Assembly: GCF_932294415.1 (NCBI RefSeq)
Contig: NC_065539.1
Coordinates: 53,959,501 to 54,023,500 of the forward strand
Reading direction: 5' to 3'
Length of the DNA: 64,000 nt
Source of the DNA: Quercus robur
Taxonomy: Eukaryota > Streptophyta > Magnoliopsida > Fagales > Fagaceae
A model generated the notes under the pieces. It was not told the DNA's origin. It ran no database searches and saw only the letters and a list, made by a program, of their open reading frames with translations. This document shows positions 1-64,000 of this stretch, in pieces. Numbering within the stretch: the stretch's first letter is position 1; each line of letters begins with the position of its first letter. The translations under genes and the position numbers were made by a program.

Positions 1-83
1 GCCATATTCTACAAGCTACGAGTCTTTATTTGCAGTTTTCCTTTAAAAAAAAAAAAAAAAAGCTAAAAGGATGATCTTAATGT
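1..83 (-). other. 3' flank of the aldo-keto reductase pseudogene
   Basis: This is the far side of the outer retrotransposon insertion, so it continues the sequence just downstream of the reductase stop codon (23967-23969). Read on the minus strand it contains AATAAA near position 28, a plausible old polyadenylation signal, and an A/T homopolymer at 45-61. The last five bases (aatgt) pair with aatat at 23933-23937 as the target-site duplication of the outer element, with one mismatch. Confidence 0.55.
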
Positions 84-688
84 TGATAGTTCCTTGGATA
101 TCAGTAGGTTGATAAGTCCCGAGCGCTGATGATCTTTGGGCTAGATCCTGAAAACAAGAACACTGAATCAGAGGAGACCGGTGGGGACCGGCCAAAAGTC
201 CTCCGATGGTGAAGTTAGTGAACTTGGAATTCTCTGTGAGAAGGGAGTGATTTCTTGAATAAAAATGTCTGAATGCCTTACCTTCTCATCGAAGAATCCT
301 TATATAGCATGTGTGGAACGGTTATCTATTTAATAACCGTTCCTAATGTTGAGGAGTCCAAAGAATTTGGAGGTAACTTCCATAACCACCATGGAAGTTA
401 CCTCAGTGGGACTTGCATTCCATGGAGAATTTGGCACTTAGTAGTTCAATCCAATGAACTCGTCCATCCTTCATTAAGGACAGACGAGACTATCAAGGAC
501 GAGTCGTCCTTGTCCAAATGACTAAGGATGGACAAGCTTCCCATGGGACCTCGTTTGTCTAAAGACGGACGAGTTCAACCTAGAAGCTTGGGATGATCAC
601 CTTGTTTGCCTGATTTGCCTTTGCTGGTCTTTTATTAGACGAGCCATATGGACGAGTTCAGGAGTTGGTGTTTTTTGTGACACCATCA
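84..688 (-). repeat. LTR of outer element (3' LTR in coding direction)
   Basis: 605 bp, starting TGATAGTTCC and ending GACACCATCA on the plus strand; its partner is 23328-23932 with no length difference. On the minus strand a TATATAAG box lies near 299-306, a plausible LTR promoter. The sequence is unusually rich in GACGAG/CTCGTC words, which recur across the element's antisense gene. Confidence 0.95.
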
Positions 689-699
689 GTTGCCCCCTT
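689..699 (-). other. Polypurine tract of outer element
   Basis: On the minus strand AAGGGGGCAAC directly precedes the 3' LTR (TGATGGTG...), which is where plus-strand DNA synthesis is primed in LTR elements. Confidence 0.7.
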
Positions 700-890
700 G
701 TCCATGTGGGTCGTCCAACGAATTGGGTGACCTGCTGGCACGTCCTTGGATGTGCATAACTGGTTAATGAACCAATGCGCCATGTGTCACCTTTTTATTG
801 GCAATGAGTCTCGTCGATTCATTTTTTCGAGGCGAGTGCCACGTGTCATCTCCTAACCAGTTGTGTCGTTTTATATGCCTAGGTCAATTT

Positions 891-904
891 CCTATAAATA
901 GGGG
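891..904 (+). promoter_or_regulatory. TATA box for the antisense gene of the outer element
   Basis: CCTATAAATAGGGG is a near-ideal plant TATA box on the plus strand, about 150 bp before the ATG at 1048. It lies in the internal region, outside the LTR, and faces away from gag-pol. This suggests that the extra gene had its own promoter. That is inference; no transcript data are available. Confidence 0.6.
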
Positions 905-1047
905 AATTCCTTCGTTGCCCTCTACGTTTCTGAGATTTTCCTTCTTTGACATTCCTCATCTAGAGCCTCGTCTAGGAATTTCCTTGCGTCCATAGCCTTC
1001 CTTCTTCTCTCGTCTTTTAGGTTTCTCTTTGATTTTTTTCAAAAAAA

Positions 1048-2640
1048 ATGTCGTCTAGCGACAGTCTAGAGAAAGCCATAGACGAGTACCAATACGAAAG
1101 TAGTACAAGTTCTAGTGGCTCTAGTAGTAGTGATGGGGGGAACTCCACGGACGAGGAATATGTTTCTGGCGTCCCTGGATTTCCCTTGGAGGCTATTCAA
1201 CAAGAGCTTACAAAGGCCTCGAGGTCCCAGGCAGGCACCTCGTCCAAAGTCCCTCCGTCCATCCCTTTGGACGAGGAGGAGGTAACCGTGTACAGTTGTG
1301 CAATAGATATCCCTTCCAAAACAGACGAGCAAAGACTAAAAAATTTAAGGACATGGTATCAGATCCCAGACGAGCTTAACCCTAGGTTGCTCGTCCGTGG
1401 AGAATGGTGATGTGATCCTCATTTTGGGATAGGTGTCTATGAAGCTTATCTTCTAGGGGGTTTGAGATTTCCTTTAAATGCTTTTACTAGGGAATTATTA
1501 GTTAGGCTAGGTTTAGGAGTATGTCAATTCTATCCAAATGCATGGAGATTAGTCATCTCTATGCAAGTTTTATAGAGGGAGGTGTTCGGGGGGTACCGTC
1601 CTCTTACGGTGGATGAGTTCCTCTGCTGCTATAAACCTTCAGAAATCCACCAATCCCTTGGCTTTTACTAGTTCACTGCCAGGGGCAAAGATTGTAGAAT
1701 GATTAGGTCCCTACCCTCGTCTGACAAAAAATGGAAGACGGAGTTTTTCTTCGTCTCCGGCTCCTGGGCTGGGAATCCTTCAGACGTTGGCCGGGACACA
1801 TTTGGCCATTGTACTGGGGACCTAGGGAACCTTCATCCTGAGGGTAAGTCCCTTTTTTTATTTATTTTATTTATTATTTTTTATATTCTAACTTGTTCCT
1901 TTACAGCTATTGGACGACCTTCTCTTAGCAAGTTTCACCGTGATCGTGTCCACAGAGCTCGTCTACACGCAGATAAGAATTTTCATTTTTTAGTGACGCT
2001 TAGACGACTGGCTAAGTGGGGGTTAGGCCCTAATCCTTCTGAAGAGGCACTTGCACACAAGATTACAGTAAGGAGAAGTAAGTTTTAAACTTAGAACATC
2101 CTTTACACACCTTTTCTTTTTGTTTTAGTTCTAAAAACTTCTCTTTTTCTCCCTTTTTTTTTAAGGAATGGCAACGATGAAAGGAAACAAAGGAAAAGAG
2201 GTTGCAGGTGAGGGGGATCGTCCTGAGGCTGGGGATGCTCGTCCTGAGATTCCATCCCAGACTCGTCCGTCTGCTGGGGACAAGAGGAAGTCCCTACCAA
2301 AAAATTTGGATTTGGGAAGTCTCCTCAGCCGTCGTGATAAGAGGGTTAAGCATGCGTTGTCCAAGGTGACCAAGCCCAATCTTCCTCAGTCCAATCCTAC
2401 CGTCCAAACAATTGATGTGGATGTGTCTCCACCTGTTGAGATTACCTCGTCCAAGACCCCTCCTAGGACGATTACATCTGTCTTGTCTCAGCCTCCTTCA
2501 AAGGTATCCTCGAACATTATTGAGAATGAGGATTTGGCTTGGGAACACTTCGGGGAAGCTGTGAAGGACGAAGACATAAATGCCTGTTATGATATGTCCC
2601 TAAAAGATTTTGAACATTAAGGTGTTCATGATCTTTCTAA
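1048..2640 (+). pseudogene. Antisense extra gene of outer element, 5' part (Transposase_28-like), fossil
   Basis: The open region begins at an ATG in an A-rich context. Its product starts with a Ser/Asp/Glu-rich stretch. Around 1340-1580 it encodes a segment with a GLRFPL motif followed by a PNAWR motif, resembling the 'putative gypsy-type transposon' domain (Transposase_28, PF04195) from memory. Later parts are Pro/Ser-rich. Intron-like borders are visible (GTAAGT near 1854 and TTTACAG near 1906; GTAACT at 2642). Antisense extra ORFs between pol and the 3' LTR are known in Tat elements; their function is unknown. The region is broken, and its 3' portion lies at 16487-17032 beyond the nested element. 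Confidence 0.65.
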
Positions 2641-2672
2641 GGTAACTTTACTCTCATCTCGTCTTTACTATT

Positions 2673-3930
2673 TGTGAGAGTGCCCTTTTCGTGACACTCA
2701 GGCCCAAGGATCCCGGGCCTAAATGAAAAGGAGGATTTAGTGGACCGGGCCTTGACTCACCGCAGCTAACGAGCTGTTTAAGAATCAAGTGAAATGCAAA
2801 GAATACTCCTGACAATATAAAGAAAATGACAAACAAGGATATCGAAGAGTGCCAAAAATTAACAAGGTAAATTCAGAAGGAAAGAAACAGGATTAGCAAA
2901 GCAATAAAAATTAGTGCTGTGGGGATCCTGGGAAATATGAAACAATGTTTCATTAATACATTATCTGTTTGATTACAGAAAGCTCACTAGGACGTAATAC
3001 AAGGTTCAATCAAGCTCAAAAATTGCAGTCTTGAATGACTATTTCAGCCTTCAAAACTTGCAAAGTTTGATTCTCGTTGAATCCGAGTATGTGCAATAGT
3101 GGCTTTTACAGGATACCGGGAAGCAATATTTTTTTTTCCCTTTATATTTTCTCTTCACTCTTGATTTTTCTGATAGTTTTTCTAGAGAATTTATTCTTTC
3201 TTATCTTTCTCACTTTTTCGCTGCTTCCTTCTTCACAACCCATCCTCTCCTTTTATAATGGAGTTTTCTGGGCTTCCCGGGGAACCATTGGTTCCCCTTT
3301 TTTTCTCTTTTGCAAACAGAGTATGTCTTGTCCCCATCGTCTCGGTAAGTCCCTTTTCCGTTTCTTCTCATTCTTTCCTTCTCTCAGTTCTGATTCTTTT
3401 GAAAGCTTCTGGTTGGCCATCTTCTTTGGGACGTGCTGAGGTATGCCCTTCTCGGCATCCCTATTTCTGGCGTCTTCCACTTTTCCTTTTCTTTCCTATT
3501 TGGGCGGAATCCTGTTCTGCCATTTTTGAAAGTCGTTTGTTATCATTCTTCTTCCCTGTCTTGGTTCCCCGAGGCCTTTTCTGTCTGTGCCATGAGAGGT
3601 CACTCGCGTTTTGCTTTTATTTCTTGTTTTCTTCTTCTATCTTCTTTCTATCGATCTATCCCATTCTTCCTTTTTCTTTGTGCCTGAAGGGATCCGTGCT
3701 TATTGATGGTTCCTGAGGATCCTTACTTCTTATACTTTGCCCTGGTCCTCTTTTTTTTTGGATGCTTCTTTTTTCTGGGCTTCAGGATCCTCTGGGCCTT
3801 TCTTTTATTCCCTCATGGGTCTCCCGTATCTATTTCTTTGGGCTCAGCTTGAATTTTCCTTTTGGGCTGGACTTGTTCTTTTTTTGGGCTTATTTCACTA
3901 TGACCCTTTTTTTTTTTTTAGACCTCAACA
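2673..3930 (-). repeat. LTR of inner element (3' LTR in coding direction)
   Basis: Matches 15226-16486 with about 30 substitutions and a few small length differences in T-tracts. A minus-strand TTATAAAAGG box lies near 3250-3260. The outer end shares recognisable sequence with the solo LTR at 24831, so the two belong to related families. Confidence 0.95.
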
Positions 3931-3943
3931 TTTAGCCCCCCGA
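3931..3943 (-). other. Polypurine tract of inner element
   Basis: Minus-strand GGGGGGCTAAA directly abuts the LTR start TGTTGAGG. Confidence 0.65.
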
Positions 3944-4458
3944 GCTCGTGGGTTGCCTGAAGCCCACGCGTGAGTGATTTAGGTTTCCTAAGATTTTCGT
4001 GGGATCCCCTTTTTCTCAACTTCTACTGGGTTCCCTTCCCTTTTTACTTGGGATCCTGGCCCTTTTCTGCTGCTTTTGGTCACCTCCTTTTTGTGTGTCG
4101 CACTCCCTTATAATTATTACTTTTTGCAGCTTCCTCTTTACACGGGACGTGGCAGTTGAGTATTTAAGGTAAAACTCCTCTACCCACTTTTCTCATTTCC
4201 CGTTACTTCTCATTAATAACCGCTGATTAATCCCTTCTTCAAATTAAATTTCTTTTTGCAACTAGCGCGTCTTTCCATGAACTGTTTTCCCCAACTGCTA
4301 TTTGTGCCTTTATTGTAGCCGTTTCATCTTATCACTTTGCTTCTCTGAGTCTTTCACTCTTTGAGTTTCTCTTTCTTCTTCTCTTCTTCTCTGTTACTCT
4401 GGTCTTCCTCCTTTTCGCACTTTCAATCTCCTTTCTTCTCATAGTACGTGTTGTTCCG

Positions 4459-7400
4459 ATGGCTTCTTCTTCTTCTCGAAAGAGGAGAGAGCGTACTCCC
4501 AGTCCTTCTGAGGGTGAAGGTTCTTCTGGTTCTGTTCTGAGTGATTCTCACGAGGTTACCGAAGGTCCGGCCTTCCCTTTACGAGATCCTTGGTATTCTC
4601 CCAGTTTATTTTTCCCTCATATATCTCATGGTGAGGCTCCTCCATCCCCTCATGTTTGGATGTTTTCTGGCCAAGCAGGTTTCGCTGGTTCCGCCCAGGT
4701 TCTTGACCCTAGAAAGATTTTCGATCTCCAGATTAGACAAGGAATCCGAGAGGCGGTTCCTATTTTCTTTGATTTTGTTCCGGGAAAGATTTAGGGTTGG
4801 CCTATATGGGTAGACAAGGAACTGTCTGATGCTGAGTTTGTGGGTCGCTTGGAGCGCGTCGGTATCCTAAAGGCAGTGGCTATTTCCAGAAACCTTGAGG
4901 GCTTCAGAGACGCCAAAGGGCTCAGGCATCTGGTACATCGTTGGTGCCTTTCCCTTCATACTTTTTTCTTTTCTGCTGGTGAATTGACGATCACCTTGGA
5001 AGATGTGGTTAATAACTTCCTCCTCCCGATGTTTGGTGAAGAGAGCCCCTTTGATATTAACCTTTCTGGTGAGGATCTCGTGGTAGAGGATAAATTGTTT
5101 GGTCATTTTGGTGGTCGCGCTGCCTCTTCTAGTGGTAAGCCGGCTAGGATGGGGAGATGGGTGATGACCCTTTCTCGTGAGAAGGATAAGGAAGTGAGGT
5201 GGGCCGGTTTTCTAGCTTTTTGGCTTAGTAAGTTTTTGTTTAGTGAGTTCCCTGGGTACGGAGTTAAGTCTTCGTTTTTTCCGTTGGCAATCAAGTTGGC
5301 TCGAGGCACCCAGTATCCTTTGGCCCCTCTGTTTTTGGGTCATGTTTACTCTCAATTGGACCAGCTTCATGGAGATGAGACTGAGGGTGATTCTTGTTAT
5401 GTGATCACTTCATCTCTTCACTGTGCCATTCTTCAGATTTTCATGTGGGACCATTCTGTAGCTACTTTGGCCAAGTGTAGGAATTTGAAATTGGTGAAGG
5501 ACAAGTTCCAAGGATCCCCCGACATAGTGAAGGGTCTTTGTGGCAATTCTACCGATGCCTTTCCCATCATTTTTCGTTGGATTAGCTTGAAAGGTGGTGG
5601 CCTTAATCTTGTGGAGTTATTTGATCAAGCAGGGAGCTTACATTGGAGATCCCCTCGTGAGTTTGGTCCTGGCTTCGCGTGTGATTCTGTGTTGTCTTCT
5701 TTTTTATCTTCTACAGGTAATACCTTTGACTTGCGCCGTGGTGATGAGGGCAGTCTTGCCTGCATTAGCCCCTCCTGGCTTCCTGTGCCTTCTTCAAGTG
5801 GCGCAAAATATACTTATTATTCAGCACACCGGGTGCTCCGAAAATTTGGTTTTGACTAAGACATTCCTCCAGTCTTTAAGGACGTGGTGCCATCCCTTCC
5901 TTCCTTGGATCCTTTCCTGAGGCTACAGGCCTTTTCTTATTGGTCACGGAGGAGCCCCCAATTTGCAGTGCCTAACTCCCAGAGAGGAGTCTTTGCTTCT
6001 AGCGGCTATACCAGTTATTGGAGAAGAGTACAAAAGTCTTTTGTTGACTATGTTGGCTCTGGTACAGTTCGGGAAGCCCCGAATCCTAGCATTGTTTCTG
6101 CTCCGACATCCAATAGACGTTTATCCCTTCCTACTGCTGGGATTGTTTCTGCTGCTGCAAGCAGCAAGACTGGGTTCGTAGAGTGGCATGCCTCCAGGGG
6201 AGGTTGGGTGGCTTATGGACAGGACTTTCCTGAGACTTGGCTGGGTGATAGTCTCATCATTGGCGCTTCTTATGGAGTGCCCATCAAGAAAGGTGCAATG
6301 GAGACAATAAGTGCTGCCACTGCTCCGAGTAAAGGTAAGGACGTCAGGCCGAAGAAAATGAAAGCTGTTGATGTTGGCGAAAGTACAGGGGGTGTGGAGA
6401 TAGGTTCTGAGGTGAAAAGAAAAAAAACTGGGAAATCTCAAGCACAATTGGCATCTCAGGAAGGCAAGGATGTCAAGGAACCTTTGGTTTCAAGGACCCG
6501 GAAGAAGACCAAGGTAGAGTCTTCTTTTTCCCAGGTTCCTGTGACTGCTTCAGTTCATGGTTCTTTAGGATCCTCTGGTTTGGTATCCCAGCCTCCTTTA
6601 GGACCCTCTGGGCGTACTCGTAGTAAGCAAAAGACTTCTAGAGAATCTGTAGAGAGAGAGAGAAGGGTAAGACTTCTTTCCTTCTTCTCTCTTTTTTTTT
6701 TACCTGTTCACCTTGTTGCACTTATTTCTATTTTGCTGACGAGTGGTGATTTCCCTTGCAGTCCAAGCGCAAGTCTGATCACAAGAAGGGTAAAAGCCAA
6801 TCTTCTGGTGACAATGTGGTATGTGTGTGCCCCCTTTTTTTTTTTTCTCCCTTTTGTTCTGACATTGTGTTGTTAGCATTTCCCGTTGTTTTTTTTTTTA
6901 CTTGGCGCTGCCTTTTCCTCTTCTTCTTCCTTTAGGTGGAGGTATCCCCTCCTATGACTGGCAAGGCTCTGGGATAGGAAGCTATCACAGCTCTTTCTGT
7001 TGTTTTTCCTGCTGTGGGGGAGGAGTCCCCTACTGATGGTTCAGCTGAGGAAACCGGGCAACCGATGCAAGATTCCCAGGATTCTCAGGATCCCAAAGTC
7101 TCTAGGATCCCTTCATCTCAAAGTCCACATCTTGAACGTACTCCTAGTCCTATCAGGACTGTGTTTCCTCAATCCTTGTTAGATAAAGGCGCTTTGGGAG
7201 ACATTCCTTTATCCAAACAAACAGGTAAGCCTTGTTTCCTTGAAATAGCGTTATATCTTTATTTTCTTTTCCAGTTTTTTTTGAGTTCCTCCTTTTCTTT
7301 CTCCCTTTTAGGTCAAACCAGTGAGAAATCCGCTCCCAGTGTTGCCTCTTCTTTAGAATCAGAAAGCTCAGAAGGTGAGTGCGAGCTGCTCCCATTGTGT

Positions 7401-8400
7401 TTCCTTTTCTTTTCTTTCCTTCCCTTCGCCCTTCTCTTTCCTTTTCTTTTATGGCGAAGCCCCCTGCATCTATTCCTTCCTTTAGCCATTTTGCCGTTGG
7501 TCCTTCACCTTTTCTTCAACTTGCCTTATGTTCTTTCCTAGAATTCTCGGGGAAGTTAGGGGATCAGGAAGAAGAGGCTCTGCCCCAAGAAGCCGGAATT
7601 GGTTTGTCCTTCTTTTTCCTTTTTTCCTTTTTTTTTTTTTAAGAATAAATCTGTTCTTCCTTTTCTTTTCTTTTTTGAATATTGATACAGGCTTTGCAGG
7701 TTCTGAGCCTGTTATCCCTGAAGGAATTGTGAGACCTGTTCAAGTTGCTGACCTTCATCCAGAGCGAAAGGCTGCAAGTCCCCCTGTCTCTGTAAGTGGT
7801 GACACAATGATGGGGGATGCCTCGAAAGTGGCTGCCTCAGATCTTGATACAGGGCTTTCCTCCTTCCTGGCTCGCTTTGATCTCTTGGAATTTAACAGTC
7901 TTCCTGCCAGCCACTTCCATGTTTTTGGGTCTTCTTATGGCAGCTTCCTGCGCTTCTCTGTTCCTGTGGAAGGCCTGCCGTTGCTATAGAGTCTGCTCAA
8001 GAGTCACGGGGATTTCACCAGTGGCTTTAGGGGAGGCATCTTTCTAGGCAATATTTTGATGGAGTTGCTGTGTGCCGTGCTGGTTTCCCTGAGGAATTCC
8101 TCTGTAGATTCTTTGTCTGAAGAAAAGCTTCTGGAGTGGAGAGGGGTGGTGCAAGACCTTCTGGAGGCCAAGTTCAATTTGTCTTTTCTGCTGGATCACT
8201 TGCGTCTGCTGGCTCATATGCTGTTTCAGAGGCAATCATTCAAGAGTATAGACACTGAGATAGCTGCTGCTGAGGAAGCTTTGGCTCATGCTCACAAGGT
8301 TTTACAAGACTTGAAGGTCAAGCGGCAGAGGATCCTTTCTACTTTGACTGTGCCTGTTATTTCTCCGGATGCCTCCCTGTTGGCCGACCTCATTCCTTAG
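4459..8400 (+). pseudogene. Antisense extra gene of inner element (plant mobile domain-like), fossil
   Basis: It starts at ATG 4459 with a Ser/Arg-rich N-terminus (MASSSSRKRRERTPSP). At 4840-5859 an open stretch encodes about 340 residues resembling the plant mobile domain (PMD, PF10536), with motifs HRWCLSLHTFFF and GELTITLEDVVNNF. Lys/Ser-rich segments follow (5884-6670), then short coding stretches separated by T-rich intervals with intron-like borders (for example GTAAGA near 6666, GTAAGC near 7225, CAG near 7690). A helical C-terminal part ends at TAG 8398-8400. A TATA-like TATTTAAG sits near 4160. The orientation opposes gag-pol, as known for Tat-lineage extra ORFs. The region is broken; its role is unknown. 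Confidence 0.65.
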
Positions 8401-9205
8401 CTTATTTTAGATTTACATAAACAATTTGGGGTTGTATAATTTTTTTTTGAACATTGCTCTACTCTTTGCTTTCTCTTTTTTTTTGTGTTTCAAAACTGCT
8501 TCTCATTTCTTAGTATGTGAATCTGCCTTTTTCTTTGATATATTGCCTTTTCTTTCCTATGACTCTTTTCTTTCCTGAGTCCTGGACCATGGTTTCCACA
8601 GGCTTCACTGTAAGTTCTGGTCCAGGTACCCGGCAATCTATTATGCAAGTACTGAACTGGGTACGCTGGTATCCTTTCCTATGTATATTTTTTTTTTTTT
8701 TGAGATACGGTCCCAGTTCATGAACTTTGACAGGTTACCCTTTTGCCAAGTGCTAGGCTAGGTATCCTAGATACTTTGCTTTTATTTTGTGATCCTAGAC
8801 CTATGCACTTGGAACTGTTTGTGGGATATCTGAAATTATTTGTGAGGTGGATCCTGGGCCATATGTAAAAGGGCATTACATACTCTTTTTTTTTTTTACT
8901 CAGGTATCCTTCCTTAAATCTATCCAAATTTGGTCTCTGCAGTATTTAAAGAAAGATTTAAATGTTGAAGAAACAGGAACTTCACTAAAACATGGTCATT
9001 TTTAAGGAACAAAGAAAAAATCATTTGGTGCAGTTTTGACCACAAAGTGTCAATCTATCACATGTTTCTGAACAAAATTATCTTAGACCAGAATTCATGA
9101 TAAAGGCTGAAAAATAAAAAAGATAAAAAAAAAAAAAAAAAAAAAAGAACTTAGCAGATAGTGAAGCTGGTAAAAGGACCCTGAGGTACCGGGATCCCCT
9201 TGTCC
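8401..9205. other. Non-coding stretch between antisense gene and integrase of inner element
   Basis: This is T-rich spacer where the plus-strand antisense gene and the minus-strand pol converge. It ends in a run of A at about 9127-9146. No conserved coding or RNA feature was recognised. Confidence 0.5.
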
Positions 9206-10585
9206 TTATGCATAGAATTGCTTCAGCCATTTCCCGTTTATGGGTTCTGTTAGGACTGTCCCATCTTCTTTGGCAAGGTAATAATACCCACTCTCATGAG
9301 CTGCATTGATGATGTAGGGTCCTTCCCATTTTGGGGTGAACTTGGAAGGCCCTGGCAGGTTCCTCCTCACGTGCTCTGCCATCCTTAGTACTAATTGCCC
9401 TTCAGTGAACACTCTTAGGCGTACTGTTTGTGCATATGCTCTGGTCATTCTTTGTTGGTATCTCTGGCTCCTTTTCTTGGCCAGCTCTCTTTCTTCTTCT
9501 ACCCCTTCCAGATCTGCTAACCTCTTTTCATTGTTTGCGTCCTCACTTTCTCCTTGATTTTCCTCCAGAATTACCCTTGGTGTAGGAATGACTAACTCCA
9601 CGGGGCTGATGGCTTCTGTTCCATAGACCAGGGAGAATGGGGAAAATCTTGTGGCTGTCTTTACAGAGCTTTTACATGCCCAAAGCACATCTGCCAGATG
9701 GTCACTCCATTTCCTTCCATACTCATGCTTCATTTTCTTAAGGATCTTCAACATTACCCTATTAGTAGCTTCAGCTTGGCCGTTTCCTTGTGGGTAATAT
9801 GTGGTAGATCTTCTATGCTTGATGTGGTATGCTTCAGTTAATCCCTTCATATCTTTGTTTATGAATGGGGTTCCATTGTTACTGATCAATCTTCTGGGGA
9901 TCCCGAACCTTGTAATGATGTGGTCTTGAATGAAATTTACCACAGCTGCTCCAGTAGCTTTTTTCAAGGGGATGGCCTCTACCCATTTTGTAAAGTACTC
10001 CGTGGCTGCCAGGATCCATATATAACCGTTGGATGGAGGGTTTATAGGCCCTATGAGATCGAGCTCCCAAGTATGAAAAGGTCATGGCGTCGTCATATCC
10101 TGTAGGACATTTGGATGAGTGTGAATTGCATCTCCCAGGACTTGGCAAGCATGACATGTTTTGACCAGCTCCTCAGAGTCCCTTTTCATCGTTGGCCAGT
10201 AATATCCCAACAACAGTAACTGCTTATACAGCCTTCTTTTCCCTGGGTGACTTCCACAATCTCCAGAGTGTACCTCTCTGACTACTTCTCTAGCTTCCTT
10301 TGGTCCCAGGCACCTGAGGGGATCCCCATGGTATCCCTTTTTGAATAAAATGTCATTATGCAGGAAATACCTGCACACTAACTTTTTGAGTTTGTGGGCC
10401 AGTTTCCTGTCGGTTGGCAAGATCCCCTGAGCCAGGTATCCTATGAAAGGAACTCGCCAATCTTCTGCAATAAACACCGCGTAGCTTTCTTCTTTATCAA
10501 TTGCCAAACGACATTCCTGGCATTTCCCCTGTATGATTGCTGCTTCCTTGTCCATATCTGGCCAGTAATACCCCATGCGTTGCAT
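9206..10585 (-). pseudogene. Inner element integrase region, fossil
   Basis: The segment encodes the HHCC zinc-binding part (HSGDCGSHPGKRR, CHACQVLGD), the integrase core (with IRLISNNGTPF-like and HRRSTTYYPQGNGQAEATNR motifs) and a C-terminal domain with the WEGPYII motif typical of Ty3/gypsy. It lies at the 3' end of pol, as expected. It is broken within the region. Confidence 0.85.
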
Positions 10586-10589
10586 CCTT

Positions 10590-11744
10590 CTATATAGACT
10601 GACCTTTTCTGCAACTCCACATACTTGGGCGTAATTCTTCTAGTTTCGACTTTCCTTCCTTCTCGGTGATACATCTGGACAGTATCCCTCCTGGCAGCCT
10701 TCTATACAATTCTCCTTCTATCTGAGTGTAATCCATTAGTTCTTTGATGTTCCCTCTAGGACCTACCTCTTTCATCTTTTCTTTGACTTCGTCCCTCCAG
10801 TCCCACTGTTTGGACTCTCCGGGGTACATCCCTTGGAGGATCCTTACAATAGAATGTTCCTGCCTTCCTATTTTTATCAGCGTATCCCTCCCATTAAATG
10901 GTATTTGGGATCCCAGGGTGGCGAGCGCATCAGCAAACCTATTTTCACTTCTTCGAGTGTATTCTATGCTGAAGGTGTGAAATTTCATCTCCAGCCTTTG
11001 TGCCCAAGTCCTGTAGGCTGCTAAGCTTTGTTCCCGTAATGTAAAGTCACCTTTCACTTGGGAGACTACAAGATTGGAATCTCCCAACACTCTCATATGT
11101 TTCACTCCTATGCTGAGTGCTATATTCAACCCAGTTAAGTATGCCTCATATTCAGCTGCATTATTAGAGCATGAGAAACCAAGCTTGAAAGACAGGGGCA
11201 TGATATCCCCATTTTCACAGCTTAGTACAATTCCTACCCCATTTGAAGTTGCTGTAGCCGACCCGTCAAACCTCATGGTCCATTTCTTCCCTAGGATCTC
11301 CATCACTGCTACCTCACCAGGGATTTCTTCGCTCAGCGGGCCTTCCTCCTTTCCTAGGAATTGAGCTAGCAAATCTGCTATTGCCTGGCTTTTGACAGCC
11401 TTGGGAGTTCTTATACCTATATCATATTGTGAGAGCAACACTAGCCATTGTGCTATCCTTCCTGTGAGAAGGGGCTAGTGCAGGAGCGCTTTTATGGGGT
11501 GGGACTTGGTTACCAAGAGGATTTGGTGAGCTGAGAAGTACCTCTTCAACCTTTGGGATGCATAAATGATCACTAGGCAGGCTTTCTCTATTCTGGGGTA
11601 CCTGGTCTCGATATCCTTGAGTGTTCTACTTACATAATATACAGGCTGCTCATTTCCTTAGTCATCTTCTTGTGCCAGCAAAGCTCCTATTGCCTGAGAG
11701 TTTGATGCTAAGTATAGCAACAGAGGTCGCCCACGTACTGGTAC
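10590..11744 (-). pseudogene. Inner element RNase H plus second (archaeal-type) RNase H, fossil
   Basis: The segment contains a remnant of the RT-linked RNase H and then a second RNase H domain (MRFDGSATATSNGVGIVL, NNAAEYEAY, LGDSNLVVSQV, NRFADALA). A doubled RNase H is a hallmark of the plant Tat lineage and supports that placement over Athila, CRM, Reina or Tekay. It is broken. Confidence 0.8.
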
Positions 11745-12911
11745 CTAGAGGGTGGGCAGATGATTCATGATGCTCTGAATTCTTTGAAAAGCTTCCTGCT
11801 GCTCTGTCCCCCAGGTAAATTCATTCCCCTTTTTCAACAGTTTGGATAGGCCTGCGGTAGCTGAGGCTAAACCAGGCACAAATCTCCTAATATAGGAGAC
11901 CCTTCCCAGGAAGCTTTTGAGTTCCCTAACAGTAGTTGGTCTTCTCATCGTGGCGATAGTTGTGGCCTTGGCTGGGTCCACGCTTATGCCTTTGTGATGT
12001 ACCAGGAACCCAAGGAACTTTCCAGCAGACACTCCAAAGGCGCACTTCATGGGGTTCATACGTAACTTGTACTTCCTGTATCTTTCAAAGACTTGCTCAA
12101 GTACTTAGAAATGTCCTGTTTTGGTTTTTGACTTGACCACAATATCATCTACATAATCTTCCATCTCCTCATGCATCATGTCATGGAAAATGGCTGTCAT
12201 GGTCCGCTGATATGTAGCCCCCGCATTTTTTAGGCCAAAGAGCATTATAGTGTAGTAAAAATTCCCAATCGGAGTTCTGAATGCCGTCTTCTCTGCATTT
12301 TTGGCTGCCATGTGGATTTGGTTGTATCCACTGTACCCATCCATAAATGAGAACATTGAGTTTCCTGTAGCTGAATCTACAAGGAGGTCGATATTGGGCA
12401 AGGGGAATTCATCTTTAGGACATGCCTTGTTCAAGTTACGAAAGTCTACACAGCAACGGATCTAACCATTTTTCTTCTTCACAGGTACAATGTTGGAAAG
12501 CCATTTTGGGTGTTGGATGGGTTTGATAAAACCAGCTATTAGCAATTTCTTGACCTCTTGAACTATTTGAGCTTCTACCTCAGTGTGGAAGACCCTAGCT
12601 GGTTGGACTACTGGCCTCATTCCTGGGTCCACATTAAGAGAATTGACTACCAACCCTAGGTCTAGACCAGGCATCTCATCATAGGTCCATGCAAACACAT
12701 CTCTGTATTTTTGAAGCAAGGTTACCAGTTGTTCTCTTTCTTGAGCCACCAATTGACTGCTAATGAAGACAGGTTTTCGGGATCCTGGTTCTGTCCCCAA
12801 ATCTATTTCCTTTAATTCTTCCTCAGGCTGAATCTGGGCCTCTTTAACTGGTTCTTCTGGGATTACTTCTTGGGCCATCATGCAGCTTGGTGGTCCGGGA
12901 CCTTCCTGCAC
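11745..12911 (-). pseudogene. Inner element reverse transcriptase region, fossil
   Basis: The region encodes LNKACPKDEFPLPNID-type fingers, an FSFMDGYSGYNQI motif, GLKNAGATYQR and the catalytic YVDDIVV motif, followed by the thumb/connection part. This is typical Ty3/gypsy reverse transcriptase. It is broken. Confidence 0.88.
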
Positions 12912-12935
12912 AATGCATTCGGGTCCCGCGCACCT

Positions 12936-13718
12936 TCACAAACGATAGATCAGCCTTCCTCCAGGTTCCCGCACCACCACACATTCTCGGGATCCTGAAG
13001 AGCTGGGCTCCCTCTTTTGTCTTTTTCTTTCTAGAAGGTTCCTCAGGTCACGGGTGCCTCTTCCTCCTTCTTCTTCTTTTTCTAGGATAGGTGCCCTTAG
13101 GGTCCCTGGGGCGGGGTTCTCATCATCTAGCTCCAACTCATCATAAAACATTGTTTCTGCAAAGTTCACTTCTCCCTGGCTGAAAGGATTATGGTTGGCA
13201 GGGATCCTTATGGGCCTTCCATTCAGTCTCCCTTTAATGCATTGATGGAACGTGGATGGAATAAGGTGATGTTTATGAAGCCACGGGCGTCCCAGCAACA
13301 CGTGATAAGAAACTTCTGCATTAATCACATGAAACCTTGTCAAAGCTACTATTGGCCCTACCCTTAAGGCTAGCTGCACGTATCCTTCTGTTGATTCCAC
13401 CGATCCTCCAAATCCTATTATTTCCATGGGAGCCCCCAGGATCCTTCTGTCAACTAAGCCAACAGCTTCCAGGGTACTCAAGGCTATGAGATTGAGTGAT
13501 GCCCCCGTATCCACCAGTGCTCTTCTGACTTGAACGCCGTTTATGGTGGCCATTATATAAAGGGGTCTACGGTGGTCTGGGTGCTCAATCTCCATGTCTT
13601 CATCAGTGAAGGTTATTGCATTGGTTGTCTCCAGGAAAGCTCGACTAGCATGTGACTCAGCTGTAAAGCATTCCATCCCTGAATCTGCTGCTATGCTCAT
13701 GAGAGACTCTGTGGCCAC
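12936..13718 (-). pseudogene. Inner element aspartic protease region, fossil
   Basis: The region encodes the active-site motif ALVDTGASLNLI, a downstream IIGFGG and the LLGRPWLHKH motif seen in retrotransposon proteases, then an acidic linker toward RT. It lies between gag and RT, as in Ty3/gypsy pol. Confidence 0.85.
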
Positions 13719-13778
13719 CCTTCTTGCTTCTGGTCCGAATCCTAATTGATTGAATAATGACCTGAACTTAGGATTCTT

Positions 13779-15059
13779 CTAGAGGGTCCTGACTGTGCTC
13801 GGGTGGAAGGATCCTTTAGATTCTCCTGCTTCTGCCAGGTTCCCATGTATTACTACTGCTACCACCCCTTTTCCTTTGTGGTTAGGCAAGGGGTTCCTCT
13901 GCACTTCCGACTCCTTCTGAGTGAGCTCCAGGGTTCCTTCTCTCAACTTTTTGTGGAAGAGTCTGCGAAGGGTCCAGAAATCCTTGGTGGAGTGCTTGAC
14001 ATAATTATGGATTCTGCAAAATAAAGGGTTCTTCCTTTCTTCTTCAGTTGGTGGTCTGGACACAGTGAATGGCTTAACAACCCCATCTCCAATCCATTTG
14101 TCTAGGACATGGCTTAACTCCTCAGCTGTACATGGGATCACTGGTGGTTCCTCGAACACCTTCCCATCTGGTCTCTTCCTTTTCTCTCCTACTGATGCTG
14201 TCATAGCTTGGGATGCGGGCAGCCTTTTTGTCCTCATGGTTTGCGCTGTCCTTCTAGTTCTCTGTAACAGGTCAGCAAACTACGCGATACATAGGTTTTC
14301 AAGGTTGAGCCTATAATCAAAAAGCATGTTGGCTATACAGGTTTTCACGAGCTCCTTTTCTTCATGGTCCCCATAGCAGTCTAGGGACACATCTTCAAAT
14401 CTTTCGATGAATTGAACAGGATCTTCTCCAGGTCTCTGCCTCACCATTTGCAGATTCTAGAAAGTGATTTTGTCTTCACCAGGGTAATATTTGGCGCAGA
14501 ATTTTTTCATCATCTCATTCCAGGTTTTGATGGACCCGGGTCTCAGCGTGGTGTACCAAGTGTATGCCCTATCCACTAAGGATTTGGCGAATTCCCTCAG
14601 ACATAATTCTCTGTCTCCTGCATAGGGGCCCATAGTGTGAACAAACCTACTCACATGTTCCACGGCACTTCCGTTCCTCCCATCGAAAGGATGGAACTTT
14701 GGGGGTTCGTACCCCTTAGGGCATGGTTTGCCAAGAAGTTCTGGAGGGAACGGGGGATCCCGAGAGAATTGCTTGGGGATCCCTGAGAGTTTTTCCCTTT
14801 CTTGCTCCAGAAAGACATTGACATCTGCCAGTGTTAAGTACTGAGGGTTGGCTCTTCCTCCCACTGCTGACCCTCCTTCTGGCTGCGTCCCATCTTGGTG
14901 GCCAGTAGGGGGAACATTGTCTCTGATTTCCTGTGTCCTGCCCTCTTTGAGAAGACGAACTTCTTGCTCCAGATCCTTTAACATTGCTGTCATCCTGGCC
15001 ATGAGGTCTGGTTTCTGCCTTGCGTGTCTTTGTTCTGACACAACCTCCTGTTCTACCAA
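13779..15059 (-). pseudogene. Inner element gag region, fossil
   Basis: The upstream part encodes a coiled N-terminus and a capsid-like segment with PPKFHPFDG, a LREFAKSL motif and RAYTWYTTL, matching the plant retrotransposon gag family (PF03732). The downstream part contains a CRIHNYVKHSTKDFWTL motif, a degenerate zinc-knuckle-like element common in Tat gag proteins. It is broken. Confidence 0.8.
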
Positions 15060-15205
15060 GGGTATCCCACCTCCTTACCTGGAAGCTACCTCGTTTTCTC
15101 CTACGGGCTCAGAGGCCGTAGGTGGCACATTAGTTCCTTTGCTGTTTCTTTGTCTTGGAGGCATTCTCTGTGAAGGGGTTGCTTCTTCCTTCTTCTTTGC
15201 CCAGT

Positions 15206-15222
15206 CCCCAGTGGAGTCGCCA
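15206..15222 (-). other. Primer-binding site of inner element
   Basis: Minus-strand TGGCGACTCCACTGGGG lies three bases inside the 5' LTR. It resembles the site I remember for Tat/Ogre elements (complementary to tRNA-Arg). The tRNA assignment is from memory. Confidence 0.65.
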
Positions 15223-15225
15223 AAA

Positions 15226-16486
15226 TGTGAGAGTGCCTTTTTCGTGACACTCAGGCCCAAGGATCTCGGGCCTAAATGAAAAGGAGGATTTGGTGGACCG
15301 GGTCTTGACTCACCGCAGCTAACGAGCTGTTTAAGAATTAAGTGAAATGCAGAGAATACTCCTGACAATATAAAGAAAATGACAAACAAGGATATCAAAG
15401 AGTGCTAAAAATTAACAAGGTAAATTCAGAAGGAAAGAAACAGGATTAGCAAAGCGATAAAAATTAGTGCTGTGGGGATCCTGGGAAATATGAAACAATG
15501 TTTCATTAATACATTATCTGTTTGATTACAGAAAGCTCACTAGGACGTGATACAAGGTTCAATCAAGCTCAAAAATTGCAGTCTTGAATGACTATTTCAG
15601 CCTTCAAAACTTGCAAAGTTTGATTCTCGTTGAATCCGAGTATGTGCAATAATGGCTTTTACAGGATACCGGGAAGCAATATTTGTTTTTCCCTTAATAT
15701 TTTCTCTTCACTCTTGATTTTTCTGATAGTTTTTCTAGAGAATTTCTTCTTTCTTATCTTTCTCACTTTTTCGCTGCTTCCTTCTTCACAACCCATCCCC
15801 TCCTTTTATAATGGAGTTTTCTGGGCTTCCTGGGGAACCATTGGTTCCCCTGTTTTGCTCTTTTGCAAACAGAGTATGTCCTGTCCCCATCGTCTCGGTA
15901 AGTCCCTTTTCCGTTTCTTCTCATTCTTTCCTTCTCTCAGTTCTGATTCTTTTGAAAGCTTCCGGTTGGCCATCTTCTTTGGGACGTGCTGAGGTATGCC
16001 CTTCTCGGCATCCCCATTTCTGGCATCTTTCACTTTTCCTTTTCTTTCCTATTTGGGCGGAATCCTGTTCTGCCATTTTTGAAAGTCGTTTGTTAGCATT
16101 CTTCTTCCCTGTCTTGGTTCCCCGAGGCCTTTTCTGTCTATGCCATGAGAGGTCACTCGCGTTTTGCTTTTATTTCTTGTTTTCTTCTTCTGTCTTCTTT
16201 CTATCGATCTGTCCCATTCTTCCTTTTTCTTTGTGCCTGAAGGGATCCGTGCTTATTGATGGTTCCTGAGGATCCTTGCTTCTTATACTTTGCCGTGGTC
16301 CTCTTTTTTTTTGGATGCTTCTTTTTTCTGGGCTTCAAGATCCTCTGGGCCTTTCTTTTATTCCCTCATGGGTCTCCCGTATCTATTTCTTTGGGCTCAG
16401 CTTGAATTTTCCTTTTGGGCTGGACTTGTTCTTTTTTTGGGCTTATTTCACTATGACCCCCTTTTTTTTTTTTATAGACCTCAACA
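15226..16486 (-). repeat. LTR of inner element (5' LTR in coding direction)
   Basis: Partner of 2673-3930, directly followed by the ctatt target duplication at 16487-16491. The minus-strand TATA-like box seen in the other copy is kept near 15803-15813. Confidence 0.95.
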
Positions 16487-17032
16487 CTATTTCATAATTT
16501 TTTGGCCGTCTAACCAAGCATTTTTCTCTTGTAGGCCATGTCCAAATTCATCGCAGCTTCTAGGCAGGCCACTAAGTTGGACAAGACGAGAATCTTACTG
16601 GAGACGACCATCTAAAATGTGAAGGATGAGAGTAAGAAATGGGTTGGGATAGCTGCTGAGGCTAAGGAGAAGGCAATAGAGCATCAAAACTTAATCAAGG
16701 AGTTGAGAGCTGATATAGTGGAGAAAGATACTTGTCTTGATCATATTCAAAAGAAGAACGACGAGTTGAGTACTCTTCTCTCCAAGGCTAAGGAAGATGT
16801 CGTTGCGGAGTTCAAGGCGTCCAAAGAATTTACGAACTTATTGGATCGCAACTACGCAGTAGGTTTCGAGGATTTCAGGTTGGACGCTGTTGAAAACTTC
16901 CCTGAGGTGGACTTCAGCTCCATAAAGCTTAATTTGAATGCTGCTACCAATTCTCTTCTCCAAACCAGCTCCGAGGACGTTAACATTGAGACGATGCCTC
17001 TACCCAGCCATCCAAAGAAGATCCCAAGTTAG
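16487..17032 (+). pseudogene. Antisense extra gene of outer element, 3' part (coiled coil), fossil
   Basis: After the target duplication, a pyrimidine-rich stretch ends in TTGTAG near 16534, a good splice acceptor. The following open region encodes a Lys/Glu-rich helical segment (for example IQKKNDELSTLLSKAKEDVV) and ends at TAG near 17030. It has the same strand and composition (frequent GACGAG) as 1048-2640, so both are parts of one antisense gene separated by the nested element. Confidence 0.6.
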
Positions 17033-18067
17033 ACGCCCCCCCTGCTTAAGGACGTCTTTACAAAACTATATTTTTCCTTTTCTGTATAGTCCTTTGTTTT
17101 GGGACCTTTTTATGTAACTCAAATACATTAAGCTTGTCCATGGTTTTAGGACGAGTCATAAGGGTGTTTGGACGTTGGTCGTCCGCCCTTAAAACAATTG
17201 AATGAATGCAATTATTTCTTTCATACATGCATGAACGAAACTTTTCATTTTCATATACAAGATTTCATGCTTGACTCATCCATATCTTATATATGTACTT
17301 TACCATTTTTATTGGAACTTCACCAAATGTAATTTGTTTATAAAATGGTAATTACTCGTCCTTGGACTAAGCTGGTTTCCATATTTAATGGGGATGAGAC
17401 ATGTACCCTGCTCGCCCATGGATTGGGTTTTAGCACAAAACACTCGTCTATGGATTTTCTCGTCCATGGTCTGGACGTGCATGATGCTTTACTTCGCCCA
17501 TTGTATAGACGAGTATGCCTTGGGCTCCTTGGCTTGTTCAAGTTATAGGCTCTACTTCGTCCTTTGATCTGGACGAGGGGGCCTTGATCTTGCTTTACCT
17601 TTATGGACGAATACGCCTTAGGCTTGCTCAAGGTATTGGCTTTACATCGTCCCTTGATCTGGACGAGGGTGCCTTGATTTTGCTTTACCCTTAGGAAAGC
17701 TTAGACGTTACATCTCCGCATCCAGAGAATTTATTCATCTTACTAAAAATTTTGTTTTTAGCCACCTTGTGGGTTAGCTTTGAACGAGAATAGCATGGAG
17801 ATTTAAAATTCACACAACATTTTGTACATAACATAAATATCGTTTACAGATAAGGCACATACATACTAATGCCTTTTTATTTAATAAGTACTCCATAACT
17901 TCATCCATAACCATGACACAACATTATAAACAATAAAGTAGTAGTATCAAACACAAACAACATCAAATATAAGTAGTAGCAAACACACAGCATCAAACAT
18001 AAGTAGAACATGAGTAGACGGACAAGGTCCAAGCTTGTCCATAGTAATACTTCGTCTAGGATCACTT
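17033..18067. other. Non-coding interval of outer element with local repeats
   Basis: This lies between the converging antisense gene and integrase. Around 17548-17700 there are two imperfect copies of a segment with CTTTGATCTGGACGAGG and CCTTGAT.TTGCTTTACC. GACGAG/CGTCC words are frequent. No conserved protein was recognised. Confidence 0.5.
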
Positions 18068-19320
18068 TTATTGATAGTATCTCCTCAGGTGCTTCACATT
18101 CCAAGAATGTTCCAATTTTCTCCCGTCCAGGGCCTCCAAGTAGTAGGATCCTTGCTTTTTACAGTTGATAACTCTATAGGGTCCTTCCCAATTTGGGCCC
18201 AATTTCCCATGTGCTAGGTTTTTGGTTGCCAAAGAGACCTTTCTCAGGACAAGATCTCCTATGTTGAAACGCCTTGGCTTCACCATTGCATCGTACTGCC
18301 TAGCCATAAGGCTCTTGTACTTTGCTGCCTGTGCTCTGCATCTGCCCTTACCTTGTCTATCAGATCAAGGTTCAAATGGAGTTGCTCCTCATTATCCTTG
18401 TCTTGATACATCATCACCCTGTGATTGGTCATATGTACTTCCGCAAGTATGACTGATTCGCTTCCATAGGCTAGCTTGAAAGGAGTTTCCCCCGTAGGGG
18501 TTCTCACTGTGGTCCTGTACGCCCATAGAACACCTGGTAACTAACCTGACCATACTCTCTTTGCCCCCTCAAGCCGAGTCTTGATGATTTTCAACAAGGA
18601 TCGGTTTGTAACTTCAGCTTGGCCGTTGGCTTGGGGGTGTGCAGGTGAGGAATAATGATTCTGAATTCCAAAGTGTATACAAAAGTCCCTGAAGAGTGCA
18701 TTGTCAAATTGTTGTCCGTTATCAGACACCAATACCTTAGGCACTCCAAATTTACACACAATGTTCTTCCACATGAAATTTTTTACATTCTATTGTGTGA
18801 TATTTGCTAACGATTCAGCTTCCACCCATTTGGTGAAATAATCGATGCCCATCACTAAAAACTTCATCTGCCTTGTGCCTAGAGGGAAGGGACCCAAAAT
18901 GTCTAGTCCCCATTGTGCAAAGGGCCACAGTGCCATCATCGGGGTGAGGTACTCTAATGGTTGTCTGGGGACGTTACTAAACCGTTGGCATTGGTCACAG
19001 ACCTTGACGTATGCTTTAGCATCAGCTTGCATATTTGGCCAGTAATACCTTGCATGGACGACCTTGTGGACAAGTGACTTGGCTTCTGAGTGATTGCCAC
19101 CCACTCTCTCATGAACTTCTCTCAGTACGTAGTTTGTTTCGTCCGGAGCCAAGCATCTAAGATAAGGTTGAGAAAAACCTCTCTTGTATAGCACTTTGTC
19201 CATAAGAATGTACCTAGCCGATCTCACCCTCAACTTCCTGGCTTCGTCCTTCTCTTCTGGTAGTCGTCCATCTCTCAAGTATGATATAATCAGGGTCATC
19301 CAATTTCCTCTGCTCTCCAC
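18068..19320 (-). pseudogene. Outer element integrase region, fossil
   Basis: The region shows HHCC zinc-binding motifs (HERVGGNHSEAKSL, CDQCQRF), the core motifs WGLDILGPFP and VLVSDNGQQFDN, HPQANGQAEVTNR, and a C-terminal WEGPYRVI motif. It is broken in several places. Confidence 0.87.
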
Positions 19321-19323
19321 CTG

Positions 19324-20290
19324 TTATACTTCTGGGATATCTATACTTGGCATATACTGAACTTCATCAAATTCATCCATAGATTCATTTGCTAAGGCTA
19401 CTTTTACTATGGTATTAGCTTCCACGTTCTCCTCCCTTAGGATTTGAACAAAGTCAACCTTTTCAAATCTTTTCATAAGGCGGATCACCCTACTAAGGTA
19501 TTTTCTCATCCGTTTTTCCTTTGCCTCATACATCCCATTTACTTGCCCCATAACCAACTGAGAATCCCCCAAGACGAGTATAGACTTGGCTTCCACAGAC
19601 TTGGCTAATTCTAGCCCTTTGAGAGGGGCTTCATACTCGACTTCATTGTTAGTTGCTTGGTACTGCAGACGAACCTTATGTTTCAGTTTGTCTCCTTCTG
19701 GGGATTGTAGGACCACACCAATTCCACCTGCATGCCGTGTAGACGAACCATCCACATGGACAACCCATCTCTTACTGTCCTCTGTCTCATCATGATTTGC
19801 GGTAAACTCCGCAATGAAATCTGCTAGTGCTTGAGCTTTTATGGCATGCCTTGGTTGATATCTAATGTCAAACTCACTGAGCTCTACAACCCACTGGATC
19901 AATTGTCCTGCAGCTTCTAGTCTATTCATCGCCTTCTTGAGTGGATGATCTGTCATGACATTAATGACATGTGCTTGGAAATAATGCCTCAGCTTCCTGG
20001 AAGCAGTGATCAATGCAAAGGCTAATTTCTCCATTTGTGGATACCGTCCTTCCGCTCCCCTCAATGCCTTACTCGTATAGTACACAAGTCTTTACACTTA
20101 TCTTCTTCTCTGATCAATGCTGAACTCACGGCATGCGGGGTTGCTGCTAAGTATAAATACAACTCCTCTCCCACCACGGACGGACTCAGTAATGGAGCCA
20201 TGGTAAGGTATGCCTTCAAATCTTCGAAAGCTCTCTGACACTCATCGGTCCATTCGAATGCTTTTCTAAGAACCTTAAAAAATGGCAAAC
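19324..20290 (-). pseudogene. Outer element RNase H and second RNase H, fossil
   Basis: The RT-linked RNase H shows YYTSKALRGAEGRYPQMEK and a MTDHPLKK motif. A second RNase H follows (WVVHVDGSST, GGIGVVLQSPEG, LGDSQLVMGQVNG). The dual RNase H arrangement again indicates the Tat lineage. Confidence 0.85.
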
Positions 20291-21000
20291 ATTTGTCAGT
20301 GGTTTTAGAGACAAACCTGTTAAGTGTGGTAACTCATCCAGTGAGGGTTGGATTTCTTTGGTATTTTGCGGAGGCTTCATGTCTAGTATTACTTGAATTT
20401 TATCAGGATTCACTTCAATTCCCCTGTGGGAGACCATAAAGCCAAGGAATTTCCCTAATGATACTCCAAAAGCACATTTGCTAGGATTCAGTTTCATGCG
20501 ATACTGTCTTGGTGTGTCAAATGTCTCCTGCAGGTCGTCTAGATGCCTACCTTCATCCTGACTCTTCACTAGCATGTCATCTACATAGACTTCCATATTC
20601 CGCCCAATCTGCGGACGAAACATGTGGTTGACCAATCTCTGATATGTCGCCCCTGCATTCTTTAAGCCAAATGGCATTACCTTATAACAGAATAAGCCTT
20701 GACTGGTGACAAAGGATGTTTTCTCTTGGTCTGCCTCGTCCATCCTTATCTGATTGTATCTAGAAAAAACATCCATGAAACTAAGCAATTTGTGGCCCGT
20801 AGTAGAGTCTACCAACTGGTCAATGCGTGGCAACGAATAACTATCCTTGGGGCAAGCCTTGTTTAAGTCAGTGAAATCTACGCACATTCTCCACTTGCCG
20901 TTTGCCTTTTTGACCATTACTACATTGGCCAACCAATCCGGATAGTACACTTCGAGAATAAACTTCACCACAATCAACTTTTGGACTTCGTCTTTGATAG
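20290..21000 (-). pseudogene. Outer element reverse transcriptase region, fossil
   Basis: Encodes VMVKKANGKWRMCVDF, LNKACPKDSYSLPRID, LLSFMDVFSRYNQIRM, MPFGLKNAGATYQRL and the catalytic YVDDMLVKS, all standard Ty3/gypsy RT motifs. Confidence 0.9.
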
Positions 21001-21799
21001 CATCATCCCTCTCAGGGGCAAACACCCTCTTCTTTTGTCGCATTGGCTTGGAGGAAGGATATACATTCAGAAGGTGGGTAATAACACTAGAGTCTATACC
21101 CGGCATGTCCTCATGACTCCAAGCAAACACATCAATATTTTTCTTCAAAAACTGGACGAGGTCCTTCTTAATCTTCTCCTCTAGATCTGCTCCAACCCTG
21201 GTACACCTCTTAGGGTTATTGTCGTCCAAGAAAATATCTTCCAATGCTTCAGTAGGCTCTACTACAACTCTCTTTTCTTCAATATTCATGGCTTGAACTT
21301 GTTCTTCCATGGCCAACATGGCCAGGTAACATTCCCTTGCTACTAGTTGGTCTCCTTGTACCTGCCCTACTCCGTGTTCTGTTGGAAACTTGACTGATAG
21401 GTGGTAAGTAGAGGTAACAGCCTTCCAACTATTTAAAGTTGGTCTTCCAATTATGGCGTTGTAAAAGGATGAACAATCTACCACAAGGAAGTTCACATCC
21501 TTGGTGATTTGTTGTGGGTATGCCCCCACTACCACTAATAAGGAAATAGTACCCACGGGTTGTACCTTCATTCCACTAAAACCTACTAGGGGAGAGTTTA
21601 CTGGACAGAGCTGGTCTCGTCCTAACCTCATCTGCTGAAAAGCTGGATAATATAAAATGTCCGTCGAGTTTCCGTTATCCACTAGGACTCTTCTAGTTGT
21701 GTAGCCAGCAATTAGTAAGGAGATGATGATAGCATCATCATGTGGGTGATGAATTCTCTTAGCGTCTTCGTCCGTGAAGGTGATCGCTTGTTCATCCAT
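21001..21799 (-). pseudogene. Outer element protease and linker, fossil
   Basis: Contains a retropepsin-like segment with RRVLVDNGNSTDILYY (the DNG form of the active site is common in this plant lineage) and a downstream YNAIIGRPTLNSWKA motif, then an acidic linker running into RT. Confidence 0.75.
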
Positions 21800-21817
21800 G
21801 GACCTTGCTCTCGGAGA

Positions 21818-22990
21818 TCATCCAGAAAGTTGAACGCTCTGCACTACCTTCAAGTATGCTTTCTTGGACTTAGACGACTGGCCTGTCGAGCTTCCCCCTA
21901 TAATGACTCTTATTTCTCCGAGCGGTGGTCGCAATGATTCTTCCATCTTTCCTTTCAGTTTCTCGTCCCTGTGGTCTCGTCCAAGGAAATTCCTCAACTT
22001 CCCTTGCCTTATGAGACTTTCAATTTGCTGCTTTAAATCAAAACACTCGTCTGTATTATGACCAAGATTCCTATGGAAGCGACAATACTTGTTCCTATTG
22101 CGCTTATTGGGATCTCCCTTCATTTTCTCCGGCCACTTCAAGGAAGGATCATCCTTGATTTGCATAAGGACCTGCTCAAGTGGCATATTCAAAGGGGTAT
22201 ATTACTGGTTCGGTGTTGAAGAGCCTGGCTTCTTATTATCTCGGTCTTTCCTTTCTTCCGTCTGTCCCTTCTTTGAACGAGAGCCTTGCTCAGGATGGCG
22301 ACTAGGGTTTGCCTCTACTCTCTCAGATCTCTTCCTCTTCTTAGCAATGATCGCGTCTTCTGCGTTCATAAAATTTTGAGTCGAATGGATAAGTTCGGCC
22401 ATGGACTGTGGCTCTTTTTCATAGAGTTTATGTATAAACAAATCCGAATTCACCCCATTATGGAAGGCCGCCAATAGGAGCTTGTCATCTGCTTCGTCCA
22501 CACTCAGGGCTTCTCTGTTGAAACGGGTGATAAACGACCGCAAGCTCTCGTTCTCCCCCTGCTCTATGGTCAACAAGTTGGACGAGGAACGCTTGTGCCT
22601 CTGTCCGCCAATGAAATTATTAACAAACAACTTGCTCAACTCTTCAAAAGAACTTACCAAATTTTGGGGTATTTTGTTGAACCAAACTCGTGTTGGGCCT
22701 ATGAGGGTAGTAGGGAAGGCTCTACACATTATTTTGTTGGACACCCCTTGAAGATGCATGGTGGTCTTAAAGGTGGCGATGTGATCAAACGAGTCGAGTG
22801 TTCCATTATACGAATCCAGAGAAGGCAACTTGAACTTTGATGGTAGAGGGTGACCGTTGATGGAAGCCGTAAAGGAGGAATCAGTTCTGTGAACCAAATC
22901 TTCTATTGGATTTGCCCTTCTCATATTCTCTTTCATTTCCTCCATGACTTTCTTCATTTGGTCCATCTCTTTTTTCAAGTGTGGTACCAT
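21818..22990 (-). pseudogene. Outer element gag region, fossil
   Basis: The capsid-like part encodes FKLPSLDSYNGTLDSFDHI and MCRAFPTTLIGPTRVWF, matching retrotransposon gag (PF03732). It is followed by a Lys/Arg-rich stretch and a degenerate zinc-knuckle CRFHRNLGHNTDEC. It lies in the expected position next to the 5' leader (22991-23310). Confidence 0.85.
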
Positions 22991-23327
22991 TCGTGAAGTG
23001 GTGCCTCTTAACTGACTTCCAATTTCAGTATTTTCTCTATCACTATGACTCTGTGTTTGTCCTTATTCTTCACGTGTCTGCCTCCTCAAATTAATCTTCA
23101 TTCTTAACTCTTGATTTTGGCGAGTCAACTCCGCCATAGATTGCACATGTTGGACAGATGATGTCTGCATGACCGGTGCAGATTGGCGATCGCGATGAGG
23201 GTTACTTGAAGCATCCCTACTTCCCTAATGGCCTGGGCTAGTAGCCTTCGATCTGGTCCGAACCATCAACCTTTTGTCACGGAGAAGTAAACTGTAAAAC
23301 AATCTTCTTTCCACAGACGGCACCAAC
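22991..23327 (-). other. 5' leader and primer-binding site of outer element
   Basis: This is the leader between the 5' LTR and gag on the minus strand. TGGTGCCGTCTGTGG (23311-23325) sits one or two bases inside the LTR and is the probable primer-binding site. Its first nine bases differ by one from the plant tRNA-Asp-type site TGGCGCCGT (from memory). Confidence 0.6.
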
Positions 23328-23932
23328 TGATAGTTCCTTGGATATCAGTAGGTTGATAAGTCTCGAGCGCTGATGATCTTTGGGTTGGATCCTGAAAACA
23401 AGAACACTAAATCAGAGGAGACCGGTGGGGACCGGCCAAAAGTCCTCCGATGGTGAAGTTAGTGAACTTGGAATTCTCTGTGAGAAGGGAGTGATTTCTT
23501 GAATAAAAATGTCTGAATGCCTTACCTTCTCATCGAAGAATCCTTATATAGTATGTGTGGAACGGTTATCTGTTTAATAACCGTTCCTAATGTCGAGGAG
23601 TCCGGAGATTTTGGAGGTAACTTCCATAACCGCCATGGAAGTTACCTCAGTTGGACTTGCGTTCCATGGAGAATTTGGCACTTAGTAGTTCAATCCAATG
23701 AACTCGTCCATCCTTCATCAAGGACGGACGAGACTATCAAGGACGGGTCGTCCTTGTCCAAATGACTAAGGATGGACAAGCTTCCCATGGGACCTCGTCC
23801 ATCTAAAGACGGACGAGGTCAACCTGGAAGCTTGGGATGATCACCTTGTTTGCCTGGTTCGCCTTTGCTGGTCTTTTATTGGACGAGCCATATGGACGAG
23901 TTCAGGAGTTGGTGTTTTTTGTGACACCATCA
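23328..23932 (-). repeat. LTR of outer element (5' LTR in coding direction)
   Basis: 605 bp, the partner of 84-688 with about 24 substitutions and no indel. It is followed directly by aatat, the target duplication. Confidence 0.95.
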
Positions 23933-24637
23933 AATATTGGTCTGCCTTTATGACAATAGTTTGTGATTACTTTGGTGGGATATATGCAAACTTCCAAGCA
24001 TACTGAGGAAGGGCTATTAGTCTATGGCCAACAACTTCATCAATGGGCACAGCGTCACAAATTTCTTTCAAATCATCTTCAGAGAGCTTTACAGCCAAGG
24101 AACCAATGTTGGTATCAAGGTTTCTAACTTTAGTTGTGCCTGTATAACATCAACAAGATAGAGAAAGAAGAAAAATCATCCATGGGATAAAAATCTCAAA
24201 AAATGCCTAAAAGCAGTGCTTATCAATCAAGATAATATATAGAATATAGGCACAGTTTGATAAAGAAAAATTGTAGTTTCTTTCTCATAAATATATTAAA
24301 ACAGAAATACATCAAACTAGATAAATAATTATTAGAAATTCATTTTGCATGCTAATGAATAAAACTATTATTAAGTTAATTATACGAAGAAAAAAAATAG
24401 AAATTGAAAATGTCAATTACACCAGGGATTGGGATGATGTCGTCACCCTAATGGAGAAGCCATGCTAAAGCCAGTTGAGGAGTAGCACAGGCATGCTTTT
24501 CAGCCTGTTTAGCAAGTTTGCTATAAAGAATTTTGTTCTTCTCTAAATTCTCCCCATTGAACCTTGGAAATGTATTCTGTGACAAGAACATAGATATGAC
24601 TTTTAAAAGCACATTCCAGTATTCATGTTACAAACCC

Positions 24638-24668
<31 letters not shown>

Positions 24669-24830
24669 AGAAGAAGTCATTCACTAATATTTTCATGCTA
24701 GTAAGAGATTCTGTCTTTAGCAAAAATTAAGATTACTTACTATCCATATGCATTATGCAATATATATGCACGACAAAGTGATTCCACGAAAGCAGAAAGT
24801 TAAGACTACATTTTATTTCATGTAACATAC

Positions 24831-26829
24831 TATGAGAGTGCTTTTTTTCTTTAGCACACAGGCCAAAGGATCCTGGGCCAAATAGTTGTAGTTTGGTGGA
24901 CTAGGCTTGGTTCACCGCAGCTAAATGGGGGCTGATTACGAACCAAGTTGTGCGCAAGTCACATAAATCTCCTCAAGGCAAAAATGCGATTCCTCCTAAG
25001 CAATAAAATATCATTATAAGTGTTTTAGTATCATAAAATGACCATTTACTCTTACAAAATAAATAAAATAAATATTCATAATATTCACAATGAGAAAGAG
25101 ATTGAAATAGAATATTTAAGGCTTATCTTTTATCGTATAAACATTTAAAAGAATTCATTCACTTGGTACCCCAGACGTACTGTCGTGGGATCCCGGGGCG
25201 TATTAGGCCTGTAAGAACCTAGAATACTGATTCTCTACACTATAAAATCTTTTTCCATGCTTGTTATGCAATGGAGTTTTGTCCTTTCCCTTTACCTCTA
25301 TAGGTCCTACACAAGAACAACTATACAATACGCATATCTTCAAATAATTGTTAGTTTCTTAGATTATGATATATATTTTAATACATATACATATATGTAA
25401 ATGAATTTCATGATAATGATTCAGTCATGAGGATCCTGGCCCCAATTCTCACAGACTTAGTGCTTTTGCACAAAACTTGTGGGATTTGGAACTCAAGTCC
25501 GAGTGGCTTTGCTTGGGCATTACCTTCCAAGATGGTTAGGTGAGAAGGATTTTTGTGAGAGAGAGAGATATCTGATGTGTGTATGTTTTGGCATATATTT
25601 CTTTGGAGGCTAAGTGTGTCCAAGGCCCAAGTTGAAGTGAGGACCCCGGTAAAAGGACTCAGCTTTTGGCTGAGTAAAAAGAAAAACTAACAAGCAAGAA
25701 TATATGTATTGAGCAGCAAGAAGCAGTAAAGGAAGATAATATAATAAAGAAATACTCGAAGTAATTGTTAGAAATCCTCAAATCAATATGAGATATTTCA
25801 TTATTTTTCTTAATTATGGATTACAATGTGCTCACTAAGACATGTTACAAGGTCCAATAAGCTCAAAAATTACAGACTTAGATGGCTATCTAAGCCTCTA
25901 AGACTTGCAAAGTTTGAATCCCTTTGAATCCAAGTATGTTCTATAGTGGTTGTTTCTGGGATACCGAGCACTGTTTTCTTCTTTCTTTGAGTTTTTGATA
26001 GAGTTTTCTCAACGATTCTTATTATGATTCCCTATTTCTGAATTCCCTTTATTTGTTGGCTGTCTTCCCCTTTTATAGTGTCATTTTAGGGTTTGGATAC
26101 CTCTGATTCTCCCCCTTTGGCTCCCTAGGTACCAGAGCCACTGTTATGTCAGCCACTTTAATGGCTGGTTCTTTCTCTGTTTCTGATAGTTTTCATCTTT
26201 TAGTGCTATTTCTCTAAAAGTCACTTGCTGACTTTCCATTCCGGGGCGTCCTTGGGTAGCTAACTTTCAATCCATCTTTTTTCAAGGTTTCTTACTTTTC
26301 AGACTCAGCTTTTGGTTGTCTTTCCTTGCTGTGATTTTTCCCAGGTGAGTGGAATCCATTTCTGCTAGGTTGAAGATTTTCCCAGCCACTTCCCCTTATA
26401 ATTCTTCATTCTGGATTCCCCGAGGTACCAGCCTTTTGTTCATGAATTGTCACTCTCCAAGCTCTTTGGTTCTTTGCTGCACCACTGGGTGCTTGAGAAG
26501 GACATATCTGTTCTTCATTTCTTGTAATTCGTGGTACCCCTTTTGAGCTGTCTCAATCCCACGTTAGCTGTGCTGCACGTCCCGAGGATCCCGAGCCTCT
26601 GGCAGCCTCTAGGTATCCTGGCCCAATTCTTTCACTGGACTTTGCTTGGTTTTTTTTAATGGTCTTTTTGCTGGAAATTTGAACATACATAGGGCCTTGA
26701 TGTTGATTTTTCTTGCTACTTGAATTGGGTCTTCTTAACTTCATTAATTGGGCCTTCTTTTGTTAAGACCCATGGTCTTTCCATACTTTTCATGGAATGA
26801 GCTTTCTTGTGAAATTTTGGCCCTCAACA
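24831..26829 (-). mobile_element. Solo LTR of a Tat-type element in an intron of the reductase pseudogene
   Basis: A 1,999-bp LTR with TG-like and CA ends, flanked by a perfect 5-bp duplication catac (24826-24830 and 26830-26834). No internal region is present, so it is a solo LTR left by LTR-LTR recombination. Its ends and several inner blocks resemble the inner element's LTR (TCACCGCAGCTAA, ACTTGCAAAGTTTGA, CTCAACA), but it is longer and clearly diverged, so it is a sister family. A minus-strand CTATAAAAGGGG box lies near 26070-26081. Confidence 0.88.
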
Positions 26830-27063
26830 CATACCAATACACTCTCAGTAGGCAAGCTCTCAAGAACTGCCTTCCCAGCAAAGAACCCACGGCCAAGAGG
26901 GTTGTATGCAACTATTCCAATACCAAGCTCCCTGCAAGTTATAAACAGGTGGCAGTTCACTTGAATCATGCAGCACAAATTATATCTTAAAGGGGTTTCA
27001 GAATAATCAAGAACAGAAAAGTATAAATAAACTTAAGAATCAGCATTAAAATGGGATAAAAAT

Positions 27064-27957
27064 TGTTAGGTTTTAAATACTTAGGATTTTATGTATTTAG
27101 AACTCTAATGTGTATTGTTGGCAAACCATGATCAAAACAATATGTTTAGTCGTGTTTAGACTTGCTCAAAGTTGGTTCATGTATGTAAAGTTGGAATAAG
27201 CTGATGCAGAATTTATTTATGCTTCTCGGCCTGATTCGATCAATCGAAAATCGGGTCAAATGCGTTTTCTGCAGAATTCCAACTCAGCCCTAGTTTTGTT
27301 TTAAAACATTTAGGCTTTTCTAATTTGCCCTAGGTATATAAGGCAAACCCTAGCCACGTTTTTGTGTTGCTCATATTGCTTTTTGTATAAATCTCTTGTG
27401 AAATCTGTGAGGAGTTTTCCTTTACACAAGTTTAGGATTATCAAGAAGGAGATTCATTCAAGAACTTGATGATCATTCAGTTGTTGCCATAAGAACTTAA
27501 AGAAACACAAACGGGTGTGCTTGTACTTGTTGGAGAATCCTAGAAAGAAGAAGTCTGTGGTTTCGGAGCTTGCACGTGGTCGTGTCAGTAAGTTTCTACT
27601 AGTGGGTAGCAATAGGATGTTAATGGTCTAAGTCCTGTTGAACAACTTCGATTCTTTCATAGTGGATTCTTTCATAGTGGATTCAGGCCAACTTCGATTT
27701 TTGCACCCTCTAAATTATAGGGTTTAAAAGTGTATTTTCCCCATCAAAAGTTAATATACTTCTTTTAATAAATTTGCTCTTGAATTTAATCCATGTTTGG
27801 ACTGCACAAAGCATGTTTTAGTTACTTATTCACACAACAACAAGTGATGTGTGAATGATATTTTTACTTGCTTTGCCTTGCTCGTGCCCAACAACTCAAG
27901 CAACTTCTCCATAAACCTCCCTTGTGAAAGTGGGAGAAGGACGCATTGAATATAACA
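27064..27957. mobile_element. 894-bp TG..CA insertion with 8-bp flanking repeat (solo LTR-like)
   Basis: The segment starts TGTTAGG and ends ATAACA (5-bp inverted ends TGTTA/TAACA) and is flanked by perfect copies of ataaaaat (27056-27063 and 27958-27965). It contains a TATA-like TATATAAGGC near 27335 on the plus strand and no coding capacity. The ends suggest a copia-type solo LTR, but the flanking repeat is 8 bp where 5 is usual, so a DNA element of the hAT type cannot be excluded. It sits where the reductase's central exons would be expected. Confidence 0.5.
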
Positions 27958-27965
27958 ATAAAAAT

Positions 27966-28592
27966 TTGAAAAATCAAAACATTTGGTACTGGTTTGATCC
28001 ACAGTACTAACGTGGAATTAATAAACCAAGCCTTCATTAATCAAGGGGACTATCATTAATCCCAATACAAAAGTGGGTCATGGTAGTAATAGAAATTCCA
28101 AACACTAATGATAGAATCGCATGAAATTTGGCAAACTGAAAAGAAATGATGTGAGAGCAAAACTCATGGCTTTTTGCCATGATTTCAGTTGTTTTTTTCC
28201 CAAATTCCTTGATTAGATTTAACAAATTTGTAATTTATGAAATTTTTATTCCTTTTTTTTTTATCATTTTTGTTTTAGAACTCAAAATTGAGTATTGTGG
28301 GCTTTATGACATTTCTTAGGGTAAGTAGTATCAATTTATGTGATTATCTCAAATTTACATTTTTTTTTTTCTAAATTCGTACTTAACACGAATTAGGATT
28401 TATCTATATGTGCCTATATAAAATTAGAGGATGTAACTCAAGCACTCTTATGCTATTCTTCTTGGAATAAAAGTATTCTATTTCTTGTGAAAAATTCGCT
28501 GTGTTACACTCGCACACTAATGAAAAATGGTCATTTAATGTCATAATTCTGGTTAAAATTTCAAAAAATATACAGAAATATTAAATAATTAC
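27966..28592. other. AT-rich remnant intron of the reductase pseudogene
   Basis: No exon, RNA or repeat was recognised here, although the missing middle exons of the reductase would be expected in this interval or the neighbouring ones. Confidence 0.5.
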
Positions 28593-29275
28593 CTTTCCAA
28601 CCATGATTTCATTATCATGATTATGGCCATAAAGATCTGATGTATCAAAGAAAGTGATGCCCCTATCAAATGCTTCCTTAATAACTGAACATCCAGCTGC
28701 ATGAGAGAGAGGAGTGTTTTATAGTCCCGATAGTCCAACACATCCAAAGCCCAATTTAGAAACCTACTTAGCAGAAAAGGATCCATGAGGATTTGGAAGT
28801 CGGAGACTTATGTTTTATATATATATATATATATGCATGTATAGGAATGATAGCAGTTTTAAATTAGCGTAAATTAAAAAATGAGGAAACAAACGGAAAA
28901 ACTGAAAAGTAAAAATGTTTAGAGACAATATATGTAACGCAGGTGATCGTTAAATTGAAAATCAGAAATCAGAAGAGCATGCAAATCTTGTGTGGGGGCC
29001 GTGTATTGATTATTGTTTCAATGAAAGATGATGATGAAAGAAGAGAGTAGTGATGAGTAGCCAACTCAACTCTCGCATCTAATGGTATTATCATATTCAC
29101 ATATGTATCCAAACTGTGCAACTGCTAGCTAGCTCGACTGGTAGCTATGAAATTTAAAGAAAAAGAAAGATCGAAGAGGCTGATCGAGTTCGAGGCTGAC
29201 CTCTAATCCCTGAGTGCCCAGTTTGAGTAATGGTGATGGGATTTGGATCTGATGCTGCAGCAGCTTCACTTCCAT

Positions 29276-29810
29276 TGTTAACTCTCGGACTCAAACACTG
29301 TTTTGTGAAATCCAGCTACCTAGCTATTACAACAAAGTCACAATTTATCGTTGGTTCAGACTTCTGACACTTGGATCATTTTTTTACTTTTTTAACATGT
29401 TTCTATTTTTAGTAACTCCCAGACCGTGCAGCTGCAACGCGCTATATATATATTGAGTATGACCAATGATTTGGTGGCCCCAACCTTAAAACTATGTCGT
29501 ATCAACGTCTGCATTTTCAGAAAATAAAAACGACACCGTCTAATTAAATTAAGACCCAAAAAAAAAAAGCGACATCGTTTGAGGACCCCAAGCTACACGG
29601 TGTCGTATCGACGCCACAACTCGCCACATGGCGAGTTGTGATTAGTGAAGGCGTGAGTCAGTGGGGACACACATTACTCTCCGAAACCGAAACCGAAACC
29701 GAAACGCACTCTTTAAGAATGTGTTTCCTTCTTGTCCTTGAAATCTGAGAAGAAATTGAAAGTGAGAATTGAAACCCACCCACAAAATTGAAGGAAGGAG
29801 AATCAGGAAA
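29276..29810. promoter_or_regulatory. Head-to-head intergenic promoter region (reductase pseudogene / p24 gene)
   Basis: 535 bp separate the two divergent start codons. It holds four related motifs around CGACACCGT (29494-29508, 29531-29540, 29570-29580, 29594-29610), a perfect inverted repeat (29615-29640) and four tandem CCGAAA units (29681-29704). Related AAACGACGCCGTTT-like words are frequent in plant core promoters (from memory). Confidence 0.5.
29615..29640. repeat. Perfect 11-bp inverted repeat in the p24 promoter
   Basis: CACAACTCGCC and GGCGAGTTGTG are separated by acat. It lies 171 bp before the p24 start codon. It could bind a dimeric regulator or form a small hairpin in the 5' UTR; neither is shown. 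Confidence 0.7.
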
Positions 29811-32800
29811 ATGGAGGTAAGGTCTGAGAAGAAGACGTGGATGGTGATGGTAATGGTACTATTGAGCTTGACTGGAAAAATATCCTCTTTATCGGTGACG
29901 GTAAACGAGGTCGAGTGCGTGTACGAGTACGTTCTCTACGAAGGCGACACCGTTTCAGGAAATTTCGTGGTGGTTGACCACGACATCTTCTGGAGCTCCG
30001 ATCACCCCGGCATCGATTTCACCGTACACTCGCTAATCTCTTCTCTTCCTACGCTAATCTTTTCTTTTTAGCCTCAATTCACTTTTGATTTTTTAAATAA
30101 AGATTCAATTTTTTTTTTTTTTTTTTCATTTTGATTGGTTGCCCTAGATTTATTATGATTTCTTGTGGGGAAAAAGACAAATCTAAGCTCAAATTCAGTT
30201 TAGGAAATCACGAAATAAAGAAATTTTGTAACTTTATTTTTTTGTTTTTTGATTTCAGTTGTTGCATAGATTTGTTCTAAGCGTGTAATTTGGGAATTGA
30301 TGCTACTTTTATGTGAGGGATGTGTTTTGCAATTCAAGGATTTGAGTGCTATGTTATCTTTTGCATCAACAAATTTATAGCTTTGTTAGAAATAGAAGAA
30401 GGTGTTTTATGTTTTTCGATTCTATCCATAACAAAACTACAACTTGTAGTTGTAGTGTTCTGTATGCGTTTCAATCTGTATTGTGAGTTTATGATTTTAA
30501 GGTTTGCTTTAGACACAATATTGTTGATATCGTATTTGCTGCTATTGTCGTCACTATATCATCAATGGATCCAATACAAATACACAGGGTTTCCCCTACT
30601 AGCGGTGCATTGCATCGAACCCCAGCTGCATTCAGAAGCGGGCAAGGGCTAGTTAGGGCATATAATATAGTGTATGACTTTGAATAGAATAGAACAGCAG
30701 AAAATAATACACTAGGTCAACCCTGACTAGACTGTTGAGGATTTGATTTGCTTCTGTTGTCCCCAAATCCAAGATTAACACTGATATCTTTAATTAGATG
30801 TGTTTGGATGTCTTCTAATGATTAATTTGACTACTTGGTGTTGAATCATAAACTCTCATAGTGACTTGAGAAATAAAGTTCTAGTGAATTTTTAATGATG
30901 CAAAAGATTTGGCCGATAATCCCTCTTGTAAGGTGCATTGGGTAGGACAAAAAAAGTGAGGACAGAAAAGGATGGAGACAAAATAGAAGATGGATTGGTA
31001 TTTTCTCTTGTTTGGTAGAGTAGAAAAGTGAAAGGAAGGAAATAAGAAGAGATGATTATTTTCTCTTGTTTGGTATTTTCTCTTCTTTCCCTTTTTTTTT
31101 CCCATCCTCCTTACATCTTTCCTCTCACTTTTCTATCCTCTCTATCAAACAATGCCTAAGAAGTTTGAATGATGTTCTGCCCACTTATAAATAACTTAAT
31201 AATAAAATAAAAAAGGAGGAAAAGTTGAAAGAGTTCTTTGTGTGCGTGTGTGCGTGTGTGTGTTTGTGTTTGCTAAGTGAAGATGGGGGGGATCAAACAC
31301 TGGAAGTATACCCACCATGGTGGTGGAAATGCCAATAGGCCAAAGGGACATTGGTAGTTGAAGGAGTTTTTATATTTAGTCTCAAATTAGTCATTTATGA
31401 ATAATACATCCTAATTGTGGTGTTTTGTGCAGGTGACATCTCCCGCAGGTAACGTGGTGCAAAGTTTAAAGGGTGTTTCTGGGGACAAGTTTGACTTCAA
31501 GGCCCCACGAAGCGGAATGTACAAATTCTGTTTTCATAATCCTTACTCAACACCAGAGACTGTTTCTTTCTACATTCATGTCGGTCATATTCCCAATGAG
31601 CATGACCTTGCCAAAGATGGTTTGTTAAAATCTCTGACAATTTGTTGTTATTAGATGATTCTGATAGTCTACCATCATCTATATATATTCAAATATGAAA
31701 TTTTATAAGAAATAAAATTTACCGATTATTTTAATGAAGCGCTATTTGCCCAAACAACATGTTTGAGGCTGATACGCCCGCTCTTGTTTTGCCCTACCTT
31801 TTAACATTACCCGGTGGCTTTTCAGAACATTTGGACCCAGTAAATGTTAAAATTGCTGAGCTGAGAGAGGCATTGGAGTCTGTTACAGCAGAGCAGAAGT
31901 ACTTAAAAGCACGTGATACTCGGCATCGTCATAGTAAGTAGTTCTCTTTTCTATTAATTTAACTGATGATCATGGTTTGAAATAATCATGTCCTTTTGTG
32001 GTGTTTTACAAGCAATTCTAGATATATGCCTAATTCATGGACAGAATTTATTTCCCATCTGCTATGGTTGCACCCCTTTTGTCTTTTCTGTGTCTGACAC
32101 TAGACAGCCATGTATTTGCTTTTGTGATTACTGCAGGGAAAATATAAACTCTCATTTTTGTGTGCAAGTTCAGGGAAATGTTCAGTAAATATGCATAACA
32201 TGATGTTTTTAGCATCAGTAACATAAAGCTGTTAATAACATGGATAGATTCATTTCCTCGTTGTATCAAAAAATGCATGATGCATGCCCTCTACCGTAAT
32301 TTACTGTTAATTCACTTGTAAGCCTTAAAATTGTTTGTTAAATCCATATATGTATATATATATATATAAGTAATGATATTTTGTTGAAAAAAGAACTGCC
32401 TCACATACACATGGGTATACAAAGTAGTCTTGAAGAGATACAAAAAGAGATAATTACATCTAAATGAAAGAGAATCAGGGAAATCTATGATGGAATGTAT
32501 CTCAATTTGACCCAAAACACCACTTTTCAAACAAAGTTCTTAAGAAAGATGATTTTAGCTGAATAATTTAGATGCTGTTGGTGGGCATAATCTTTCTACA
32601 AACTATGGTCATTCCACAATCCATACAAGGGCACCAGAATTACATCTCTTAAGGAATGCAATATTTTCTTTATTTCTTTCCTTATTCCTCATATCTATCA
32701 AGAAAACCTAGATGGGTGATTGTATATTATGGTGGTAGAAACTCTTTGAGGAGCTTGATAGGGCGTCTGGTAGTAAACCATTAAGCAAAGAGCCTTTTCC

Positions 32801-33191
32801 ATGTGGGAAGTGGCAATGCTACAATATCCCAACCTTGTTGCTTGTTCATTGTACCTGTCTAAAATGTCAAAGATGAATCACTAACTCATTATTTAGTTGG
32901 TCCTAGACATCTTTAATGTGCTTCTTGTTTGTTGTTTTGCTGCTTCTGAATATATCTATTCCTATATTCCATCGATTCACAAGATCATTTTCAAGATTTT
33001 ATGTTGGGCAAAATGACAACTTCTTACCAATTACTTACCACTGTGTTTCTGCTGCAGCAAACGAGAGCACCCGAAATCGTGTTATATTCTACACTGTTGG
33101 AGAGTATCTTTTGCTGGCTATTGCAAGTGGTCTGCAAGTTATCTATATACGGCAGCTCTTCAGCAAATCTGTGGGGTACAACCGAGTTTGA
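29811..33191 (+). CDS. p24-beta2-type transmembrane emp24 domain protein
   Basis: Four exons (29811-30023, 31433-31619, 31826-31933, 33058-33191) encode 213 residues, close to Arabidopsis AT3G07680. p24 proteins cycle between ER and Golgi as COPI/COPII cargo receptors. Visible parts are an N-terminal hydrophobic signal peptide (about 10-26), a GOLD domain starting SVTVNEVECVYEYVLY with the Cys36-Cys104 pair expected to form the lumenal disulfide, a heptad-rich coiled coil (IAELREALESV), a membrane span near residues 180-200 and a short cytosolic tail ending SKSVGYNRV. All introns are GT..AG and the frame closes exactly. ATG 29811 is the first in-frame ATG before the signal peptide. It looks intact. 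Intron 1 holds a MITE. The naming is by sequence recall of the whole protein. Confidence 0.93.
30932..31156. mobile_element. Small PIF/Harbinger-like MITE in intron 1 of the p24 gene
   Basis: 225 bp flanked by TAA (30929-30931 and 31157-31159). The ends are imperfectly inverted (GGTGCATTGGGTAGG versus GGCATTGTTTGATAG). The interior is purine-rich on one side and pyrimidine-rich on the other, giving a foldback. A 3-bp TAA/TTA target is typical of PIF/Harbinger. Confidence 0.55.
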
Positions 33192-34718
33192 GCTGCCTGA
33201 TTAATGTTTGTCTGTTTAGCACTAGATGAGGCTTATAGATGAGTTTCTTTTGTGAAACAAAAATATGTTGGTTTATACTTTATACTATTAATTTATTGCG
33301 TCTGAACTACAATGTGAGTTTTAAGCAAAATGACTGATTTAGCTTACCTTAAATTCAGATTTTCGTGGTTTTAGAAAATGGGTGTGGATTGTGATGAATA
33401 GAAACAATAGTAGTTTTTTTTTTTTTTTCTTGAAATAAAGAATATTCAAATCATGCATGGTGTGAGCTAATATGGGTGCCAGAAATGATTTAATTTGAAT
33501 AGCTATTGGATGGTACTTGTCAATGGATAGAGATGCATACCATTCAATGGGATCCAATGGCTATTGGGACATTCAAGGGACTCAACTCTGATAAATTGTG
33601 GTAACCTCAGTACCAGATTGAAGGTTGCCTTTTGGGCCATACTGGGAATGTCGAATATGTTTTGAACATTAGAAGCGTATGATTTAGTCCATCAGCGTAT
33701 AGAAACCTGTCCAGGACGTTGACAAAATTGGGCCGGGGTTTTCCCTTTCATATATAATGCCTGGGCTTCCGATTCTTTTTTTTTTTTTTTTTTGCTAACC
33801 GGCTTCCGATTCTATTTTAGGATAATATGCATGGGAGTTTGAATGCTCGGGAATGTTATTATGTTTACTTTGTTTTGATTAGTAATGTAATTAGAATTTT
33901 GGGAATATGAAACCCCATCTTTGGTTTATTGCTAATAATTATTTTTTCCTCCCAAAATATCTGAGGTTTATAAATACAATATTAAGTGTCTTGTTCTGAT
34001 GACAAAAAGTTATCATCAGGAGTGGACGAAATAGGTTAAAATTTTCTTTAAAAATATATATATATGTATTGCCAATGATGTATAAGCTCAAGTCAAGTAA
34101 AAAAAAAAAAAAAATCTAAAACCTCTTCCTCTTATAAGTTCAAGAGTTAAAGGTGAGATCGGAGGGCCCAAAAACTTTACTCAATAAAAATTATTTTTTT
34201 AAAATCATCTTCTCTTTGGACATTGTGCATTGTAATAATGTGTTTCTCTATTTGCAGTAATTTAAAAGCAAAAATTTTCAATCTCCCAAATACATGAAAG
34301 GTGAATGTGGATACCAATCTTATAAAAAAAGAATCTGAGATTTTATGAAAATGAAGATTTGGTGAGAATTCAAATACCATTCGTATTTAGATTCTTGTGA
34401 GTTTATTCATAGCTAAAAATCATAATATTTATAAATCCTATGAAAATTTCATGAATCTTAAAAGATTAGCTTGAATAAAACATCTTGCTATATTATTCTA
34501 TAGCTCAGATGTTGAAAACATATACTTTTATGTTGGTAAGATTTTTTTGTTTTGACATTAACATTGAGTTGGAAAACGATGTCTTAACTTCCCTTATTTA
34601 GTTTCGTGTAAGATAGAATTGTTTTTCAAAAAAATTTAGTAAGAGATAACTCTATCTCATGTCAAGTTCAATAAGGAAAGTAAAAATATAGAACTGTTTT
34701 TCCTAATACTACCAAATA

Positions 34719-34758
<40 letters not shown>

Positions 34759-36518
34759 AAAACTATCTTCATTGAAATAAATGAAGCATAAACACCTTAA
34801 AGAAGGGAGCATTCAACCCATAGTTTTGCTCAAAGATGTTCGTTCACATTTGTGTGTGTGTGTAAATAATAGAAGGGCACATCTTAAAATTGTGCATCAT
34901 TGATTACTCATGAACTATGGGCACATCGTTGGATAATGCATAACTTCGTACTTACCTATGGTTTGTAGCCCAAATTGACACCTAAAGCATAGATCCTATC
35001 ATTCAAATTTCAAAGGCAAGGGAGAGTGAGAAATCACCAATAGTACTCCCCCTAAGCAAATCGCAACAAGCCCTATCAAATTCAAATAGAGCCAAAACCT
35101 TGCTTTGTCTTGAGGAGGATTTCAACTAGATTGATTTCACTCTAATACCATGTAATAAAAGTATAAACAAATAGAGAAACTAAGCAACATTTTTAATGTG
35201 ATTTAGCTCTCAAGGCCTACATACACAAGTTTTTTTTTTTTTTTTTTTGGTGTATCGCATCGCTATAGAGGTGGGTTTATACATATGTCTTTAACATATT
35301 CTTGCAATTATATTCAACAAAACATTCCAAGATTTTATGAATTGAACTAACTAGAATTACCTTCTTTTATACTATTGTGCGCACCTGTTTCTCGGTTAAT
35401 AGGCCAACTATGTGATTAGGCTCACAATTTACTTATTATCGTGGGTTTATGGGTATCTTATAATAGGAAGTTCCTCAGGATAAAGATTAAGGCCCACAAG
35501 GACTATTAATCAGGCTAACCGAACACTTTTGATTTTGTGTTTCCTCACTCGTTCTCTCTCTATTCACTAGTTCTCTATTATCCAATGTCTAACCCCTTTC
35601 TCTCCTACGTTTCTCATATTTATAGTCTTCCTCAAGTGGGTCAACAATGATTGCCTTTAACATTTCTCGTGTGGATGAGGCCCTTTAGGATTATTCCTGA
35701 TGTATATGGGTCCCATCTTGGAAATGGGGGGTTTCGGGCTTTAGGACTCTCAATAGACATCAAGTGTTGCTCGGTGGCAGTATTTTTAAAGGCATTATTG
35801 AGGTATTCCATGGACTGAACTCCGAACATAGTTGGACTCGGAGAAGCCTTTAATCGAGAATCTGCTCCCCGAGCAATACTGGTTGGGCCTACTATGGGAG
35901 TTGCACCATCCCTATGGCCCATGGGACTGTTGGTGGTGGGCCGACCACCATACAACTATATTTCTTCTTCTTGTTCTTCTTCTTCTTCCTTTAAAATCAA
36001 TAGTTATAATGGGAGAGGATGAGATTAAAACCATTATGTCTCCATTAGAAACACTAGAAGATACCAATTTGTTAAACTACAAGATTCTTAGGTTACCCTA
36101 TAATTCATTTTGTTGTCTTTCCAAATGTAAACTATTATTAGACATGTCAAACAAGATTATACTTGTGCTGAGGCTAGTTTCAATCAGTTTTGTTGGCCTT
36201 AAAAAAAAAATAATGGTATTCAATTGCTCACTGCATCTATGTAAGATTGGAAAATAAATTCCCTTGCATATATTCGGGAAAAATAAAATAAACAACTAAT
36301 AAAATTGTATTTGAAACTTTTAATCTTCTAATAAGATATATTCATTTAAAAATTTGGAAAGGGTATGCACATATAAGAGTATAGAAATCAGAAATTTATT
36401 GTTGAAATTTTATATATTTGTTTAACCTAATTGTTTACAAAATCTGATGAACGAGTAGAAGCATGCTTCCCATTAAAAAAAAAAAAAAAAAGTAGAAGCA
36501 TGCCTAGTTGAACACTTG
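33192..36518. other. AT-rich intergenic region, no gene
   Basis: Contains several A/T homopolymers (for example the run of A at about 34721-34753) and one very degraded LTR-like remnant (35140-35950). No conserved coding sequence or RNA gene was recognised. The longest open frame (35832-36257) is low-complexity and shows no family motif. Confidence 0.5.
35140..35950 (-). mobile_element. Degraded LTR-like remnant, possibly copia
   Basis: On the minus strand TGGTATTAGAGTG (35140-35152) is close to the initiator-tRNA-Met primer-binding site TGGTATCAGAGC common in copia elements. The sequence upstream of it on that strand would be an LTR, with a CTATAAATA box near 35620. The far end of the LTR and its partner are not identifiable. 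It is an old, very incomplete fossil, and the exact limits are uncertain. Confidence 0.35.
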
Positions 36519-36777
36519 GAGCCTGTTTGGGTAAGCGTTTTTCATCACTCAATTTCCGTCACTCAATTTCCATCACTTATCACTCATCACTCATAACTCA
36601 TAACTCATCACTCATTTTTTCACACTCATTTGGCAACATCACTTTTATTTTCATCACTCAATTTTTTCACACTATTCATGGGTCCCACACCTGTCAGCCA
36701 GTACAGTTTTTTTTTTTTTTTTAGTACCCAACTCACCGAAGCTAATATATATATATATAAAAAAAAAAAAAAAAAAA

Positions 36778-36892
36778 AACCAAACCGAACAGCCAACCCA
36801 GGAAAAGAAAAAAAAAAAAAAAAAAACCGAACAGCCAACCCAGGGAAAAAAAAAAAAAAAAAAAACTGAACGGCCAACCCAGGAAAAGAAAA
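36778..36892. repeat. Three-copy minisatellite inside the MITE
   Basis: Three copies of a unit made of CCGAACAGCCAACCCAGG (the third with CTGAACGG) plus an A-rich tail, with a period of about 40-46 bp. It lies in the loop side of the MITE. Confidence 0.75.
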
Positions 36893-36962
36893 AAAAAAGT
36901 CAAAAGGTGGTCAAAAGTTGCGGCTGTGGGTCCCTCATGTGTGTTTATTTACGGAAATGCCA

Positions 36963-37031
36963 TTGAGTTATGAGTTATGGAAACTGAAAACAGTCTTTTG
37001 TTGTTTTCAGTTTCCATAACTCATAACTCAA
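36963..37031. repeat. Perfect 29-bp stem hairpin within the MITE
   Basis: 36963-36991 and 37003-37031 are exact reverse complements, separated by an 11-base loop. If transcribed this would be a 69-nt hairpin of small-RNA-precursor size. Confidence 0.85.
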
Positions 37032-37168
37032 AAATCAGAGAATTGAGTGATAGAAACAGAGTTATCGTTTGGCCAAACAACATTTTTACTATTGGTCACA
37101 CCATTTTTGAGTTATGAGTTATGGAAACAGAGAATTGAGTTATCAAAAAACTCAATCCAAACAGCCTC

Positions 37169-39488
37169 TTGGACTCCTGTTGAGTCTATTCAAAAATAAC
37201 AGTAGCTTTTAACTTTATTGAAAGCCATGAACATTGCCATTGTGAATATTCTGAACATTCCAACTGCAACAGTACTATATAAATGATAAGAGAAATTTAA
37301 AGGACACAATAAATTTTACAAATTTTAACCTAAAAAATTAGAATTGAAACAACATCTTTTTTATATAAATGTCATTTGATTGATACCAATCACAGTTTAA
37401 TATGTCACCAACCTTTAACAGTTTAACCCATGGGATTACTTACACTTTTTTCTTTTTTTAAATTTATTATTTCGGCCACCTTTTCTTTATGCCTCTACTT
37501 TCTCAAACTACTATTCTTATTCTATATTAAACAGTGAGTCTGTGACCACCGCCACATGACACGCCAGCTTCTTTTGATAGGATAAGCTCTATCTTTCTGT
37601 AATCAAACTTGCTGTATTTTTTTATTTTTGAAACCAAACTGAAACTTGCTGTATTTGTACGATTAAGACCATGGATTAAAAATACACAAAAAAAGACCAT
37701 AGGTAAACTCACTTCTACAACACCCCTTTCTTTCTTTCTTTTTTTTTTTTTTTTTTTTTTTTTTGGTGATTTTGTCAACTAATACATTGAATTACGTGTA
37801 TTAGGATTAGGTTCACGCTCATGTAAGTATTTTTAAAGGGCAGCACACCGGAAACTGCAATGACGTGTGTTGATATCCAATTAATTAATGACTACTTACA
37901 CTTAATTATTTTAAATTTTGCGTGTGCTATGTAATTATTCTTTTGTGTGATTTAAAATAATAAGTGAAAATTCATATAATTTGTTGTACTGTGAACTTGC
38001 TAATTTATTGTACACGGTTGAATTATTTAATTATCTTTTGAACTCCGGGGCCTACACCATGTAATTTAAGGGCAGATAACATGGATTAGATTCCATCCAT
38101 TTTGAATAAAAGAACAAAATTCATTTCATCATTCAAATTAAATCTTACATCATTCAATATTATATAGAGCGCTAAATATAAAAATCAAAATACAAAATAG
38201 GAACATTGGTGTTTTATATATTTAATTGCTTACAAAGCAAGATTTAAAATATAGCGTAAAAAAAGAGAGAGAAAAAAAAAAGAAAAAGAAAAAGAGAGAA
38301 TAAAAACATACTATTTCTCTTTGATTAATACTCCAACAATTTCCCAAAACTAAATGAATGTGTCAAAGATAACTAATTTATTAATAAGAACAGGTAAAGT
38401 GAGGAAATGAGGATGATAGCAGAGCGATACAAAGTTAGATTATGGATATTTATTCCTTGTAGGTTAGAAGTGAGACAAGACAGAAGCATTTTATTATATA
38501 CATAATAAGAATGTGGCATCACTTCCTTATATCCAACAAAAAAAAATGATAAAATTTGTTTTTTTTTTAGAAGATAAAATTTGTTTCTTAATTACTCTAG
38601 TTCACTTCAAATTGTTGCTCCTATATTTTATTTTAAGATGTCTCAAAATTTTGTCAATTTTTTTAAATTAAAGGCCATTTATTAATTGAGTTTCTTATTA
38701 TATACCTACCAAACACAAACATTTTGAACTGTAAACTTTTTATGAGAATTTTGTTTAATTGTAACTTTTGAAATTTTTATCTTTTTAATTAAGAGACAAG
38801 ATAATATATAATGTTTATCTTAAAAAGTTGGGTTTTCTAAAAAGGCCAATAATTTGTAAGGAAGGTAGTATGTTTTTAGTTTGTGCTAAAGATTGACACT
38901 CAAGTGTATAAAATTTACTACATAGGGAAATTTATGTTATAAAAAAAGTATGAAAAATTATAATATCCCAAATATTACTCAAACTTAAATAAAAACAATA
39001 TTAGCATAGGAATAGTGTCCTAAGAAAGTATACCCAATTAACGCAACAAAATAATAGAGTATACTAATATTTATCGATAGAAGATGCTAGAGAGTTCTCT
39101 CAAAAAATGAAAATTAAAAAAAAGAATGGCGGAGCGAAAAAATTACTATTTTACAAACCGACTTCAAAAATAAAAATAAAAATAAATTTTAGTGATGTTG
39201 GTCCGTGTGAAACCGCAGAGTCGGTATTAATATCATTCGTGGATAAGATAAGAATCTTCTATCAAAAAAAGAAAAAAAGAAAAAAAAAAAAGATAAGAAT
39301 CGAGGCCAAGGGTAAAATAGGGAACCACAAGGTTTCGTTTCAGAAAAAGACAAAATGCTATATTATAACCACTCAGTCACCAAGTCTTTTCCTTTGTCCC
39401 CTCCAATTGCAAAAACTAGAAACTGCAAAACCACTCTCTTCTCTTCTCTTCTTTTTCTGTGTGTGAACTCTGATCAAAGAAAGCGAAA
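37169..39488. other. AT-rich intergenic region and TSJT1-like gene promoter
   Basis: No gene, RNA or repeat family was recognised. It contains A- and T-runs and a TCTTTTCTTT-rich 5' leader just before the start codon at 39489. Confidence 0.5.
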
Positions 39489-42078
39489 ATGCTGGCTGTT
39501 TTTGACAAATCTGTGGCCAAGAGTCCCGAGGCTCTTCAGAGTCCTCAATCGGGATCGGTTTCAACTTTGAAAGATGGGTTTTTGGCCAACCACTTTGGCT
39601 CTCTCCACCCTGGTTCTGTCAGTGTCAACCTCGCCTCTTCGGGCCTCATTGCCTACTCGCTCCAAAATAAGAACCCACTCCTACCCAGGTATTCTACAAT
39701 CCCATTTCTCTTACGCACCAAGAAACTGAAAATATGGTGTATCCATCTTGTGTTTTTTCTTGGTTTTATGATTTTTGGGTTGTTCTGATCTTGGTGATTC
39801 TTGGGTCTGTTTGGTTTTTGGCGAGAAATGGTAGGAAAAAAGTAAGGAAAGTTGGGGGTTTTTTATCAGAGGATCTTGGATTTTATGTTGGGTTTGTTTT
39901 ACTTTGTTTGGTTTATCATTAGTTACAAAATGACAATTACCTTTTTTGACTGATGTTTGGTGATCTTTAAACTATTTTGTTTTTTAATTTTTGGATGGAT
40001 TAGATAGGATTTGAACCTATGGCATCTATTCTATGATGATCGCTTGCTCTTTATAATTAGGCCAAGATATACCGATTGATTTTAGTGTAGGCAGGATTCG
40101 AACCAGGACTCTTATTCAATGACAAGAGAGGAGATAACTGGAATCCACTTAGAAAAACCTAAGTTTTAGCCTTTTAGGTTATTACTTCATCGATCTAGGT
40201 GTCCTTGATCCTGTGAGTTGTGGCTGCAAGTGTTAATGCTTCGTTTGGTGTCTAAGAATATTAGGAAAGAATCACAATCTTGAGGGGTTTGCTTTGAATT
40301 TGCTGTTGTTAGATTTTGTGTCTAGAACTTTTGGCAAACAGGGCCCGCCTGCATTCTTTACAACATCAATCTCGTGTTTGATCAGTGTTTCTATCATCAG
40401 AGTTATTCAATCAAATTTTAATTCTGAATGTTTTGAGAGCTATATGTGTGTGTGTGTGTGTGTGTGTGTATTTTATGGGTCGTGTTTGTCTTAATGGCAT
40501 ATAATTCAAATGTAAAGATTTTATTTTGTCTTCAGTTTCATGTCTCAATAATGATTTTGATATGAGACAACGGATTGATTTAACTCTTAGGCTATGGTCA
40601 TTTTTGTTTTTCTAATATGTTTGCAATTCTTTAGAACATTTTTGAATGTCCAATGGAATTAAATTATTCTATGAATGTTCTACACAACATTTAAATTGAC
40701 AAACATTTCTTTTCTGGAGGTTTTAAGGGCTCCTTTTTTCTTGCACAAGATATTATTTGCATATTGTGGTTTCTTGTTAACTATGCTTTTGTTGGTGTTG
40801 TGGCTTCTATATTATTTTGTAATTTGGACATTCTAAAACAGTGTTTTGGTTTCACATCCCATTGAAGAACCACATGTATAATTTCTGCTGGACTTCTGTT
40901 GATCTTGTTTTCCAGTGTTATTTTTTCACTGCATCTAAGTTTTTGGTCTTTATCTTGACGATCTCTTTTCAGTTTTTTGTTGGCACATAAAATTAATTTC
41001 TGATATTAACAAATCATACTGTCAGATTGTTTGCAGTGGTCGACGACATTTTCTGCTTGTTTCAAGGTCACATTGAAAATGTTGCGCAGCTTAAGCAACA
41101 ATATGGATTGAACAAAACCGCAAATGAGGTGGTCATTATTATAGAAGCTTACAGAACTCTGCGAGATAGAGGTCCTTATCCTGCCGACCAGGTTGTGAGA
41201 GATATCCATGGGAAGTTTGCATTTATTCTCTATGATAGCTCTTCAAAAACCGCATTTATAGCTACTGTGAGTATATTGTTCTTCCTAAAATGATTTGCTC
41301 CATGTTTTGGGCACCTCTTAATTCTATCTTGTTTCTTTGTAATGATCATCATTTGCTTTACTGGAGCTAATTCTACTTTCATCTTATGCAGGATGCTGAT
41401 GTAAGTGTTCCCTTCTTCTGGGGTACTGATTCTGAAGGCCATCTTGTTCTTTCAGATGAGGCAGAAATTGTGAAGAAGGGCTGTGGGAAATCTTTTGCAC
41501 CATTTCCTAAAGGTATATGTTTTACCATGTTAGGGAAATGGTTGCCCTCATGGAGTGGTTATTTAGGATTCTTTTTGCTTTTCTTAATGATCCAGATGTC
41601 AAAATTTTTGGTTTTAAAATATGGGGGATAAAAGCTTATGTGAGCTTTAGGTATGTGGGTGATATCAAATTGCCATAGCAAGAACAAGCTTCAAAATCTA
41701 CTTTCTAATCGACTGATTTTCCCATTTATTGACCACATTGGTTTAAAAAAAATTAGGACTTGTTTTGATTTTGTGTAATTATTAGCATGAACTTCCAGAT
41801 ACTAATACTATAGTCTATCTGTTTGATATTACTTCATGAGCATGACTACTAGCTTGCTGATTTCTCTATTTCTGTTGTTTTCCAAAGGATGCTTCTTCAC
41901 ATCGTCTGGAGGCTTGAGGAGTTATGAACACCCCCTTAATGAGGTGAAGCCTGTGCCAAGGGTGGACAGTTCTGGTCAGGTGTGTGGTGTAACTTTCACT
42001 GTGGATGAAGAGTCGAAGAGGGAAACTGTCGGCATGCCAAGAGTTGGAAGTGCTGCCAACTGGTCATCTAACTACTGA
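39489..42078 (+). CDS. TSJT1-like / aluminium-induced protein (DUF3700, YGL and LRDR motifs)
   Basis: Four exons (39489-39688, 41026-41266, 41392-41512, 41888-42078) give 250 residues, matching Arabidopsis AT5G43830 in length and sequence (from memory). The family has a class-II glutamine-amidotransferase-like (Ntn) fold and is induced by metals, sugar starvation or hormones; no enzymatic activity is established. Visible hallmarks are the start MLAVFDKSV, DDIFCLFQGHIEN, YGL at 93-95, LRDR at 112-115, HGKFAFILYD and GCFFTSSGGLRSYEHP. All four exons join in frame and all introns are GT..AG. Intron 1 (39689-41025) carries a GT microsatellite at about 40445-40469. The gene converges with DMC1, with stop codons 745 bp apart. 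It looks intact. Confidence 0.92.
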
Positions 42079-42591
42079 TATCGTTATAGTTTCCTTTTAC
42101 AGCATGGCTGTCATTATTATTGGGCCTTGCTTTTGATCTCTTTTCCTCATCATACTACTCTCATCTTGAATGGCTTGAAAGCATTTTAATGGTGCTTAGC
42201 TTTATATCCTTTTTAGTACTACCAAAAGTAAGACATGATTTTATGCTGCTGTACATTTTGCGTAATGTCAAACTAAGCCAGGATCTCATGTTTGATACAA
42301 GAAATAATATGATTGCTCTTTAAGACTGATATTGTGGTAGATTTCTATTTGATATATTTCTCTATTTTTATCGCTTCTTGAATTAGGCTGTGATGATGAT
42401 AATAATTACGGTCACATTTGTTATGATAATAAAATCCATTTCTGAACATGGGGTCAGTTTCCTGTTCACGCAATAACCATTGCAAAGAAACAATGAAGTC
42501 CATTGATTTTTAATATGGCTACTATATTCACCAAAGAAGTTAAAGATGCTTCCGGAGCATAGTCCAGGGCAGCTAAAGCTCTTCAATGCTT

Positions 42592-42630
42592 TCATGAATC
42601 AGACCAACAGCTTGTTGGTCTGATTCATGA
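42592..42630. repeat. Perfect 18-bp inverted repeat between two convergent genes
   Basis: 42592-42609 and 42613-42630 are exact reverse complements around the 3-base loop gct. It sits in the shared 3' region of the TSJT1-like gene and DMC1, where it could fold in either transcript. Confidence 0.88.
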
Positions 42631-42803
42631 TTTACAACTTTAAAGTAAACTACAGTAAGTAGATATTAGGAAAATGTATATTCCACTATATTGCCACTTT
42701 TAGAGCCAACAGGTTATAGCATTCATGATTTACAACTTTAAAGTAAACTACAGTAAGTAGATATTAGGAAAATGTATATTCCACCATATTGCCACTTTTA
42801 GAG
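42623..42803. repeat. 98-bp-period tandem duplication beyond the DMC1 stop
   Basis: 42623-42705 and 42721-42803 are 83-bp copies with one mismatch, separated by 15 bp. The first copy starts within the right arm of the neighbouring hairpin. The second ends 20 bp from the DMC1 stop codon, so the duplicated segment probably belongs to the DMC1 3' UTR. Confidence 0.88.
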
Positions 42804-42822
42804 CTGCAGAAGGGCCGTAAGC

Positions 42823-45800
42823 TTAGTCCTTCGCATCTGCAATGCCCCCTGGTGTTATCTGAAATACGTGTTTCTGTTAAGATAAACTTGTTGGCACTGA
42901 AAAGTAGTTTTTAACAATTGATATGGAAGACACGGATTTCCTGATTTAGGATCACTTATCATGATGTCAGTTTTTAATTGATCTTTTGGGATTCCACTTG
43001 TCTCTCTCATGACCAGAAAGGTCACGATTACAGGATTGATTTTCCATGAAGGTTGATTCAGTCAATCGAAAATTTAAAAGGTTGAATTATAGTACTAGTG
43101 AAAAGGATATAGCTTCAGCCTCGGGCAGATTTGGGGCATCAAACACCTTGCAGACACGCTGTTCACCTTTGCCTTTCCTGAACATCAGTCTTATTGTAGC
43201 CGCATGAGCAAGCACATGCCCACCCGCTGGTTTCTTTGGATCCGATATGAACATTCCACCTCCTGGGTCAGCTATGACTGCAACCAACAGTCCAACAATA
43301 CGGTTCAGGATTGTCATGTTAAATTCACTTAAGAGTTACTGTAAAAATATTATAAATCAATATTGCTCGCTGATGCTTCATTGCATATATTTTGGGCCAA
43401 TACACTTACAATCTGAACTCAATTAGCCACATTCAAAAAAGAAAAGATCTTATTTATGTATTCCATTATTCTGAGTTTGCATTGAATATTATCTTGCTTT
43501 GCCTAGACAAGAATAATTAGAGACCAAATGAGCATACAGAAACTTGTGTCAGACTGGTTGGCGCTTACCTTGATTGGTCATGTAGACGGCAACATTAAAT
43601 TCCTCAGCTATCTTTGTTAATCTGGAGAGCATCTGTGCCAACTTTTGCTGCAAATTTACAAATGACTTTGTCATTCAAGAGTAATGGCATATATATATGG
43701 ACAGAAAGTTACATCAAAGGCATTGTAAGAATTTCTGAAGTTTAACCTGGCGCTCTGCAAGTTCTCCTCGTCCTGTGAAATCCACTCGAAAGAGTGCAAT
43801 CACTGAATCCACAATCTGACATAAAATGAATTCATGCAAACATCAAATCACTGAATCCACAATCTGACATAACGAATTCATGCAAACATCAACTCTCCAG
43901 GCCTCACAAAATTAGTAGTGTAGTTCTCTCAGTAAGACTCACCAGAAGTCTAAATGGTTCTTCAGCCATCTTTGCAGCCAAACCAAGAAGCAGGTTGTAC
44001 TGATGCTCGTATGTATATGCACGTGCATAAATGATCTAACACATTCACAGAAAACACAAAGTTAGCTTATATATGTGCTGTTCCTATTTCCATTGATATC
44101 TAATGCAATAAATGAAGCTTACATTGTCCAGGACAGATCCTGGATCCATGCCAAATCTTTCAGCTATGGGTACAATTCGATCAGGTCGGCTGAAAATTGA
44201 CATAGTTAAGAAGAAAACATACTAAAACACGCTTTTTATTTTTTATTTTTTATGATATTCTTGGTTAGATTTTTACTGAAAAGAAACTAAATATGCCAAT
44301 CAGATGTCAAAGCAAAATAAAACAGATAAAAAGGATACAAAGTTCCCTCAGTATCAATGTAAGCAACCTTTCCATTCCCTCCCCTCATGTTGGTAGGAAG
44401 CTGCCAAATTCATCAGCAAATCATCAGGATGCACAATCAGAAAAGCTTAATATTATTGAATCAAGTTTGTTATTATTACACAAAAATTTAAGGGCGGTAA
44501 CACAAGATTTTCTGTAATTGCTAATTTTTAATTGAGCAGCTTCAGGGGCTGTACATAATGTAGGCGTCAAATCAATAAACTTCACACATACTTGACATGC
44601 TGAAGTCTATAAACTATTATGTGCAAGTGCCCTCATTGTGTCCCACAGATTACTGATTTCTATTATAAAACATGTTTGAGATCATGCCTGAAAGATCATT
44701 AACATGAAGTTCGATTTCTTCAAAATAGAACACCCTTCACATAAAATATCACACTATCTCAGAGCTACTTTTAGGACCACTACATAGCATAGCCACTCTA
44801 TTCACAATTGTATAAGAGTACATGCTAGCTGAGAAAAGGAACCTGGGTAGAAACGCATAGAGTATGTGCAAGCTGTGTTTTCCCAGACCTGAATAGAGAA
44901 GTGGCACAATATAGAAATTTAAATGTTGTGTAAAGCCAAATCAGTATCAAGTTTCAATTGGAACAAACAACAGTAATTCATATACGTAAAATGTGCAATG
45001 TTCTCACCGAAATTCTCCAAAAGATTCAGTAATCGCCATTGTTTCAATTCCACCTTTTCAAATTTTTACACACAAATCAATTATAGATATATTTTTACAC
45101 ACAAAAACAATAATTCAGAGAATGAACATCTCAGAGCAAAGAATTACCGCCTAAGAGTTCATCTAAGGCTTGGCTTCCAGTTGTAATGCGGACCACTGCC
45201 TTTCTCTATAAGAAAAAATGAGAATCAGAATTTAGACTCACTGTCAAATATAATTAAAAGAACTGCTTAGATCTTATGATCTAATTTCAATTCAAAAAAA
45301 TTATAAATAAATTCAAACTTACTTTGAGAAGAGCATCGCTTCCAGTAATATAACCATAATTCTGAATAAAGAAACAAAGGAGCAATCAAAGTCACTGAAT
45401 CCAAAGCTAAAACTGATGAAAAAACAAAGCAATTACAGAGACTATGGATGATCTAAACGCTAACCACAATCTTCTCAGCGGCTTCACAGATTTTGTCAAC
45501 TTTGGCCTCAGATAAGCCTTTGATTCCAGTCAGGTGCTGCAAATTGGAGACAGATAGATCATAGAAACCAAACAGCACCAAAACCTTCACCGTCAAAAGG
45601 ATTTTTACATAAAATTAAGATATATACCTTCTTTGTATGCATCATTAAGCCATTGCAGGTGTAGATCCCTGCATCTTGAAGCTTCTTCACATCTCCGGAA
45701 TTGATTCCCTGAGCAATCACTGCAAAGAATGCACAGATTTTGAATGGAAACTAATAAGGAGTGACTTAAACCAATAAGAACTCAATGTTCTCGTCAATTA

Positions 45801-46149
45801 GGCTAAATTCGCTCATCTGATACGATAACAGAAGCAAAGAAACACAAAAAAATTAATAAGTAAATCCAGTGGTAACTTCAAATTCCTGAACAAGCTTGAA
45901 GGTGATTGAAGTGAGGCTACTCAAAATTTAGTCCAAACAGAGAGAAGGCAACTTCATATATGCACTAGAAATTCAAGTTCTACCATCATAAACAAAACGA
46001 TACACAGTGAATCAGACTTCTGCAATTCTCACAAAAGCAAAGCAAATTTCATTCAAAATCGAAACCAAACTATTAGAGGCATCAACACGCAAACAGAGCC
46101 AAACTGAGAATGAGATCATCCGAACTTTACAGAAAATTATAATTCAGAG

Positions 46150-46203
<54 letters not shown>

Positions 46204-46528
46204 ATTCAGAGTTTGTGAAAAAATCGAATTTCTAGTAAAACAACACGAAATCAGTGCAAAGGCACTCGGAAATCGAGAATGAAAGAAAAAAGCGAAGATT
46301 GCAGATCATACATTTGTCGATCGCTTCAAACAAATCTTCTTCGTCATCCATTTCTTCGCGCTCCATGAGCTGTAACTGGCCTTGATCTTCGGCTCTGAGA
46401 AAACATGATTCAGAAACAGAAAATCATGGTGACGATCAATACCTAGCTAGAATGAAGTTCAAAAAATCAAAGAGAAACGAAGAGGAAGAAGTGTACGGCT
46501 CTGTGACTTACTTGAGTGTTGCAATCAT
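42823..46528 (-). CDS. DMC1: Meiotic recombinase DMC1
   Basis: Fifteen exons on the minus strand: 46512-46528, 46312-46394, 45628-45719, 45465-45536, 45323-45361, 45148-45205, 45008-45053, 44843-44888, 44339-44400, 44123-44189, 43943-44035, 43747-43815, 43569-43647, 43111-43277, 42823-42867. They encode 344 residues, the length of Arabidopsis DMC1. The protein is a RecA/RAD51-family strand-exchange ATPase that pairs homologues in meiotic nuclei. Visible parts are an N-terminal helix-hairpin-helix region ([16 protein letters not shown]), Walker A GEFRSGKT (133-140), Walker B LLIVDS, GTFRPDRI, and [12 protein letters not shown] with a KPAGGH segment. The last 14 residues ([14 protein letters not shown]) are reached only through an AT-AC intron (42868-43110). 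Intron 9 is also U12-like. Intron 2 has a GA microsatellite. It looks intact. Confidence 0.95.
42868..43110 (-). other. U12-type AT-AC intron (last intron of DMC1)
   Basis: The intron begins ATATCCTTTT, the exact U12 AT-AC donor consensus, right after the codon GCT at 43111. It ends ...TTAACAGAAACAC before GTATTTCAG. A branch-site-like TATCTTAAC lies about 9 nt before the acceptor, within the short distance typical of U12 introns. Removing it is phase 0 and yields the conserved DMC1 C-terminus [13 protein letters not shown]. Reading through would instead end the protein after four or five aberrant codons. Confidence 0.92.
43798..43891 (-). repeat. Tandem duplication spanning the exon 12 acceptor of DMC1
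   Basis: 43798-43845 (48 bp) is repeated at 43846-43891 (46 bp, with a 2-bp difference and one substitution). Each copy holds the last bases of intron 11, TGTCAG, and the first 18 bases of exon 12, so the pre-mRNA has two near-identical 3' splice sites. Only the downstream copy continues into the intact exon. Confidence 0.85.
44190..44338 (-). other. U12-type GT-AG intron (intron 9 of DMC1)
   Basis: The donor GTATCCTTTTT matches the U12 GT-AG consensus (GTATCCTTT), and TTCTTAAC, a close match to the U12 branch site TTCCTTAAC, lies about 16 nt before the CAG acceptor. The intron is 149 nt and splits a Phe codon within EGTFRPD. Confidence 0.85.
46153..46197. repeat. GA microsatellite in intron 2 of DMC1
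   Basis: An uninterrupted 45-bp GA run (about 22 units). Confidence 0.95.
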
Positions 46529-46650
46529 CTTCGTTTCTGAGGAAGACTCTGGAGCAGAATTTGTGAGTTCTGAGTCTGAGAGAGAGAAGAAGAGAGAGAT
46601 AGAGATAGAGATTTGAAATGTAATGGACAGAGTGAGGAAATGAATTTAAA

Positions 46651-46660
46651 GGGCGGGAAT
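46651..46660 (-). promoter_or_regulatory. E2F-like site upstream of DMC1
   Basis: Minus-strand ATTCCCGCCC differs slightly from the E2F consensus TTTCCCGCC and lies about 125 bp before the DMC1 start. E2F control is known for many plant replication and recombination genes; here it is inference. A GA/CT-rich 5' leader lies at 46570-46620. Confidence 0.4.
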
Positions 46661-46699
46661 CAGGATCGACTATTAGACGAAGTTCGTTAGGCTCTTTTT

Positions 46700-47238
46700 C
46701 TCTCCTGTTATTGGTTGGAACAGTAGCGGCTCTGATCTTGCCATGTCAGCTTCAGTCAAAATTTAGACCACCAAACCAATAGATGGGACCCTATATTGTT
46801 GGTTAATTGCATGCTTCTCAATTTTTTTATAAAAAGTCTATAAACTCTAAAAAGTTGACAACAAATATCTAACGTGGCGGATTGATGGTAGTTATTAATA
46901 AGTAAAAAAAGTAATATTAGTGGTGAATTCATATAAAACCCCGTAAAAGATTATTAACTCAATTGTTGTGAAAAGTATTATGAAAATTTTTGTGTATGTT
47001 ATATTTCTTTTTTTTTTTCTTTTTTTTTCTCCTTTTAGTGATTTAATCATTTCAAACACAATTTTAAAAACAAAACTACTCTATTCAAAAATAATTTTTT
47101 TTTTTTTAAATTGCTCAAAGAACTGGAAAAAGAAAGGATTCAAGGTTTTAAGGTTGGACCAGGGTTTAACCAAAAGGTTAAATTGTGATGACATAGTATT
47201 ATTTTAATATTAATTAATATGAAAATAATAAAATAAAC
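46700..47238. other. AT-rich spacer, nothing recognised
   Basis: T-runs at about 47009-47030 and 47096-47108. No coding motif or RNA gene is visible. Confidence 0.5.
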
Positions 47239-47675
47239 GGTAAATTACACTCCTAAAATTTGGGGGTGTTTGAATTTTACTTCCTGAAGTTTCAAAATTT
47301 GAATTTTATTCTCTAAAATTTGGAGTGTTTGGATTTTATACCATAACATTTCATAATTTGAATTTTACCCCCTAAATTTTTAGGGGTATTTAGATTTTAT
47401 ATCCTAAAGTTTCAGAATTTGGGATGTAAAATCCAACACTCTCAAACTTCAGGGGATAAAATCCAAATTTTAAAACGTTAAGGTGTAAAATCCAAACACT
47501 CCCAAATTTCATAGGATAAATTCTAAACTCTGAAATTTCAGGATGTAAAATTCAAACACCCCCAAACTTTAGAGTATTACCATTGGGGATGGCATAAAAG
47601 TTGTAAAACAACAACTGGGGGGGTGTTTACACCCCCCAATGCTAATGTTCTTAGAGGTGTAATTTGCAATTTACC
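47239..47675. mobile_element. Long foldback element (imperfect inverted repeat, about 160-bp arms)
   Basis: The ends GGTAAATT..ACACTCCTAA and TTAGAGGTGTAATTTGCAATTTACC are imperfectly inverted. The arms (about 47250-47410 and 47418-47575) are close reverse complements; for example TGGGGGTGTTTGAATTTTAC on the left matches GTAAAATTCAAACACCCCCA on the right. Each arm itself consists of 4-5 variants of a short unit around GTGTTTGGATTTTA. No coding capacity. It is probably a non-autonomous DNA element; the superfamily is unclear. Confidence 0.6.
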
Positions 47676-48058
47676 TAATAAAATATATAAAAATTAGTAA
47701 TCTTGACTAAAAAAAATTTAGAGCGGTTAATTATATATCGACTAATGATGAGATGATATTTTCAAAATTTATTACAATGACTAGATAGGATAAATTCTAA
47801 ACTCTGAAACTTCAGGATGTAAAATTCAAACACCCCCAAACTTTAGAGTATTACCATTGGGGATGGCATAAAAGTTGTAAAACAACAACTGGGGGGGTTT
47901 TTACACCCCCCAATGCTAATGTTCTTAGAGGTGTAATTTGCAATTTACCTAATAAAATATATAAAAATTAGTAATCTTGACTAAAAAAAATTTAAAGCGG
48001 TTAATTATATATCGACTAATGATGAGATGATATTTTTAGAATTGATTACAATGACTAG
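47511..48058. repeat. 274-bp tandem duplication overlapping the foldback
   Basis: 47511-47784 and 47785-48058 are copies of 274 bp with fewer than ten differences by eye. The unit contains the distal half of the foldback's right arm, its terminus and about 110 bp of flank, so the duplication followed the foldback insertion. Confidence 0.9.
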
Positions 48059-48176
48059 ATGATTATTATCTGATTATTTCAAATATTTTAACAGATTTAT
48101 ATGACCAAAAAAAAAAAAAAATTAGAGAGTTCAGTATACTAATATAATTTTTAAAAAGTTCAATATACTTTAGGCT

Positions 48177-48715
48177 TAGATTGGTTGGAGGATGGAAAAG
48201 TGAGAAATAGAAAATATTTAATTTTCTTTCATACATGTTTGGTTGGGTGTGGAAAATTGATGAAAAACTATTTTATTTGGTTGAGAAGAAGAGTGATACA
48301 ATATAAAAAAAAAAGTTTGTATAAATTTATTCTCATGCCCTATTACATAAATTCTTTTTTAATAATTTACAATGGGGAAAATAAAATTAAAGTGGAGGTT
48401 AAAAATTTTAAATAAAACATACATAATGGATTAAAAAAAAGGTTCATAGTGGGTTAAAAAAAATCTCACATACAATGGAGGGAAGAGAGGGGTAGATGAA
48501 TAATTTTTCTTCTACACTCTCTCCTCTCTCATTTTCTCCCCACATTGGGAAAATGCAATTTTGATGGGTGTAGAGATAAAACACTTGGGACCCACCAAAA
48601 TTACCCCACATTCCACTTTTGAACAAAACAACCCCTCTATTCAAAATATCTCCTATTTTCTACTTCCTCTTTGTCAACCTCCCCCAAATCACCCCCTCCA
48701 ACACACATATTTAAA
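48177..48715. mobile_element. Possible MITE remnant
   Basis: It starts GGCTTAGATTGGTTGGAGG and ends in CCCCCTCCAACACAC, partly inverted, with a purine-rich left side and a pyrimidine-rich right side. No clear target duplication was found. This is a weak call. Confidence 0.3.
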
Positions 48716-49935
48716 ATTAAAATATGATATTTTTTTTATTCATAAGGATATATGAATACTTAGCCTATATAAAAATACAAAGTAAAAAAAAAAGAAAAAG
48801 AAAAAGAAAAAGTCCACTCATTTAATATTACCTGAGAGAGATAGAGAGGTTTACAATTTTTTTATTATTTTATTTTAAATCCCATCCACAAACCACACCC
48901 ATATCCCCAAGGGTTAGATGTTATTCCCATCCCCATTAAAAATTTAAAATATCAGTTTCTTTTTCTTCTCTCTCTCTCCCTCTCAACAAATCAAACCCAT
49001 CCAAAAATAGCAAGATCTAGTGATAGTAAGCTATTGGTGACTAACAAATTAGAGTATTGGGCTTTTCGATGGTGAGCAGTGGGATATTGCTTCCTCTTAT
49101 GAAGATGAGGTCCAACTAGTAAACCTGTGACTAGTTTACTAAACCAAGCAATTTGACCACAATTCACAACAAGAAATTATTTTTTTTGGTTTTATTAACT
49201 TTAAAAGCTAGACTAGTGGTTTGTTCTCGATTAACCTGATTAAATTCGGTTTTCAAAATCATTATTTAAAGGTTATGCAATATATTTGCTTAACTCATTT
49301 ATTGATATCAACTTGCTTTGATCCATGCATTTATTATATGAGCAGTGCGGGTTGGGTGATTATGACCATTAAATTAGCGTGTCAGGTTGACTCGCAAGTT
49401 AAGATTTTTCTAAACTACCAAGAATTGATCCATTTGCCTATATATATAGGGTTAATATTTTTTCTTTTCTTTTTTATATGAGAAAATAAATAACTTTTAG
49501 AAATAATACCAATTAAAAACATTAGTATATTAGTGTCGTAACTTGGCCTCCAAACAAGAATTCCTGACTTCGCCTATGAATGTCAAGTATTTTATGGCCC
49601 AACTAGAGATAACCAAATGTAAGTAAAGGCATATTGTATAAAATTTCCAACCCATCCAATCAAGAAGCTTTGTAAATTTTCAACCAACCCATTAGGTTTT
49701 AAAAGTTGGTGGATCGACATCAGTTTGAAAAGTGAATCCACCAATGATAGTCTAGTTAAAAATATTGGCATCAACTTGGCTAACTAGATCTGTGCATATT
49801 CCTAATGGTAGGATGCTATAAATTTTATTACATAATATCTAAAGAACGATGTGTCACCAACATCAAATTTTTTTTTTTTTTCAAATATTCGTTTTTATGT
49901 TATTAAAATCCACAGCAACATGAATATGTATTTCA
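48716..49935. other. AT-rich spacer, nothing recognised
   Basis: No coding motif, RNA gene or defined repeat was seen apart from short homopolymers and a CT-rich tract near 48965-48985. Confidence 0.45.
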
Positions 49936-50389
49936 GGTCTATTTAGATACCGCTTATTGTTAAAAATTGAAAACTAAAAACTGAAAATAATGTAGCAAAA
50001 TAATTTTTAAATATGTGAATAGTGTCGTGGAATCTATGTTAGAAGTTATATTTGCTAAAAGAGGTACTTACGGGTCCCGTAAATAGTGCACAGGACTCAT
50101 CCAAGGAAACGCAGACACGGATAGCAATACGTTTGCGTTGCTATCCAAACCCAAACTTCACGTTTGAAAGAAAATTTGAACTTTGCATGATTTTGTTTCA
50201 AACACTAAACAATAACATTGAATACAAGGCTTTTCACAACAAAATGCTCAAGGCCTGTTTGATAACGGTATTAAAACAATGAAAACTATTATTTAAATAT
50301 CATAACACGTATTTTTACACATTTTTTCATCTACATGTATTTTTACAAAACTTAAATAATATTATTAGGAATCTTTTACTAAATAGACC
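49936..50389. mobile_element. MITE candidate with 11-bp terminal inverted repeats
   Basis: GGTCTATTTAG at 49936-49946 and CTAAATAGACC at 50379-50389 are exact reverse complements bounding 454 bp of non-coding AT-rich DNA. No convincing target duplication was found. A second GGCCTGTTTGATAACG start near 50252 may mark another insertion inside it. Confidence 0.45.
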
Positions 50390-51047
50390 CCAATTAGTTG
50401 ATATTTTGAAGTGCTATTTTTAATACCAAATCATTGCTTTTTAAAATTTGGCACAAGTAATTATGTACCATTGATCGGTTTACTCTTTTCCAAAACAAAG
50501 TAAAAACCACATGATTATGTACTTCAGGCAAATTATTACATATGAATATGATAGAAAACTCTCGGACCAAATTTACCTGCAAGAGTACTGAAACTTGTTG
50601 GTAAGTGGCCACGAAGGAGGCAGGAAAAGAATAGTGGCCAAATTGTCAAATCAGTCAGTCCTCCACTGTTTTAAAATCTAAATTTATATATAAATTTAAA
50701 TTCGTTCTCTCTCTCCTATTCTATTCTATTTATACCCCCAAAATAAAAACGGTACAACCAGATTCTAGGGTTTCCCTCTCTCTTTAATCTTTATACGATA
50801 TCTGTGTTTCGTAACTTTTTTAATTTTCTAGGAGCGGTACTACTACGCTCCTCCCTTACTGACAAAAACCCTTTAGATTTTCCGTCATTCTTTCTTTCCA
50901 TGATTTGTACTTTTTAATTTTCTTACCTTCCAAACAGATCTTTACCCCCCAAAACCCATTGATTTTTCCTGCCAATTCCACAAAATTCGTTTCCTTCTCT
51001 GACAAATCCCTCGCTTATGCTCCGCTCCATCTTTGCCTCCAATCCCG

Positions 51048-54000
51048 ATGCAGCTCGCCAATTCGGACCAACCCGCTTCCGAATCCCCCAAAAACTCGGA
51101 AAAGTCCGAAACTTCAAAACCCCCCAAGCCCTCCGTGGTTGACGATGGCGATGCTGATGCCGAGGATGGACCGGTTCTTGATGTTTCCGGGAAAAGTTTC
51201 GAGGTTTCGACGTTGGAGAACTCAAACGACGCCGTGGAGGGTTTGTATCTGTACAAAAACGTGTTCAATTTGATACCGAAATCGCTGGCCGGGCTCGGGC
51301 GGCTGAAGAGGTTGAAGTTCTTCGGGAATGAGATTAATTTGTTTCCTTCGGAGTTTGGGAGCTTGGTTGGATTGGAGTGCTTGCAGGTTAAGATATCGTC
51401 GCCCAGTTTTGGTGGGTTGCCACTGAATATGCTCGAGGATTTGAAGGAGCTTGAGCTTTCTAAAGTGCCGCCTCGGCCTTCGGCTTTCCCGATACTTGGC
51501 GAGATTGCTGGCCTCAAGTGCCTGACTAAGCTCTCTGTTTGCCATTTTTCCATAAGGTAAGTGTGTATGTTGCTCTGTATTTAGCTCTGCTCTGCTTGTC
51601 TGCTGAGATGGAACTTAAAATAGTTGAAAATTTTGAATTTTTGTGTGGGGTATTTGTGTAACTTGTTTGGTTTAGTTGAATTGAATTATTTATATTTGAC
51701 ACTGTTTTGTTCAGCAGCTGTTATGCTTTATCTAATTGACACTGGGAAAGATTATTTGGAATCTGTCTCTGATAAGATAATTAGTGTAGTTGAAGCCAGC
51801 CCCAGTTGATTTGGCTTGCATTGTATATATTTAGTGTGTGGAGGGATGTACTTTAGGCTTAGGTGAGGATGTAATAATACCTAGTAGAAGCATGTGTCTT
51901 GGTTTAGTCTTAATAATCATGTAACTGAATGCAAAATATTGTGATTTCTGCTGCAAGTGAATTATCCAGTATTATACCGATTCTGTATTTTTGACAAAAA
52001 AGAGTATTTCTATAATGTATCATACAAGATTGACTGGGATACAATGAAGGCTGTGCATAGATAATTAGTAGAAAAGTTGCTAATGGCCTTTGGACCAAAT
52101 GACTTCGCCTTCTCTTGTAAACAAGGGATGGAGGGTGAGCTCACATGTTCAAAAACCATACTCTGGTGTGTGAGTAGTTTTTGAATAATAATAAATAAGC
52201 AAAAGAGAATACTCTCAATTACATATACATCAGTATAATTTGTGTCATTATTCTGGATAGTACATGTAATATCAAACTCATAAATAGGCTGATCTATGCA
52301 TGCCTAGGCTGCTGAGTGACTTTCAATGAGCTCTATAATGGCAAAGCTTGAGCTACCTGGATTGCTTAAAAATTTGTAGACTTTTCATCGCACAATATGG
52401 TTATGTGGTTGTCCTTTTTTAATTGCGCATGAACTGTTATGACACACAACAAACAAATGGTAATGCTATTAAAATTCAGGAAAAAATGAAAAGATGAGAA
52501 ATTTGAAATTATAGGGAGCATGGATTGAAGCCACAGGGTGAAAAACCTTGATGCAGATCCTATAACAGCTTGTCATGCTAGGACATAACACCTCAAAGGT
52601 ATCCATTTATGTTTAATTTGAAGCCAAAGGGTGAAAATCCTTGTTGTAGATCCTGTAACAGCTTATAATGTTTAATTTGGTGTCTGTCCAAATTGTTTGG
52701 CCTTGATAGTGATGGTATAGCATGTTATAAACTAGGTGATTAAACCTCTCTCTCTCTCTCTCTCTCTCCCACACACACACACATGACCATGAACCATGTG
52801 ATGAAATCTCAAGCAGAATGCTTGTTCTCATAAGGTGAAGCCATTAAGTTTCATTAATAATGCTCTAAACTTCTAAGCCTTGAGTATTTGAGGACCATTT
52901 GTCATTGTCATTTCAGTAACGAATAGAAAAATAGTATTGCTGTACTCACTTTACCAGCTTTTAACCCACTGAATTGTGGTGAAAATTTTCCTGCAGATAC
53001 CTTCCTCCAGAAATTGGCTGCTTAAATAAGTTGGAGTTTCTAGATCTTTCATTCAATAAGATGAAGAGTTTGCCCACTGAAATAAGTAATTTGAATGCCT
53101 TGATATCATTTAAAGTTGCTAATAATAAATTGGTGGAACTCCCTTCGGGTTTGTCCGCTTTGCAAAGGCTGGAGAACTTGGACCTCTCAAATAATAGGCT
53201 GACATCAATAGGGTCTCTTGAACTTGACTCAATGCATAACCTTCAAAAGTTAAATCTCCAGGTACTTATATATGATGACTTATACTGACTTAGTGTCAGA
53301 GGCACTTAATGTCATATTTCTTTGCTTGTTATGGTTCATTGCAGTTTTAGTTTCTTGTATGTTGTAAGTTATAATTTGTTTGGCAAAAGATTTTATTCTA
53401 TTTATTTTCTATGGTTGCTACTCTGTCAAATAGGCCCATATCCTAATTTTATGTTCAGTTACTTGAATCCTTTAATTACTGTTTTTTTGCACTAGTCAAA
53501 TCATAGGCCTCATCCACACTTTTTCAATCTTAGCTTCCATTCTTTTGATCTATGTTCTTTTGATCATCGGCCTTGTCAACTTATTGCGGTTGTCCACTTG
53601 ACCTCTTTTCACAGGCTGCAACTTGAATGAAACCACTCATTTTTGCTGTTGTAGTAATCAGTCTTCATTGCACATGGCCATGTCATTTTAAGTTACTCTC
53701 CCTCATTTTTTCCTATGTAGGAGCCACCTCTACTTTTAAATGGATGACTTTATTCCTTATTTTCCTAGTATTTTCACTCTTTAATCTTTTTGTTCTAATT
53801 CAGTCATCCTCATTTTATGAACATGTGTGTGTGTGTGTGTGTGTTGTAGGATTAGGATCAAGTTACACTTGGTGTAACTCTTTGCAATGTTACACTAGTC
53901 CTTAAATTTTTTATAGAATTAATATTTTGAAAATCTGACTATTGGATTATGTAATTTTGTTGCTTCTAATGTGCACTCCAAGTTTAGCGTTAATCGGTTG

Positions 54001-57000
54001 TTATTTACCATTTGATTCACAAGCTCATTTTTTGTGTAAGTTTAAAGTTAATAAACTTGAAATATAAACATTTTATGAAGAGACAGTTATTGATCTCCAA
54101 TAATCTTGATATTTTGCAAGTATGTAGGGTATAAGAAGATAATGTAATCCAACAATTTAATTGTCAAAATACCCTTTTCAATGAAAAGTTATAGAGTGGT
54201 GTAACCTCACATAGAGTTACACCTGGCCCTATATTGTATGTATTGGAATGTTTCTGTGTCACATACATATATACGTACATTGTGTTTGATGCTCATGAAT
54301 TTTGGATATCTCACTTATCAAAAAAAAAGAATATCTCAACTTGTCTTGGAATTGGATTACTCAGTGGTTTTTAGCTTTATTCTGTATCAATGTTTGAAGC
54401 CTAGCATTTAATTTGTGTCCTGATTCTTCTTCATCTTTGAAGTACAATAAGCTCCTCAGCTATTGTCAAATACCTTCATGGATAAGCTGCAATTTGGAAG
54501 GGAATGGTAGAGATGCATCCAATGATGATTTCATCAGTTCTTCAGTTGAAATGGATGTGTATGACACTACCATGGAAAATGAGAGAAGTCTTTCCTGTAA
54601 TGGTGAGGCCTGTGCAATCAGTTCTATTTGATTAAATCTGGATGGTTCCTTTCTTTATTTAAAATAAATATACTTTGTTTTGTATATGCTTTTGTTCGGA
54701 TATGTGAAACCAGTTTCATCTTATGACTCAAAGATGCAGGCTCTAGTCATACATCACCAACCTTATTAACTGTGACATCATCAAACAGTAGATGCTTCGC
54801 AGCCCGTAGGACAGGCAAGCGATGGAAACGACGGTATTATTTGCAGCAGAAAGCTCGTCAAGAACGCTTGAACAACAGTAGAAAGTGGAAAGGTATAGAT
54901 TGTGACAAGGTGTTAACTATGAAAGCAGAAGAAAACATCAAATCCAGCAACCTCAATGTCCCTGCTACTGAAACTTGTGTAGAAGGTGCCTCAGACATTG
55001 TAGGTGTGGATGATGATGATAAGCAAATTGTTTCTGGAGAAGCTGAAAGTGAAAATTTGCCTAGTGTGGCCAAGGATAATGAAATTGGTTCCAGAAAGGG
55101 GTTTGGTGACTCTGCTCCAAAAAGAAAAGGGGGTGAAGATGAATGCTGTGAACCTGACTTATCTCTGATCTCCACACAGAATGGGGCTGGTGAGGAAGAT
55201 GAAGGTTCGTCTTCAGAAACATTGAAAAGTATCTCCAAGTCAAAAAGGCATTGTGATAGGGATCTTGATAATCCCAAGCCATGCAAGTCTCGTAAACCAA
55301 TTGAAGATAGCTCAAATTTGTCTCACAAGTACAGTAATGACTCATTTTGTAGCGTTGAGGATCATCTACCAGATGGTTTCTATGATGCGGGGCGTGACCG
55401 ACCCTTCATGTCACTGAGTGATTACGAGCAAAACTTGCATCTTAATTCACGTGAAGTCATTCTTGTGGACAGGTCATTTTATACATGAATGTTTTGTTGA
55501 TTTAGATATTGATTGCACTTTTTTTGGTTTGTGGGTTGGTATATAGTAATGGTTCACTTGATGTAAACAACTGAGATTGTTTATTTTGACCTTCAGGAAG
55601 AGGGATGAAGAGTTAGATGCGATTACACTATCTGTTCAAGCATTGGTGTTTCATTTCAAGCAATTAAATGGTTTAAGCAGAAATAGGGATCAGGATGCTG
55701 TTGATGTCCTGCAGATTGCATCATTGCTTGCTCTTTTTGTATCAGATCATTTTGGAGGTAGTGATAGAGGTGCTCTTGTTGAAAGGACACGAAAAGCAGT
55801 CTCTGGTTCAAACTATCAAAAGCCCTTTGTTTGCACTTGCTCAACTGGAAACAGAGAGAGTATTGGTACAACCAACAAGGCAGTTGTGGACACTGTTGAA
55901 GATATTATTTTTTCTGATCTCTGTGAGAAATCCATCAGCTCTATTAAAGTAAGAAGAAATTCTGTAATAGTTCCTATAGGGGCCCTGCAGTTTGGTGTGT
56001 GCAGGCATAGAGCATTGCTCATGAAGGTGATTCTTCTACTGTGTTTATGTTTCAAGATCTATATGTTTTGGATGTGTTTATTATTTTTCCTTTTCCCTTC
56101 TAGTTATTATCGTGATCTGATGAAATATCGTTTTCTCCAGTATTTATGTGACCGGATGGAGCCTCCTCTACCTTGTGAGCTTGTCAGGGGTTACCTGGAT
56201 TTCATGCCACATGCCTGGAATGTTGTTCCCATCAAGAGGGGTGATTCTTGGGTTCGCATGGTTGTTGATGCATGTCGTCCACATGATATAAGAGAAGAGA
56301 CAGACTCGGAATATTTTTACAGGTCAGCACCTTTAGATTTTTCTTTTTAATGGGTGATGCTTATGTTAAACCATAGAAAACCATGGCGAGTATTTGACTG
56401 CTCACACTTGGCACAGTTGGATTTAGGCCATGTTTTAGGTTGATCTCAACTTCTGATGCTATAAGAAGCCTGCTAAAGCTTGGCTCAAGCATCTTCACTA
56501 TGGCATCTTTTTAATGGGTGATGCTTATGTTAAACCATAGAAAACCATGGTGAGTATTTGACTGCTCACACTTGGCACAGTTGGATTTAGGCCATGTTTT
56601 AGGTTGATCTCAACTTCTGATGCTATAAGAATCTTGCTAAAGCTTGGCTCAAGCATCTTTACTGTGGCATCTGAACTTAAACAAGCCCAAGTAGAAGTGT
56701 GGTGCCTTTGCTTGTAGCTAATAACCATTATCCTTTATGAAATGAAGCCATTTTAAATGTGTCAGCCCTTTGCTGATGTGAGTAACAATTGTATTTATAA
56801 GACTGTTCAAAAACTAGAGTGACTGTTTTCCTCTGTATTCTACATTTCCAGATAAGAATAAATTATAGATCCAGAGAGATACTTCCCTTATGTTTGTCGT
56901 CAATGAATTGAGGCAAGGGCTACTAGAGCTATGCTTATTTAACATGAAAAGAATTAAAAGAAGTAGGCTTAGACTTGGCTTGTTTCTCATTTGAGCAAGC

Positions 57001-60000
57001 TTCTTATTAACTATCAAGGCCAGCCTGCGTTCATAGCCCAGCTCATATACATTATAATGCCCTAAAGGTGCTTTATAGTTTTGGGCCTTTTGGCTTCTGT
57101 TATATTTTTTTTAATGTTCTTAACCCCCTGAAGTGCTCGGCTTTATGCATGAAGTGTTTAATTAAGATATTCAGATCTCTGCTTTGTTTGGTATGTTTTA
57201 GCCATTTCTTTCCTCCTTTTCCTCTTTGAAACGGTATTGTTCTGCTGACTAGTGTGATTTCTTGTGTGAAGGGATTGGCTATCCTTTAGAACACATATCA
57301 TGTACTGCAATGTAGCATGTTGATCAGTCCTGCTGCAGGTTGAATGTAAACCTTAATATATCGAAGTTTCTCAGTCTATCATTAATTTATGAGGTCTTTT
57401 CTGATTTTGATGTTCTGATCTTCCACTCATCATGATATTATCTTAGTCTCATCTGATATGTTTGGTTCAATAACATATTTCTGAAACTGTTATATTGTTC
57501 TGCCAAAGAGTCGTATCTATTTTTTTCCCCTTATGGATTTGCTTCTTGTAACAGATACATTCCTCTCAGGCGGACTCCAGTTCCCCTTTCAAGTGAAACT
57601 GGATTAGGTGCTGATTGTTCTTTTTCGTCTATATCTTGTTGTGATGAAATTGAGAAGGCGGGTTCTAGCTCTCTTGTTCGTTGCAAATTTGGATCCGTTG
57701 AGGCTGTAGCAAAGGTGTGTACCTCAGAAAGTCTTGTCACGTTCACATTATCACTGAATGAAAAATGTGGTATCCATTTTTCTGCAATATTGCATCCAGT
57801 TATTGCTGATAATGATTGTGTGATGGGTCTTCTAAGACATTCATTGATTGCAGAGTTTGTGAAGGCTTAGTTTTTGTAGTTTGAATGCTATATTTTTCTT
57901 GTTTTAAGTTACAAGTAGCTGATTAAGTTTTTTGTTTATTTGTTCATGTTAGTTTATCATGGTTCATTATCTTGATTGTAAAATGCTTCAATATGAGTGC
58001 TAATATGCCTATCTTGTTGGATCTTGCAGGTGCGTACTTTGGAAGTATGTGGGACTTCAGCGGACAAATTAAGTAATTTTGAGTACAGTTGTTTAGGGGA
58101 AGTAAGAATTTTAGGTGCTTTGAGACATTCCTGCATAGTAGAAATGTATGGACATCAAATATCTTCTAAGTGGGTTTCTTCAGTGGAAGGAAATCCGGAG
58201 CGTCGTATATTAACTTCTGCAATTTTCTTAGAGTATATAGAAGGGGGATCTTTAAAGGTAATTTTGGTTAGTTTATCAAGCTTGCTTACCTTTCCTTGAT
58301 CAGTTTTTATTTGTGTCTTAGCGATTGTCTTACCTATTATGTAACAGAGTTATGTAGAGAAGCTATCAAAAGCTGGCGAGAAGCATGTCCCAGTGGAGTT
58401 GACATTGTGCATTGCTAGAGATGTTGCTTGTGCATTGGCAGAGCTGCATTCGAAACACATTATTCATCGTGACATAAAAAGTGAAAACATTTTGATTGAT
58501 TTGGATAGGAAGAGAGCTGATGGAATGCCAGTTGTGAAGCTCTGTGATTTTGATAGAGCAGTGCCTCTTCGCTCTCACTTACATACCTGTTGCCTTGCTC
58601 ATATTGGAGTACCTCCTCCTGATGTTTGTGTTGGAACACCTCGTTGGATGGCTCCAGAGGTTCTGCGGGCAATGCATGAACGCAACACATATGGACTGGT
58701 AAGTTCTTTCTCCAATCAGTTAGAATCTTTGACTAATGGTTCAGAGCGTCTGATCTTTATGATTATTCTTAATTCTGTAATGCATTGCCATTACAAGCAG
58801 TGTTGTCATATACATAAACTCGCATATGTCTCTGTCCAAGCTGATATGTTTGGTACAAATGTTCATCTCTTATGTTGCAGAAATTGTCTGCAACACTGAA
58901 ATCTTGTGAATTTGCCAAAGGTTTACTGAGGGAAAAATAAAATGTATTTAGGATCTAATGCAATGGGGGAAAAAGAAATTATGCATATTTGGTACAAATG
59001 TTCATCTCTTATGTTGCGGAAATTGTCTGCTACCCTGAAATTTTGTGAACTTGCCAAAGGTTTACTGAGGGAAAATAAAATGGATTTAGGATAGAAGATT
59101 GAATGCAATGGAGGGAAAAAGGAATGATGCATGTATAAAGATATACATTTCCTTGTCGAAGAGGAAAAAAAAGAAAAACATTTCCATCATCTAGAGTTAA
59201 GGAATATGGGAGAGGCATCAAAGTAGCATATAATCAGCCGATGACCTTTATGAAGTGGTGATATCTGATGGGCCCATACCAGGTGTTTGTGTAAAAATTC
59301 TTTTCCTTCAACTCAAGGATGGTAACTTTCTTTGGGCGCCCCAACAGAACCTCCTCCTCCTCCATAGGAAAGGTTGGAGGGTAAAGTTGTGGTTTTAAAA
59401 TCCATTGGGTGTGTGTGTGTGTGTGTAAACTTAGGGTTTTGGGGGTTCACAGCTATTATGCACTTGCTACTTCTTATCCTTCATGTGATGTGCTTTTTAT
59501 TGTAAAACTCTTATTTATTTGGTTACAGGAAGTTGATATTTGGTCATTTGGCTGTGTGCTTTCGGAATTATTAACTTTGCAAGTCCCGTATCTTGGATTA
59601 TCTGACTCACATATATATGATCTCCTTCAGGTATGGTTCTCTGTCTGTCTCTGTCTCTGTGACTGTGAATGTGTCCCACACTTCCCCTCCCCCCAACCCC
59701 CCCCCCCCCCCCCCCCCCCCCCCCAAACCACACAAACAAAAACAAAAAACTAGAAATTTTTGAAAAGTTGAAGATTAGGTGAGCTCAGAGTAACAGAATC
59801 CAGGCATGAGAGATCTTTTGTGCTAGCAAATGGATTCTGTTTCTTATAGGATTGGTTTGTATCATAATATTTTATGTTAATAAAATAACCAAGAGATAAT
59901 TTTCCTGTAACTGGAATGCCAGTATTTTCAGTTTCAGCATGAGTTCCTTTTTGACATATTCTCGATACTATTCACTTAATAGAAGTGAACCTGAGGCATT

Positions 60001-60322
60001 AATGTTATATGCTGTTCATATTAGGTTGAAACTAGGTTTCTACCCTGTAATCTAATCAGTTTGTTGCCTCTGATATAAACAGATGAGCAAGCGACCACAA
60101 TTGACAGATGAGCTGGAGGCTTTAAGCTCAATCAGTGAGCCAGCAATGGCTCAATCTGGTGCTGAGCTGGTGGAATCAGAGGCTGAATTAGAAACATTGA
60201 GCTTCCTTGTTGATTTATTCCGCCGGTGTACTGAGGAAAATCCAAAAAACCGTCCTAAAGCTGAAGAACTCTATGAAATGTTGCTTGCACGCACTAGCAA
60301 TGCTACCAGTTCAAGATGTTAG
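51048..60322 (+). CDS. LRR / EDR1-like domain / protein kinase (AT1G04210-like, Raf-like MAPKKK group)
   Basis: Eleven exons (51048-51556, 52997-53261, 54443-54602, 54740-55472, 55597-56026, 56141-56322, 57555-57714, 58030-58257, 58348-58698, 59529-59630, 60083-60322) encode 1,119 residues; Arabidopsis AT1G04210 is about the same length. In order: an acidic Ser/Pro-rich N-terminus, leucine-rich repeats (about 60-258, e.g. LEFLDLSFNKMKSLP), a basic charged linker (TGKRWKRRYYLQQKARQERL), an EDR1/CTR1-type domain (about 556-760) with Cys691, His723 and Asp742 spaced like a transglutaminase-like triad, then a kinase domain (about 790-1110): Lys813, HRDIKSEN near 929, CDFD (not DFG) near 956, GTPRWMAPE near 985, VDIWSFGC. 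The glycine loop is poor. It is likely a signalling kinase; substrate unknown. All junctions keep frame. An out-of-frame ATG at 51017 overlaps the start. It looks intact. Confidence 0.92.
53854..54230. mobile_element. MITE candidate in intron 2 of the LRR-kinase gene
   Basis: Ends AGGATCAAGTTACAC and GTTACACCTGGCCCT are imperfectly inverted (about 9 of 15), and GGTGTAACTC (53871-53880) has an exact inverted partner GAGTTACACC (54214-54223). Non-coding. It follows a GT microsatellite (53824-53844). Confidence 0.4.
56343..56670. repeat. 164-bp tandem duplication in intron 6 of the LRR-kinase gene
   Basis: Two adjacent copies at an offset of 164 bp (AATGGGTGATGC at 56349 and 56513), about 97% identical by eye. 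Confidence 0.88.
58849..59130. repeat. 139-bp tandem duplication in intron 9 of the LRR-kinase gene
   Basis: GGTACAAATGTTCATCTC occurs at 58852 and 58991, and about 135 bp of following sequence match with some substitutions and small indels. It is older than the intron 6 duplication. Confidence 0.8.
59697..59724. repeat. 28-bp poly-C tract in intron 10 of the LRR-kinase gene
   Basis: An uninterrupted run of 28 C (G on the other strand), preceded by more C-rich sequence from 59684. A long C homopolymer is rare in plant DNA and the true length may be uncertain. Confidence 0.85.
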
Positions 60323-63094
60323 GAACAGAAGTAGCTTTGCCTTGGGTAATAATCTCTCTCACACTTTTTAAGTTTTGTAGCACTAGTGACTAGGACGTCT
60401 TATTCTTATATTTTTATTTATAAATCTTGGGATCAAATATTTAGATTTGCCCAATAATTATTGTAGTTTCACTGGTTAGTTTAGCAGCCACAGTGAGTTA
60501 TGTTTCTGTATCAGTAACATCTGAGGTTTAGGTACATTCGGGACATCAATTATCTGTAACCCGTTTTCCTCTCTTTGTTGGGTTAGTAACATGCATTCTG
60601 ATTGAGATCTGTAAATTTTGTAGGTAGTTCTGTTTTTGGGTTGTGCAATTCTTAAGCGTCCTTGTAACTTTCCCAAATGTAAGTAGACTTTTATTAATTT
60701 ATAAAAAGTAACTCCAATTTTGATTTGGCAGTTTGGAATTTGCTTTTGATTACATCGATGTTTAGACTGGATTGTTCTCTGGATGTCTGAATGAACATTA
60801 TCCTCTTTGTTCAAGTAATTTCATCTGGATATATATTCATATTCAGTTGAAATATTCATTTTGAACTTCTGATACTTAAGCTATTGCAAGTAGATTGAAT
60901 TACCAATTTACCATGGATTTTTCATCAATGTAATATTACCTTAGTTATCAATCTGAATTTTATATTGGCCAGTCAATGGTGAATCATTCAACCCCCTTGC
61001 ACCTTATTTCATCATCTTTTTACTTTCCTTATAACAGCTGATTGTGATTTGCGATTGATCAAATAATGGGTTGGGTTTTACCATAGAAATGGGATAAAAT
61101 AAAATCGTACCATCACGTGAGGGCGGTGGATGCCGCTGATGGTCTAGAGTATCAGAAACAATATACTTACTAAAAATAAAATCGGAACCAAAGGCTTAGA
61201 TATAGTATCTTCGATTGAATTCAAATACTTGGTTGTATTAACCAATAAAACATACATCGTAATTATCTTTTTCAAGGAAAATTATATTCAAAATAACCAA
61301 GTATTTGAATTCAATTGAGGAACTTAATGTATTACACTTAAAAGTATTGTGATTAAGTTTTATTTTAGAACTAATATCAATACGTACTATTGCCGAAATG
61401 TTTTCAGAAACCATTTCTAGAATGGAGAAAAGGCAAGCAGGCAGGCAGTTCCTTTAGTGTAGTAAATTAGGTTTTCCAATTAAATTTAAATGCATAATTG
61501 CTTGCATTGATCAATAAACAAAATATTGTATATTTTCTAAGGTCAGTTAAATTAAAAGTAGTTGTGTTTGAATTTAATTGAGAATTTAATATGTTTCACT
61601 TAAAGAATTCCTTTTCGAACAAGTAAAATTGTTGTTAATAGTTGACATGTTTTTGTAGCATTTGTCAAAAGATTTAATGGAATCGTGGGAATACGATCTT
61701 CTCTATTTTGTTCTCGGATTTAAGAGTTTGTAGACCCATTATTTAATGATGATGTATTACTAAATATATTTTTAGATTTAATAATTAACATGATTTATAA
61801 AATAGATCAATTCCAAGATGAACAAGAGCTTAATTTTTTTAACTTCAGTATAGAACATTTTCATTCTTCCCAAAAAAAAATATATATATATTCCGAGGGT
61901 AAATCTGCTAGAAGTTGCTCACTGTTAATACTTAATAGGTTTAGTGCTTAATGGCACTCGCGGAGAAGAAAGACAACCATTGATATCTTTACTTGAGATT
62001 ATGTCAACAATCAGTGTGCAGATTCTCTGTTTAATGAAAGAAATGAAAGTAACATGGCTAGTCAACCTGTGTCATGAAAAGAAGCAGAAGCAACACGGGG
62101 CTGTTCTTAAAAAGTTAAAAACTTGGGGTTTAAAAAAGTCAGTCGTTCAACTTGTGTATTGTTTTGACTTGGTGTGTTCCCACATGATGCAGCAGGTGTA
62201 GGTGTGTGTTAATAATAATTAACCCTCTTATACCAAAAAGAAAAAGGTAATAAACTTTTCCTTCAAAGTTCAAACCCTATAAACTATTCAAAGAGAGTAA
62301 ATGGACAATGAGAGAGTTGCATGAAACCCAATTACACTCTTACAGAGCTGAAGACTAATTAAGTTGAATTGTTAAATGGGGGTGCTCAGATGCTTTATTC
62401 GCCCTTGTGTTGCCTTTTATGTGACTATCTAATGTGACGTTTGAGGAGAAAGACAGAGGGAGTAAATATATATATTTTGCCTCCTCAAAGCACACAGTAC
62501 ATGCAGTGGTAGCAGTGTAATAATTAGGGACCACCCAACTACACTGGTACTTTACCTCCAAATTCAGTAATATAATAATCTAAGGCTAGAAGTAGATGGA
62601 TAGGGTTTTTAAGAAACACACCCAGGCCTAAGTCTTAAACACCTTCTCTCTCTAATAATATCCTACTTGCCATGCCCACTTTGCCAGTGGCCCTGTACCT
62701 GTAGGAGTAGGACACAATGGAGGAAAAAAAAAAAGTGTATGTAGCAGAACAGAACAGTGAGCCCCAAACCCAAACCCTTTGTGAAAATTCTCACGTGGCT
62801 GCCTACACGCGTGTTGACATCATGTTACCACAGTGCAGAGCCACTGGATTCGATTATTTGCCATGTGTTTGTTAGTTTCTATGATATCTGTTTTGCACTG
62901 TCCTTTTCCATATGACATTACCATCATTTCTCCGCCATTTGTTTATAAAGTCAACCAAACGAAAACTCCATATCTTTATCAAAGGATGAAGATGAAGAAA
63001 CGTCTGCATTTTATTGTTACCCTTGCAGTTTTGGGCCAGAAAGGCTATTTAAATTTTTTTTTTTTTAAAAGGGACACAACTTTAGGGTTGCTTA
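60323..63094. other. 3' region of the kinase gene and AT-rich intergenic DNA
   Basis: The first few hundred bases are probably the kinase 3' UTR. Beyond that no gene, RNA or defined repeat was recognised. The open frame at 61944-62201 has no family motif and is taken as chance. Confidence 0.5.
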
Positions 63095-63965
63095 GGCTTT
63101 GTTTGGATTTCCCTAAACTGAGTTAACAAATCCCTGTTTTGTTAACTCATAATCCAAAATCGGTGGGGCTCACAGGCAGCATGCTTGTTTGGATGAATTT
63201 CCAAACCATTAACTTAGTGATGGTATCTCATAATTTTGAGTAATGAGTAAGCAATTTTGGAATCATGGTGAGACTGTTTTCAAGTTAAGAGTTTTGAGTT
63301 ATCAGTGGTAGTTTTATAAATTTCTAACAAACACGGGTCCCACAGCAGTGTCTCGTCCCATCACTGCAAGCTTTTGTGAGCAACGGATATTTTTCCTCAT
63401 CACTTTTCCAACGACCAAACTATACTCTTCTTCATCACTTTCCCTTTTCCCTTCTCCCTTCTCCCAAACCCACAACACAAGAATAACTCGGTCCAAAAGC
63501 ATTCTTGTAATCCACATTTTGCCTATTTTTTTACATTGGTGATGATGGGTGATTTTGTAATGGTATAGCGTGATTTTATAAACTATGTTACACATACTCA
63601 CAACAATGTTGATACAAGTCACTTAGGTATGGGTAAGGAGAAGTTGCAGATAACAAAGGAGTTGTGGAGAGAATGGAGAGAGAAGTTGATGAGATTTTGT
63701 GGGAAGGGTGTGAAGAGGAGAGAGGTATTACACGCAGGTAGTCTGTTGCCGTTGTAGTGCAATCAATGCTATGTGGGACCCAATGAGTGACAGAAATGTT
63801 GGTTTTTGAATTTGAGATAGTTGTGAAAATCTTCAGCCAAACAAGTGTGAGCATGAGTTATAGGTTTTATTGAGTTAAGTTGTGAGATATTGGGATATGA
63901 ATTTGAGTGAGGAGATTTGAGTTATGAGTGTTGGGATATGAGTGAATGACAAACCAAATAAGGCC
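63095..63965. mobile_element. PIF/Harbinger-like MITE (871 bp) at the window's end
   Basis: The ends GGCTTTGTTTGG and CCAAATAAGGCC are inverted with two mismatches, and a perfect TTA duplication flanks it (63092-63094 and 63966-63968), the PIF/Harbinger signature. It has no transposase. Blocks such as GTTAACTCATAA and GAGTTATGAGT are shared with the MITE at 36519-37168. Confidence 0.75.
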
Positions 63966-64000
63966 TTATACACCTTCCAAACTAGGAAACTTGGTATCAT

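Follow-up and report, generated by a model that had tools for sequence, protein, structure and literature searches.

A predicted U12-type AT-AC intron at the end of a DMC1 gene, with a second candidate minor intron upstream

How does a DMC1 gene whose last intron begins with AT and ends with AC join its conserved C-terminus to the rest of the protein, and which spliceosome would have to remove that intron? The question is raised by a 64,000-nt stretch of DNA (the window) from what appears to be a plant genome. On its minus strand (46528..42823) the window contains a full DMC1 gene, which encodes a meiotic DNA-repair protein important for fertility; its 15 exons and 14 introns, with exon ends set by eye on the sequence and then checked by script, yield a spliced coding sequence of 1035 nt and a protein of 344 residues. 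GT-AG ends are found in 13 of the 14 introns, the exception being the AT-AC intron 14.

42823..46528, minus strand: DMC1 coding region, 15 exons, 14 introns, 344 aa, identified by its TIGR02238 and TIGR02239 scores
46528-46512, 46394-46312, 45719-45628, 45536-45465, 45361-45323, minus strand: DMC1 exons 1-5, from the 344-aa splice
45205-45148, 45053-45008, 44888-44843, 44400-44339, 44189-44123, minus strand: DMC1 exons 6-10, from the 344-aa splice
44035-43943, 43815-43747, 43647-43569, 43277-43111, 42867-42823, minus strand: DMC1 exons 11-15, from the 344-aa splice

Against the DMC1 equivalog TIGR02238 the protein reaches 556.6 bits, above the cut-off of 447.7, and against the RAD51 model TIGR02239 it reaches 430.5 bits, below the cut-off of 478.05; it is therefore identified as DMC1. 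Its closest solved structures are DMC1/LIM15 homolog chains, with an alignment that reaches the last residue; among the 50 listed PDB sequences (E up to 1e-60), every alignment extends to query residue 341 or further. The C-terminal tail itself aligns with that of human DMC1 (PENEATFAITAGGIGDAKE).

The original prediction placed an AT-AC intron at 42868..43110, with a U12-like branch site about 9 nt upstream of the AC. Both features were recovered at exactly these positions, together with the 344-aa protein that the splice produces.

42868..43110, minus strand: DMC1 intron 14, AT-AC, predicted U12-type, 243 nt, phase 0; its boundaries yield the 344-aa DMC1
43101..43110, minus strand: predicted U12-type 5′ splice site ATATCCTTTT of intron 14, 9/9 to RTATCCTTT
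42876..42884, minus strand: U12-like branch site TATCTTAAC of intron 14, 7/9 to TTCCTTRAC with an exact TTAAC core
42868..42869, minus strand: AC 3′ splice site of intron 14, from the 344-aa splice
43111..43277, minus strand: exon 14, ending ...PNLPEAEA, from the 344-aa splice
42823..42867, minus strand: exon 15, conserved tail and stop, from the 344-aa splice; tail aligned to human DMC1

Read on the minus strand, the end of the gene runs ...GAG GCT GAA GCT, then ATATCCTTTTCACT ... TTTATCTTAACAGAAACAC, then GTA TTT CAG ATA ACA CCA GGG GGC ATT GCA GAT GCG AAG GAC TAA, and the AC end of the intron leads in continuous frame into exon 15. The intron as a whole has the form ATATCCTTTT...ATCTTAACAGAAACAC and is 66.7% AT. 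Its donor is a 5′ splice site of the type ATATCCTT, agreeing with all nine positions of RTATCCTTT and with only two of the six of GTAAGT. The presumed branch adenosine, 42877, is 9 nt from the intron end, slightly below the 10-15 bases quoted in PMC2426677, and the branch site has an A at its upstream purine, in agreement with plant U12 introns, which are described as AT-rich with an A at this position (PMC5932401). The number of pyrimidines before the AC (9 of 20, with 8-17 in the other 13 introns and 8 in intron 6) is low but does not separate the two classes. The donor, the branch-like site, the AC end, the exact frame and a U12 snRNA gene elsewhere in the genome all support a U12-type reading of intron 14, to which intron 9 adds. 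Judged from the sequence, the last DMC1 intron is very probably a U12-type AT-AC intron excised by the minor spliceosome, with intron 9 as another U12-type intron, belonging to the GT-AG subtype.

AT-AC ends do not by themselves point to the minor spliceosome. Those introns of this kind that belong to the major (U2) spliceosome have an ATAAGT-like donor, whereas intron 14 has ATCC, not AAGT, after its first two bases. SYCP2, for instance, is a meiotic gene. Intron 5 of its human version is a U2-type AT-AC intron with the same ends as DMC1 intron 14 (PMC8280824), yet it is excised by the major spliceosome, while the donor of intron 14 is of the U12 type. Such introns do exist, then, but in the four plants listed in Table 2 of PMC7367187 their share of U2-type introns is 0 to 0.05%, while AT-AC ends are found in 13-26% of the U12-type introns there; a lower AT-AC share of 4.8%, from another survey, is quoted in PMC5932401. 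With a donor that matches GTAAGT at 2/6 and the U12 consensus at 9/9, intron 14 is extremely unlikely to belong to the AT-AC introns that the major spliceosome removes.

The same tail could also be reached from other splice sites. All pairs of donors from 60 nt inside exon 14 onward and acceptors at least 60 nt further were tried, and a pair was kept if the resulting protein ended in PGGIADAKD. This retained 1155 pairs of any dinucleotides, with 8 GT-AG and 12 GC-AG pairs. The conserved tail is in frame in four of the former and six of the latter, with residues before it lost, inserted or replaced in each (GC 43113 to AG 42874, for example, gives 345 aa). Only 43110/42868 gives 344 aa with an uninterrupted PEAEAVFQ among the GT-AG, GC-AG, AT-AC, AT-AG and GT-AC pairs. 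The earlier claim that this splice alone yields both the conserved tail and 344 residues thus stands for the length, which is unique among the tested end types, and falls for the tail, which those GT-AG and GC-AG pairs preserve as well. Nor would a predictor limited to GT-AG necessarily lose the last exon, as had been proposed, since it could call a protein of 351 or 346 aa; such gene callers may misplace the DMC1 C-terminus.

43094..43095, minus strand: competing GT (ctaGTACTATA), pairing with AG 42874 (351 aa) or AG 42859 (346 aa)

These two calls are also the form in which the major spliceosome might join the tail by an ordinary GT-AG splice: GT 43095 is in frame with both AG 42874, which places ISFSLKH before VFQITPGG, and AG 42859, and the tail is wholly or mostly kept. 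The ISFSLKH insertion, however, would fall within the segment that aligns gap-free to human DMC1. The consensus for major-spliceosome donors is CAG/GTAAGT, against which CTA/GTACTATA reads as a poor donor, AG 42874 ends only 3 nt past 42877, the putative branch A, and a 9/9 match to the U12 donor would have to be explained as coincidence. A GT-AG splice of this kind is accordingly considered very unlikely.

AG 42859 could alternatively be paired with the U12 donor itself, giving an in-frame AT-AG product of 341 aa without VFQ, and AT-AG minor introns are known (PMC8280824). Yet its use would delete an F common to human DMC1 and stretch the distance from branch to intron end to 18 nt, with the AC at 9 nt encountered earlier. 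The chance that this is how the intron is normally spliced seems close to negligible, though the 341-aa product could occur as a minor isoform. Hardly more credible is a normally retained intron 14, in which case the frame would stop after 7 codons and produce a 337-aa protein with a changed tail, and, this being the last intron, no junction would presumably lie downstream; the intact in-frame DMC1 tail in the downstream exon suggests instead that exon 15 is used. For comparison, retention of intron 9 would end the protein at 188 aa.

The U12-type reading of intron 14 gains from intron 9, on which the original prediction was silent and which, as far as its sequence can tell, strengthens the U12 case for DMC1.

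44190..44338, minus strand: DMC1 intron 9, GT-AG, predicted second U12-type intron, 149 nt, phase 2, donor 9/9, branch 7/9
44329..44338, minus strand: predicted U12-type 5′ splice site GTATCCTTTT of intron 9, first 9 bases 9/9 to RTATCCTTT
44205..44212, minus strand: predicted branch site TTCTTAAC of intron 9, 16 nt before the intron end

Intron 9 splits the codon of the F in DTEGTF-RPDR and shows the features of the GT-AG subtype, i.e. an GTATCCTT donor in the form of GTATCCTTTT and a U12 branch site CTTCTTAAC (7/9, exact TTAAC core) 16 nt from the AG end. The last exon base is a T before both intron 9 and intron 14; because PMC7367187 describes the preference for T at this position as confined to those U12-type introns that have GT-AG ends, the observation bears on intron 9 alone. 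By these sequence features, DMC1 would hold two U12-type introns, one per subtype (AT-AC and GT-AG).

How far such matches could arise by chance differs between the elements. Introns 9 and 14 match RTATCCTTT at 9/9, the other 12 DMC1 introns at 2-6/9. With the first two bases given, a 9/9 donor is expected with a probability of about 1.1e-4 per intron, and two among 14 with about 1.2e-6, using a first-order background from the other 12 DMC1 introns and treating the consensus as fixed beforehand. The branch sites of introns 9 and 14 match their consensus at just 7/9 each, and this match is weak by itself: introns 4 and 13 also reach 7/9, yet at 30 and 26 nt from the intron end. Among random tails, 4.4% have a branch-like site of at least 7/9 at 8-18 nt, and 0.9% have one with the exact TTRAC core, a condition picked after the sites had been seen.

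In the window, RTATCCTTTT occurs three times where 0.78 occurrences are expected, a count reached in 4 of 100 shuffles, and two of the three copies coincide with exon ends of DMC1, at introns 14 and 9. It is this placement that is informative; that the motif occurs in the window says little by itself. The third copy, ATATCCTTTT at 42204-42213 on the plus strand, is located 3′ of a convergent gene that was read by eye on the same strand at 39489-42078 and that we take to be TSJT1-like; this copy is probably due to chance. TTCTTAAC is not enriched in the window (4 against 4.14 expected), and genome-wide ATATCCTTTT is common, with 2609 + 2624 places, though below the 4713 + 4046 of its reversed control. 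Pairing energies between the intron ends and the genome's own U12 element did not discriminate among the 14 introns (intron 9 ranked 9, intron 14 joint 12), probably because the method scores a short duplex with a bulged A poorly.

Besides the sequence elements, the frame and the protein seen at DMC1 itself, the genome contains a U12 snRNA gene at C37:60111674-60111825 on the minus strand.

L009 1501-1652, minus strand: U12 snRNA gene with USE-like and TATA elements upstream

The gene scores 97.6 bits against an Rfam cut-off of 53, with no such match in 14 control genomes, and was the 1 match among 44 scored of 74519 first-look candidates, meaning that the genome has at least one U12 snRNA gene. 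It retains UGAGUAAGGA, the element of U12 snRNA that pairs with branch sites, and is preceded by a USE-like GTCCCACATCG and TATAAA, which we take to fit a plant snRNA promoter. Within the 64,000-nt window, Rfam at gathering scores gave no match.

In introns of this class, the donor is bound by U11 and then U6atac and the branch site by U12, after which an AC (A-type) or AG (G-type) end is used. From the elements at DMC1 we infer that the splice sites are used and depend on U11/U12, and likewise any effect on meiosis. At intron 14, U11 and later U6atac would pair with AUAUCCUU at the donor, U12 would pair with AUCUUAAC and bulge an A (presumably 42877), and the AC 9 nt beyond this branch A would serve as the 3′ splice site, joining EAEA to the exon 15 tail. 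A full-length DMC1 message would then need two minor-spliceosome reactions, one per subtype.

Neither the AT-AC U12-type intron class nor its clustering within genes is new, and DMC1 is a further case that holds no surprise in principle. U12-type introns cluster within genes in 21 of 21 genomes tested (PMC7367187), and two of them in DMC1 therefore fit the proposed reading. The position of intron 14 as the last intron, in turn, runs against the trend in PMC2426677, according to which the 5′ portions of genes hold most U12 introns and their 3′ portions are where U12-to-U2 conversion is concentrated. A close parallel is intron 4 of plant CBP20, which like DMC1 intron 14 has AT-AC ends, a U12 branch site and an AT-rich sequence and is present in all ten plant species compared; unlike DMC1, however, CBP20 is a cap-binding protein, and its intron 4 divides core from tail (PMC5932401). 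The intron class is also shared with the U12-type introns of ~230 Arabidopsis genes such as QQT1, as would presumably be the dependence on U11/U12-31K, 48K and 65K, which are required for most of the U12 introns examined in that species (PMC5853960, PMC4892727). In their accounts of Arabidopsis U12 introns, these two papers describe no meiotic phenotype. Subtype-specific dependence is known from human cells, where depletion of CENATAC affects 92% of A-type minor introns versus 24% of G-type, the former including introns with the AT-AC ends of DMC1 intron 14 (PMC8280824). DMC1, RAD51 and At3g22880 are absent from the main text of PMC4892727 and PMC2426677, as are DMC1 and RAD51 from that of PMC7367187. 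Among the papers that searches of the open literature brought up, none deals by title or abstract with a minor, AT-AC or non-canonical intron of plant DMC1; plant U12 intron catalogues, which lay outside this search, may list the gene already.

Should splicing follow this reading at both introns, each message of a core meiotic recombinase would depend on the minor spliceosome two times, once for either subtype. One could then ask whether DMC1 lies behind any fertility defect of a plant minor-spliceosome mutant, and distinguish AT-AC-specific factors from general ones inside a single gene. A bolder idea, which we regard as unlikely, is that its two minor-class introns make DMC1 a point at which the activity of the minor spliceosome sets meiotic recombination. 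On this view the protein would be truncated (188 aa) if intron 9 were retained, whereas a message that kept the last intron would give a stable, near-full-length DMC1 of 337 aa with a swapped C-terminus, a possible regulatory or poisoning isoform under weak minor splicing. Work cited in PMC7367187 speaks against slow minor splicing as a limit on DMC1, since it found that the removal of U12-type introns is not so slow that expression would be much affected.

Several repeats lie in and near the gene. A 48-bp tandem duplication (window 43798-43892, minus strand) spans the boundary of DMC1 intron 11 and exon 12 and creates a second acceptor, GTCAG/ATTGTGGATTCAGTGATT, with an exon start at 43863; its use would lengthen the message by 48 nt and, through the in-frame TGA that they contain, stop the protein at 231 aa. 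Just past the DMC1 stop, at 42623-42804, are two 84-nt copies that are 99% alike and 98 nt apart from start to start, perhaps within the 3′ UTR of the gene, and a (GA)n microsatellite of 22.5 copies occupies 46153-46197 within intron 2. Farther away, at 9206-22990 of the window, the ORF listing contains minus-strand reading frames that resemble fragments of Ty3-type retrotransposons.
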